From NCBI GenBank assembly GCA_025361485.1, contig JANYLA010000106.1, positions 1 to 43,028 of the forward strand: DNA of 43,028 bases, read 5' to 3'. A program made the position numbers and the translations under genes. The notes beneath the pieces are model-generated. The model was not told the DNA's origin, did not search any database, and saw nothing but the letters and a program-made list of their open reading frames with translations. The DNA is from Bacteroidales bacterium (GTDB lineage: Bacteria > Bacteroidota > Bacteroidia > Bacteroidales > Tenuifilaceae). Positions 1-43,028 of this stretch are shown piece after piece; the stretch's first letter is position 1; each line of letters begins with the position of its first letter.

Positions 1-378
1 AGTAACAAGAATTGTATTTCCTACAGCTCTTGATACATCTAAAAAGGCTTTTAGATATGTATTGGTAGCAACTGGGGTAATTACATCATCATTATCGTAA
101 CCATAAAAAAGATCTTCCTGACCATTTCCATCAATTGCATCCAAATAGGCTGTATTTGGGTTCCCATCTTCATTACCGTCATCGGTAACCAGTTCGATAC
201 CATTTTGCGGAATAATAATAAAACTGGTTTTAGTCGTCTTCGCATACTGGCTTATGCCAATTACAAAGTCGCGCATTTCCTGTTTAAAATCAATTCCAGA
301 AGGTAGACCATTATCTTCATCCTTGCTACATGATAAAGATGCTATAAGCAATAGCGAGATTACAGTTAACTTCTTCAT
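1..378 (-). CDS. Lipoprotein, GH114/TM1410-like, 5' part only
   Basis: The gene reads leftward from an ATG at 378 and is cut by the window edge after 126 codons. It begins MKKLTVISLLLIASLSCSKD, a lipoprotein signal with the lipidated cysteine at residue 17, so the product should be membrane-anchored outside the cytoplasm. The following segment (FIIIPQNG, then AIDGNGQEDLFYGYDND) resembles the start of the TM1410/glycoside hydrolase 114 family, which acts on galactosaminogalactan-type polymers. That assignment rests on remembered family patterns and the catalytic part is outside the window. No strong TAnnTTTG promoter is visible upstream on this strand. Confidence 0.7.
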   Translation of the reverse strand, partial: MKKLTVISLLLIASLSCSKDEDNGLPSGIDFKQEMRDFVIGISQYAKTTKTSFIIIPQNGIELVTDDGNEDGNPNTAYLDAIDGNGQEDLFYGYDNDDVITPVATNTYLKAFLDVSRAVGNTILVT

Positions 379-663
379 ACCAATAAATTTATTTAGTTTA
401 TACATAAACAATTTCTTCCCCAATTTTAGGCTTATCATGCTTAATATACCAAATACAATAATGAATCTTATTCATTATATTAGTTATTATTATCAACAAG
501 TTAAAAAATAAAATATAAACTAAGATATCTTTTATTAATTCCTTTTTAAGGTGACTGCTTTTTCATTTATATAATTATGAAAAAAGCACAAAGAAAATCC
601 CCCCAACATCCTTCTGAAAAGATGTTGGGGGGATTTATGAATAAAACATTAGAATGAGTTGTA
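379..663. other. Intergenic stretch, mostly empty
   Basis: This AT-rich stretch separates the GH114-like lipoprotein start from the orphan gene tail. Apart from the terminator at 595-636 I see no gene or clear promoter in it. Confidence 0.5.
595..636 (-). terminator. Rho-independent terminator of the orphan gene tail
   Basis: A perfect 16-bp inverted repeat (595-610 with 621-636, core CCCCCC/GGGGGG) has a 10-nt loop. On the minus strand it lies 28 nt after the stop of the 664-918 reading frame and is followed by a T-rich run. Confidence 0.8.
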
Positions 664-918
664 CTAATTGTTTTTGGTAGAATACTTTGATTCTCGTTCC
701 TTTGCCTCACTTTTCCATTTTGGAATAATCTCCTCAATAAACTGTTTTTTCTCCTTTTTGAGCTTATCGGTATCGAGGCCAATATATTTTTGAGCCTTTG
801 ATTTTGTTGAAATATCAGGCATTGGCACCTCATCATTATATCCTAATTTAGCTAATACTCTTGAAATCTCTAAACGAGCTTCTTGTGCCTTTTGAATTCC
901 TGTACCTACAGAATCATA
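664..918 (-). pseudogene. Orphan C-terminal gene fragment without a start
   Basis: On the minus strand a frame of 84 codons ends in TAG at 664-666. It is closed upstream by an in-frame TAG at 919-921, and no plausible start codon lies near that end. The peptide runs from DSVGTGIQKAQEARLEISRV through LGYNDEVPMPDI to a lysine-rich end KERESKYSTKNN, and looks like the hydrophilic C-terminus of a larger protein. I do not recognise the family. An intact terminator follows at 595-636. The simplest reading is a 5'-truncated remnant of a once-transcribed gene. A different frame across 567-836 has an improbable composition and is taken as a shadow. Confidence 0.5.
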
Positions 919-991
919 CTAAGTTACTTACTCTATATTAATGATATTCACTAAAGCACATCATCTACTTAATCAATCTATAATTATTTTC

Positions 992-999
992 TATATTTG
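992..999 (+). promoter_or_regulatory. -7 element of the hisS promoter
   Basis: TATATTTG matches the Bacteroidota -7 consensus TAnnTTTG. It lies 24 nt before the ATG at 1024 and overlaps an upstream in-frame TTG at 997, which argues against that TTG as the start. Confidence 0.6.
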
Positions 1000-1023
1000 C
1001 ATCCTCATAAAATCACAAAATCA

Positions 1024-2403
1024 ATGGCTGTTCAAAAACCTTCAATACCAAAAGGGACAAGGGATTTTACTCCCATAGAAATGGTTCGAAGAAACTACAT
1101 TTTCGACACCATTCGTTCGGTATTTAAGACTTATGGGTATCTTCCCATTGAAACACCAGCCATGGAGAACCTCTCAACTTTACTTGGTAAATATGGCGAA
1201 GAGGGCGATAAACTGCTATTCAAGATTCTAAATTCAGGTGATTATATCGATAAGGTCGACCAAAGCATTATCAAGCCAGGCAATTCAAACCAACTGTCGA
1301 TGGCTATATGCGAAAAGGGATTAAGATATGATTTAACTGTCCCATTTGCACGTTTTGTAGTTCAATACCAGAATGAGCTAACATTCCCTTTCAAGCGATA
1401 CCAAATTCAGCCTGTTTGGCGTGCCGATAGGCCGCAAAAAGGGCGTTACCGCGAATTCTACCAGTGCGATGTTGATGTTATCGGTTCCGATTCGCTGCTA
1501 AACGAGGCCGAACTCGTGATGATAATCAACGAGATATTCACGAAGTTAGGTGTACGAACAACGCTAAAAATCAATAACCGCAAGATATTGAGTTGGATTG
1601 CCGATTTCATTGGTTATCCTGAAAAATTAATTGATATTACCATTGCCATTGATAAGATTGATAAAGTTGGCATTGATGCTGCCATTGCTGAACTCGACGG
1701 TAAAGGTGTTTCGAAAGATGCAATTGCAAAACTTCATCCAATCCTAACTTTAACAGGAAGCAACGCCGGAAAAATCGAAAAGCTACGCAAGATGATTACC
1801 GATTCTGAAGTTGGTAAAAAGGGAGTGGCTGAGATGGAGGAATTCTTCGAGTATCTCGAAGCGCTTGGTCATATCAAAACGGAGGTTGAACTCGACCTGT
1901 CGCTTGCACGTGGGCTAAACTATTACACAGGCGCAATTTTCGAGGTTAAAGCCAAGGATGTTGAGATTGGAAGTATTTGCGGTGGTGGTCGTTACGATGA
2001 CTTAACAGGTGTTTTTGGATTAAAGGATATGAGTGGAGTTGGCGTTTCGTTTGGTGCCGACCGCATTTATGATGTGATGTTACAGCTAAATCTTTTTCCC
2101 GAAAAATTACTATCATCAACCAAAGTAATGTTTACCAACTTTGGACGCTATGAGGCAACATATTGCCTAAACGCCATTCGTGGGTTAAGAGAAAAAGGTA
2201 TTAGCGCCGAGCTTTACCCCGATGCTACAAAATTGAAGAAGCAGTTCGATTATGCTAATAAACGAAATATCCAATACGTTGTAATTGCCGGTGAATCGGA
2301 GATGCAAAACCGCCAGTTCTCGGTTAAAAATATGACTTCAGGAGAACAAGAAACTATTGCTTTCAGCAACCTTAACGAGTACTTACTTAGAAAATTTAGC
2401 TGA
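1024..2403 (+). CDS. hisS: Histidine--tRNA ligase
   Basis: This class II aminoacyl-tRNA synthetase charges tRNA-His in the cytoplasm. The 459-residue protein shows KGTRDFTP near the N-terminus, the motif-2 region from [20 protein letters not shown] to CDVDVIG, the histidine-binding [22 protein letters not shown], and a motif-3-like GVSFGADRI, followed by an anticodon-binding C-terminal domain. The frame is open upstream to a TTG at 997, but that codon lies inside the -7 element, so the ATG at 1024 (MAVQKPSIP) is chosen. The gene has its own promoter. No strong terminator was found in the 227 nt before hutH, only a weak CAGC/GCTG hairpin near 2457. Confidence 0.97.
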
Positions 2404-2527
2404 AAATAGTTTTGATATGAAGTTAAAGAACGACCTATTCCAAGATAAAAAAGCAATCAGCAAAAAGCTGAATGCCACCAGAGTTCCCTGACTCTATTTC
2501 TCTCAATTAAACCCTAAATCTATAACA

Positions 2528-2558
2528 TTTGGCTTTCAACCTTGTTTCTAAACTATTG
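2528..2558 (+). promoter_or_regulatory. Possible hutH promoter
   Basis: TTTG at 2528-2531 is followed by 19 nt and AACTATTG at 2551-2558, a four-of-six match to TAnnTTTG at the exact Bacteroidota spacing. The match is weak. Confidence 0.3.
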
Positions 2559-2630
2559 CTTGGGAACTAAAAATGATTTAGGAAAAACCATCATCATTAC
2601 ACATTCAAAATCAATAAATTCATTTATCAA

Positions 2631-4130
2631 ATGAGTAAGAAACATTCTATATCCCCAAAGCCACTAACCTACGAGTTAATGGAGGATTTGGTAAACAACA
2701 GCTACAAGCTAGAGCTATCGGATGAGGCGATTGGATTAATCACAAAATGTCGCGAATACCTCGATAATAAAATGGCTGCCGACCATCATGCACCAATCTA
2801 TGGTATTACAACAGGCTTTGGCTCGCTTTGCAATCGCAATATCTCAAGAGAAAAGTTATCACAACTCCAGAAAAACCTTGTGATGTCCCATGCTTGCAGT
2901 ACTGGCGATGAGCTACAACCTGAGATTATTAAACTGATGCTTTTCCTAAAGGCTCACGCCTTATCGTTAGGATTTTCTGGTGTTCAGGTAATAACCGTTC
3001 AACGGATTCTCGATTTTTACAACAATGATGTACTTCCTGTGGTTTACGACCGTGGGTCGTTAGGCGCTTCGGGCGATTTAGCTCCTTTATCAAATCTATT
3101 CCTCCCATTGTTGGGCTTGGGCGAAGTTCGATATCAAGGCAAAAAGTACAATACAGCTGATATCATGAGCAAATTTGGTTGGGAACCAATCGAATTAAAA
3201 TCGAAGGAAGGTTTAGCTTTGCTCAATGGGACACAGTTCATGAGTGCTCATGGTGTATTCGGTATTCTAAAAGCCTTCAAGTTGATAAAACTTGCCGATA
3301 TTATCGGTGCCCTTTCGCTTGAGGCATACGATGGCCGGATTGAGCCATTCCATAAAAACCTCCAAGAGGTTCGCCCCCATCAAGGGCAGATTGAAACCGC
3401 ACAGAATTTTAGAAAAATTCTTGAGGGCAGCGAGCTGATTTCTCATCCAAAGAAACACGTACAAGATCCGTATTCATTCCGCTGCATGCCTCAGGTTCAT
3501 GGTGCATCGAAAGATGCATTGAACTACGTTGCTAACGTTCTGCTTACCGAGATAAATTCGGTTACGGACAACCCAACCATTTGGCCCGATGAGGATTTAA
3601 TCATATCAGGAGGTAATTTTCACGGTCAACCGCTCGCCCTCTCCTACGACTTTATGGCAATAGCCATATCGGAACTTGGCAATATCTCCGAGCGTCGGGT
3701 AGTTCAGCTGATATCAGGATTGAGAGGATTACCTGAATTCTTGGTGTATAATTCCGGATTAAACTCAGGATTTATGATACCTCAGTACGCTGCTGCATCA
3801 ATGGTTAGCCAAAACAAGCAGCTATGTACACCAGCTTCTGTAGATTCAATCGTATCTTCCAATGGTCAGGAAGACCATGTGAGCATGGGAGCTAACGCTG
3901 CAACCAAAATGCTAAAAGTGGTCGATAATACCGAAAGGATTCTAGCCATTGAGCTATTCAATGCTGCGCAAGCGTTGGAGTTCCGCCGCCCAGCTAAAAC
4001 CTCTCCTTACCTTGAGGAGTTTATGGCTCAGTACCGTGCAATTGTTCCGTTTATTGAGGAAGATGTTATTATGTATTTAGAGATGGATAAAACCATTGAA
4101 TTCCTAAGAAAAGGTTCATTCGGAAAATAA
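2631..4130 (+). CDS. hutH: Histidine ammonia-lyase
   Basis: HutH deaminates L-histidine to trans-urocanate, the first step of histidine degradation. The 499-residue length is normal. Residues 142-154 (GSLGASGDLAPLS) contain the Ala146-Ser147-Gly148 triad that cyclises into the MIO electrophile, and the conserved segments YGITTGFG, NGTQFM, SVTDNP and QEDHVSMG are present. No other hut gene is in the window. The last 40 or so codons, the stop and the terminator are repeated, diverged and frameshifted, beyond the rhuM gene at 5336-5511. The 3' end of this gene therefore marks one edge of a rearrangement, although the reading frame here is intact. Confidence 0.97.
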   Translation: MSKKHSISPKPLTYELMEDLVNNSYKLELSDEAIGLITKCREYLDNKMAADHHAPIYGITTGFGSLCNRNISREKLSQLQKNLVMSHACSTGDELQPEIIKLMLFLKAHALSLGFSGVQVITVQRILDFYNNDVLPVVYDRGSLGASGDLAPLSNLFLPLLGLGEVRYQGKKYNTADIMSKFGWEPIELKSKEGLALLNGTQFMSAHGVFGILKAFKLIKLADIIGALSLEAYDGRIEPFHKNLQEVRPHQGQIETAQNFRKILEGSELISHPKKHVQDPYSFRCMPQVHGASKDALNYVANVLLTEINSVTDNPTIWPDEDLIISGGNFHGQPLALSYDFMAIAISELGNISERRVVQLISGLRGLPEFLVYNSGLNSGFMIPQYAAASMVSQNKQLCTPASVDSIVSSNGQEDHVSMGANAATKMLKVVDNTERILAIELFNAAQALEFRRPAKTSPYLEEFMAQYRAIVPFIEEDVIMYLEMDKTIEFLRKGSFGK

Positions 4131-4188
4131 ATTATAATTATACCACACCAAACAACCTCGCTCAAATGGGCGGGGTTGTTTGTTTTTA
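4009..4188 (+). repeat. hutH 3' end plus terminator, direct repeat copy 1
   Basis: This segment carries the last codons of hutH, its stop and its terminator. It is matched by a diverged direct copy at 5336-5511. The two copies bracket the rhuM gene. Confidence 0.85.
4147..4188 (+). terminator. hutH terminator
   Basis: AAACAACC pairs with GGTTGTTT around a GC-rich centre (about 4150-4181), and a run of T follows. It lies 17 nt after the hutH stop. Confidence 0.75.
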
Positions 4189-4210
4189 TTACATCCCGAT
4201 TAAATTCATT

Positions 4211-4241
4211 TCTGACGTTGTCAAATTAATTCCTACCTTAG
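4211..4241 (+). promoter_or_regulatory. Possible rhuM promoter
   Basis: TCTG at 4211-4214, 19 nt, then TACCTTAG at 4234-4241 gives one mismatch in each box of the Bacteroidota consensus. It lies 50 nt before the ATG, so the gene probably carries its own promoter. Confidence 0.4.
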
Positions 4242-4291
4242 TTACGATGAATTGGAAGGAAAAATCTCCAATATTGAATACAAATTAAACT

Positions 4292-5323
4292 ATGGTTAAA
4301 AAACAAGTAGCTGCACAAGAAGGCTTTAACGAAATCCTACTATACACTACGCCCAATGGCAAGGTAAAGGTTGAGATTTATTTACAAAACGAAACCATAT
4401 GGTTAACCCAACAAAAAATTGCAGATTTATTCGATGTAGAGCGAAGCGTGGTAACTAAACATTTGAAGAATATTTTTCAAAGCGGAGAGCTAAATGAAAT
4501 TTCAGTTAGTGCAAAAATTGCACATACTGCCTCAGATGGCAAAAAGTATCAAACACAGTTTTATAATTTAGATGCAATAATATCAGTTGGTTACAGGACA
4601 AACAGCACACAAGCTACACATTTCAGAATTTGGGCAACCGCACTTCTTAAAGAATATATCATCAAGGGCTTTACCATGGATGATGAGCGTCTGAAAAATC
4701 CGAATAATATTTTTGGTAAAGATTATTTCGAAGAGCAATTAGCTCGTATTCGCGATATTCGTTCAAGCGAAAGGCGTTTTTACCAAAAAATAACAGACAT
4801 ATATTCGCAATGCAGTGCTGATTATAGATTTAATTCTCAAACCACAAAAGATTTTTTCTCAACAGTTCAGAACAAATTGCATTGGGCAATTACGGGTCAA
4901 ACTGCTGCTGAAATTATCGCAGCAAGAGCAGATAGTTCTAAAAAGAATATGGGTTTAACTACATGGAAGAATGCGCCCAAGGGAAACATTAGAAAAACAG
5001 ATGTTGGCATTGCAAAAAATTACCTAAACGAAAATGAACTCAATGGGTTAAATAGAATTGTCTCAATGTATTTAGACTATGCTGAAAACCAAGCCTTGAA
5101 AGGTGTTGTAATGTTCATGAAGAATTGGGTGTTAAAACTCGATGCGTTTTTACAGTTCAACGAGGAAACAATTCTGAATCATCAGGGCAAAGTTTCGCAC
5201 GAAGTGGCCTTGGTACTTGCCGAAAGTGAATATGAGAAATATCGAATTACTCAGGATAAATTAATCGAATCGGATTTCGACCAGGAAATAAAAAAACTTA
5301 ATAAGCAAATAGATAAAGGTTAA
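4292..5323 (+). CDS. rhuM: RhuM-family (virulence protein RhuM-like) protein
   Basis: The 343-residue protein matches the RhuM family as I know it. It has an N-terminal winged-helix-like region (ETIWLTQQKIADLFDVERSV, then VTKHLKNIF), FYNLDAIISVGYR, and FRIWATALLKEYIIKGFTMD, with a helical C-terminal half. The biochemical role of RhuM is not established. Family members are common in genomic islands and near restriction or toxin genes, but no such partner is adjacent here. The gene stands alone between two copies of the hutH 3' end, only 12 bp upstream of the second, which points to acquisition as a single-gene cassette. No integrase or transposase is visible beside it. Confidence 0.85.
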   Translation: MVKKQVAAQEGFNEILLYTTPNGKVKVEIYLQNETIWLTQQKIADLFDVERSVVTKHLKNIFQSGELNEISVSAKIAHTASDGKKYQTQFYNLDAIISVGYRTNSTQATHFRIWATALLKEYIIKGFTMDDERLKNPNNIFGKDYFEEQLARIRDIRSSERRFYQKITDIYSQCSADYRFNSQTTKDFFSTVQNKLHWAITGQTAAEIIAARADSSKKNMGLTTWKNAPKGNIRKTDVGIAKNYLNENELNGLNRIVSMYLDYAENQALKGVVMFMKNWVLKLDAFLQFNEETILNHQGKVSHEVALVLAESEYEKYRITQDKLIESDFDQEIKKLNKQIDKG

Positions 5324-5335
5324 TAGCATTTCTAA

Positions 5336-5511
5336 ACCTTGAAGAATTTGTTGTTCGATATCGCAAAAACTATCGTGTCGTTGAAAAGATAAGATTATGT
5401 ATATCGAAATGGATAAAACCATTGAGTTCCTTAGAAAGGGTTCATTTGGAAAATAAATTATAATTATACCACACCAAACAACCTCGCTCAAATGGGCGGA
5501 TTGTTTGTTTT
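5336..5511 (+). pseudogene. Remnant of a hutH 3' end with terminator (direct repeat copy 2)
   Basis: The segment encodes LEEFVVRYR, matching LEEFMAQYR of hutH. After a one-base frameshift (59 nt against 60 nt to the next matching ATG) it continues as YIEMDKTIEFLRKGSFGK and stop, against YLEMDKTIEFLRKGSFGK in the intact gene. Most differences in the last 17 codons are at third positions, so this copy diverged while still coding. The stop-to-terminator part is almost identical to copy 1. It is best read as the tail of a second hutH allele left by recombination. Confidence 0.8.
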
Positions 5512-5512
5512 T
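5475..5512 (+). terminator. Slightly degenerate copy of the hutH terminator
   Basis: This is the same hairpin as at 4147-4188, with one substitution and one base deletion in the right arm. A T run follows. It could terminate rhuM transcripts. Confidence 0.55.
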
Positions 5513-5578
5513 GTATTTAATCCACTTCCTTATCTCTCAACATTTTTAAGAATTAACTTTAGGTAATAAAGAATATTT

Positions 5579-5586
5579 TATCTTTG
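5579..5586 (+). promoter_or_regulatory. -7 element of the acetate transporter promoter
   Basis: TATCTTTG is a perfect TAnnTTTG match 34 nt before the ATG at 5620. The -33 box is poor. Confidence 0.55.
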
Positions 5587-5619
5587 CGCCCTTAATAAAA
5601 ACCAATCAAAACAAATAAG

Positions 5620-6183
5620 ATGAGCGACAAGAAACATGGTAACCCTGCAGTTGTTGGCCTTGCAGGTTTTGGATTAACAACTTTGCTTTTGCAATTTCAT
5701 AACATTGGCCTAATGGGAATTGGTCCAGTATTAGCAATGGGCTTAATTTTTGGCGGACTAGCACAAATGATTGCTGGTTTTCAGGAACAAAAAATGGGTA
5801 ATAACTTCGGATACAGCGCATTCGTTTCCTACGGCGCATTCTGGATCAGCCTTGGAATAATATGGCTTCTGAATGTATTAAAGATATATGAAGCATCTGC
5901 AACTGATGTTGGCTATTACCTCGTTGCTTGGACACTTTACACTGCAATTATGTTTGTTGCATCATGGAGAGTTCACACAGCAATGGCTTTCACATTCCTA
6001 ACGCTAATAATTGGATTCGTTTTACTTGACCTTGGCCATTTCGGAAGTCCAACATTTAATGTTGTAGCAGGTTACGAACTTATTATCTGCGCTTTATCTG
6101 CGCTTTACATGATGGCAGGGATAATCATTAACGACTTAGCAGGAAAAACTGTTCTAAGCATGGGAAAACCTTGGGTTAAATAA
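5620..6183 (+). CDS. satP: Acetate/succinate transporter, GPR1/FUN34/YaaH (SatP) family
   Basis: This small inner-membrane carrier moves acetate or succinate, probably with protons. The 187 residues form six hydrophobic segments. The N-terminus KKHGNPAVVGLAGFGLTTLL carries the family NPAPLGL-type signature, followed by a glycine-rich LAMGLIFGGLAQMIAG. The length is typical of the bacterial family. The gene has its own promoter and a perfect terminator, so it is probably monocistronic. Acetate or succinate as substrate is inferred from the family. Confidence 0.88.
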   Translation: MSDKKHGNPAVVGLAGFGLTTLLLQFHNIGLMGIGPVLAMGLIFGGLAQMIAGFQEQKMGNNFGYSAFVSYGAFWISLGIIWLLNVLKIYEASATDVGYYLVAWTLYTAIMFVASWRVHTAMAFTFLTLIIGFVLLDLGHFGSPTFNVVAGYELIICALSALYMMAGIIINDLAGKTVLSMGKPWVK

Positions 6184-6205
6184 TTCAACAATCTATATAA
6201 AATAG

Positions 6206-6234
6206 AAAAGGGCTGAAGATTATTCAGCCCTTTT
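6206..6234. terminator. Bidirectional terminator between satP and the dimethylargininase gene
   Basis: A perfect 12-bp stem (6206-6217 with 6223-6234), 5-nt loop and A/T tails on both sides serve the two convergent genes that end at 6183 and 6259. Confidence 0.85.
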
Positions 6235-6258
6235 GTTTTGTATTGAAAATCAGATATT

Positions 6259-7020
6259 TTAGAATCTTAACGACAAGCAGCTCAATCCACCATCGAGTTT
6301 TCTAAACTCCGAAACATCCACCACAATGGCTTCGTAACCTTCCCTTTTAATGATATTTAGGGTTTTAGGGAAACCCTTAGGAACAAGAACCTTTCCATTA
6401 ATCCAAAGACTATTAGCAGCATATGATTCCTCCCTTGGAACTTCATGAATATTAAATTTGCCAAATTCCTGCTTAGTTAAGAACTCACCAAATGCGAGCA
6501 TGTTATCTTTCTCGATGAAATTAATACCTGTTTTAAGGTGCAATACTGATTTAAGAGCAACCGTCGAGCCTGTTAAACCATGTCTTTTTAAAATAGTAAT
6601 AAGTTGATTTGCCCCCTCCTTATTTGTCCGCTTCGATAATCCAATATAAAAATGGTCTCCGGCCATCATTACATCACCCCCATCAACAAAGCCTGGGCTA
6701 ACAATATACTGCAGGTCAGGAAAAAAGTTCTTTAATGCTATTTCAATTGCTCCTTTCTCGCCATTTCTAGATTCAGTTCCTGGATTGGTAATTATAGCAC
6801 ACTTAGGAGTTATCAAAGCAGTGTCCTCAACAAAAACTGAATCAGGATAGTTTTCATCTGCATCAAGAACGGTTACCTTTATTCCGCACTTTTTTAATGC
6901 TTCGACATAATTTGCATGTTGCTTTAATGCATTCTGATAATCGGGCTGGCCTAACTTTGCTGATGTAATTCCGTTAACCATGTTTTTACATGGTTTGCGA
7001 ACGATAGCGTTTGTAAACAT
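6259..7020 (-). CDS. Dimethylargininase (DDAH)-like guanidine-modifying hydrolase
   Basis: The 253-residue protein belongs to the pentein/amidinotransferase superfamily. Its residues fit N(G),N(G)-dimethylarginine dimethylaminohydrolase, which releases citrulline and dimethylamine. The acidic FVED (63-66), GGDV (114-117), the catalytic histidine in HLKTG (His161) and the nucleophilic cysteine in GGLSCLSLRF (Cys248) are all present. The size fits DDAH (about 255) rather than arginine deiminase (about 410). The real substrate in bacteria is often uncertain, and another guanidino compound is possible. The gene faces satP, sharing its terminator, and is separated from the next minus-strand gene by a terminator. 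Confidence 0.82.
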   Translation of the reverse strand: MFTNAIVRKPCKNMVNGITSAKLGQPDYQNALKQHANYVEALKKCGIKVTVLDADENYPDSVFVEDTALITPKCAIITNPGTESRNGEKGAIEIALKNFFPDLQYIVSPGFVDGGDVMMAGDHFYIGLSKRTNKEGANQLITILKRHGLTGSTVALKSVLHLKTGINFIEKDNMLAFGEFLTKQEFGKFNIHEVPREESYAANSLWINGKVLVPKGFPKTLNIIKREGYEAIVVDVSEFRKLDGGLSCLSLRF

Positions 7021-7063
7021 AAATATGATTTTTGCTCAAATATGATGGTTTTAAACCAAATAA

Positions 7064-7094
7064 AAAAGCGCAGAGATTATTTCTCTGCGCTTTT
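7064..7094 (-). terminator. Terminator of the FecR2-lipoprotein operon
   Basis: A perfect 13-bp stem (7064-7076 with 7082-7094) with a 5-nt loop lies 20 nt past the stop of the lipoprotein gene on the minus strand. Confidence 0.85.
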
Positions 7095-7113
7095 CCCATG
7101 AACCAAAACCTAA

Positions 7114-7950
7114 CTACCTCTTACACCTTAAAGTTATATCTTTAATATTACCATTTACTGTTATTGTAGCCTGATCGTCACACTCTCCCATTCCATAATC
7201 AAGTATTGCCGTTTTGCCATTACAAACTAATTCGATAGTTCCTTCGACAATCCAACGGCAAGCGTTTTTAATTACAAGAGGGTTGGTAATTGTATGTGTA
7301 TACGCATACCCTTTACGGTTAACACCAGTAGCAACTCCTTCAACTGTGAATATATCATCCCAAATATCTCCGAGTGTAGCATAACCTTCAGTCCAAGTAC
7401 GGGTACGTGTGAATTCATGAGTATAAGTTGTTCCATCGGTAAAGGTTACTTTGCCACCAACCAATGTTACTGAATACTGATAATCCGCAATTTTAATAAC
7501 ATGTCTTACACCTTCAATTTTATTACCATCAATATCAAAATTCTGCATGATAATGATTCTTTCAAACTTAGCATCTACAGGGTGACCAAGCACCTTAACT
7601 ACAATAACACCATTCTTAATGTGCCCATTCACAGAACGACCATTGACAAAATCAACGAAGGTAATTGTATGAATTACTGTGTCGCCTGAAAAAGTTGTTA
7701 AATCTGTACGTGATCCTGAACCAACAGGCATAGCATAACTAGAATACGAGTCAGAAGAAGATTTTGCTGGTGTTGTTACTGCTGTAAACTCATCAACATC
7801 ATTCTGTGTATCATCAAAAAGGGCCGATACCTTATCATCATCCTGTGTTGATTCGATCATCGGATCGGTGGTTTCTGATTTTTGACAAGCGGTCATAAAT
7901 GTTGCAAACACGAGTAGGCTTGCGGCAAAAATTAAATTTGTACGTTTCAT
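7114..7950 (-). CDS. Putative lipoprotein of the FecR2 operon
   Basis: I do not recognise this 278-residue protein. It starts with a lipoprotein signal ending FMTAC (lipidated Cys22), then a low-complexity acidic linker (DDDKVSALFDDTQNDVDEF). The rest is rich in T, V, I and G and is probably all beta strand. Two late cysteines (CNGKTAILDYGMGEC) may pair. It lies 28 nt downstream of the second FecR gene and should be co-transcribed with it from the ECF-type promoters, so its expression is probably tied to the TonB-dependent receptor. A surface or periplasmic partner of the receptor is a guess. Confidence 0.75.
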   Translation of the reverse strand: MKRTNLIFAASLLVFATFMTACQKSETTDPMIESTQDDDKVSALFDDTQNDVDEFTAVTTPAKSSSDSYSSYAMPVGSGSRTDLTTFSGDTVIHTITFVDFVNGRSVNGHIKNGVIVVKVLGHPVDAKFERIIIMQNFDIDGNKIEGVRHVIKIADYQYSVTLVGGKVTFTDGTTYTHEFTRTRTWTEGYATLGDIWDDIFTVEGVATGVNRKGYAYTHTITNPLVIKNACRWIVEGTIELVCNGKTAILDYGMGECDDQATITVNGNIKDITLRCKR

Positions 7951-7978
7951 AACATCTTCGTTTTTAGTTTAACATTAA

Positions 7979-8869
7979 TTATTTTACTATTTGTTTAAAT
8001 TCAATTGATTTTCCGTTTACGCTATATCTTATTCCCATTGGAATACAGACCAACCTTAAAGCATCGTTCAAATCCTTATTATTAAAATACCCTGTATAAA
8101 ATCTATTCTCGGAGCAATTGCTCACAATATCAACATTAAATTGCCTTTCAATCTCTCTAATCACCTCGCTTAACGGAGCATTACTGAAGTAGAATTCCCC
8201 AAAAGTCCATGCAACTTCATCGTGTTTTATGGATTGTGTCGGTGATGTTATTGAGTTCTGCTTCGCAAGAGTGTGAAGTCCAGCAGTAAGAATGACTTTA
8301 TCGTTCGATGCATTGTTTTTTACTGAGACTCGCCCTTCGATGCAGCTAACTTTAACCTTTCCATTCCTTGCATATACATCAAATGTGGTTCCAAGCACTG
8401 TGGTTGTAGCTAAATCGGCAACAACATCAAACCGCTTCCCTTTTTTAACATGAAAAAGCGCCTCTCCATTAATGTATACCTTACGATTAATAAACCAAAG
8501 AACTTTATTGTAGGCAATTCGGGTATCGGCATTAAGTTGAATACTGCTGCTATCGGGAAGTAAGCATGAAACATGCTGTCCTTTTGGGGAGTAAATGCTT
8601 ACTTCGCCAAAACCCCAAATCCAAGCAGAACCACCAATTGCAATTAGTATTATTAATGAAGCAGCAATTCTTAGCATTATTCTGCCTATTGGCAATACTT
8701 TAACGTTAGGTTGATTATCTAGCTTTTCAAAGATCGATTGCCAAACCTGTTCCTTCGATTTGCCTGATGGTATTCTAAGATTACTTAACAATACATCAAA
8801 CTCCTCTTCAGTTTTCTTGCTTGCTTTGCCAGCCCACTCTTTTGCAATATTTTTATTTTTTGAGTTCAC
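7979..8869 (-). CDS. FecR-type anti-sigma factor (second copy)
   Basis: The 296-residue protein has the layout of Bacteroidota FecR regulators: a cytoplasmic sigma-binding helical region (1-60), one membrane helix (about 66-87), a periplasmic FecR domain (GQHVSCLLPDSSSIQLNADT, then GEALFHVKKGKRFDV and GTTFDVYA), and a C-terminal domain (about 225-296, FYFSNAPLSEVIREIERQF). It is a paralogue of the protein at 11972-12868: both end in a YTGYF/YTGFF, CIPM pattern. Unlike that gene it has no sigma gene beside it. It lies downstream of the receptor behind two ECF-type promoter matches, so it may feed back on the same sigma factor. Confidence 0.88.
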   Translation of the reverse strand: MNSKNKNIAKEWAGKASKKTEEEFDVLLSNLRIPSGKSKEQVWQSIFEKLDNQPNVKVLPIGRIMLRIAASLIILIAIGGSAWIWGFGEVSIYSPKGQHVSCLLPDSSSIQLNADTRIAYNKVLWFINRKVYINGEALFHVKKGKRFDVVADLATTTVLGTTFDVYARNGKVKVSCIEGRVSVKNNASNDKVILTAGLHTLAKQNSITSPTQSIKHDEVAWTFGEFYFSNAPLSEVIREIERQFNVDIVSNCSENRFYTGYFNNKDLNDALRLVCIPMGIRYSVNGKSIEFKQIVK

Positions 8870-8896
8870 AAGAATCTAGTTTAGCTTGTTTTACTA

Positions 8897-8924
8897 TAAT
8901 ACAACTGCACTTAATTTCACCCTA
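8897..8924 (-). promoter_or_regulatory. ECF-sigma-type promoter, proximal, before FecR2
   Basis: On the minus strand TAGGGT is followed by exactly 16 nt and GTATTA, ending 28 nt before the ATG. The same boxes and spacing precede the receptor gene (11933-11960), and CAGTTGTATTA is shared by both sites. Confidence 0.7.
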
Positions 8925-8989
8925 CCAATTCTTTGAAAAAAGTTTAACGAATTTTTAAAGATTAAAAGAACATCGTGCTGTTTTGATAC

Positions 8990-9017
8990 TAGTACAACGA
9001 GGAAAAGAAATACCCTA
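8990..9017 (-). promoter_or_regulatory. ECF-sigma-type promoter, distal, before FecR2
   Basis: A second minus-strand match, TAGGGT-N16-GTACTA, lies 93 bp upstream of the proximal one. It differs from the other sites by one base in the downstream box. Confidence 0.5.
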
Positions 9018-9042
9018 CCAAAAAGAGGAGTTAAAACAATTT

Positions 9043-9224
9043 ACCACGGAGACACAGAGAACACGGAGGTATATTTCTATTATTTTTTGATAATAACAAA
9101 ATCGAACTTCTAGCAAACTGGGAGCTAGGCTATTAAAAAATAATAATAACAGTTGAGTATCAATTGTTCTCAAAAAAAAATCGGGACAAATTGAAGTTAT
9201 TTGCGCTCTCTGTGTCTCCTTGGT
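9043..9224. repeat. Inverted-repeat element, copy A
   Basis: The left end ACCACGGAGACACAGAGAAC (9043) is matched in reverse complement by ACCAAGGAGACACAGAGAGC at the right end (to 9224). The element is 182 bp with an AT-rich interior that has no coding frame. A related copy of 190 bp is at 16291-16480. The interiors of the two copies are not similar. Confidence 0.7.
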
Positions 9225-9233
9225 TTTTTTCTT

Positions 9234-11897
9234 CTAGAAACGCAGATTAATAAAGAAAGATGTTGTAAATCCCATGCCTGGAATTTCGTTATAGGTAACC
9301 GGAGCGGTAAGTGATAAAGGTTCGGTAATTTGGTATGGTTTAGACAAAGTATTGAGGTTATTATATAGGTTGAAAACTTTTGCGCCTATCTTAAAATCGC
9401 CTTTATTAATCTTGAAATTATAGCTAACACCAAGATCCATTCTGTGATAAGGGCTTAGCTGAGCAGAATTCTTCTGGTAGTCAGGACTGACTTGAATGGT
9501 ATTATTGATAAATGAAATATAATCCCAAGGATTGCCCGACCCATAAATCCAAGCAACGGTAAAATTCCAACCCTTAACATTCAAAACATTAACAATTTTA
9601 AGTTCGCTAAGATGATCGTCCAAAGCAGGGTATTCAGCTCCATGATTAATCTTATCGGATTTATTCAGCGATCGGCTTAGTGAATATGAGATCCATGATT
9701 GACCTTTGCTCCAATTCTTCTTCAGAAGAAAATCGGCACCGACTGATTTATTACTTGATATCAGAACTCTTCGAACCTGTACAACTTTATCATTCTCGTT
9801 CTTTCTTAAACTGGATTGTTCAAAGCTGATTCCTTCGGTAAATTTGGAATACCCCTCAAAATCAAGGCTAAACCCGCCACCAAAATCCCAAATAAATCCA
9901 CCAATCAAATGCTCCGATTCAACAACCGGGAACTCTTTACCTTCCGATATTTTCCAGATATTACGATAGCTATTATTGCTATAGGTCAATATTTTATTTA
10001 CAAACTGATAGTAAATTCCTGCTGACATTTTTACTGAAAACTTTTTAGACAACTCTAATAATAGTTGGGCTCGTGGCTCAAGGTAGTATTTCTTTGTTAG
10101 GCTATTATATGTAACTCTTCCTCCGTATTTAAAAACTTTTAAAGCGCCAATCGAATATGTATTTTGAGCCCAAATAGTAAGATCATTAACTCTATTATCA
10201 TATATTTTAACGGTATCAATTATTTTAACACCAATGGAATAATGGCTAATCCCATCCTTTGCATTTATACTTACATTGCTTTCGCTGACACCAAATTCCA
10301 ATGTGTTTGAAACACCCAATTTCAATTCGTTGCTATAATTAAAATTTAAATCATCGATATAGTTATTTGTTATATAGTTTTTATAAGTGATGGTATCGTA
10401 AGCACTCCCTAACAATTTCTTTTTAAGCCTATAATCAATGTGATCGTAATTCAAATTATACTGCGAAACTCCGGCAGTAATGCTATGGTAAAAATTGCTA
10501 TTCCATTGGCGAGACCAACGAAGGCCTAATCCTTGATTTCCCCATTCTGAATTCTCGTTCACCGCCGACAATGTTTCAAAAGTATTGAGTTTCATATGAT
10601 CGTATCCTTGATACCCGCTTACTGAAATAACATCCTTCGAGGTAGGTTTAAAGCTAACCTTGGCATTCATATCGTAGAAGTAATAAACGGGTAATTCAGG
10701 ATTAATGGTTAAAGCGGTTGGCATCCTATTCGTTGCTGAAATATCAGAACGAGCACTTTCTAAAAGATTGTAATACAATTGGCTATGGTATATATCAGTA
10801 AATGAACGGCGCGCAGCAAATACAAACGTCGTTTTTTTACCGATAGGTCCTTCGATTTCAACATCAGAACTTAGCTGATCAGTTCCAATATCAACGGCAA
10901 GCCTATTCTCATTCCCAGTTTTTCCTGTAATCTCAATAACGGATGAGGCTCTTCCTCCCCAGCGGCTATCGAAACCACCCCTTGTAACTCGAATATCCTT
11001 AATGGCCTTAGCATTAAAACTTGTGAATGCACCAAAGAAATGATCGATATGGTAGATTGTAAAGCCATCGTAAACAAACAAATTCTTATCGGATGGAGAA
11101 TGGCGTACAACTAGGCCAGATAATGATTCGGTAGTTCCGTCGATACCGGGAAGAAGTTGAAGCGGGGCAGCAATATCCAAATTCGAAAGCGAGGGAGGAT
11201 CTGAATTCTTTTTCGAATTCCATTGTATTGCGCCACCCGACGAACCATCAACCGCTAATAATTCTTGCGGCGACTTCACAAATATGACTTCATCTATTAC
11301 TGAGCTAGTGCGGTTTAGCTCTATGGTTATAATCTCGTTATTATTTATCGGCGCAACCCTAAGCTTATAGGGCTGAAAGCCTAAATAGCTAACAATTAGC
11401 GTTACAGAATCTATTTTATCGCTCGAAATTGAGAAATAGCCATCAGTATTTGTCATTGTCCCTTTTTGGGTCTCAGCAATAGATATTGTTGCATAGGGTA
11501 AACTCTCCCCTGTCTCCTTCTCCTTGACAATGCCCAAAACTTTATATTTAATTGGTTTTACTGGAGTTACTTTTGGTTCCTCAGGCGGCTGAACTGTTTT
11601 TGTTTTAATGATATAAACATCATTTATGAAAAGCATCTCAAGGTTTGTTTCCTTAAGAATAGAATTGATAACATCATCAATTGGTTTGTTTTGGTAATCG
11701 CCAGTAACGAGCGTTGAACTGACTATTGAATTATCGTAGGCAAATTTAATCTTGTAGTTTTTGGCAAGCATTTCTAAAACCTCATTCAGAGGTTTACTCT
11801 CGAATTTCTCAGAAATTCGAGTTTGGGCAATCGTCAATCCACATCCAATGAGAATGATTACAAAGCTTAAAAGAATATGCTTTATTCTGATGTTCAT
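9234..11897 (-). CDS. TonB-dependent receptor with STN signalling domain
   Basis: This 887-residue outer-membrane receptor should import a ligand with energy from TonB and signal its presence to the FecR/sigma pair. In order it has a signal peptide (1-25), an STN domain (about 40-98, KPLNEVLEMLAKNYKIKFAY), a carboxypeptidase-regulatory-like beta domain (about 119-195, GTMTNTDGYFSISSD), a plug (about 230-330, LLPGIDGTTESLSGLVVRHS) and a beta barrel ending in the aromatic-terminal INLRF. No SusD-like gene follows, so it is not a typical glycan-uptake pair. The STN domain points to FecA-like transcriptional signalling. The ligand is unknown. Its own ECF-type promoter ends 36 nt upstream. Confidence 0.9.
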   Translation of the reverse strand: MNIRIKHILLSFVIILIGCGLTIAQTRISEKFESKPLNEVLEMLAKNYKIKFAYDNSIVSSTLVTGDYQNKPIDDVINSILKETNLEMLFINDVYIIKTKTVQPPEEPKVTPVKPIKYKVLGIVKEKETGESLPYATISIAETQKGTMTNTDGYFSISSDKIDSVTLIVSYLGFQPYKLRVAPINNNEIITIELNRTSSVIDEVIFVKSPQELLAVDGSSGGAIQWNSKKNSDPPSLSNLDIAAPLQLLPGIDGTTESLSGLVVRHSPSDKNLFVYDGFTIYHIDHFFGAFTSFNAKAIKDIRVTRGGFDSRWGGRASSVIEITGKTGNENRLAVDIGTDQLSSDVEIEGPIGKKTTFVFAARRSFTDIYHSQLYYNLLESARSDISATNRMPTALTINPELPVYYFYDMNAKVSFKPTSKDVISVSGYQGYDHMKLNTFETLSAVNENSEWGNQGLGLRWSRQWNSNFYHSITAGVSQYNLNYDHIDYRLKKKLLGSAYDTITYKNYITNNYIDDLNFNYSNELKLGVSNTLEFGVSESNVSINAKDGISHYSIGVKIIDTVKIYDNRVNDLTIWAQNTYSIGALKVFKYGGRVTYNSLTKKYYLEPRAQLLLELSKKFSVKMSAGIYYQFVNKILTYSNNSYRNIWKISEGKEFPVVESEHLIGGFIWDFGGGFSLDFEGYSKFTEGISFEQSSLRKNENDKVVQVRRVLISSNKSVGADFLLKKNWSKGQSWISYSLSRSLNKSDKINHGAEYPALDDHLSELKIVNVLNVKGWNFTVAWIYGSGNPWDYISFINNTIQVSPDYQKNSAQLSPYHRMDLGVSYNFKINKGDFKIGAKVFNLYNNLNTLSKPYQITEPLSLTAPVTYNEIPGMGFTTSFFINLRF

Positions 11898-11932
11898 TTC
11901 ATGAATCCCCTAAAAAGATTGTTTGCTTTGTG

Positions 11933-11960
11933 TAATACAACTGAGTTGTAACTTACCCTA
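11933..11960 (-). promoter_or_regulatory. ECF-sigma-type promoter of the TonB-dependent receptor
   Basis: On the minus strand TAGGGT, 16 nt, then GTATTA, lie between the FecR1 stop and the receptor start. Identical boxes and spacing occur at 8897-8924. Confidence 0.7.
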
Positions 11961-11971
11961 CTGAAACTATT

Positions 11972-12868
11972 CTATTTCTTAATAATGACTCTAGTGCTGT
12001 CGGATGAAATCTGATAGGTTAGCTCCATTGGAATACAAATCAGATCGAGGGCTTTTACTAAATGATTATTCTTAAAAAAACCAGTGTAGTTTCTAGCAGA
12101 TGGAGCAAAACCATCAGTTTTGATTGCAATATTAAACTGTCGACTGAGCTCATCTAAAACTATGTTCAAAGAAATATTATTGAAGTAGAACTCTCCTTTT
12201 ATCCACGTTGGTTCAGCAATAGAATCCAATTTGATTTGGCTAGGTAGTTCTCCTGGTTTATTTATAGTTAAACCAACACCCTTAGTTAATGAAATTATTT
12301 TTTTGGAAGATATCTGAACGTTTACTGAACCATCAAAGCATTTTACTTCGAAATGATCTCCCCTAGCAAGTACATTAAACTTAGTACCAGTTACAATTAC
12401 TTTCCTATCAAATTCAGTAGTAATCGTAAATTGGCTACCATGCTTTACGCAGAAAAATGCTTCTCCGTTTAACGATACCTCTCTATTAGACAACCATCCA
12501 AACCTTCGATAAACTATTTTCGATTCGGAATTTAATTTTACCTCCGAACTGTCGGGAAGAAACTTACTAGTTTTTTGACCCTTTGCAAGATGAAATTCAA
12601 CCGTGGTATACCTATAGGTCAACGAGGTAACGGCAATAAGAACAAGCAGTGTTGCAGCAACGCTATACCAAAGTTTACGAGACGCTAATAAAGGAATGAC
12701 TTTTACCTCATCAATGCTATCCTCCTCAATGGAATGCATCAATTTATCCCAAGAAGCCTCCTTACCTTGTGAGGAAGCGGGCACCTTGAGGTTCGATGAA
12801 ATTCTTAGTATCTCATCAAAGTTATCTTCGGAACTGCCTTTTAATATGTTGTCCTCTTCCGTTTTCAT
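11972..12868 (-). CDS. FecR-type anti-sigma factor (first copy)
   Basis: The 298-residue membrane regulator probably holds the adjacent ECF sigma factor inactive and releases it on a signal from the receptor. It has a cytoplasmic region (1-64), one membrane helix (about 66-86, LWYSVAATLLVLIAV), the periplasmic FecR domain (GQKTSKFLPDSSEVKLNSES, GEAFFCVKHGSQF, GTKFNVLARGDHFEVKCFDG) and a C-terminal domain (FYFNNISLNIVLDELSRQF). Its ATG overlaps the sigma stop codon (ATGA), indicating translational coupling. It is a diverged paralogue of the FecR protein at 7979-8869. Confidence 0.92.
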   Translation of the reverse strand: MKTEEDNILKGSSEDNFDEILRISSNLKVPASSQGKEASWDKLMHSIEEDSIDEVKVIPLLASRKLWYSVAATLLVLIAVTSLTYRYTTVEFHLAKGQKTSKFLPDSSEVKLNSESKIVYRRFGWLSNREVSLNGEAFFCVKHGSQFTITTEFDRKVIVTGTKFNVLARGDHFEVKCFDGSVNVQISSKKIISLTKGVGLTINKPGELPSQIKLDSIAEPTWIKGEFYFNNISLNIVLDELSRQFNIAIKTDGFAPSARNYTGFFKNNHLVKALDLICIPMELTYQISSDSTRVIIKK

Positions 12869-13386
12869 ATCTTATAGCTTATGCGCGATCGGAGAATGCT
12901 TAGCGCCTCTGACATTCGCTTTTCTATAGTTTTAACACTCAATCCAAGCCTATCGGCAATATCAGAATAGGTTAACCCCTCGATCCTATTCATCAAAAAA
13001 ACTTCACGCGATTTTTCAGGAATCTCGGCTAAAGCATCCTGTAGTTTTCGGTTCAACTCCTCCTGACGGAGATCGGAATCGGCCTCATCGGAAAACTCAT
13101 TCGATTGTTCTTGCTTCTGAAAATTATATACAACCTTCTGATGTTTAAAATGATTCTTTATCGTATTTGATGCAATGGTATAAAGTAATGATTTTACTGT
13201 ATCGCCCTTTACATCGTTGCGATTAGTCCAAAGTTTAAGAAAAACCTCCTGAACGATATCATCGGCTAAATCTACATCGCCAGTTTTGTAATAGGCAAAG
13301 CTCCGAATACTCTCGTAGTATTGGTCGAATATCGACCTAAACCACGCTAGCTCAGCATTAGAGTATTTGCCTGGAGGTAGAGTCAT
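12865..13386 (-). CDS. ECF RNA polymerase sigma factor, FecI-like
   Basis: The 173-residue protein has sigma region 2 (FAYYKTGDVDLADDIVQEVF, LKLW) and region 4 (IPEKSREVFLMNRIEGLTYS, DIADRLGLSVKTIEKRMSEA). It heads the locus and overlaps the FecR1 gene by four bases. By position it is the likely reader of the TAGGGT-N16-GTATTA sites before the receptor and the second FecR gene. Its own upstream region has a housekeeping-type promoter rather than a TAGGGT site, so it is probably not auto-activated. Confidence 0.93.
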   Translation of the reverse strand: MTLPPGKYSNAELAWFRSIFDQYYESIRSFAYYKTGDVDLADDIVQEVFLKLWTNRNDVKGDTVKSLLYTIASNTIKNHFKHQKVVYNFQKQEQSNEFSDEADSDLRQEELNRKLQDALAEIPEKSREVFLMNRIEGLTYSDIADRLGLSVKTIEKRMSEALSILRSRISYKI

Positions 13387-13404
13387 ATTTAAAGTTAGTA
13401 CCTA

Positions 13405-13435
13405 CAAAAATAGTTGTTAAAAGATAATTAGCAAC
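13405..13435 (-). promoter_or_regulatory. Housekeeping promoter of the sigma-FecR1 operon
   Basis: On the minus strand GTTG, 19 nt, then TATTTTTG match the Bacteroidota TTTG-N19-TAnnTTTG pattern with one mismatch. Confidence 0.55.
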
Positions 13436-13505
13436 AAAATTCTAGGAAACCACCGCTTAAAGCATGAATCAGCTGAATGATAGTATTAACCTTTTGAAAT
13501 TTTGC

Positions 13506-13513
13506 TAACTTTG
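13506..13513 (+). promoter_or_regulatory. -7 element before ricT
   Basis: TAACTTTG is a perfect TAnnTTTG match 24 nt before the GTG start at 13537. No good -33 box is seen. Confidence 0.5.
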
Positions 13514-13536
13514 CAGTCTTGTAAAAACGACAAATT

Positions 13537-14700
13537 GTGGAAACCAATAATAGCACTAGCTCCCGAGGGATTAAGATTAAACAAGGCGATACTCCTGAAC
13601 CAACACTTTACCATTGTAAAAGTTGTTCGAAGTTAAACTCGTTTAATTGGGTTGAAGACACTCCCAAAACCCTCCAGGAATACGATATAATTGAGGTTCA
13701 GTTTAAGAATACTCGAAAGGCATTCTTCCGTAACGCTAACCAACTTCATCTGAAAAAGGGCGACATAATTGCTGTTGAAGCATCGCCTGGTCATGATATT
13801 GGCGTGGTATCGCTTACAGGATGGCTTGTTCTGCGCCAGCTTAAAAAGTTGAATATCGATCCTGAATCAACCGAACTGAAAAAGGTTTACCGTAAGGCAA
13901 AGCCTGTTGATACCGAAAAGTGGCTCGAATCAATCAACCTTGAGCATAAAACCATGATTAAGGCTCGGATAATTGCCGAGAATCTTAAGCTTAACATGAA
14001 AATTGGTGATGTTGAATATCAAGGCGATAAAACAAAAGCCATCTTCTACTATATCGCCGACGAAAGAGTTGACTTTCGAGAGCTTATCAAAATACTTGCC
14101 GACGAATTTAAAATTCGCGTTGAGATGCGCCAAATCGGTGCACGTCAGGAGGCGGGACGTATTGGAGGAATTGGCTCATGTGGACGAGAACTTTGCTGCT
14201 CAACCTGGGTAACTAATTTCATATCTGTTACCACCAACTCGGCTAGGCTTCAAGAAGTATCATTAAACCCACAAAAACTAGCAGGGCAATGTAGCAAGTT
14301 AAAATGCTGCTTAAACTACGAGTTGGATTGCTATGTTGATGCTCGTAAGGGATTTCCTGAAATCAATATCCCTCTCGAAACCAAAGAGGCAACATTCTAC
14401 CACCTTAAAACCGATATTTTTAATCGCATTATGTGGTACAGTTCGGATCCGGGCTCATCGGCAAACATCACTCCTGTGCCCGTTGATAGGGTGATTGAGG
14501 TTATAGCAATGAACAAAAAAGGAACAAGGGCCGACCGACTAACCGAAATATTAATAGAAAAGCCATTTGAAGAGGTAAAACTTGGTTTTCACGGTGTAAT
14601 TGAGGAAGGCAGCCTTACTCGATTTGACGAGCATACTCAGCATAAAAAGAAACCTAAAAAACATAAGTATAGAAAGCCCGATAACAATGCTCAAAACTAA
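13537..14700 (+). CDS. ricT: RicT-like PSP1-domain iron-sulfur protein
   Basis: The 387-residue protein contains the PSP1 domain and the cysteine clusters of the RicT (YaaT) family: CKSCSK near the N-terminus, GSCGRELCCSTW and CSKLKCCLNYELDC in the middle. In Bacillus RicT joins a complex that stimulates RNase Y and binds iron-sulfur clusters; its role in Bacteroidota is not settled. The start is a GTG (METNNSTSSRG), placed by the promoter just upstream and the lack of an earlier start. The C-terminus is lysine-rich. The last codons overlap the start of gldH, and this ricT-gldH pairing is common in Bacteroidota. Confidence 0.88.
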   Translation: METNNSTSSRGIKIKQGDTPEPTLYHCKSCSKLNSFNWVEDTPKTLQEYDIIEVQFKNTRKAFFRNANQLHLKKGDIIAVEASPGHDIGVVSLTGWLVLRQLKKLNIDPESTELKKVYRKAKPVDTEKWLESINLEHKTMIKARIIAENLKLNMKIGDVEYQGDKTKAIFYYIADERVDFRELIKILADEFKIRVEMRQIGARQEAGRIGGIGSCGRELCCSTWVTNFISVTTNSARLQEVSLNPQKLAGQCSKLKCCLNYELDCYVDARKGFPEINIPLETKEATFYHLKTDIFNRIMWYSSDPGSSANITPVPVDRVIEVIAMNKKGTRADRLTEILIEKPFEEVKLGFHGVIEEGSLTRFDEHTQHKKKPKKHKYRKPDNNAQN

Positions 14701-15160
14701 TACCATCATTGTAATAATTTCAATCTTCGCCTTAGCATCGTGCGATAGAAATGGAGTTTACGAGGAGAATATAAACACCTCGAATGGTTTATGGGCCGAG
14801 AATAATGTTGCAAAATTCATTGCCCCAATCGCAGATACTGTATCTTACCATAATATCTTTATAAATATTCGAAACAACACGGATTATCCTAATTGTAATC
14901 TGTACCTTTTTATTGCCACCACCTCACCTACTGGCGCAACTTTGCTCGACACTGTTGAGTATTTTCTTGCGGATGATCAAGGGAAATGGCTGGGTAAGGG
15001 CTTTGGGTATATTCGCGATAGCCAAATCCCGTATAAGCGGAATGTCCGATTCCCAAAAAAAGGCGATTATCGATTCGAGATAAAGCAAGCAATGCGGACA
15101 GATAGCCTCACTGGAATTGCCTCGGTAGGCATTCGAATTGAAAAAAGTATAGGTAGATAA
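14687..15160 (+). CDS. gldH: Gliding motility lipoprotein GldH
   Basis: GldH is a lipoprotein needed for gliding and for the type IX secretion machinery in Flavobacterium. The 157-residue protein begins MLKTNTIIVIISIFALASCD, a lipoprotein signal with Cys19, and has the family pattern of a short beta-rich domain (YHNIFINIRNNTDYPNCNLY, YFLADDQGKWLGKGFG). The frame is open further upstream inside ricT, but the ATG at 14687 places the signal peptide correctly and gives a 14-nt overlap with ricT. Position after ricT agrees with the assignment. Confidence rests on context, signal and remembered family pattern. Confidence 0.82.
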   Translation: MLKTNTIIVIISIFALASCDRNGVYEENINTSNGLWAENNVAKFIAPIADTVSYHNIFINIRNNTDYPNCNLYLFIATTSPTGATLLDTVEYFLADDQGKWLGKGFGYIRDSQIPYKRNVRFPKKGDYRFEIKQAMRTDSLTGIASVGIRIEKSIGR

Positions 15161-15220
15161 GTCGATTAGAATTGCAAATAAAAGTTTTCCTTTTATTAAA
15201 TCTCAGAAAAATATTTAGAA

Positions 15221-15928
15221 GTGGCCAAAAATAAGCTAAAACGTTTTGAGGAAAACAATACCTTTCCAAACCTTATACAGCCTAGATTTGAAGAAGTATT
15301 TCGCATCAATCACCCGATTAAAGGAAACTGGAGCGAAACCTTTTTTAAAAACGAAAAACCAATTGTTCTTGAACTCGGATGCGGAAAAGGTGAATATACT
15401 GTTGGTTTGGCAAAACAATTTCCTGATAAAAACTTTATTGGAATTGATATCAAAGGGGCACGACTTTGGCGCGGAGCCAAAACGGCCCACGAAACCGGAA
15501 TGGCCAATGTTGCATTTGTTAGAACAAGAATTGATAATATCACCTCGTTTTTTACAAATGATGAGGTAAGCGAGATATGGATTACATTTCCCGATCCTCA
15601 ACTAAAACGCATAAACTCCTTAAAACGACTTACATCGAGCATTTTTTTGGGATTGTACAAAACAATTCTTAAGCCGGGTGGACTTATTCACCTTAAAACC
15701 GACAGCCAAGAGCTTCATGCTTACACCAAGGCGTTGGCTGAACTGAATGAATTAAAAATTCATAGCTGCACTAACGATTTGTACTCAACGGTAAAGGAAG
15801 ATCCAATTCTATCCATAAGAACCTTCTACGAACAGCAATTCCTTGATCAGGGGAAAACAATAACCTATATCTGCTTTGAGCTATCCAATGAAAAACCCTT
15901 TATCGAACACAAATACCAACGAACCTAA
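15221..15928 (+). CDS. trmB: tRNA (guanine-N7-)-methyltransferase
   Basis: TrmB methylates guanine 46 in the variable loop of tRNAs using S-adenosylmethionine. The 235-residue protein has the SAM-binding ELGCGKGEYTVGLAKQFP followed by FIGIDIKGARLWRGAKTA, and the substrate motif WITFPDPQLK. The start is a GTG at 15221 (MAKNKLKRF). The gene follows gldH by 60 nt and overlaps the next gene, so ricT-gldH-trmB-ATL may be one transcript. Confidence 0.94.
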   Translation: MAKNKLKRFEENNTFPNLIQPRFEEVFRINHPIKGNWSETFFKNEKPIVLELGCGKGEYTVGLAKQFPDKNFIGIDIKGARLWRGAKTAHETGMANVAFVRTRIDNITSFFTNDEVSEIWITFPDPQLKRINSLKRLTSSIFLGLYKTILKPGGLIHLKTDSQELHAYTKALAELNELKIHSCTNDLYSTVKEDPILSIRTFYEQQFLDQGKTITYICFELSNEKPFIEHKYQRT

Positions 15929-16250
15929 TTTTTTCGAAAAGGTTTATCAGGTAACAAAGCTAATACCTTATGGCAGGGTTACATCGTACGGCGCCATTGC
16001 TCGGTATTTGGGTACAGCGCAATCGTCGAGGATGGTTGGCTGGGCATTGAACGGCAGTCATAGCGTAGTTGATGCATGGGTTCCGGCACACCGCGTGGTG
16101 AATAGGTTTGGAATGCTATCGGGAAAGCATCATTTTCCGGGATCAGACACCATGAAACAGCTGCTTGAAAGCGAGGGAGTGATAATTGACGATGATCAGG
16201 TTGTTGATTTTGAAAAACTTCTTTGGGATCCGAACAAGGAGTTAGGTTAG
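15888..16250 (+). CDS. Alkyltransferase-like protein (ATL), MGMT fold without the active cysteine
   Basis: The 120-residue protein is the DNA-binding domain of the O6-alkylguanine-DNA alkyltransferase family: YGRVTSYGAIARYLG, the winged-helix and nucleotide-flipping part SSRMVGWALNGS, then VPAHRVV. The reactive PCHR of true alkyltransferases is PAHR here (Ala67), so it cannot accept the alkyl group. ATL proteins with PWHR or PAHR bind O6-alkylguanine and hand the lesion to nucleotide excision repair; that role is inferred here. The ATG at 15888 overlaps the trmB 3' end by 41 nt, and an upstream TTG in frame is less likely. Confidence 0.88.
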   Translation: MKNPLSNTNTNEPNFFEKVYQVTKLIPYGRVTSYGAIARYLGTAQSSRMVGWALNGSHSVVDAWVPAHRVVNRFGMLSGKHHFPGSDTMKQLLESEGVIIDDDQVVDFEKLLWDPNKELG

Positions 16251-16290
16251 ATTGTTACTTGATTCATTGTAGTTACTTCGTATCAAAAAA

Positions 16291-16480
16291 ACCACGGAGA
16301 CACAAAGAACACAGAGAAAATTTAATTCTCAGCAAAGTAAACATCAAGATATCAAATCAAAAACACTAAATCATCACATAAAAATAATGAAGTGATAAAT
16401 TACTAATTATTTTAGCCGCCTTAAAGACACAGAACTTCGAGTATCGATGGAAACCTCTGTGTTCTCAGTGTCTCCGTGGT
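16291..16480. repeat. Inverted-repeat element, copy B
   Basis: The 26-bp ends at 16291-16316 and 16455-16480 are inverted repeats with 24 of 26 positions matching (core CACGGAGACAC and GAACACAGAG). The 190-bp element fills most of the 263-bp gap between the ATL gene and mrp, with a non-coding AT-rich interior. Its ends match copy A at 9043-9224. Confidence 0.75.
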
Positions 16481-16513
16481 GAATAGTTACAAACTTAACA
16501 AATATCAATTAAA

Positions 16514-17635
16514 ATGGATATATCGAGTAATTCCATTCAGGAAATTTTAAAACAGATTCTTCACCCTGAAAACGGGAAAGATATTGTAACACTTGGAATG
16601 GTTCAAGAACTTGTAATTAATGGCCAGAATATTTCCTTTACGCTAACCACAACCAAAGCGAACGACCCATTTGCCAGCTCAATTAAAAAAGCCTGCACAA
16701 GAGCAATAGAAGAAAAACTTGGCAAAGACACTATGCTTGACATTAAGGTAAAAGCGAATGTCGCACCGAAGGCAGAATCACCATACAAAACAAAAGCATC
16801 GGTAAGTCGTGTAAAAAATATTATAGCAATTGCTTCGGGAAAAGGAGGAGTTGGCAAATCAACAATTGCAGCCAACTTAGCGGTTGCGGTTGCAAAAACA
16901 GGCGCAAAGGTTGGTTTAATCGATGCCGATATCTATGGACCAACAATTCCGAAAATGTTTAATGTGGAAGGAGTTAAACCTGCCATGATTAAAGAGGACG
17001 GAATGGACTTAATTGAACCCGTTGAGAGTCATGGAGTAAAACTGCTTTCAATCGCATTCTTTGTTCAGCCCGATAACGCTCTGATATGGCGAGGACCAAT
17101 GGCAACAAGCGCATTAAAACAGCTAATTCACCAAGGAGCATGGGGCGATCTCGATTACCTTTTTATCGACCTGCCACCCGGTACTAGCGACATCCATTTA
17201 ACAATGGTACAAGAAATAAAGGTAACAGGTGCAGTTATCGTCAGCACACCACAGGATGTAGCACTTTCAGCGGCAATTCGAGGTGTGAGCATGTTTACCG
17301 CCGAAAATATCAATATTCCAATACTTGGCTTTGTTGAAAACATGGCTTGGTTTACACCCGAGGAACTCCCCGAAAATAAATATTATCTATTCGGCAAGGA
17401 TGGTTGCAAAAAGCTTGCAGAAAGAATGAAACTCCCATTATTGGGGCAAATTCCTATCGTTCAGGGAATCCGAGAAGGAGGTGATTCTGGCAATCCAACT
17501 GCTCTTGGTGAAGGACTTTTAGCAAAAGCATTTGATTTATTGGCAAATAATGTAATTTTGCAGGTTGAAAAACGGAATCAAACTTTGCCCCCAACAAGTA
17601 AAGTTGAGGTTAAAGCAAAAAGTATAAATCATTAA
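16514..17635 (+). CDS. mrp: Mrp/ApbC-type iron-sulfur carrier P-loop ATPase
   Basis: Mrp proteins bind and transfer iron-sulfur clusters with the help of ATP. The 373-residue protein has an N-terminal MIP18/DUF59 domain (about 1-80), the deviant Walker A GKGGVGKST (109-117), the switch motif DADIYGPTIPKMF and LIDLPPGTSDIHLT. The cluster-ligating CxxC found in enterobacterial ApbC (FTCPHC) is replaced by AWFTPEELPENKYY, a form I associate with Bacteroidota. A NifU-domain gene follows 10 nt downstream, so the two probably act together in cluster delivery. Confidence 0.93.
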   Translation: MDISSNSIQEILKQILHPENGKDIVTLGMVQELVINGQNISFTLTTTKANDPFASSIKKACTRAIEEKLGKDTMLDIKVKANVAPKAESPYKTKASVSRVKNIIAIASGKGGVGKSTIAANLAVAVAKTGAKVGLIDADIYGPTIPKMFNVEGVKPAMIKEDGMDLIEPVESHGVKLLSIAFFVQPDNALIWRGPMATSALKQLIHQGAWGDLDYLFIDLPPGTSDIHLTMVQEIKVTGAVIVSTPQDVALSAAIRGVSMFTAENINIPILGFVENMAWFTPEELPENKYYLFGKDGCKKLAERMKLPLLGQIPIVQGIREGGDSGNPTALGEGLLAKAFDLLANNVILQVEKRNQTLPPTSKVEVKAKSINH

Positions 17636-17645
17636 TATTATTAAT

Positions 17646-17894
17646 ATGGCAACTAAAGAGGAAATTTTCAGTAAAGTATCCGCATCGATTGAAATCATTC
17701 GCCCATACCTACAAAATGATGGTGGCGACATATCACTTGTTGAAATTACCGACGATTTAACAGTAAAAGTTAAACTCCACGGAGCTTGCGGCAGCTGCCC
17801 ATACAGCTTAATGACACTAAAAAATGGCGTTGAGCAAACCATTCGTCGCGATGTTCCAGAAATTAAAGAGGTTGTTGCCGTTGATATGGCATAG
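17646..17894 (+). CDS. NifU C-terminal-domain scaffold protein
   Basis: The 82-residue protein is a stand-alone NifU C-terminal (Nfu) domain. HGACGSCPYSLMTLKNGVEQ carries the CxxC pair (Cys48, Cys51) that binds a labile iron-sulfur cluster, and the N-terminal LQNDGGDISLVEI is typical. It starts 10 nt after mrp and is followed by a terminator, so mrp and this gene form a two-gene unit for iron-sulfur cluster assembly or transfer. Confidence 0.93.
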   Translation: MATKEEIFSKVSASIEIIRPYLQNDGGDISLVEITDDLTVKVKLHGACGSCPYSLMTLKNGVEQTIRRDVPEIKEVVAVDMA

Positions 17895-17915
17895 TTCCTA
17901 CAATATGAAATAGTT

Positions 17916-17944
17916 AGAGGGATGGTTTTTGCCATCCCTCTTTT
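17916..17944 (+). terminator. Terminator after the mrp-nifU unit
   Basis: A 10-bp perfect stem (17916-17925 with 17932-17941) with a 6-nt loop and trailing Ts lies 21 nt after the stop. Confidence 0.85.
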
Positions 17945-17949
17945 GTTTA

Positions 17950-18049
17950 AAACCATTTACAATTGGTTTTAAATGGCAACCAATTATTTTCAACTATATT
18001 TTGTAATATTGTAGGCTATTGCAGAATTTGAGGTTTTTATCAACCTCAA
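17950..18049 (+). promoter_or_regulatory. Leader region of porW with several hairpins
   Basis: AAACCA/TGGTTT (17950-17969) and AATTGGTT/AACCAATT (about 17961-17985) overlap and cannot form together. A third perfect 8-bp hairpin, TTGAGGTT/AACCTCAA, lies at 18028-18049. The transcription start is not evident, so a regulatory role is speculative. Confidence 0.3.
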
Positions 18050-18097
18050 TAAAATAATGATTGCTTTTTACAGTTTAGATATCAAAACAACCTAGGA

Positions 18098-20773
18098 TTG
18101 AAGCGCATAAATAACAAAACACTACTTGGCATAATAATTATGCTAAACACAATCTCCTGCTCAACCAAAAAAAACACATTGGTTAGCCGAGGATATCACT
18201 ACACTACAGCTTACTATAATTACTACTTTAACGCCAACGACAGCTATAAAAATAGCTTACGTAAAGCTGAAGAAACATATAAATTCAATTACACCTCGCC
18301 ACTCCCTGTTATACTGGCAGGGGATAATCAGATTTCGAGTACTGCTGCAGGTGATATGGATAGAGCCATAAAAAAGTGCACCGATTTAATCCGAAAGCAC
18401 TCCATCTCAGTAAAACCCGAAAGAGGAAAAGGGGCTTTAACCCCAAAGGAAAAAGAATTCTACAACCAAACAGAGTATGTAAAATGGTCGAAGGAAGCTT
18501 GGTTACTTATTGGTGAATCGCGGGTATGGAAAGGGATTTTCGATGAAGCATCCCAAACATTTGAATACATTCAACTTCAGTTTCCAAATACACAATATGC
18601 GTTTGAAGCTCAACTTTGGTTGGCTAGGATAAGCATTCTCAGTGGCGATTTTATTAGCGCCGAGGATAAGCTTAAAACAATTGAATCGAATAAAAAGAAA
18701 CCAGAATCGAAGCGATTTCTTCATCTATACACCTCTACTTGGGCTTTTTTCTACGCTAAACAGTCAAGGTATTCAGAAGCAATTCCATATATTAAGCGCA
18801 CAATCAATAAATCTAACTCAAAACTCGAACGTTTGAGGTTAACCTATTTATTAGCACAATTATCGGTAATCGAAGGAAAGAAAGATGATGGAGCCCTCTT
18901 TTTTTCGAAGATTCTTAAAATGAATCCTCCATACGAGATGGCTTTTAATGCAAAAATTGGTCTTGCTTCAATTTCAGGGAATACCGAGAACCAAAAAGAT
19001 ATGAAAAAGTTGCTCATCAAGCTATCAAAAGATGAGAAGAACAAGGATTACCTCGATCAAATCTATTACACGCTTGGTAATATTGAAAAATCGGAAGGGA
19101 ATATTGACAAAGCAATCGATTACTTTAAACTTTCCGCAACAAAAAGTACAGGGAACGATTATCAAAAAGGCCTTGCCTACTACTCTTTAGCCGATTACTA
19201 TTTTGCAAAACCCAACTACCCTCAATCGCAAGCATACTACGATAGTGCGCTTACATCGCTCGATAATTCGTTCCCCGATTATCAAAAGCTCGAAATAAAA
19301 ACACACAACCTAACCAAACTGGTTGATAATTTGAATATTATTAACAGAGAGGATAGTTTACAACGAATTGCCAAAATGCCCGAATCTGAGAGAAATAAAC
19401 TTATAGCTGAGCTTATAGATAAGATAAGGGTTGAGGAGGAGAAAAAAATTGCAGAGGAGAACGAGGATCGCCAACGCTCACAGCTTTATCAGCAGAACCA
19501 ACAATTTAGACCAGATGAATCGCAAAGCGGTAAATGGTACTTTTATAATCAGGCACAGCTAAGCTTTGGTCAATCGGAGTTCCAAATGAAATGGGGCAAG
19601 CGTAAACTGGAAGATAATTGGAGAAGAAAGAATAAACGAATAACAACCTTTGATTTCGGCTCAACCAATCAGCAAGTAGTATCCGATACGAGTAAAAATC
19701 CGCAAAAGGTTATATCGAATAAATCGGCAGAATTCTACAAACAAGATTTACCAATGAATGATTCTCTATTTGAGGCATCAAACAATCGAATTAAAGAGGC
19801 GATGTTTAAGGTGGGCGAGGTTTACCAAAACGATTTAAAGGATTATACTGAAACGGTTCTGGCATACGAAAAGTTCGCTCAACGATTTCCTGATAGCCCA
19901 TCCACATTAAGTGCTTACTACAACCTTTATCAAGTAAGCATTTTCACAAACAACGCTGCGAATGCTGAGAAATATAAAGGCATTATTGTTAACCGCTATC
20001 CAACAAGCAGCTATGCAACGATGTTGACAAATCCTAATTACCTAAAAGATTTAACAAATAAGTTGAACGAAGAAAACACCTTTTACCAAGGTGCATACGA
20101 GCTGTATCAAAATGGCAATTACAATAAATCAAGCGAAAAGGTTGAGGAGGGATTAGTTAAGTACCCTAATTCAAAACTTGAGCCACAATTTAAGTTGCTT
20201 AAATCGCTTTGCATTGGTAAAACATCTGACTTAAGAACTTTCAGAAATTCATTAACTGATTTAGTTCAGAAATATCCGCAGACCGAAGTATCGGAGCGAG
20301 CGGCAGGTATTTTAGAGTATATTCGACGCCAAGAACTTCAATTAGCTTCGGGACAAACTGCCGAAACTACAAATCAAATCGACACAACTCTTATTGAAGT
20401 AAAGGCTGCCGTTGAGTATAAGAAATCTGAGAAGGAACATCTTTTCGTCATTTTAGTTCCGAAAAAATCGAACATGAATCAGCTTAAGTTTAACATCGTA
20501 TCGTTCAACGTTGATGCGTTCATCAATCTCGATATTAATGTTAGCAATCAACCATTCAACGAGTTTTTTGAAATGATAAAGGTTGATAAATTCAGAACCA
20601 TAACCGAGGCAATGGAATACTTTGATGCAGTAATGCATAAGGAGGGATTGTTTAATCCACTCAAGACTGATGAATATTCTGCTTTTATAATAAGCACTGA
20701 GAATTTCGCCCTTTTCATGGAGGATAAATCATTAGCTGAATATTTGAAGTTCTTTAAATCAAACTACAAATAA
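18098..20773 (+). CDS. porW: PorW/SprE-type TPR lipoprotein of the type IX secretion system
   Basis: The 891-residue protein starts with a lipoprotein signal (IIIMLNTISC, Cys21) and then the pattern GYHYTTAYYNYYFNANDSY that I associate with PorW/SprE. Repeated TPR-like units follow (WLLIGESRVWKGIFDEASQT, YYSLADYYFAKPNYPQSQAY). PorW is needed for type IX secretion, probably linking the periplasmic motor to the outer-membrane rings. The start is a TTG, because the next ATG would remove most of the signal peptide. A lysine/glutamate-rich coiled region lies near residues 425-480. porX follows after 22 nt, so the two are likely co-transcribed. Confidence 0.85.
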   Translation: MKRINNKTLLGIIIMLNTISCSTKKNTLVSRGYHYTTAYYNYYFNANDSYKNSLRKAEETYKFNYTSPLPVILAGDNQISSTAAGDMDRAIKKCTDLIRKHSISVKPERGKGALTPKEKEFYNQTEYVKWSKEAWLLIGESRVWKGIFDEASQTFEYIQLQFPNTQYAFEAQLWLARISILSGDFISAEDKLKTIESNKKKPESKRFLHLYTSTWAFFYAKQSRYSEAIPYIKRTINKSNSKLERLRLTYLLAQLSVIEGKKDDGALFFSKILKMNPPYEMAFNAKIGLASISGNTENQKDMKKLLIKLSKDEKNKDYLDQIYYTLGNIEKSEGNIDKAIDYFKLSATKSTGNDYQKGLAYYSLADYYFAKPNYPQSQAYYDSALTSLDNSFPDYQKLEIKTHNLTKLVDNLNIINREDSLQRIAKMPESERNKLIAELIDKIRVEEEKKIAEENEDRQRSQLYQQNQQFRPDESQSGKWYFYNQAQLSFGQSEFQMKWGKRKLEDNWRRKNKRITTFDFGSTNQQVVSDTSKNPQKVISNKSAEFYKQDLPMNDSLFEASNNRIKEAMFKVGEVYQNDLKDYTETVLAYEKFAQRFPDSPSTLSAYYNLYQVSIFTNNAANAEKYKGIIVNRYPTSSYATMLTNPNYLKDLTNKLNEENTFYQGAYELYQNGNYNKSSEKVEEGLVKYPNSKLEPQFKLLKSLCIGKTSDLRTFRNSLTDLVQKYPQTEVSERAAGILEYIRRQELQLASGQTAETTNQIDTTLIEVKAAVEYKKSEKEHLFVILVPKKSNMNQLKFNIVSFNVDAFINLDINVSNQPFNEFFEMIKVDKFRTITEAMEYFDAVMHKEGLFNPLKTDEYSAFIISTENFALFMEDKSLAEYLKFFKSNYK

Positions 20774-20795
20774 GACAATAATAAAAAACATTGGT

Positions 20796-22352
20796 ATGAA
20801 GGTTACAATACTTTGGGTTGATGACGAGATTGAATTCCTCCGACCTCATATCATTTTTCTCGAACAAAAGGGGTATACAATACTGACATCAAATAATGGG
20901 CAGGATTCATTGGACATTGTAAAATCGAATGATTTAGACCTTGTTTTTTTGGATGAAAATATGCCCGGCCTAAGTGGCCTTGAAACTCTAACTCGAATTA
21001 AAGAAATCAAACCTTCTCTTCCTATTGTGATGATTACCAAAAGCGAGGAAGAGAACATAATGGATCAGGCCATTGGCTCAAAAATATCCGATTACATTAT
21101 AAAACCCGTTAGCCCAAAGCAGGTTCTGCTATCGATTAAGAAAAACGTGCATAATCGACAGCTAATAACTGATAAAACCTCAGCCGTTTACCGAACTGAA
21201 TTCGGTAAAATCACCCAATTTATTGGCTCGGCCAAAACATTCTCCGATTGGGTGGATATTCTCCGCAAACTGGTGATGTGGAATATGGAACTCGCCGATT
21301 TAAACGATCCCGGTCTAGCACAAATCCTAGAATATCAAAAAAACGAAGCCAATAGCGAGTTTGCAAAGTTTATTAAGAATAACTACTTAAGCTGGTTCGT
21401 AAACGAAACATCTGAAAAACCGCTAATATCACCTAATCTATTCCGAAATAAAGTATTCCCAGCCATTGATTCGGGGCAGAAAGTACTTTTCATATTAATC
21501 GATAATTTCCGTTTCGATCAGTGGAAAGCGGTTGAACCAATAATCTCAACTATTTGGCGGGTAGAGAATGAAAATATTTACTGTGGAATTCTTCCAACGG
21601 CAACGCAATACGCCCGAAACGCTATTTTTTCAGGCTTAATGCCATTAGAGATTCAAAAGCATTACCCGGATTTATGGGTGTTTGACGAGGAGGATGAAGG
21701 AAAAAACCTGAATGAAGAGGAATTACTTAACAAACAGCTACAGAGGTTAGGTAAAAATTACAAATGGTACTATGAGAAAAGCAACACGCTTAAACCTGGT
21801 CATAAAATAGTTGACAACCTAAAGGAGATTCTGAAAAAAGATCTAACGGTTTTGGTTTACAATTTTGTAGACATTCTTTCGCACGCACGCACCGAAATGG
21901 AGATGATGAAGGAATTGGCTTCGGACGAAGCGGCTTATCTTTCCTTGACAAAATCATGGTTTCTCCATTCCGATTTATGGGCCTTACTTAAGGAGGCAGC
22001 CAACCAAAAAGTTAAACTAATAATTACAACCGATCACGGAACGGTTAGGGTACAAAATGCTATTAAAGTAATTGGCGATAAAGCCACCTCTTCGAACCTA
22101 AGATACAAACTGGGGAAAAACCTTAACTATAATCCTAAGGAGGTGTTTGAAATCAGAAAACCAGAGGATGCACATCTACCTAAACCAAATGTAAGCTCGT
22201 CGTTTATATTTGCATACAACACCGATTTCTTGGCTTACCCTAATAACTATAACCATTACGTAAAGTATTACAAAAATACTTTTCAGCATGGAGGTATTTC
22301 TTTGGAGGAAATGCTTATTCCTATTATTGAGCTAAAACCCATTGAAGGGTAA
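20796..22352 (+). CDS. porX: PorX: response regulator with PglZ-type phosphatase domain
   Basis: PorX regulates type IX secretion genes, classically with the kinase PorY and the sigma factor SigP. The 518-residue protein has an N-terminal receiver domain with acidic Asp9/Asp10, phospho-acceptor Asp53 (LVFLDENMPG) and Lys103 (IIKP). A helical linker leads to a C-terminal PglZ/alkaline-phosphatase-superfamily domain with LFILIDNFRFDQW, GILPTATQYARNAIFSG, NFVDILSHARTEM, IITTDHGTVRVQN and FQHGGISLEEM. These are the metal and nucleophile positions of the enzyme fold, so catalytic activity is plausible. It sits directly after porW. Confidence 0.95.
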   Translation: MKVTILWVDDEIEFLRPHIIFLEQKGYTILTSNNGQDSLDIVKSNDLDLVFLDENMPGLSGLETLTRIKEIKPSLPIVMITKSEEENIMDQAIGSKISDYIIKPVSPKQVLLSIKKNVHNRQLITDKTSAVYRTEFGKITQFIGSAKTFSDWVDILRKLVMWNMELADLNDPGLAQILEYQKNEANSEFAKFIKNNYLSWFVNETSEKPLISPNLFRNKVFPAIDSGQKVLFILIDNFRFDQWKAVEPIISTIWRVENENIYCGILPTATQYARNAIFSGLMPLEIQKHYPDLWVFDEEDEGKNLNEEELLNKQLQRLGKNYKWYYEKSNTLKPGHKIVDNLKEILKKDLTVLVYNFVDILSHARTEMEMMKELASDEAAYLSLTKSWFLHSDLWALLKEAANQKVKLIITTDHGTVRVQNAIKVIGDKATSSNLRYKLGKNLNYNPKEVFEIRKPEDAHLPKPNVSSSFIFAYNTDFLAYPNNYNHYVKYYKNTFQHGGISLEEMLIPIIELKPIEG

Positions 22353-22360
22353 GAAAAAAG

Positions 22361-22395
22361 TTGTCGGTTTTCAGTTGTTGGTTGACAGTTAGTTG
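22361..22395. repeat. Degenerate 7-bp tandem repeat between porX and the hydrolase gene
   Basis: Five 7-mers run in phase: TTGTCGG, TTTTCAG, TTGTTGG, TTGACAG, TTAGTTG. Similar AGTTGAC/AGTTGAA units occur after the GGGP synthase gene (37958-37971). Confidence 0.6.
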
Positions 22396-22449
22396 TAAGG
22401 CTTGAAATTCTTGTTTAAAATACTATTTATAATGCTAAAAAAACAGACC

Positions 22450-23832
22450 ATGAATTCAAACTTTTCTAAAAGAATTAAATTATGTTTTGTGATTTTATTG
22501 CTCATAATACCATTTATGTCATGTCACCATGCGGTTAACCATGATTGCTTAATTACTAATGTTAATGTTGTTGATGTAAATACAGGGGAAATATTAAAAA
22601 ATAAAACAATAGCTATTGATAGTAATCGCATCACTGCCATTTATGATAATGAAATTACCGATTCGGATTCAACTGCTGTAATTGACGGGAAAGATAAATA
22701 TCTTATCCCTGGACTTTGGGATATGCATGCTCATTATAAATGGGCCCGCATAGACACAGAACCCCTGCTTATTGCCAATGGTATAACCGGAGTACGAGAA
22801 ATGTGGGGCGATATGCCGGAGTATGTAATAGTTCCTAAAAATACACCACAGGAAGGGGTTGTTTCTCCTGATATATATTTTGCAGCTGATTTTATTGATG
22901 GAAATCCACCTGCTTTCCCAGGAAGTTTAATAGTTACAAACTCTGATGAGGCTGTTGCTGCCGTAAATAACCAGATGGAGAAAAAAGTTGATTTTCTCAA
23001 AGTTTACAGTATGTTAACTGAAGAAGCTTTTTTGGCTATTGCCAAGGAAGCTAAGAAAAGGAACATACCATTTGCCGGTCATATACCGAATGGTGTTTCA
23101 ATCTATAAAGCAATTGATGCAGGAATGGCAAGTTCAGAGCATTTATATGGATTTCTGGAAGGCTGCATACCGCAAAATAAGAACGAAAATCCCCCCTCAT
23201 CAGAGGAAGAATTAGTAAGTAGATTTTCTGAAAAGAGTTTTGATTCTCTATGCTCTGTGCTGGCTAAGAGTAACATGTGGATATGCCCCACCTTAGTAGT
23301 TGGTAGGGTAAATTGTTATTTAAACGATACAATTTTTAAAAATGATAATAGAAAGGTATATCTTCCCGGATATCTTATTGAAATTTGGAATCAAAGATTG
23401 AATGCTTATCCAAAAAGCCAAATAGATACTTGGGTGAAAAGTGCAATTGTAAAACATCTTTTTGAGCTAAACTTAATAGGCAAAATGAATGAGAAAGGAG
23501 TGAAAATTATTGCAGGAACTGATTTTCCAAATCCTTATATTTTCCCCGGATTTTCCCTACACGATGAATTATCTCTTATGGTTAAAGGAGGTATGCCAGC
23601 ACTTGATGTATTAAGGTCTGCAACAATCAAACCTGCAATATTTATGAACAAAAAAGCTGATTTTGGTTCCATTGAGATAGGCAAAGTGGCTAGCCTTGTT
23701 CTGCTGAATAAAAATCCATTAGAAAATATTGAGAATACTACAACTATTGAAACTGTTATCGTACGTGGAAAAGTTTATAGTAGGAAAGTTCTAGATTTAA
23801 TGTTAGAACAAGCAAAATCCAATGGCAAATGA
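22450..23832 (+). CDS. Amidohydrolase-superfamily lipoprotein, imidazolonepropionase-like
   Basis: The protein (460 residues from this start) has a lipoprotein signal ending PFMSC, then the small beta domain and metal centre of cyclic amidohydrolases: LIPGLWDMHAHYKW (metal-binding HxH), FLKVYSMLTEEAF (lysine ligand), FAGHIPNG and SEHLYGF (histidines), and AGTDFPNPYIFPGFSLHDEL (active-site aspartate). Related enzymes are secreted prolidases or cyclic-amide hydrolases; the substrate is unknown. The frame is open upstream to a TTG at 22402 and an ATG at 22432; the ATG at 22450 gives the most normal signal peptide. It separates porX from tsaE and follows a 7-bp tandem repeat, so it may be an insertion. 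Confidence 0.85.
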   Translation: MNSNFSKRIKLCFVILLLIIPFMSCHHAVNHDCLITNVNVVDVNTGEILKNKTIAIDSNRITAIYDNEITDSDSTAVIDGKDKYLIPGLWDMHAHYKWARIDTEPLLIANGITGVREMWGDMPEYVIVPKNTPQEGVVSPDIYFAADFIDGNPPAFPGSLIVTNSDEAVAAVNNQMEKKVDFLKVYSMLTEEAFLAIAKEAKKRNIPFAGHIPNGVSIYKAIDAGMASSEHLYGFLEGCIPQNKNENPPSSEEELVSRFSEKSFDSLCSVLAKSNMWICPTLVVGRVNCYLNDTIFKNDNRKVYLPGYLIEIWNQRLNAYPKSQIDTWVKSAIVKHLFELNLIGKMNEKGVKIIAGTDFPNPYIFPGFSLHDELSLMVKGGMPALDVLRSATIKPAIFMNKKADFGSIEIGKVASLVLLNKNPLENIENTTTIETVIVRGKVYSRKVLDLMLEQAKSNGK

Positions 23833-23925
23833 ATTGCCCCATAAAACACTAACTTACACATACAACAACTAACAATAAATTAGATTTATAGGTTTTAAGT
23901 TTGATGTTAATAACTTCATGAATTA

Positions 23926-24351
23926 ATGGAACAGGTTACAATTCAATCGCTCTCAGATATTAATACGGCTGCAAAAAGTGTTTTGCATATGATAGGTAAG
24001 AGCCGAATCATCTGCTTCTATGGAAGTATGGGCGCAGGAAAAACCACTTTGATTAAAGCCATTTGCCATGAGTTAGGCGTTACCGATAATGTGGCAAGCC
24101 CAACATTCGCCTTAATAAATGAGTACCGCGACCGAAATTTCAACCCAATTTATCACTTTGATTTTTATAGAATCAATAAGATTGATGAAGTTTTTGACTT
24201 TGGTTACGAGGAGTATTTCTATAAAACGGAAGGACTATGTTTAATCGAATGGCCTGAACTGATTGAAGAAATTCTTCCAACAGAAGAAGTTTGTAAAATA
24301 TCAATTTCAAGCAACAATGAAGGATTAAGAACGGTAACAAAACTAGCTTAA
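23926..24351 (+). CDS. tsaE: tRNA threonylcarbamoyladenosine biosynthesis ATPase TsaE
   Basis: TsaE is the ATPase that supports the TsaB-TsaD complex in forming t6A37 on ANN-decoding tRNAs. The 141-residue protein has the Walker A GSMGAGKTTLIKAI (from residue 33), the switch region VASPTFALINEY and IYHFDFYRI. The length is normal. In many Bacteroidota tsaE lies close to porX; here a hydrolase gene stands between them. Confidence 0.95.
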   Translation: MEQVTIQSLSDINTAAKSVLHMIGKSRIICFYGSMGAGKTTLIKAICHELGVTDNVASPTFALINEYRDRNFNPIYHFDFYRINKIDEVFDFGYEEYFYKTEGLCLIEWPELIEEILPTEEVCKISISSNNEGLRTVTKLA

Positions 24352-24501
24352 CCTTTATAGAATTTGTAACTCAACAATTAAAACTAATCACTATTTTTGA
24401 TTAAGGATAAACTTTGCCATATATTTATAATCAACTTCAATTCAGAAAGAGACTATAGTCAAGATTGAAGAATTATTGAATATTGGCTAAATTAAATTAA
24501 C

Positions 24502-25722
24502 ATGGGAAGAGTATCTAAACCCTCGCCTCAGTTCCCCTTCTCAAAGGGTTTGATGCCACAAGAGGAGATGTTGGAAACGGGTAAGAAGAATAAACGAATT
24601 ACCATAGGAATACCCAAAGAGGCAGATACATCGGAGTGCAGAATCCCGCTTACGCCCGAAGCGGTTGAAATGCTTGTTGAGGAAGGACACGAGATTATCA
24701 TTGAAAAGGGTGCAGGAAATCTTGCAAACTACACCGACAGCAACTACAGTGAACGCGGAGGACAAATAGTTGAAACACCGCAGGAAGTTTTTAAAAGCGA
24801 AATCATTTTAAAAGTTGCTCCGCTTCAGCTCAGCGAAACGGAATACCTCAGAGAAGGTCAGGTCATTATTTCTTCACTACACCTTAATAGCTCTGCAGGT
24901 CAATATCTACGCAACCTAATGCAAAAGCGTATTACCGCCATTGCATTCGAAAGCATTCTCGACCAAGATGGCGATTTCCCGCTGGTACGCGCAATGAGTT
25001 CGATTGCAGGAAATACTTCCGTTTTGGTAGCCGCAGAGTACCTCAGTAATGTGAATAAAGGCAAAGGGGTAATGCTTGGAGGTATTGCAGGTATTACTCC
25101 CACCGAAGTTGTAATTCTTGGAGCAGGTACTGCTGCTGAGTTTGCAGCAAGAGCCGCATTGGGGCTCGGTGCAACCGTTAAAGTATTCGACGACTCGATT
25201 AAGCGATTATCTGATTTGCAGAATATACTAGGACAGAGACTATATACATCTATTTTCCATCCACAGGTATTAGAAAAAGTTCTAAAAACTGCCGATGTTG
25301 TCATTGGCACGCTTACTCCCGAGGAGATTAAAGGAGGTTTTATTGTCTCTGAGGAATTGGTTAAACTGATGAAGAAAGGTTCTGTAATTATTGATTTGAG
25401 CATCGATAAAGGTGGATGCTTCGAAACATCGGAGATGCGTGATAACACTAATCCAGCATTTATAAAGCATGAAGTAATCCATTTCTGCGTACCAAATATC
25501 ACATCAAGAGTAGCAAGAACGGCGTCCATTGCCATGAGCAATGTTTTTTCACCAATTATTACCGAGATTGGTGAAGCAGGAGGAATGAAATCGCTGCTTA
25601 AAGACAATCATGGTATAAGGCATGGAGTGTATATCTTTAACGGAATCTTAACCAACGACTATCTGGGTCGACTATACAATATCCCATCGCGGGATATTAA
25701 CTTGCTAATGGCTGCATTTTAA
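24502..25722 (+). CDS. ald: Alanine dehydrogenase
   Basis: The enzyme interconverts L-alanine and pyruvate plus ammonium with NAD. The 406-residue protein has a 30-residue N-terminal extension, then ITIGIPKEADTSECRIPLTP, EIIIEKGAGNLANYTDSNY and the NAD-binding VVILGAGTAAEFAARAALGL, followed by the AlaDh/PNT C-terminal part (VIIDLSIDKGGCFETSE, FCVPNITSRVARTASIAMSN). The extension makes it longer than the roughly 370-residue norm and fits the Bacteroidota form. The stop codon directly abuts the stop of the convergent TonB-like gene, with no terminator between. Confidence 0.93.
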   Translation: MGRVSKPSPQFPFSKGLMPQEEMLETGKKNKRITIGIPKEADTSECRIPLTPEAVEMLVEEGHEIIIEKGAGNLANYTDSNYSERGGQIVETPQEVFKSEIILKVAPLQLSETEYLREGQVIISSLHLNSSAGQYLRNLMQKRITAIAFESILDQDGDFPLVRAMSSIAGNTSVLVAAEYLSNVNKGKGVMLGGIAGITPTEVVILGAGTAAEFAARAALGLGATVKVFDDSIKRLSDLQNILGQRLYTSIFHPQVLEKVLKTADVVIGTLTPEEIKGGFIVSEELVKLMKKGSVIIDLSIDKGGCFETSEMRDNTNPAFIKHEVIHFCVPNITSRVARTASIAMSNVFSPIITEIGEAGGMKSLLKDNHGIRHGVYIFNGILTNDYLGRLYNIPSRDINLLMAAF

Positions 25723-26532
25723 CTACTGAGGTACAAATAGATAGGTAATACTTCCCTTTTGCTTACTTGGTGCATTAGGGAATTCTGTAAAGAAACTATT
25801 GAGAGCCGCCGTAATTGCAGCCTCTGCAATACATTCATCGTTTAACGAATTTTTCGAATCGATTTTAGCACCAACCACCTTGCCATCGGGTGATACATCA
25901 ATATCGACAACAACCTGTCCACCAAACTGACATTTGTAAGAAGGAACAGGTAACATCATGGCCTTTCGCCCTTCTAAAAAATAGGAGATTACCGCCGGAC
26001 CCTTAAACTTACTCTCATCTTTAGGTACAGTATTTTTTATTGGTGTATTGGGTATCTCCTCTTGGCCTGTCAACTGCGACTTCTCGTATAAATCTTTATT
26101 TTCACTTAACCTCTGTTTTACCATTCCCGCCTCTCGATATAGATCAGATGCGTTAATCCCTTTGTCATCCTGAAGTGTGGGATTAAGCTCATTTGATTCA
26201 GTTGCAGCATCAACAGCCACATTCTTTATTACATCGGCTTCCATTCCTTGATGAAGGAGTTTTTCAACTGCTAATGATACTTTATCCATCTGCTCCTTTT
26301 GCTCCTCCGTAATTGGTAAAAGTTCATTATTAAAATTAATATCAACCTCAACATTTTTAGGTATTGGGTTAAAGTTCATCTTAACAATAAGCAGTACAAT
26401 GGCTAACGAAAGATGTATAGATATCGTCCCAAGTATTCCAACTTTATGGATATCAAAATAGCTGAACATCCTGTTGGAAAGGTTCTCAATCCAGATATAA
26501 AAACGGTATCCAACGCTAACAGTTTTCGCCAT
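25723..26532 (-). CDS. TonB-like energy transducer
   Basis: The 269-residue protein has one membrane helix near the N-terminus (IHLSLAIVLLIVKMNF), a long charged periplasmic linker, and a C-terminal TonB domain (FGGQVVVDIDVSPDGKVVGA, then AAITAALNSFF and a final ITYLFVPQ). Such proteins couple the proton-motive force to outer-membrane receptors. The frame is open to 26553, but the ATG at 26532 (MAKTVSVGYRF) is preferred because the -7 element at 26551-26558 puts the earlier codon upstream of the transcription start. No ExbB/ExbD gene is in the window. The linker lacks the usual proline-rich repeats. Confidence 0.78.
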   Translation of the reverse strand: MAKTVSVGYRFYIWIENLSNRMFSYFDIHKVGILGTISIHLSLAIVLLIVKMNFNPIPKNVEVDINFNNELLPITEEQKEQMDKVSLAVEKLLHQGMEADVIKNVAVDAATESNELNPTLQDDKGINASDLYREAGMVKQRLSENKDLYEKSQLTGQEEIPNTPIKNTVPKDESKFKGPAVISYFLEGRKAMMLPVPSYKCQFGGQVVVDIDVSPDGKVVGAKIDSKNSLNDECIAEAAITAALNSFFTEFPNAPSKQKGSITYLFVPQ

Positions 26533-26550
26533 ACTTTTTAGAATAGTGAA

Positions 26551-26558
26551 CAAATATA
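26551..26558 (-). promoter_or_regulatory. -7 element of the TonB-like gene
   Basis: TATATTTG on the minus strand is a perfect TAnnTTTG match 19 nt before the ATG at 26532. The -33 box is not clear. Confidence 0.5.
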
Positions 26559-26606
26559 ATAATTAATTCACCCAACACCTGTTTTCGATATCATTGTACA
26601 TACTTG

Positions 26607-26637
26607 TTTGTTTTTGTTAAAATGCCGTTTATCTTCG
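26607..26637 (+). promoter_or_regulatory. Promoter of the lone receiver gene
   Basis: TTTG at 26607-26610, exactly 19 nt, then TATCTTCG at 26630-26637 gives a near-consensus Bacteroidota promoter with one mismatch in the -7 box. It predicts a leader of about 65 nt. Confidence 0.6.
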
Positions 26638-26710
26638 CAATCGTAACCACCGAACAAAATAGAGTAATATCGTTGATTATAAAAGTGTTTCACCTTTTTC
26701 ATGATTGAAT

Positions 26711-27103
26711 ATGGATTTTATAAACGACTACCGTTGGTTAGATAAGGTGGTTTTAATAGTTGAAGATGACTCATCTAACTATCAGTACATCAATGCCTTA
26801 TTAAGAGAAAGCGGCCTTACCCTAATTCATGCAAAAACAGGTGAAGAGGCAGTTAATATCTGCCAAACAATCAATAAATTAGATCTTATATTGATGGATA
26901 TTCAACTCCCATTTATGTCGGGCTACGAGGCCACCGAAAAAATAAAATCTTTCAGAAAGGATCTTCCGATAATTGCTCTAACAGCATATTTTTTCAACGA
27001 TGATAAAACTAAATCGCTAAATTTTGGTTGCAACAATTTTATATCAAAACCTATTGATACCGAAGAGCTGCACTCAGCTATTTCAAAATATCTAGACAGC
27101 TAA
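26711..27103 (+). CDS. Single-domain response regulator (receiver only)
   Basis: The 130-residue protein is only a receiver domain: acidic pair in VLIVEDDSSN, phospho-acceptor Asp63 in LILMDIQLPFMSG, a threonine in IIALTAYF and the conserved lysine in FISKPID. There is no output domain, so it acts by protein contact or as a phosphorelay shuttle. An in-frame TTG at 26705 is less likely than the ATG. It resembles the receiver of the hybrid kinase 1.8 kb downstream, and the two could belong to one relay. Confidence 0.88.
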   Translation: MDFINDYRWLDKVVLIVEDDSSNYQYINALLRESGLTLIHAKTGEEAVNICQTINKLDLILMDIQLPFMSGYEATEKIKSFRKDLPIIALTAYFFNDDKTKSLNFGCNNFISKPIDTEELHSAISKYLDS

Positions 27104-27506
27104 TCACTTTTGACTATTAATACTAATTAAAGGTTGAGAAATTGATTTTTACCACTATCTTAAATAGTTAATTATTAGCAATATGATAAATGTGCTTTAG
27201 TGAATCTTTGTGTTTTTGTGTCTTGGTGGCGCTTCTTTACTTAGCCACTAAGACTCTAAGGCACTAATTTTCACAAAGTTTATACGATAATAAGATACTC
27301 AACCCTTAATTCGCATTATTAACTATTGCCTATTTCAACGCCCACCCCAAACTGTTGATTTACATGCACACTAATTTGGAATACGAGTGCTTGGGTTATC
27401 AAGACTATTTTATATCTACATGATATTATGTTACTTATAAGCATTTATTGATTTTTAATTATTTACGGATCGGTTTTGGTAACCATTTAAAAAAATAAAA
27501 ACGACT
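27104..27506. other. Intergenic stretch with an inverted repeat
   Basis: The 403 bp between the receiver gene and the coiled-coil lipoprotein gene hold no gene that I can support. The inverted repeat at 27195-27278 is the only clear structure. Confidence 0.6.
27195..27278. repeat. Inverted repeat with GCCACyAAG core (element C)
   Basis: Left arm 27195-27230 in reverse complement starts GCCACCAAGACACAAAAACA, and right arm 27244-27278 starts GCCACTAAGACTCTAAGGCA. The conserved ends face each other across 13 nt. It resembles elements A and B in style (short CACnnAGACAC words) but with the opposite arrangement. Confidence 0.55.
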
Positions 27507-28379
27507 ATGAATAGAATAATTTTAATAGCATCGATGGCACTATTAATGGTAGCCACCAGCTGTAAGGAAAAAGAGAAAAAGCAGATTGAACTTCTAACCA
27601 AGGAAAATCAGGCTTTACGAAATGAATCGCATGCAAAAGATTCCACAATAAACGGATTTTTTGAAATGCTAAACGAGATTGAATCAAACCTTGCGCAGAT
27701 TAAGGTAAAGGAGAATGTTATCTCGAAGAACACCGCTAACAGCACTGAGCTCAACAAGGATACCCGCGAACAGATTAACGAAGACATTAAGGTTATCAAT
27801 GATTTGATGTCTAAGAACAAGCGTACAATCCAATATCTAAATAGTAAATTAAAGGAATCAGGCTTAAAAGTAGCTGAATTCGAAAAAATGCTTGCTCAAA
27901 CAAATCAAACCATTCAGGAAAGAGATGCCGAAATTTCAGTTCTTAAAGACAAGTTAACCCAAATGGATTTTTCAGTTGCAATCCTAAATGCTCAAGTTGA
28001 TACGCTGAAAACTGAAAAGACTCAGCTAACCGAAACGGTTAGCAAGCAAGTTGAGACGATTAATACTGCTTACTATGCATTTGGCACAAAGAAGGAGCTT
28101 GAGTTGAATAAAATTATTGATAAAACAGGCGGTTTCCTCGGACTAGGTAAGACAAGTAAACTTAAGAACGATTTCAATATTAGCTACTTTACCAAGGTTG
28201 ATATCTCGACATTATCCACAATTCCTTTGTCGGGCAAAAAGGTAAAGGTGATTACAGTTCATCCAACCGACTCATACAAACTCATTACCAATCAAGAGGG
28301 TGTTACTGAAAAAATAGAAATTACGGATGCAACCAAATTCTGGAGCGCATCAAAATATCTTGTTTTAATTGTTGAATAA
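27507..28379 (+). CDS. Coiled-coil lipoprotein of unknown function
   Basis: I do not recognise a named family. The 290-residue protein has a lipoprotein signal (LLMVATSC, Cys19), then about 170 residues of heptad-rich coiled coil (KQIELLTKENQALRNES, IQERDAEISVLKDKLTQMDF), and a small C-terminal domain (TKKELELNKIIDKTGGFLGL, then KKVKVITVHPTDSYKL). Similar lipoproteins are frequent in Bacteroidota. It lies between a lone receiver and a hybrid kinase gene and ends with its own terminator, so it is probably transcribed separately. Confidence 0.8.
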   Translation: MNRIILIASMALLMVATSCKEKEKKQIELLTKENQALRNESHAKDSTINGFFEMLNEIESNLAQIKVKENVISKNTANSTELNKDTREQINEDIKVINDLMSKNKRTIQYLNSKLKESGLKVAEFEKMLAQTNQTIQERDAEISVLKDKLTQMDFSVAILNAQVDTLKTEKTQLTETVSKQVETINTAYYAFGTKKELELNKIIDKTGGFLGLGKTSKLKNDFNISYFTKVDISTLSTIPLSGKKVKVITVHPTDSYKLITNQEGVTEKIEITDATKFWSASKYLVLIVE

Positions 28380-28403
28380 TAACAAGTTCAATATTTCATT
28401 ATT

Positions 28404-28435
28404 AAAGGGAGAGCGTTATTGCTCTCCCTTTTTTA
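28404..28435 (+). terminator. Terminator of the coiled-coil lipoprotein gene
   Basis: A perfect 11-bp stem (28404-28414 with 28421-28431) with a 6-nt loop and a T run lies 24 nt after the stop. Confidence 0.88.
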
Positions 28436-28474
28436 TACCAGTTTTATTTGTGCATATTTGAAAGAAAATTGGTA

Positions 28475-28482
28475 TAAATTTG
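28475..28482 (+). promoter_or_regulatory. -7 element of the hybrid kinase promoter
   Basis: TAAATTTG is a perfect TAnnTTTG match 19 nt before the ATG at 28502. The nearest TTTG boxes are not at the ideal spacing. Confidence 0.5.
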
Positions 28483-28501
28483 CTTAATCATTGCACCCTA
28501 G

Positions 28502-31060
28502 ATGTCAAAAGCAGAAGGACCCATTCGAATTTGGATTAAGCCAAAAGTATTGGCAGGCTTTACCATTATCCTTGCCTTTGCAATAGCATCAATATCAATT
28601 ACCTACAACGGATTTATTGAACTTTCAAGAACCAAACAATCGCTTTCGCATCCCAATAAAAAGTTGATATTACTCAACTCAGCATTGGCCGATATCTACG
28701 AAGCCGAGAGTAATATCCGAGCCTATAATCTCACACATAACGAGGAATTCCTAAACACCTACTTTGCGTTTCTAATTAAAATTGGCGATAAGGTTGATAC
28801 CCTTCTCGGCCAAACCAGAGATAGCCAAAGTCAAAGGCTTAAAATAAAAACCATAAAACAGCTGCTCGAAAAGAAAGAGAGCGTACTTGATGATTTTATT
28901 GAACTTAAAAAGTTCGACCGCTCATCAGTATTCTACGAACGGGCCATTGATGAGATTACCAAGGTTCAAGCCATTACAAATCAGAACAAACCCATCGTAT
29001 CGCGTTCAACTACCACCACCACATCAAAGCGCGATACTGTTGTTGAAAGGCTTTCTTCTCAGAAGACGGGCTTTTTTGGTAAGATTAAAAAATGGATTTC
29101 GGGCAAGGAAAAAGTGGACACAACAGTTACCAATGTAAGAGTTGAAAATCATATTGATACTATTGCTCGTGCAGGGTATATTCCTGATAGTTTAGTTGGC
29201 AACGTTGTTGGAATCCTAAATCAAATTCGAAACGAGCAGGAGAGCGCAAATGACTTGGCAAGCATAAAGGAACTCGAACTCCTTAAAAGCGATAAAGAGC
29301 TAATGGATCAGATTAGAGTTATCGTTTCAATGCTTGAGCGCGAAGAACTCTCGCAATCCTACAAGCGGTCAAACAATGCCGAAGAGGTGGTGAATAAATC
29401 AACCATAATTGTGCTTGCACTAGGTGGCGCAGCACTCATCATGATCCTGCTTTTTGTTGCAGTTATTTTTAGAGATATCACTAAAAGTACGTACTATCGG
29501 AATGAGCTATACGAAGCCAAGAAATACGCCGAAAAGTTACTGAAGGTAAAAGAACAATTTTTGGCTAATATGAGCCATGAGATAAGAACCCCGCTAAGCT
29601 CAATAATCGGACTAACGAGGCAGATAAAAAAGTCGGAGTTAAGTTCAACACAGGAAAATCATGTCAAAATGCTGTCAACATCCTCCGAATATTTACTTAG
29701 CGTTATTAACGACATCCTCGATTTCTCGAAGATTGAAGGGGGTCATATGAGAATTGAAAATATACCGTTTAATCTTTTTGAGGTTATCCAGGAAACAATA
29801 AATACGTTACACCATAAGGCTGAAGAAAAGGGCTTAACGATTGATTTGATTGAGGAGAACCCGGTTAACATGATTATTTGGGGCGATCCCTTCCGCTTAA
29901 AACAGATCATTCTAAATCTTTTAAGCAATGCCATTAAATTTACCGATAAAGGCTCAGTCTCAGTTGTCACAAATATTACAAATACTACAAACGATTTTGT
30001 TAAAATTCATATTTCAGTTAACGATACTGGAATTGGAATAACCCCCGAACAGCAAGCCCTCATTTTCGATGAGTTCACTCAGGCAGATCCTAGCACTACC
30101 CGGCGATATGGAGGAACTGGACTTGGTCTTACAATTGTAAAAAGGCTAACTGAACTTCAAGGTGGTGAGGTGAACATCGATAGCCAAATAAACAGAGGCA
30201 CATCAATAAAAATAACCATTCCATACCGATTAAAGGGTGAGCAGGTTGAAAAATCACCTCAAACAATAAAGCACTTTGCCGTTAATCACAACATCCATGT
30301 TCTCGTAATCGACGACGATGAGATTAACCTTATTATCACTGAAGAATTACTTAAGAGTTTAGGAATTAATGTTCATTCAACCGGCGACCCAAAAGAGGCT
30401 ACAAAGCTGATTTTGAAAAATGAATACAATATAATCTTTACCGATATACAAATGCCGGGGATTAGCGGTTACGATATTGTCGATATGATAAGTGAACATG
30501 GTTATTCGATTCCCATAATCGCTATTACAGCAAATAACATGATTGATGATCTCAACCACTTTACCGATAAAGGTTTTGCTGGGCATCTCATAAAACCATT
30601 TACCGAAATGGAATTAGTAGAAGTAATTGAACCATACATTGAGATTCAAAGTCATTCTAAGCTCCAAATAGAACAGGAAGCCAATATCGATAGTGGTTAT
30701 GATCTTGCAGATATATACCGTTTTTCGGGGGGGGATATGCAATCAGCTAAACTTATACTTTCTACCTTTTTGAGTAATATTGACCAAAATCTAGCAGACC
30801 TGAATAATCGTATTCACAGCAAAGACCTCAAGGCAACATCAGCGATTGCGCACAAAATGAAACCCGCCTTTAAACAGTTTAAAATCTACAACATTGCAGG
30901 GTTACTTCAAAAAATTGAATTGCTTGATGACAAAAAAGAAAATCTCCGCGAAGCGAAAAACTTAGCCGAGGAGATGAATATTCAAATCAAACCAATAATG
31001 AAATCGTTAAAGAAAGAGTTAGAAAAACTCTCTGAATCACCTACACAAAAAGAAACCTAA
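28502..31060 (+). CDS. Hybrid sensor histidine kinase with receiver and HPT domains
   Basis: The 852-residue inner-membrane kinase has a first membrane helix (about 18-36), a 260-residue periplasmic sensor of helical type (TKQSLSHPNKKLILLNSALA) with a threonine-rich insert near 169-175, and a second helix (about 301-323). The HisKA domain has His359 (NMSHEIRTPLSS), followed by the ATP-binding domain (NLLSNAIKF, DTGIGI, GGTGLGL), a receiver (Asp648, IIFTDIQMPGISGYD) and an HPT domain (His784, IAHKMKPAF). This allows a complete four-step phosphorelay in one chain. It lacks a DNA-binding output, so a separate partner is needed; the lone receiver at 26711 is a candidate. The input signal is unknown. 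Confidence 0.93.
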   Translation: MSKAEGPIRIWIKPKVLAGFTIILAFAIASISITYNGFIELSRTKQSLSHPNKKLILLNSALADIYEAESNIRAYNLTHNEEFLNTYFAFLIKIGDKVDTLLGQTRDSQSQRLKIKTIKQLLEKKESVLDDFIELKKFDRSSVFYERAIDEITKVQAITNQNKPIVSRSTTTTTSKRDTVVERLSSQKTGFFGKIKKWISGKEKVDTTVTNVRVENHIDTIARAGYIPDSLVGNVVGILNQIRNEQESANDLASIKELELLKSDKELMDQIRVIVSMLEREELSQSYKRSNNAEEVVNKSTIIVLALGGAALIMILLFVAVIFRDITKSTYYRNELYEAKKYAEKLLKVKEQFLANMSHEIRTPLSSIIGLTRQIKKSELSSTQENHVKMLSTSSEYLLSVINDILDFSKIEGGHMRIENIPFNLFEVIQETINTLHHKAEEKGLTIDLIEENPVNMIIWGDPFRLKQIILNLLSNAIKFTDKGSVSVVTNITNTTNDFVKIHISVNDTGIGITPEQQALIFDEFTQADPSTTRRYGGTGLGLTIVKRLTELQGGEVNIDSQINRGTSIKITIPYRLKGEQVEKSPQTIKHFAVNHNIHVLVIDDDEINLIITEELLKSLGINVHSTGDPKEATKLILKNEYNIIFTDIQMPGISGYDIVDMISEHGYSIPIIAITANNMIDDLNHFTDKGFAGHLIKPFTEMELVEVIEPYIEIQSHSKLQIEQEANIDSGYDLADIYRFSGGDMQSAKLILSTFLSNIDQNLADLNNRIHSKDLKATSAIAHKMKPAFKQFKIYNIAGLLQKIELLDDKKENLREAKNLAEEMNIQIKPIMKSLKKELEKLSESPTQKET

Positions 31061-31784
31061 GAAGGAAGCGCACTATTTATTTTACGTCTCACCTCTTCTA
31101 ATAGATATCCAGGCTCTTTTTCACTATACTTATCTATATCAATTGGTTCGTGTATAACCATTTTAACACGTCCTGGCAGTATATTTATTGTATTCGAAGG
31201 AAGTATATTCTTTGTATCAACTAATGTAATTGGGAGAATTGGTAAATTCAGATCATATGCAATCTTAAATGCTCCCCGCTTAAAAGTGCCAAGTTCTCCT
31301 GATTGGCTCCTAGTTCCTTCAGGAAAGATAACAACTGAAGTTCCGTTTACCAATTTCATTTTAGCTTCATTTATGCTTTCAAGCGCTTTCTTACTATTGG
31401 ATCTATCAATAAATATATGTCCCACTTTTTGGCTACCAAATCCAACGCTAGGAATCTTACGAAGTTCCTTTTTCATAATCCATTTAATATCAATCCCAAG
31501 CCATCCATAAATAAGAAAGATATCGTAAACGCTTTGATGATTAGAAACAACATACGACTGCTTTGGGTTTACATTATCTCTGCCTTTAACATTGACAAGC
31601 ATAGGAGTTAGGAATGCGTTTAATTTTGACCAAACCACTCCACCAACATAGCTGCAACCTTTTGATTAACGATGGTTGATAAAACTACTGCCATTATCCC
31701 AAAAAAGATGGTATTAACAAATAAGAATGGCAGGAAAAATAACCACTTATAGGGTTGATAAAGATAATAACCAAGTCGTTTCAT
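31057..31784 (-). pseudogene. plsC: 1-acyl-sn-glycerol-3-phosphate acyltransferase, interrupted by a frameshift
   Basis: The C-terminal part (from about 31650 down) has the acyltransferase motifs SNHQSVYD (HX4D) and FPEGTRSQSGE. The N-terminal part reads in another frame from the ATG at 31784 (MKRLGYYLYQPYKWLFFLPF) through a membrane segment to NQKVAA. The two frames meet near 31651-31659: reading NQKVA then SYVGGVVWSKLN needs one extra base. The span of 728 nt is one short of a multiple of three. Joined, the protein would be about 242 residues, normal for this enzyme of phosphatidic acid synthesis. It is either a single-base deletion or a sequencing error. Its stop overlaps the stop of the convergent hybrid kinase gene. 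Confidence 0.8.
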
Positions 31785-31888
31785 ATCAATCACACAATAA
31801 TTCTGCGAAATTTTAACTTTAGAATACTCGGTGTTCAGTTAAGCATAGTTTTTTTTAAGCTGATTCTTAAAACGTAAATGGTTTAAAA

Positions 31889-31918
31889 AAAAGAAAAACC
31901 CCGAATCTCTTCGGGGTT
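31889..31918 (-). terminator. Terminator of the HU-bL38-like-rng unit
   Basis: A perfect 9-bp stem (31897-31905 with 31910-31918, AACCCCGAA) with a 4-nt loop, followed on the minus strand by a long T run, lies 7 nt after the rng stop. Confidence 0.92.
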
Positions 31919-31925
31919 ATGTTGG

Positions 31926-33476
31926 CTAAAGCTCTATCTCGATATCGTTCCGATCAAAAAAGCGGAACTCTAATAAATGGTAGGATGACATGGGTACAAC
32001 CTTAATTCTAGCGCCGTACTTGAACATCCATTTAATTCGTTTGGATATAAATCCTTTAGAAATATAGGCTGCAATGTAGGGGTGCAGCTTTAAAATAAAG
32101 TTTTTTATTCCTCTCTCGTTTACGAGGAATGTCAGCTGATTCTCAATCTGCTCATCGAAGATTACTGTAGGTGAAACTTCGCCAGATCCTTTGCAGGTTG
32201 GACATTTCTCAACAGTACTGATCTGCATCTCGGGTCTAACTCGCTGACGGGTTATTTGCAATAAGCCAAATTTACTCAACGGCAAAATATTATGCTTAGC
32301 GCGATCCTTGGCCATTAGGTCTTTCATTTTATCGAACAGAATCTGACGATTCTCCTGCGAGTGCATATCGATAAAATCAACAACAATAATACCACCCATA
32401 TCCCTAAGCCTAAGCTGACGAGCAATTTCTTCAGCAGCTGAAAGGTTAACATCAAGTGCATTGGTTTCTTGGTCGTTGGTGGCCTTCGAACGATTTCCGC
32501 TATTCACATCGAATACATGAAGCGCCTCGGTGTGCTCAACAATTAGGTAAGCACCGCTTTTAAATGAAACCGTTTTACCAAAAAGGCTTTTGATCTGCTT
32601 GTCGATTCCAAACTGATCAAAGATAGGCACATTCCCTTGATACAGTTTAACAATCTTCTCCTTTTCAGGGGCAATAGTATCGACATACTCTTTAATATCG
32701 TTATAAACATTCTCGTCGTTAACGTGAATATTGTTGAACGATACATTAAGCATATCGCGCAGAATGGTGGATGTACGCTTTAGTTCGCTTACCAGAAGAC
32801 TTGGAACAGTTGCCGTTTTCATCTTATCATAAGCAACATCCCACTTCTTAATCAGGCCACGAAGTTCAGCATCGAGCACAGCCACTTTTTTGCCCTCAGC
32901 AGCAGTTCGAACAATTACCCCAAAATTACGTGGAATAATACTTTCCATCAGGCGTTTCAGCCTTTTTCGCTCTTCGGGTGATGAAATCTTTTGTGAAATA
33001 GAAACCTTATCGGAGAATGGCATCAGTACAAGATTTCGTCCAGCGATAGATATCTCTGAACTTAAACGAGGTCCTTTAGTCGATATAGGTTCTTTGGCAA
33101 TCTGAACAAGAATTGATTGCCCACTGCTTATTACATTCCCAATTTTTCCGTTCTTATCAATCTCCGATTCAAACTTTAACTTGGTTATCGGTAATGATTT
33201 GTTCTTCTTGGATAATGTGGTTTGCAGATATTTATTAAAAGTTTGAAACTGAGGCCCGAGGTCAAGGTAATGAAGAAATGCATCCTTTTCGTATCCTACA
33301 TCTACGAATGCTGCATTTAACCCAGGCATTATTTTTTTTACCTTACCGAGATAGATGTCGCCAACCGCGAACTGAACGTTGCTTTTCTCCATATTGAGTT
33401 CAACAAGCTGTTTATTCTCAAGAAGTGCAATCGCAATTTCAGTATCACGTACATCAATTACAAGTTCGATATTCAC
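31926..33476 (-). CDS. rng: Ribonuclease G/E family endoribonuclease
   Basis: The 516-residue protein is a single-strand-specific endoribonuclease of the RNase E/G family, acting in rRNA maturation and mRNA decay. It has an S1 domain (about 35-125, GDIYLGKVKKIMPGLNAAFV), the 5'-sensor region, the catalytic metal site (Asp323 in VFDVNSG and Asp367 in VVDFIDMH) and the zinc-link CPTC (Cys425, Cys428). The length fits RNase G rather than RNase E, with no long C-terminal scaffold. A perfect 12-bp palindrome lies 43-77 nt upstream of its ATG, which could be a regulatory or processing site. Confidence 0.93.
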   Translation of the reverse strand: MNIELVIDVRDTEIAIALLENKQLVELNMEKSNVQFAVGDIYLGKVKKIMPGLNAAFVDVGYEKDAFLHYLDLGPQFQTFNKYLQTTLSKKNKSLPITKLKFESEIDKNGKIGNVISSGQSILVQIAKEPISTKGPRLSSEISIAGRNLVLMPFSDKVSISQKISSPEERKRLKRLMESIIPRNFGVIVRTAAEGKKVAVLDAELRGLIKKWDVAYDKMKTATVPSLLVSELKRTSTILRDMLNVSFNNIHVNDENVYNDIKEYVDTIAPEKEKIVKLYQGNVPIFDQFGIDKQIKSLFGKTVSFKSGAYLIVEHTEALHVFDVNSGNRSKATNDQETNALDVNLSAAEEIARQLRLRDMGGIIVVDFIDMHSQENRQILFDKMKDLMAKDRAKHNILPLSKFGLLQITRQRVRPEMQISTVEKCPTCKGSGEVSPTVIFDEQIENQLTFLVNERGIKNFILKLHPYIAAYISKGFISKRIKWMFKYGARIKVVPMSSYHLLEFRFFDRNDIEIEL

Positions 33477-33518
33477 TTTTTTTTAGTTTGTGAAATTAAG
33501 TAAGGTAACTAGAAACAG

Positions 33519-33553
33519 GTCAACCTAAAGGACTCAAGGCTCTTTAGGTTGAC
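33519..33553. promoter_or_regulatory. Perfect palindrome between the 30-residue gene and rng
   Basis: GTCAACCTAAAG (33519-33530) pairs with CTTTAGGTTGAC (33542-33553) over an 11-nt loop. No T run follows on either strand, so it does not look like a terminator. It lies in the presumed rng leader. Confidence 0.55.
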
Positions 33554-33590
33554 ATCATATTTATAAATATGTTAAGAAAAATAGGAATTA

Positions 33591-33683
33591 CTATTTTTTC
33601 TTCTTGTGACGGTTCTTACGAAGACGTTTTTTCCGTTTGTGGGTGGCCATTTTATGCCTCTTCCTCTTCTTTCCGCTTGGCAT
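33591..33683 (-). CDS. Tiny, extremely basic conserved protein (probably ribosome-associated)
   Basis: A 30-codon frame begins ATG at 33683 and reads MPSGKKRKRHKMATHKRKKR and on to KKKK and TAG. Twenty-one of 30 residues are K, R or H. I have seen near-identical small proteins beside HU and rng in Bacteroidota, so it is almost certainly real despite its size. The composition is that of a ribosomal or RNA-binding peptide. Bacteroidota ribosomes are reported to carry an extra small protein (bL38), but I cannot confirm that this is it. It starts 34 nt after the HU stop and is probably co-transcribed with HU and rng. Confidence 0.75.
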   Translation of the reverse strand: MPSGKKRKRHKMATHKRKKRLRKNRHKKKK

Positions 33684-33716
33684 GGTGTTTATTTTTAAAA
33701 GGTTAAAACTAATTAA

Positions 33717-34004
33717 TTACTTCTTTACGTGTGATTTAACCTTACCAACAAAGGTCTTAGCTGGTTTGAAAGAAGGAATGAAATGCTCAGGAATAATGAT
33801 AGTTGTATTCTTTGAGATGTTACGAGCAGTTTTTTTCGCGCGTTTCTTTACGATAAAACTACCAAATCCTCTTAGGTAAACGTTTTTTTCCTTTACTAAA
33901 GAATCCTTTACTGTTTCCATGAAAGCCTCAACGGTCTTCTGAACAGTTACCTTCTCAATTCCAGTATTCTTGGAAATCTCATTTACGATATCTGCTTTTG
34001 TCAT
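33717..34004 (-). CDS. HU/IHF-family DNA-binding protein
   Basis: The 95-residue protein is a histone-like DNA-bending protein of the HU/IHF fold: MTKADIVNEISKNTGIEK, VEAFMETVKDSLVKEKNVYL, RGFGSFIVKKRAKKTARN and PSFKPAKTF. It is slightly longer than E. coli HU (90) with a lysine-rich tail, as in many Bacteroidota. It heads the minus-strand unit with the tiny basic protein and rng, and is divergent from mutY. Confidence 0.93.
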   Translation of the reverse strand: MTKADIVNEISKNTGIEKVTVQKTVEAFMETVKDSLVKEKNVYLRGFGSFIVKKRAKKTARNISKNTTIIIPEHFIPSFKPAKTFVGKVKSHVKK

Positions 34005-34061
34005 GATTAAAAATCTTTAATTATCAATTGATTATACTTGTGTTTTTTCATTTTCGGACTG

Positions 34062-34092
34062 CAAATATAAATGATTTATATATATAAACGAA
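34062..34092 (-). promoter_or_regulatory. Promoter of the HU unit
   Basis: On the minus strand TTCG, 19 nt, then TATATTTG match the Bacteroidota consensus with one mismatch in the -33 box. The predicted leader is about 50 nt. Confidence 0.6.
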
Positions 34093-34142
34093 ATACAAAT
34101 GAATTATTTTTTATAACTAATTTTACCGTTCGATTTGATTCA

Positions 34143-35231
34143 ATGGATTTTAAGATTATTATCATAAAGTGGTACAACCAAAACAAGCGCGATTTACCTT
34201 GGCGAAATACAAGGAATCCTTACTATATATGGATATCAGAGGTTATTCTTCAGCAAACTAGAGTTGCTCAGGGCCTCGATTATTACAATCTATTTATAAG
34301 CACTTTCCCAACCATAAAAGACCTAGCAAATGCTGATATTGACAAGGTGATGAAAGTTTGGCAAGGTCTTGGATATTATACTCGAGCAAGAAATCTGCAT
34401 CAGGCAGCAAAGCAAGTTCTGGAAGATTATAATGGCGCTTTGCCTACCGCTTATCAGGAGTTATTGAAAATAAAAGGACTTGGACCATATTCGGCAGGAG
34501 CCATCGCGTCATTTGCATTCAATGAGGTAGTTCCGGCAATCGACGGAAATGTTTACAGAGTGCTTTCAAGAGTTTATGGAGTGTTCTCTTCCTCCGAATC
34601 CGCAGCTGGTAAAAAGGAGTTCTACGCCCTTGCTATGGAACTAATAGACAAGGAGCATCCTGATACCTTCAATCAAGCATTGCTAGATTTTGGTGCCATG
34701 CAGTGTGTGCCTCGCAAACCGAACTGCATACTCTGTCCATTTAATGATATTTGTTACGCATACCGAAACAATTTAGTTAATCAACTTCCTGTTAAAGGAA
34801 AGAAAACTGCCACCCGCAATCGATTTCTGAACTACATAATTATAAAAATTAAGGACTCAACCTTTATTCAACGTAGAGAAGCAGGTGATATATGGACATC
34901 GTTGTATGAATTTCCGCTAATCGAAACTGATAGCCAAGTTGAGCTTAAAACTCTTTTAAAAAGCTCTACTTGGAAAGAACTATTTGCCAACGAGGAGATT
35001 ACTATACTTTATGAGTCACAACCAATTAAGCACATCTTAAGTCATCAAATCCTTTACACAAAGTTCTATATATTAGAGACAAACAAACCAACCTATTACA
35101 TTACATCGAACTACGTAAAGGTTAGGATTGATGATATTCATGATTATTCAACACCTCGTGTTATCGATAATTTCTTGGCCGCAGAGCCATCGGAGAAGTA
35201 TTTGAGAAAGGAAGTGAGAAGTGAAAAGTGA
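34143..35231 (+). CDS. mutY: A/G-specific adenine glycosylase
   Basis: MutY removes adenine mispaired with 8-oxoguanine in base-excision repair. The 362-residue protein has the catalytic glutamate in ISEVILQQTR (Glu33), the helix-hairpin-helix KIKGLGPYSAGAIASF, the catalytic aspartate in AIDGNVYRVLSR (Asp134), and the iron-sulfur ligands C188-X6-C195-X2-C198-X5-C204. A NUDIX-like C-terminal domain for 8-oxoG recognition follows. The frame is open to 34071, but the ATG at 34143 (MDFKIIIIKW) fits the family start. The last codons (KEVRSEK) are formed by a 7-bp tandem repeat. Confidence 0.95.
   Translation: MDFKIIIIKWYNQNKRDLPWRNTRNPYYIWISEVILQQTRVAQGLDYYNLFISTFPTIKDLANADIDKVMKVWQGLGYYTRARNLHQAAKQVLEDYNGALPTAYQELLKIKGLGPYSAGAIASFAFNEVVPAIDGNVYRVLSRVYGVFSSSESAAGKKEFYALAMELIDKEHPDTFNQALLDFGAMQCVPRKPNCILCPFNDICYAYRNNLVNQLPVKGKKTATRNRFLNYIIIKIKDSTFIQRREAGDIWTSLYEFPLIETDSQVELKTLLKSSTWKELFANEEITILYESQPIKHILSHQILYTKFYILETNKPTYYITSNYVKVRIDDIHDYSTPRVIDNFLAAEPSEKYLRKEVRSEK
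35211..35231. repeat. 7-bp tandem repeat forming the 3' end of mutY
   Basis: Three in-phase 7-mers, GAAGTGA, GAAGTGA and AAAGTGA, cover the last codons and the stop codon of mutY. Confidence 0.65.
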
Positions 35232-35414
35232 AAAACAATTATTTTTTCTCAAACAGATTAGACGTGGAATTAGTTTTTTTAAACCTACCTTAACAAACTC
35301 AAATAATCCAGATGAATTAATTATAATTATTAGATTATAAACTTGTTGGGGAAATATTTTTTTCTTAATTTTACTTAAGATGCCTTAATTATTAACAAAT
35401 AAAACCTTAAACAG

Positions 35415-35849
35415 ATGTCTGTAAATAAAGTTATCCTCGTTGGTCATGTTGGCAAAGACCCCGATGTTCGTCACCTCGATAGCGGAGTTACCGTAGCCCG
35501 CTTCTCGCTTGCAACCAACGAAACATACACCGACAAAACAGGTAAAAAGGTTACCCAAACCGAATGGCACAACATTGTAGTTTGGAGCAAACTTGCCGAA
35601 ATAACTGAAAAATACGTTAAAGCAGGAAAACTCCTTTTCGTTGAGGGGCGTTTAAAAACCTCATCATACGATGATAAAGAAGGAGTTAAAAAGTATAAAA
35701 CCGAAATCTTCTGCGATAACTTCCGTTTCTTAGGAGCATCTGGCAATTCTGAGGCAGGTGACAATGGCAGCCATGCAAAATTAGCTGAAAATTCAACAGT
35801 TCCCGAACCCCAAGGCTCAGTACCTGAACCCGACGATTTGCCATTCTAG
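35415..35849 (+). CDS. ssb: Single-stranded DNA-binding protein
   Basis: SSB protects single-stranded DNA during replication and repair. The 144-residue protein starts MSVNKVILVGHVGKDPDVRH, has the OB-fold core (ARFSLATNETYTDKTGKKV, TEWHNIVVW, LFVEGRLKTSSYDD) and ends in the acidic DDLPF tip that binds partner proteins. The 183-bp gap from mutY suggests its own promoter, and a long terminator follows. Confidence 0.96.
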   Translation: MSVNKVILVGHVGKDPDVRHLDSGVTVARFSLATNETYTDKTGKKVTQTEWHNIVVWSKLAEITEKYVKAGKLLFVEGRLKTSSYDDKEGVKKYKTEIFCDNFRFLGASGNSEAGDNGSHAKLAENSTVPEPQGSVPEPDDLPF

Positions 35850-35860
35850 AATAAAATATT

Positions 35861-35918
35861 AAAAGAAAGGGTTATTGTTTGATTGCTGCATTGGCGTCAA
35901 ATAATAACCCTTTCTTTT
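35861..35918 (+). terminator. Long terminator hairpin of ssb
   Basis: A stem of about 22 bp (35861-35882 with 35897-35918, one wobble pair) with a 14-nt loop lies 12 nt after the ssb stop. The outer arm is AAAAGAAAGGGTTATT with its exact complement and a T-rich end. Confidence 0.85.
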
Positions 35919-35999
35919 ATTCACCGAAAACACTTAAATTCACCCCATATTAACAAGAAACTTTCAGGAATCCAATCATCAAAATGTCAGACCATTAAT

Positions 36000-36587
36000 A
36001 TGAAAAACATTAAAATAAAAGCGCTTACGCTCACTACAATTTTAGGTTTATTTATTTTGATTTTTGGATGTCAATCAACTCCGCTACCAAAACCTCGGGG
36101 ATATTTCAGGCTTGATTTCCCCGAAAAGCGATACAGAGTTTTTGATTCAATTTTCCCTTACAAATTCAGCTACCCAGTATATGGTCAAATCGTTAAAGAT
36201 AAAGAGAGAGGTGCTGAAAATTATTGGATTAATATTGAATTCCCAAAATATAAGGCAAAAATTCACATCAGCTACAAACAGGTTCATGGTAATATCGATA
36301 CTTTGATTGAAGACATAAGGACCTTAGCTTACAAGCATACCATTAAGGCCGATGCAATTAATGAAAAACTATTCGCCAACCCCGAAAAAAAGGTCTTCGG
36401 CACCTTGTATGATATAAGGGGTAATGCAGCAAGTTCATACCAATTTTATGTAACCGATTCGGTTAAGCATTTTTTAAGAGGTGCTTTATACTTTAGAGTT
36501 CATCCCAATAAAGACTCCCTCGCTCCGGCTATCGACTTCTTTGGAAAAGATATGACCTACCTGATTGAAACGCTTGAATGGAAATAG
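36000..36587 (+). CDS. gldD: Gliding motility lipoprotein GldD
   Basis: GldD is an essential gliding and type IX secretion lipoprotein in Flavobacterium. The 195-residue protein has a lipoprotein signal ending ILIFGC (Cys24), then PKPRGYFRLDFPEKRYRVFD, YWINIEFPKYKAKIHISYK, and GNAASSYQFYVTDSVKHFLR followed by GALYF, all patterns I know from GldD. The frame is open upstream into the ssb terminator, so the ATG at 36000 is the start. It stands in the mutY-ssb neighbourhood typical for gldD, but gldE, which often sits between ssb and gldD, is absent here. Confidence 0.92.
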   Translation: MKNIKIKALTLTTILGLFILIFGCQSTPLPKPRGYFRLDFPEKRYRVFDSIFPYKFSYPVYGQIVKDKERGAENYWINIEFPKYKAKIHISYKQVHGNIDTLIEDIRTLAYKHTIKADAINEKLFANPEKKVFGTLYDIRGNAASSYQFYVTDSVKHFLRGALYFRVHPNKDSLAPAIDFFGKDMTYLIETLEWK

Positions 36588-36599
36588 AAATTCTAGATT

Positions 36600-37223
36600 A
36601 TGGGTCTATTTAGGGTAATTGAGGATAACAATTCGCAGATAGCAATCTGGAAAGTTACTGAATCTGAACAGGAACTAAAAGAGTTGACAGGTATTGATTT
36701 AACGGATAGTTACACACTTCCTCGCCGTAGAATTGAGAGAATGGTCACTAGGGCCATTCTCGATAGATTAAATCATTTCGAACCTGTAAACTATCACCCC
36801 AACGGAAGACCGTATTATTATGAAGGCGCTCCATATATATCAATTAGCCATACGGCAAAGCTAGTTGTAATAGGATTCTGTCAGAAGATGAACATTGGTG
36901 TTGATGTTGAACGCATAAATCGCAATTTCAGGATCGTTGCCGATAGATACTTAACTATAGATGAGTTACAATGGATAAACCTTGATCATCAAAAATCATT
37001 AGCCCTTGCTTGGTGCGTTAAGGAATCGGTTTACAAACTCCCCTGGAACGGTGGGAAATGCTTCACTACTGATATCAATATTCATGAATTCAATACCATT
37101 GCAGATAGTGGCTCCGTTAAGGTTGATGTGATTGACCTAAGTATAACCCATCAGCTTGAGTTGAAATATCTTTTTTTTGACGATTTTTGCCTTTCATGGG
37201 CAATAAGGGATTATATCAAATAA
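36600..37223 (+). CDS. 4'-phosphopantetheinyl transferase
   Basis: The enzyme transfers the phosphopantetheine arm of coenzyme A onto carrier proteins. The 207-residue protein is Sfp-like in size and has the substrate motif YHPNGRPYYYEG, SISHTAKLVV, the magnesium site GVDVERINR (Asp102, Glu104) and WCVKESVYKL (Lys141, Glu142). It follows gldD by 12 nt and precedes the GGGP synthase by 16 nt, so the three may be co-transcribed. No polyketide or peptide synthetase is in the window, so the fatty-acid carrier protein is the likely substrate. Confidence 0.92.
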   Translation: MGLFRVIEDNNSQIAIWKVTESEQELKELTGIDLTDSYTLPRRRIERMVTRAILDRLNHFEPVNYHPNGRPYYYEGAPYISISHTAKLVVIGFCQKMNIGVDVERINRNFRIVADRYLTIDELQWINLDHQKSLALAWCVKESVYKLPWNGGKCFTTDINIHEFNTIADSGSVKVDVIDLSITHQLELKYLFFDDFCLSWAIRDYIK

Positions 37224-37239
37224 AAAAGCATTGCATAAA

Positions 37240-37956
37240 ATGATATACCAAAAAATTATAGAGTCAAGGGGGAAAGAGAAACTCTTCGCATTGCTCATCG
37301 ACCCTGATAAATGCAACAAGGAGCATCTTAAAAAACTTTTACCAATTGCAATGCAATGCAATGTATCAATGATTCTCGTTGGAGGAAGCTTAATTAAAGT
37401 TGATTTCGGCCAATTCGTTTCATCCATAAAAGAGCAATCTTCACTTCCAGTTGTAATCTTCCCAGGCAATGCGATGCATTTCAGCACCGAAGCGGATGCA
37501 ATCCTATTACTGTCGCTTATATCAGGAAGAAATTCCGACTTTCTTATTGGCAATCACGTAATTGCTTCAAATGCAATTAAAAATAGCGGCTTAGAGGTTC
37601 TGTCAACGGGCTATATACTAATCGACGGAGGAGTTCAAACCTCTGTACAGTATATGAGTAATACCATGCCCATCCCAGCATCAAAAATCGATATTGCGGT
37701 TGCAACGGCATTGGCTGGTGAGCAGTTAGGATTGAAAATGATTTACCTAGAAGCAGGCAGTGGAGCAATTAATCCAGTACCAACAGAATTGATTATTGCC
37801 GTTCGGGAAGCCGTAAATATCCCAATAATTGTGGGTGGCGGACTTAAAACATCAGAACAGGTAAAGGCTGCATGGAATGCAGGTGCTGATATGGTTGTTG
37901 TTGGAAATGCGTTGGAAAATGATATTGAAAAACTGCCTCTCTTAGCTGCTCGTTAA
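37240..37956 (+). CDS. Geranylgeranylglyceryl phosphate synthase-like prenyltransferase
   Basis: The 238-residue TIM-barrel protein belongs to the PcrB/GGGP synthase family, which joins glycerol-1-phosphate to a polyprenyl diphosphate. It shows LFALLIDPDKCN, ILVGGSLI, VVIFPGNAMHFS, YLEAGSGAINPVP and PIIVGGGLKTSEQV, the phosphate-binding loops of the fold. Bacteroidota members make GGGP although the lipid end use is unclear. A TTG at 37231 is in frame upstream; the ATG at 37240 is preferred. Confidence 0.9.
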   Translation: MIYQKIIESRGKEKLFALLIDPDKCNKEHLKKLLPIAMQCNVSMILVGGSLIKVDFGQFVSSIKEQSSLPVVIFPGNAMHFSTEADAILLLSLISGRNSDFLIGNHVIASNAIKNSGLEVLSTGYILIDGGVQTSVQYMSNTMPIPASKIDIAVATALAGEQLGLKMIYLEAGSGAINPVPTELIIAVREAVNIPIIVGGGLKTSEQVKAAWNAGADMVVVGNALENDIEKLPLLAAR

Positions 37957-37957
37957 T

Positions 37958-37971
37958 AGTTGACAGTTGAA
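37958..37971. repeat. Two 7-bp repeat units after the GGGP synthase gene
   Basis: AGTTGAC and AGTTGAA follow the stop codon directly, like the 7-mers at 22361-22395. A weak GTTG/CAAC hairpin overlaps; no proper terminator separates the convergent gene. Confidence 0.4.
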
Positions 37972-38007
37972 AACAACTTGTAAACCTAATATCTTTCAAC
38001 GCTCTTC

Positions 38008-39654
38008 TTACTCAATCAACTCCCTAATCGGGTTCCCCGTTGCCCCGTTTGGCCAAGTAATTCCAAGTAATGTTGAAAGCGTTGGTGAAATATCAGTCAT
38101 ATTTACAGGAGAAAGAATTGAACGGCGTTTAATTTTCCATCCGTACCAAATCAGTGGAACATGAACATCGTAACTGTATGCAGAATTTCCTGATGTAACA
38201 CTTCCATTACTCTCAACCCAACCTGGCTCAAAGTTGAGGATTATATCTCCCGAACGACGCTGATTGTAACTGTTTTGAAATTTCTCAAATATTCCAGATG
38301 TAAAGTTTGAACTCTGAAGAGTACTGCTCGTTATAGCATTCGAAACGCCTGAAAACTCTAGCATAAAATCAGCAATTTTCTGCTGCACCTCAGCCAGTTT
38401 TAGGTTCGAATCATCGATAATTCGATGGTTTAAATAAATCTGTTTTTCATTGTAGGCTATAACCCAATTTCCTTGCCCATAAATGGCTTTTAAATAGCTA
38501 CCCAGTAACGCCATTGCCTTATTCGGATCGAAGTAACCTCCAGGAATCTTCGATTTCTCGAGATATGCAGGGGTCGACGCGATTCCCTGATCAGAGGTTA
38601 GAACAACCAAAACATTCTCGCGACCTACGGTTTCGTTCAAAAACTTAAGAAAATGAGCCAATTCTTTATCTAATTTTATATAGGTATCCTCAACCTCAAT
38701 GGACTGAGGACCATACTTTAACCCAATATTTCGATTAACCGAAAAAGTCAACGTAAGAAGATCTGTATGCTCGTCTGTCCCAAGGTTTTCACCAACTATT
38801 GATGCAATGGCAAAATCTTTCGAAAGAAGATTCCCGTAAGGTGATTCAAGCATTGGGGCATAGTTCAACGTTGGACTCTTTTTCTGAATTACGCCATCCA
38901 GCATTGCTTTCAGCTTTTCTTTCAACTTTTTCTTGACCTCGGGTACTTTCACCTTATTTGTATCAGCCTCATCGTATGAATTTATTGGCTTGGATGCGCT
39001 CCATTCACGCTCAGCGTATAGTTTGGCAAATTTTTTAGTGTTAAACGTATCTGCCCAAGCGGGTAGCTCCGACATAAAAAAGGAGCTCGTTACCCAATTC
39101 CCTTTCTCAGCATCAAACCAGTATGTGCCCGTTGGATTATGACCTGTTGAGAGTATTGCCGAACCAGCATCGAGCGAAACACCAATCACCTTTGATTGTG
39201 GATCATAAAGGCTCAACTCATCGCCAAAAGTGCTAGTGACAATGTTTTTAGGCGAGAATTTGCCGCTAAAAAAGCTACCTCCGATTGTATTCATTTTCTC
39301 ATCAGCTACTGCGTCAACGAGCGAACCATTGGATTTGCTGTACCATTTATTTGCGATTACTCCATGAACCATTGGGTTGGATCCTGTTGCGATGGTTGCA
39401 ATTCCTGGATATGATTGGGTTAATAGGTAGTTGAACCTTGCATTCTTGCAGAAAGCACCCTCATTAACAAGCAGCTTAAACCCATCGTCGCCAAACTTAT
39501 CCCAGTACCGATGTATGTAATCGTATCGCATTTGGCTAACAATAACCTCAACGATTAGCTTTGGTTTTTCCGATGGTATTGCCATTCGTTGCTGCGAAAA
39601 AACAGAATTTAAAAGGCCAATAAAGATGATAAGTATGAGTAGCGATTTCTTCAT
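38008..39654 (-). CDS. Secreted alkaline-phosphatase-superfamily enzyme (PafA-like)
   Basis: The 548-residue protein has a signal peptide (MKKSLLILIIFIGLLNSVFS) and the fold of type I phosphodiesterases and PafA phosphatases: SQMRYDYIHRYWDKFGDDGF, a nucleophile loop NYLLTQSYPGIATIATGSNP (threonine candidate) followed by MVHGV, TDEHTDLLTLTFSVN, VLTSDQGIASTP and YDVHVPLIWYG (metal ligands Asp and His). It should act in the periplasm on phosphate esters. The frame is open to 39705, but that codon overlaps the -7 element, so the ATG at 39654 is chosen. It has its own promoter and a hairpin in the leader. Confidence 0.88.
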   Translation of the reverse strand: MKKSLLILIIFIGLLNSVFSQQRMAIPSEKPKLIVEVIVSQMRYDYIHRYWDKFGDDGFKLLVNEGAFCKNARFNYLLTQSYPGIATIATGSNPMVHGVIANKWYSKSNGSLVDAVADEKMNTIGGSFFSGKFSPKNIVTSTFGDELSLYDPQSKVIGVSLDAGSAILSTGHNPTGTYWFDAEKGNWVTSSFFMSELPAWADTFNTKKFAKLYAEREWSASKPINSYDEADTNKVKVPEVKKKLKEKLKAMLDGVIQKKSPTLNYAPMLESPYGNLLSKDFAIASIVGENLGTDEHTDLLTLTFSVNRNIGLKYGPQSIEVEDTYIKLDKELAHFLKFLNETVGRENVLVVLTSDQGIASTPAYLEKSKIPGGYFDPNKAMALLGSYLKAIYGQGNWVIAYNEKQIYLNHRIIDDSNLKLAEVQQKIADFMLEFSGVSNAITSSTLQSSNFTSGIFEKFQNSYNQRRSGDIILNFEPGWVESNGSVTSGNSAYSYDVHVPLIWYGWKIKRRSILSPVNMTDISPTLSTLLGITWPNGATGNPIRELIE

Positions 39655-39666
39655 AATAGAAAATTT

Positions 39667-39692
39667 ATGGGTGCTTGTTCTGAAGCACCCAT
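39667..39692 (-). promoter_or_regulatory. Hairpin just after the phosphatase promoter
   Basis: A perfect 10-bp stem (39667-39676 with 39683-39692, ATGGGTGCTT) has a 6-nt loop. It lies 1 nt past the -7 element and 12 nt before the ATG. It could be the terminator of the upstream M14 gene or a hairpin at the 5' end of the phosphatase mRNA. Confidence 0.6.
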
Positions 39693-39693
39693 G

Positions 39694-39701
39694 CAAAAAT
39701 A
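39694..39701 (-). promoter_or_regulatory. -7 element of the phosphatase promoter
   Basis: TATTTTTG on the minus strand is a perfect TAnnTTTG match, 39 nt before the ATG. Confidence 0.55.
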
Positions 39702-39717
39702 TCAAAAAAATGATTGC

Positions 39718-41415
39718 TTAGCGGATGTGTTGGATAATCTGTGAATAAGTTTTATTTCCAACCCTGAGAGAAATAATATATGTTCCCTCGCTAATACCAC
39801 TTAAATCAGCGGTATTGATAATATTTATGCCCTCTTGTCCAATTATGTCTGAAATGGTTTTAATCAACCGCCCATCAATAGTGTAAATTGAAATACTTAC
39901 TGGAGATGGCTTAACAAGACTAAAGCTGAAATTAATATCGTTACTGAAAGGGTTAGGAGAGACTTTAAACCGATACGGATTATTGTCATCCATTGGATTA
40001 ACCCATGACAAATCAACTTCTAGCACAACATTTTGAGTCACATTGGAGTCCCAATTGGTAATTGTTATCGATTTTGTTTGAGGTAAATATCCTTTTGCCG
40101 AATAGGTAACTTGCCAGGTTCCAGGCTCAATGGGTCGTGCGTAAAAACCTGTGTTTGAACTTGAGTAAACATGCGAACTATCGGAATCATGCCCTGAAAT
40201 AAATACTTTGGCTTTCAATGGACTACCAGATGTATTGGTAATAATTCCGTTAAAACCTTTTGTTGCTGATTCCAAATAGCCAATTAATCCTGCTTTATTA
40301 TAATTCCAATATTTCTGCAATTGTTCAGAAGGAGTTGGATCATTCACATTGGGCGATAGTTCAATTGTAACCTCTTTACAATGATGCCACCAATTCATAT
40401 AATCCTGTCTACCGCCAGCAACAACATACCAATCACCACCCTCAGTAATACCATTGCTTTCATCTGTAAAGTAACCAGCAGGGCTATGTGCTTGAGCAGA
40501 ATCAGCATATTGACGTGATACATGAATAAACCAATTATTATCAGGATGTGTTCGAGAAGCACTTGTCCATGCATCCCATGGGTAGTTAACCAACTCAACT
40601 CCATCGTGAAAATTTGCTGATTGCGTGAAATGCCTAGCCGCTGCATAATTCATCATAATCTGGGTTTCTTGTTCCCATGCGCCCTGTGGGTGCTCGCCTA
40701 CTCTTGGGTCAGGAAAATTTCGGTTAATATCTACATAATTTGAATTATACCTTATAGCCCCAGAAACACTATTATCGCTTCCTTTATATGTTCCATCCGG
40801 ATTAGCTAAAGGATTTATGTAAATAGCCATATTATTGAGCAACGATGCAACACGTATACTTGTAGAATAGTTAGTAAGTAGTGAATCTACAAGCCTTAGC
40901 ATCAAAATAAACCCTGTTGTTTCATCGCCATGCATGGTGCTGGTATAAAAAACCTCCGTTTCGGGCTCCTCTACTGCAACATTGTTTGAAAGTTTCACAA
41001 CATATATTTTATGACCATTTGGGGTTAACCCTATTGAATCAAGTTTACATAAAGAAGGAAAGTCCTGCTCAAACTTCTTCATCATTGCTCGATAAACCGA
41101 ATAGGTTGGATATTTATCCCAATTTACCATTTGGTCAACCGTTGTGGCCATCAGAATTGATTTAGAATTTACCGAGGATTCGGTAATAAGTGAGTATTTG
41201 TATCCTAACGCCACAAACTTCTGCATTTCTTCTGCATTAGCATACGCATAAACAGTATCGTTCTTAACATTATCGATGGAGATAATATTAGTTATAGTGC
41301 TATTTATAATGGACTTGTTGGGCTCAACGAATTTAAAGTGGTAGTACGCTTTCTGCTGGCTTATTGCATTAATGCAGAGAATTATAAGGGAAAATATGAT
41401 TGTTAGTTTTTTCAT
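39718..41415 (-). CDS. M14 zinc carboxypeptidase with type IX sorting domain
   Basis: The 565-residue exported peptidase has a signal peptide (1-20), the M14 catalytic domain (about 100-385) with zinc ligands in MHGDE (His162, Glu165) and NFHDG (His270), the substrate-binding NPDG and DINRNFPDPR, and the catalytic glutamate in EVTIELS (Glu352). A carboxypeptidase-regulatory-like beta domain follows (about 388-467), then a type-A C-terminal sorting domain (about 484-565: FKVSPNPFSNDINFSFSL, GTYIISLRVGNKTYSQII). The last domain marks it as cargo of the type IX system. The start is the ATG at 41415; the upstream TTG is not needed. Confidence 0.95.
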   Translation of the reverse strand: MKKLTIIFSLIILCINAISQQKAYYHFKFVEPNKSIINSTITNIISIDNVKNDTVYAYANAEEMQKFVALGYKYSLITESSVNSKSILMATTVDQMVNWDKYPTYSVYRAMMKKFEQDFPSLCKLDSIGLTPNGHKIYVVKLSNNVAVEEPETEVFYTSTMHGDETTGFILMLRLVDSLLTNYSTSIRVASLLNNMAIYINPLANPDGTYKGSDNSVSGAIRYNSNYVDINRNFPDPRVGEHPQGAWEQETQIMMNYAAARHFTQSANFHDGVELVNYPWDAWTSASRTHPDNNWFIHVSRQYADSAQAHSPAGYFTDESNGITEGGDWYVVAGGRQDYMNWWHHCKEVTIELSPNVNDPTPSEQLQKYWNYNKAGLIGYLESATKGFNGIITNTSGSPLKAKVFISGHDSDSSHVYSSSNTGFYARPIEPGTWQVTYSAKGYLPQTKSITITNWDSNVTQNVVLEVDLSWVNPMDDNNPYRFKVSPNPFSNDINFSFSLVKPSPVSISIYTIDGRLIKTISDIIGQEGINIINTADLSGISEGTYIISLRVGNKTYSQIIQHIR

Positions 41416-41440
41416 CAATTTAATTAAAATGGATAACTGG

Positions 41441-41448
41441 CAAATTTA
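41441..41448 (-). promoter_or_regulatory. -7 element of the M14 peptidase promoter
   Basis: TAAATTTG on the minus strand is a perfect TAnnTTTG match 26 nt before the ATG. Confidence 0.5.
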
Positions 41449-41501
41449 CAACTATTTTAACGCAGGTTTAAGCGGAATGTTTAATAACCCTCAATATCAT
41501 T

Positions 41502-42863
41502 TTACTTCGTTTTAACCAATTCGCCATACCCTTCCATACCTCTAACATTGATTAATAGAGGATCGCTTTTAATTCGTGCAAAATCTGAAAATCCAAACTT
41601 AATCGAGTTCCTTAAAGACTCAATGGCGTCAACCAATTGGCCTGTATTGGCCTGTAAGCAAGCTAAAGCATACCAGCTGTCGGGGTTTTCGGGATCAACC
41701 TGAATATAAATAGATGTAAAATATTTTACTGCCTTCCAATCTTGATATCGAAATGCCCCATTCACATAACCATAGCAGTTTAGGCTGATATAACCAAGTA
41801 GTCGCTTCGACACATTCCCTTTTAAGCCTGCTTTTTGAATGTTCAATTTTTTAATTTTATTATTCCACCAAGTTTCAGGCTTGGAACCAAATGACGAAGC
41901 AAACTCGTTTTGCTTTTGATATTCATATAATTCAAGCGATGTTTGCTCATTCAAGCATTTTTGAACCAAAGGCATCTGGCTTAATTCATCAATAGTTGTT
42001 TTTAAACTTTCGGTATTTCCAATTCCATTAAGGGTTTGAAAGGTTCGTTTTGCAATGTTGTATGCCAGAACTAGGCTATCGGGAAAGTTGGTCTCTTTTA
42101 AGGTTTGAATCCTCTTGATATTTATGCTCAAATAATCATCGGCAATTTCCTTATTACTCGGAAAGTTCTGCATGGCATGAATTTCGAGCATTGTTAGCGC
42201 CTCCGAAATGGTTGGTTCATCGGGCCATTTATGCTTACCATTGAATACCATGAATTGATTTTGAATTCCTACTGAATCCATGGAATTATTTAATCTTCTC
42301 ATCTCAAGGTAATTCATATCCTGAGTGCCAGCAATGCCAATAAACTGAAAGCCCATTGGATTTTTGTTTGGCTGAAAACCTGCAGAGCAGGCAACAACCC
42401 CCTTAATACCGGTTGCACCTTGAGCAATCATACATGCAACCCTTGCCCCACCAGAAAAACCCACCAGATAGACCCGATTAGGATCAATGGCAAGTTTTAG
42501 CTTTGTATCTGTAAAAAGGCAGTTAACTATGCTATTGATTTCTTTGGTTCCAAGTCCATTTTTTGAACTATTCGAACCGATAATTATATAACCTAATTTC
42601 TCAGCGATGCTTTTCATCAAAGCAACAGGGATACGTCCTTTACCATGTGGGTCAAAGGCATAAATTACAGGATACTTATTACTTATTTCATAATTTGAAG
42701 GTAAGTAAATGCAATAGCTTTGATTTGGATCTGATTTGCATTGTATGTTATCGATAATCGCCCCTGCTTTTGCCCATTTCATGAATTGAACCTTTGGGTT
42801 ATCAATCTGCTTGCAGGAGAACATTACTATAAACAGAAACAGGTAAATACTTGACCAATTCAT
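41502..42863 (-). CDS. Alpha/beta-hydrolase (esterase-like) lipoprotein with TPR-like tail
   Basis: The 453-residue protein has a lipoprotein signal (FIVMFSC, Cys17), then an alpha/beta-hydrolase domain: YCIYLPSNYEISNKYPVIYA, FDPHGKG and a nucleophile elbow VYLVGFSGGARVA (Ser137), with an aspartate in GTQDMNY and a histidine in FNGKHKWP as candidate triad members. The layout resembles PHB-depolymerase/esterase-D type enzymes. The last 170 residues look like helical repeats (DSWYALACLQANTGQLVDAI). The substrate is unknown. Confidence 0.8.
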   Translation of the reverse strand: MNWSSIYLFLFIVMFSCKQIDNPKVQFMKWAKAGAIIDNIQCKSDPNQSYCIYLPSNYEISNKYPVIYAFDPHGKGRIPVALMKSIAEKLGYIIIGSNSSKNGLGTKEINSIVNCLFTDTKLKLAIDPNRVYLVGFSGGARVACMIAQGATGIKGVVACSAGFQPNKNPMGFQFIGIAGTQDMNYLEMRRLNNSMDSVGIQNQFMVFNGKHKWPDEPTISEALTMLEIHAMQNFPSNKEIADDYLSINIKRIQTLKETNFPDSLVLAYNIAKRTFQTLNGIGNTESLKTTIDELSQMPLVQKCLNEQTSLELYEYQKQNEFASSFGSKPETWWNNKIKKLNIQKAGLKGNVSKRLLGYISLNCYGYVNGAFRYQDWKAVKYFTSIYIQVDPENPDSWYALACLQANTGQLVDAIESLRNSIKFGFSDFARIKSDPLLINVRGMEGYGELVKTK

Positions 42864-42894
42864 AGTTATCTTATTTTTAAAAAGGTTAATAAAC

Positions 42895-42920
42895 TACCTC
42901 GCAGCAGAGCTGACGAGGTA
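42895..42920. repeat. REP-like imperfect palindrome at the end of a transposase-like gene
   Basis: TACCTCG (42895-42901) pairs with CGAGGTA (42914-42920), and inside it AGC pairs with GCT around AGA, with a small bulge. It lies directly after the stop codon of the partial frame at the right edge. Confidence 0.6.
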
Positions 42921-43028
42921 TTAAAACAATGACAATTGCTGATTATGTATCTTTTTATATTCATTTTCTCGACCTTGAGATTTTACGTATGCTTTTATTA
43001 TAGATTCATTACCATGCTTTCCAACCGT
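42921..43028 (-). CDS. C-terminal end of a probable IS200/RAYT-like transposase (partial)
   Basis: An open frame enters from the right edge and ends in TAA at 42921-42923 after 35 codons. The peptide (GKHGNESIIKAYVKSQGREN, then EYKKIHNQQLSLF) has the QGxxxEYKKIHxxQLSLF style of ending that I associate with Y1 transposases of the IS200/REP-associated kind in Bacteroidota. The palindrome touching its stop fits such an element. The catalytic domain is outside the window, so this is tentative. Confidence 0.45.
   Translation of the reverse strand, partial: TVGKHGNESIIKAYVKSQGRENEYKKIHNQQLSLF

Follow-up and report, generated by a model that had tools for sequence, protein, structure and literature searches.

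Which sites does the FecI-type ECF sigma factor of this locus read, and what part does a second FecR gene play beside it? Bacteroidota have many ECF sigmas, 50 of them in B. thetaiotaomicron, as described in PMC12596196, and a 2013 study of Bacteroides regulons (PMC3878776) describes ECF promoters as challenging to predict, regards transcript starts as necessary for doing so, and left these promoters unsolved. In the window, by which we mean the whole 43,028-nucleotide stretch of DNA that was analysed, an earlier note had pointed to three matching two-box sites and offered them as a binding-site model for this sigma. We compared these sites within the window, across the genome that contains it, among the genomes of its family and beside related sigmas of the phylum.

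Organization of the locus

The features of the locus are the following.

13405..13412, minus strand: housekeeping-type TAnnTTTG box, TATTTTTG, 26 bases before the sigma start
12865..13386, minus strand: FecI-type ECF sigma factor, 173 aa (TIGR02985, 145.7 bits, cut-off 126.4; Sigma70_r2 and r4_2)
11972..12868, minus strand: FecR1, presumed anti-sigma (FecR and FecR_C over cut-off; ORF coordinates)
11933..11960, minus strand: putative promoter site before the receptor, TAGGGT-N16-GTATTA (exact match)
9234..11897, minus strand: TonB-dependent receptor with an STN/FecR_C-like N-terminus (CarbopepD_reg_2, Plug, FecR_C)
8990..9017, minus strand: distal member of the tandem pair of putative promoter sites before FecR2, TAGGGT-N16-GTACTA (exact match)
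8897..8924, minus strand: proximal putative promoter site before FecR2, TAGGGT-N16-GTATTA (exact match)
7979..8869, minus strand: FecR2, the second FecR (FecR, PF04773, and FecR_C over cut-off; 37% identity to FecR1)
7114..7950, minus strand: lipoprotein 3' of FecR2, conserved alongside FecR2 (aligned in 14 loci)

The gene order on the minus strand is sigma, FecR1, receptor, FecR2 and lipoprotein, and by ORF coordinates the FecR1 and sigma genes overlap by 4 bases. Parts of FecI/FecR/FecA-type signalling are present, specifically a FecI/Bacteroidota-type ECF sigma and a FecR-domain protein adjoining it. At the N-terminus of the receptor, residues 32-91 match the FecR_C model over its cut-off (32.4 bits); the STN model scores 25.8 bits, below its cut-off of 28.4, and Plug is just over cut-off. 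The lipoprotein has no Pfam or NCBIfam match, and its predicted structure (mean pLDDT 74) has no PDB fold match at E <=0.001, so that the model offers no clue to its function.

The layout is reminiscent of FecI-FecR-FecA ferric citrate signalling in E. coli, with an ECF sigma, a FecR and a receptor with a putative N-terminal signalling-type domain. It also resembles the Bacteroides systems described in PMC3878776, in which a sigma and a FecR-type anti-sigma are found together with a SusC-like, TonB-type porin. Unlike in those SusC-linked systems, no SusD-like gene was recognised with Pfam or NCBIfam among the examined genes of the locus.

Three copies of a two-box site

TAGGGT-N16-GTAyTA matches the window exactly at three places and nowhere else, each time on the minus strand. 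The positions, boxes and spacing of these copies agree with the earlier note, and each copy is oriented towards the gene that follows it. Counted from the first base of the site, the distance to the start codon is 63 bases for the receptor (ATG) and 55 and 148 bases for FecR2 (GTG). The site at 8990-9017, described at first as lying further upstream, is real and is better placed as the distal half of a tandem pair before FecR2. In all three sites GTT precedes the -10 box, which extends the core to TAGGGT-N13-GTTGTAyTA; the two boxes of the proposed binding-site model hold, and the core in the window's family is longer than had been noted. The two-box layout covers a fixed 28 bases and lacks symmetry, as in ECF promoters.

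The sequence CAGTTGTATTA is common to two of the three sites, as might be expected if the three copies came from local duplication or from low-complexity chance. However, 100 dinucleotide shuffles of the window gave a mean of 0.00 exact TAGGGT-N16-GTAyTA matches, and the spacer sequences vary between sites and between species with the boxes kept. We regard the probability of such an origin as negligible.

Region upstream of the sigma gene

No exact TAGGGT-N16-GTAyTA site is present upstream of the sigma gene in the window. Among the relatives, none of 15 sigma upstream regions has a site at <=2 mismatches, and two have one with 3 mismatches. Instead, 13 of the 15 loci checked, the window among them, have a TAnnTTTG box 26-32 bases upstream of the sigma start. 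The observation, first made for the window, that the site is missing here and that a TAnnTTTG box takes its place holds both in the window and in most relatives checked. Judged from these upstream sequences, the sigma-FecR genes appear not to be autoregulated in the window's family, although other clades do carry the site before the sigma gene. In E. coli fec, as described in PMC9249621, the sigma acts on the receptor gene, and the sigma-FecR genes (fecIR) are not autoregulated.

Exact copies across the genome

The whole genome (3.49 Mb, 173 contigs) was scanned for both forms of the motif. The N16 form has 6 exact matches, compared with about 1.05 expected from the base composition of the window. 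The extended form, TAGGGT-N13-GTTGTAyTA, has 5 exact copies, namely the three in the window and one each on contigs C15 and C78. The first bases of the C15 and C78 sites lie 64 and 66 bases, respectively, before the start of a short gene, which encodes a 142-aa His-rich secreted protein on C15 and a 43-aa membrane peptide on C78. A genome scan had been proposed in the earlier note, with receptor and FecR genes as the anticipated targets and random placement as the contrary outcome. All five exact extended copies stand before genes; three of them are at the receptor and FecR2 of the window, but two precede other short genes. The sixth exact N16 match, at C171:17177, lacks the GTT and was judged on inspection to be probably a chance match.

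When mismatches are allowed, the signal is lost in the background. The N16 form at <=1 mismatch gives 33 matches genome-wide versus 31 for a reversed-pattern control, and the longer form at <=3 mismatches gives 217 versus 282. The counts are not above control, so only exact or context-supported sites are distinguishable from chance. The one-mismatch matches at C171:7017, C97:19267, C145:51092 and C130:13615 are, on inspection, probably chance occurrences.

Only one further FecR is present in the genome, on contig C97, beside another sigma. From C97:5000 to 14038, this FecI/FecR locus has no site at <=2 mismatches. The motif is thus not a feature of every FecI/FecR locus, as C97 and the 27 of 80 related loci (the best 80 of 157 relatives) without a site show.

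Conservation and co-occurrence with the sigma in the family

A search for FecR1 homologs in 60 genomes, including that of the window, gave matches at E <=1e-10 in 36 of them, and 20 stretches were fetched. Mismatches in relatives were scored over 15 motif positions. Before the receptor, 8 of 15 loci have the site with 0-1 mismatch, 3 with two and 2 with three mismatches, and it is absent in 2; the receptor upstream regions of genomes G005 and G033 hold no site. Before FecR2, the proximal copy has 0-1 mismatch in 12 of 15 loci, two mismatches in 2 and three in 1. The distal FecR2 copy is found at <=3 mismatches in 8 of the 15 relatives' loci, at a distance of 68-83 bases versus 93 in the window.

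Of the 27 family genomes searched, 16 have a sigma ortholog, taken as a protein of ~60% identity or more. Over 30 genomes, TAGGGT-N14-TTGTAyTA has 42 exact matches and the reversed pattern 4. Specifically, 38 of the matches are in the 16 family genomes with the ortholog versus 3 in the 11 without it, and the three order-level genomes together have 1. At least one exact match is found in 14 of the 16 ortholog-bearing genomes, and three of the 42 matches (G004:C29, G002:C7 and G033:C9) have no clear gene behind them. The co-occurrence of motif and sigma corresponds to P = 6e-6, a value calculated with rounded genome sizes over related species, so that the events are not independent. The claim that the site goes with this sigma passed, across the family genomes and the related loci described below, a stronger test than the genome scan.

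The boxes might nevertheless bind a different regulator, either another sigma or a transcription factor, that merely accompanies this sigma. The genome encodes 19 proteins that match sigma region 4, and exact copies of the motif occur in two genomes without a sigma ortholog, G004 (two matches) and G026 (one match, in an assembly that is 78% complete). On the other hand, the exact motif divides 38 to 3 by the presence of this sigma, the fixed and non-symmetric 28-base layout is that of an ECF promoter, and the motif is absent at the C97 FecI/FecR locus. We therefore consider a different regulator improbable, and a direct relation between the sites and this sigma is preferred.

Sites outside the locus

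Of the 30 genomes, 9 encode the His-rich protein. All nine have the sigma (9 of 16), whereas none of the 11 family genomes without the sigma encodes the protein. All 8 readable upstream regions of its gene have the site at 0-1 mismatch, and the ninth is a contig end. The 43-aa peptide has matches in 5 of the 30 genomes, the five of the genus, and the site precedes each of them. In G004, which has no sigma ortholog, the frame of the small peptide is broken by a stop.

An operon encoding PqqD, ATP-grasp, PLP decarboxylase, urea transporter-M23 and TPR proteins is present in 16 of the 30 genomes. A site lies upstream of this operon in 11 of the 16, with 0-1 mismatch in 8, two mismatches in two and three in one. 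An outer site and PqqD are separated by the frame of the small peptide in G001 and G004. A sigma ortholog is present in 10 of the 11 genomes with a site-bearing operon, the exception being G004. The site-less operons are those of G010, G016 and G020, which have no ortholog, and of G028 (39% identity) and G033 (47%). The targets are therefore not confined to receptor and FecR genes, as the His-rich protein, the membrane peptide and the PqqD operon are also preceded by the site. Two DUF1566-like lipoproteins and one phosphoesterase, named from reading their sequences without a family search, were seen as targets in single cases.

A proposed circuit with an inducible second FecR

We consider it very probable, from sequence comparison, that this FecI-type sigma uses the three sites as its promoters, in a circuit with receptor feedback and an inducible second FecR. 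RNA polymerase with the sigma (12865-13386) would read the three sites, using TAGGGT as the -35 box, GTAyTA (here GTTGTAyTA) as the -10 box and 16 bases between them, while the housekeeping TAnnTTTG box would serve the sigma gene itself. When a ligand meets the receptor, the receptor N-terminal domain would act on FecR1, and the sigma would become active; we infer these steps, from ligand through receptor and FecR1 to sigma, from FecI/FecR biology as described in PMC9249621. The active sigma would raise the receptor, and the two tandem promoters would let it raise FecR2 as well, probably along with the lipoprotein. It would also reach a small regulon that includes the His-rich secreted protein and the 43-aa membrane peptide, and in relatives the PqqD/ATP-grasp operon. 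The probable role of FecR2 is to limit the response, as a second and inducible regulator acting on the same sigma. Comparison alone thereby yields a sharp promoter model, names its probable sigma and indicates a small regulon that extends to a peptide of 43 aa.

The two FecR proteins are 37% identical (2.7e-47), while FecR1 and the C97 FecR are 25% identical (3e-11). An N-terminal W..L..I pattern is common to FecR1 and FecR2. A similar pattern is found in the unrelated C97 FecR, which weakens its use as proof that both FecRs bind this sigma, and a shared sigma partner is thus not proven. The sites could be promoters of this sigma without FecR2 being a brake, if FecR2 were a co-activator or second sensor or served another sigma. 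The recurrence of the pattern in C97 is compatible with this alternative, and because the N-terminus of E. coli FecR turns FecI into an active sigma, as described in PMC9249621, FecR2 could be a co-activator. However, FecR1 is much more similar to FecR2 than to the C97 FecR, and FecR2 stays beside the circuit in the loci of the window's family and of Roseivirga type. Such a role for FecR2 is possible, and we hold it as a tentative second choice.

E. coli fec has one FecR, whereas here a second FecR is placed under tandem copies of the sigma's putative site. Further differences from E. coli fec are the TAGGGT and GTAyTA boxes, the TAnnTTTG box of the sigma gene, and the presence of the site at unlinked envelope genes.

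The same signal beside related sigmas

Named genomes were scanned with an alignment of the sigma. This confirmed 157 relatives, of which the best 80 were kept (40-87% identical, 1.19 Mb); 11 of the 80 loci (L180-L189 and L235) belong to the window's family. In the loci of the best 80 of 157 relatives, the exact motif occurs 44 times on the strand of the sigma and 0 times on the other, which argues both against a different regulator and against duplication or chance. Without the 11 family loci, the split is 31 sense versus 0 antisense in the 69 others among these best 80 of 157. When box pairs with spacings of 10-22 are counted in the same best 80 of 157, 44 of 46 have a spacing of 16, with one each at 17 and 21, and all exact pairs at spacing 16 are on the sigma's strand. 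The five box controls gave <=2, except that two reached 3 and one reached 5 at a single spacing. With a GTMyTA -10 box and one mismatch, there are 75 sense and 12 antisense sites in the best 80 of 157, and 9 of the 12 antisense sites are in Flavobacterium-group loci. Of the 75 sense sites, 66 are inside four gaps, which were defined after sites had been seen there.

The same signal therefore recurs beside related sigmas in many Bacteroidota, before different genes. In the window's family, the site is before the receptor and FecR2. Among the best 80 of 157 relatives, loci of Roseivirga type have it after the receptor and before FecR2 in 15 of 15 cases (12 exact, 3 with one mismatch), and in Prolixibacteraceae/Draconibacterium and kin it precedes the sigma gene in 12 of 13 loci, the remaining locus starting close to a contig end. 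Loci of Flavobacterium type, also among the best 80 of 157, have it just after the sigma gene, in the sigma-FecR gap, in 10 of 10 cases, with a -10 box of GTCTTA and 9 exact matches. In 27 of the 80 loci (best 80 of 157 relatives) no sense site is present at <=1 mismatch; these include all 4 Flammeovirga loci, 6 Flavobacteriales/Cryomorphaceae-like loci and many sigmas of <45% identity. Mapped on a quick tree with weak support for its deep branches, the position of the site requires 12 changes versus a mean of 45 for shuffled labels.

On balance, we favor a history in which one promoter of a broad FecI-type sigma clade was moved between the genes of the circuit. It would have come to serve the receptor together with an inducible FecR2, FecR2 alone, the sigma, or the sigma-adjacent FecR, the last with a one-base change of the -10 box. 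With the same parts, different lineages would then have feedback that is positive, negative or mixed, and the window's family would have gained a regulon of small unnamed envelope proteins. The second FecR under the tandem sites of the sigma, together with the clade-specific places of the promoter, makes feedback design in cell-surface signalling testable.

Relation to known ECF promoter classes of the phylum

A literature search on the motif, the second FecR and the ECF groups recognised no description of them, and an earlier prediction within ECF classification or Bacteroides dual anti-sigma work is possible. ECF-type promoter classes and regulons are described for other members of the phylum. 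Motif SM6 of F. psychrophilum is such a promoter class, but unlike the window sites it is described in PMC9723704 as having a CGT box near -10 and lying before type IX secretion genes. Similarly, the iModulons SigW-1 and SigH-1 of B. thetaiotaomicron represent ECF regulons; they differ from the present sites in that PMC12596196 describes a proposed TGTT element near -10, not significant for SigW-1, with other boxes and targets.

The site at other loci

The site proposed for the FecI-type sigma factor, TAGGGT-N16-GTAyTA, lies upstream of a PqqD-like/ATP-grasp operon in several genomes. The gene content of the operon is conserved, comprising genes for a PqqD-like protein, an ATP-grasp protein, a PLP decarboxylase-like protein, a urea transporter-M23 peptidase fusion, one unnamed product, and a TPR protein.

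L262:339-7450 (contig C13 of related genome G001), PqqD-like/ATP-grasp operon, also in loci L260, L261, L263, L266, and L267

Two loci that also carry the site before the sigma gene, L210 and L215, encode a predicted lipoprotein-like secreted protein downstream of the post-receptor site (L210:13149-13898 and L215:13164-14147), for which Pfam contains no family. In G033, a site-like sequence, TAGGGT-N16-GTAATA (L100:8628-8655), precedes a second receptor gene, which is oriented divergently to that of the sigma factor.

The sigma factors of Flammeovirga loci L193, L195, L197, and L198 are 52-54% identical to that of the window. In the locus DNA examined, no homologous receptor was found, and the scanned loci contain no sense site at ≤1 mismatch. 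The promoter of these sigma factors may be different or located elsewhere.

Associated genes and elements

7114-7950, lipoprotein, downstream of the second FecR gene (FecR2)
9041-9070 and 9191-9235, two similar stretches (GGAGACACAGAGA), mutually inverted
L054:5005-5433 (G000, the window's own genome, contig C15), His- and aromatic-rich protein, predicted secreted, 142 aa
G000:C78:49517-49645 (L268), predicted membrane peptide, 43 aa, unannotated-looking

The position of the lipoprotein gene behind FecR2 is conserved within the window's family. The predicted structure of the protein is mostly beta (mean pLDDT 74), and a PDB fold search with this model gave no match at E ≤ 0.001. The inverted stretches, situated between the receptor end and the distal FecR2 site, look like a repeat element.

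The 142-aa protein, for which a Pfam search returned no family, is present in 9 of 30 genomes, all nine of which have the sigma factor. The 43-aa peptide shares 52-65% identity with counterparts in three other genomes of the same genus; with the G004 counterpart, whose frame is interrupted by a stop, identity is 60% across 30 residues.
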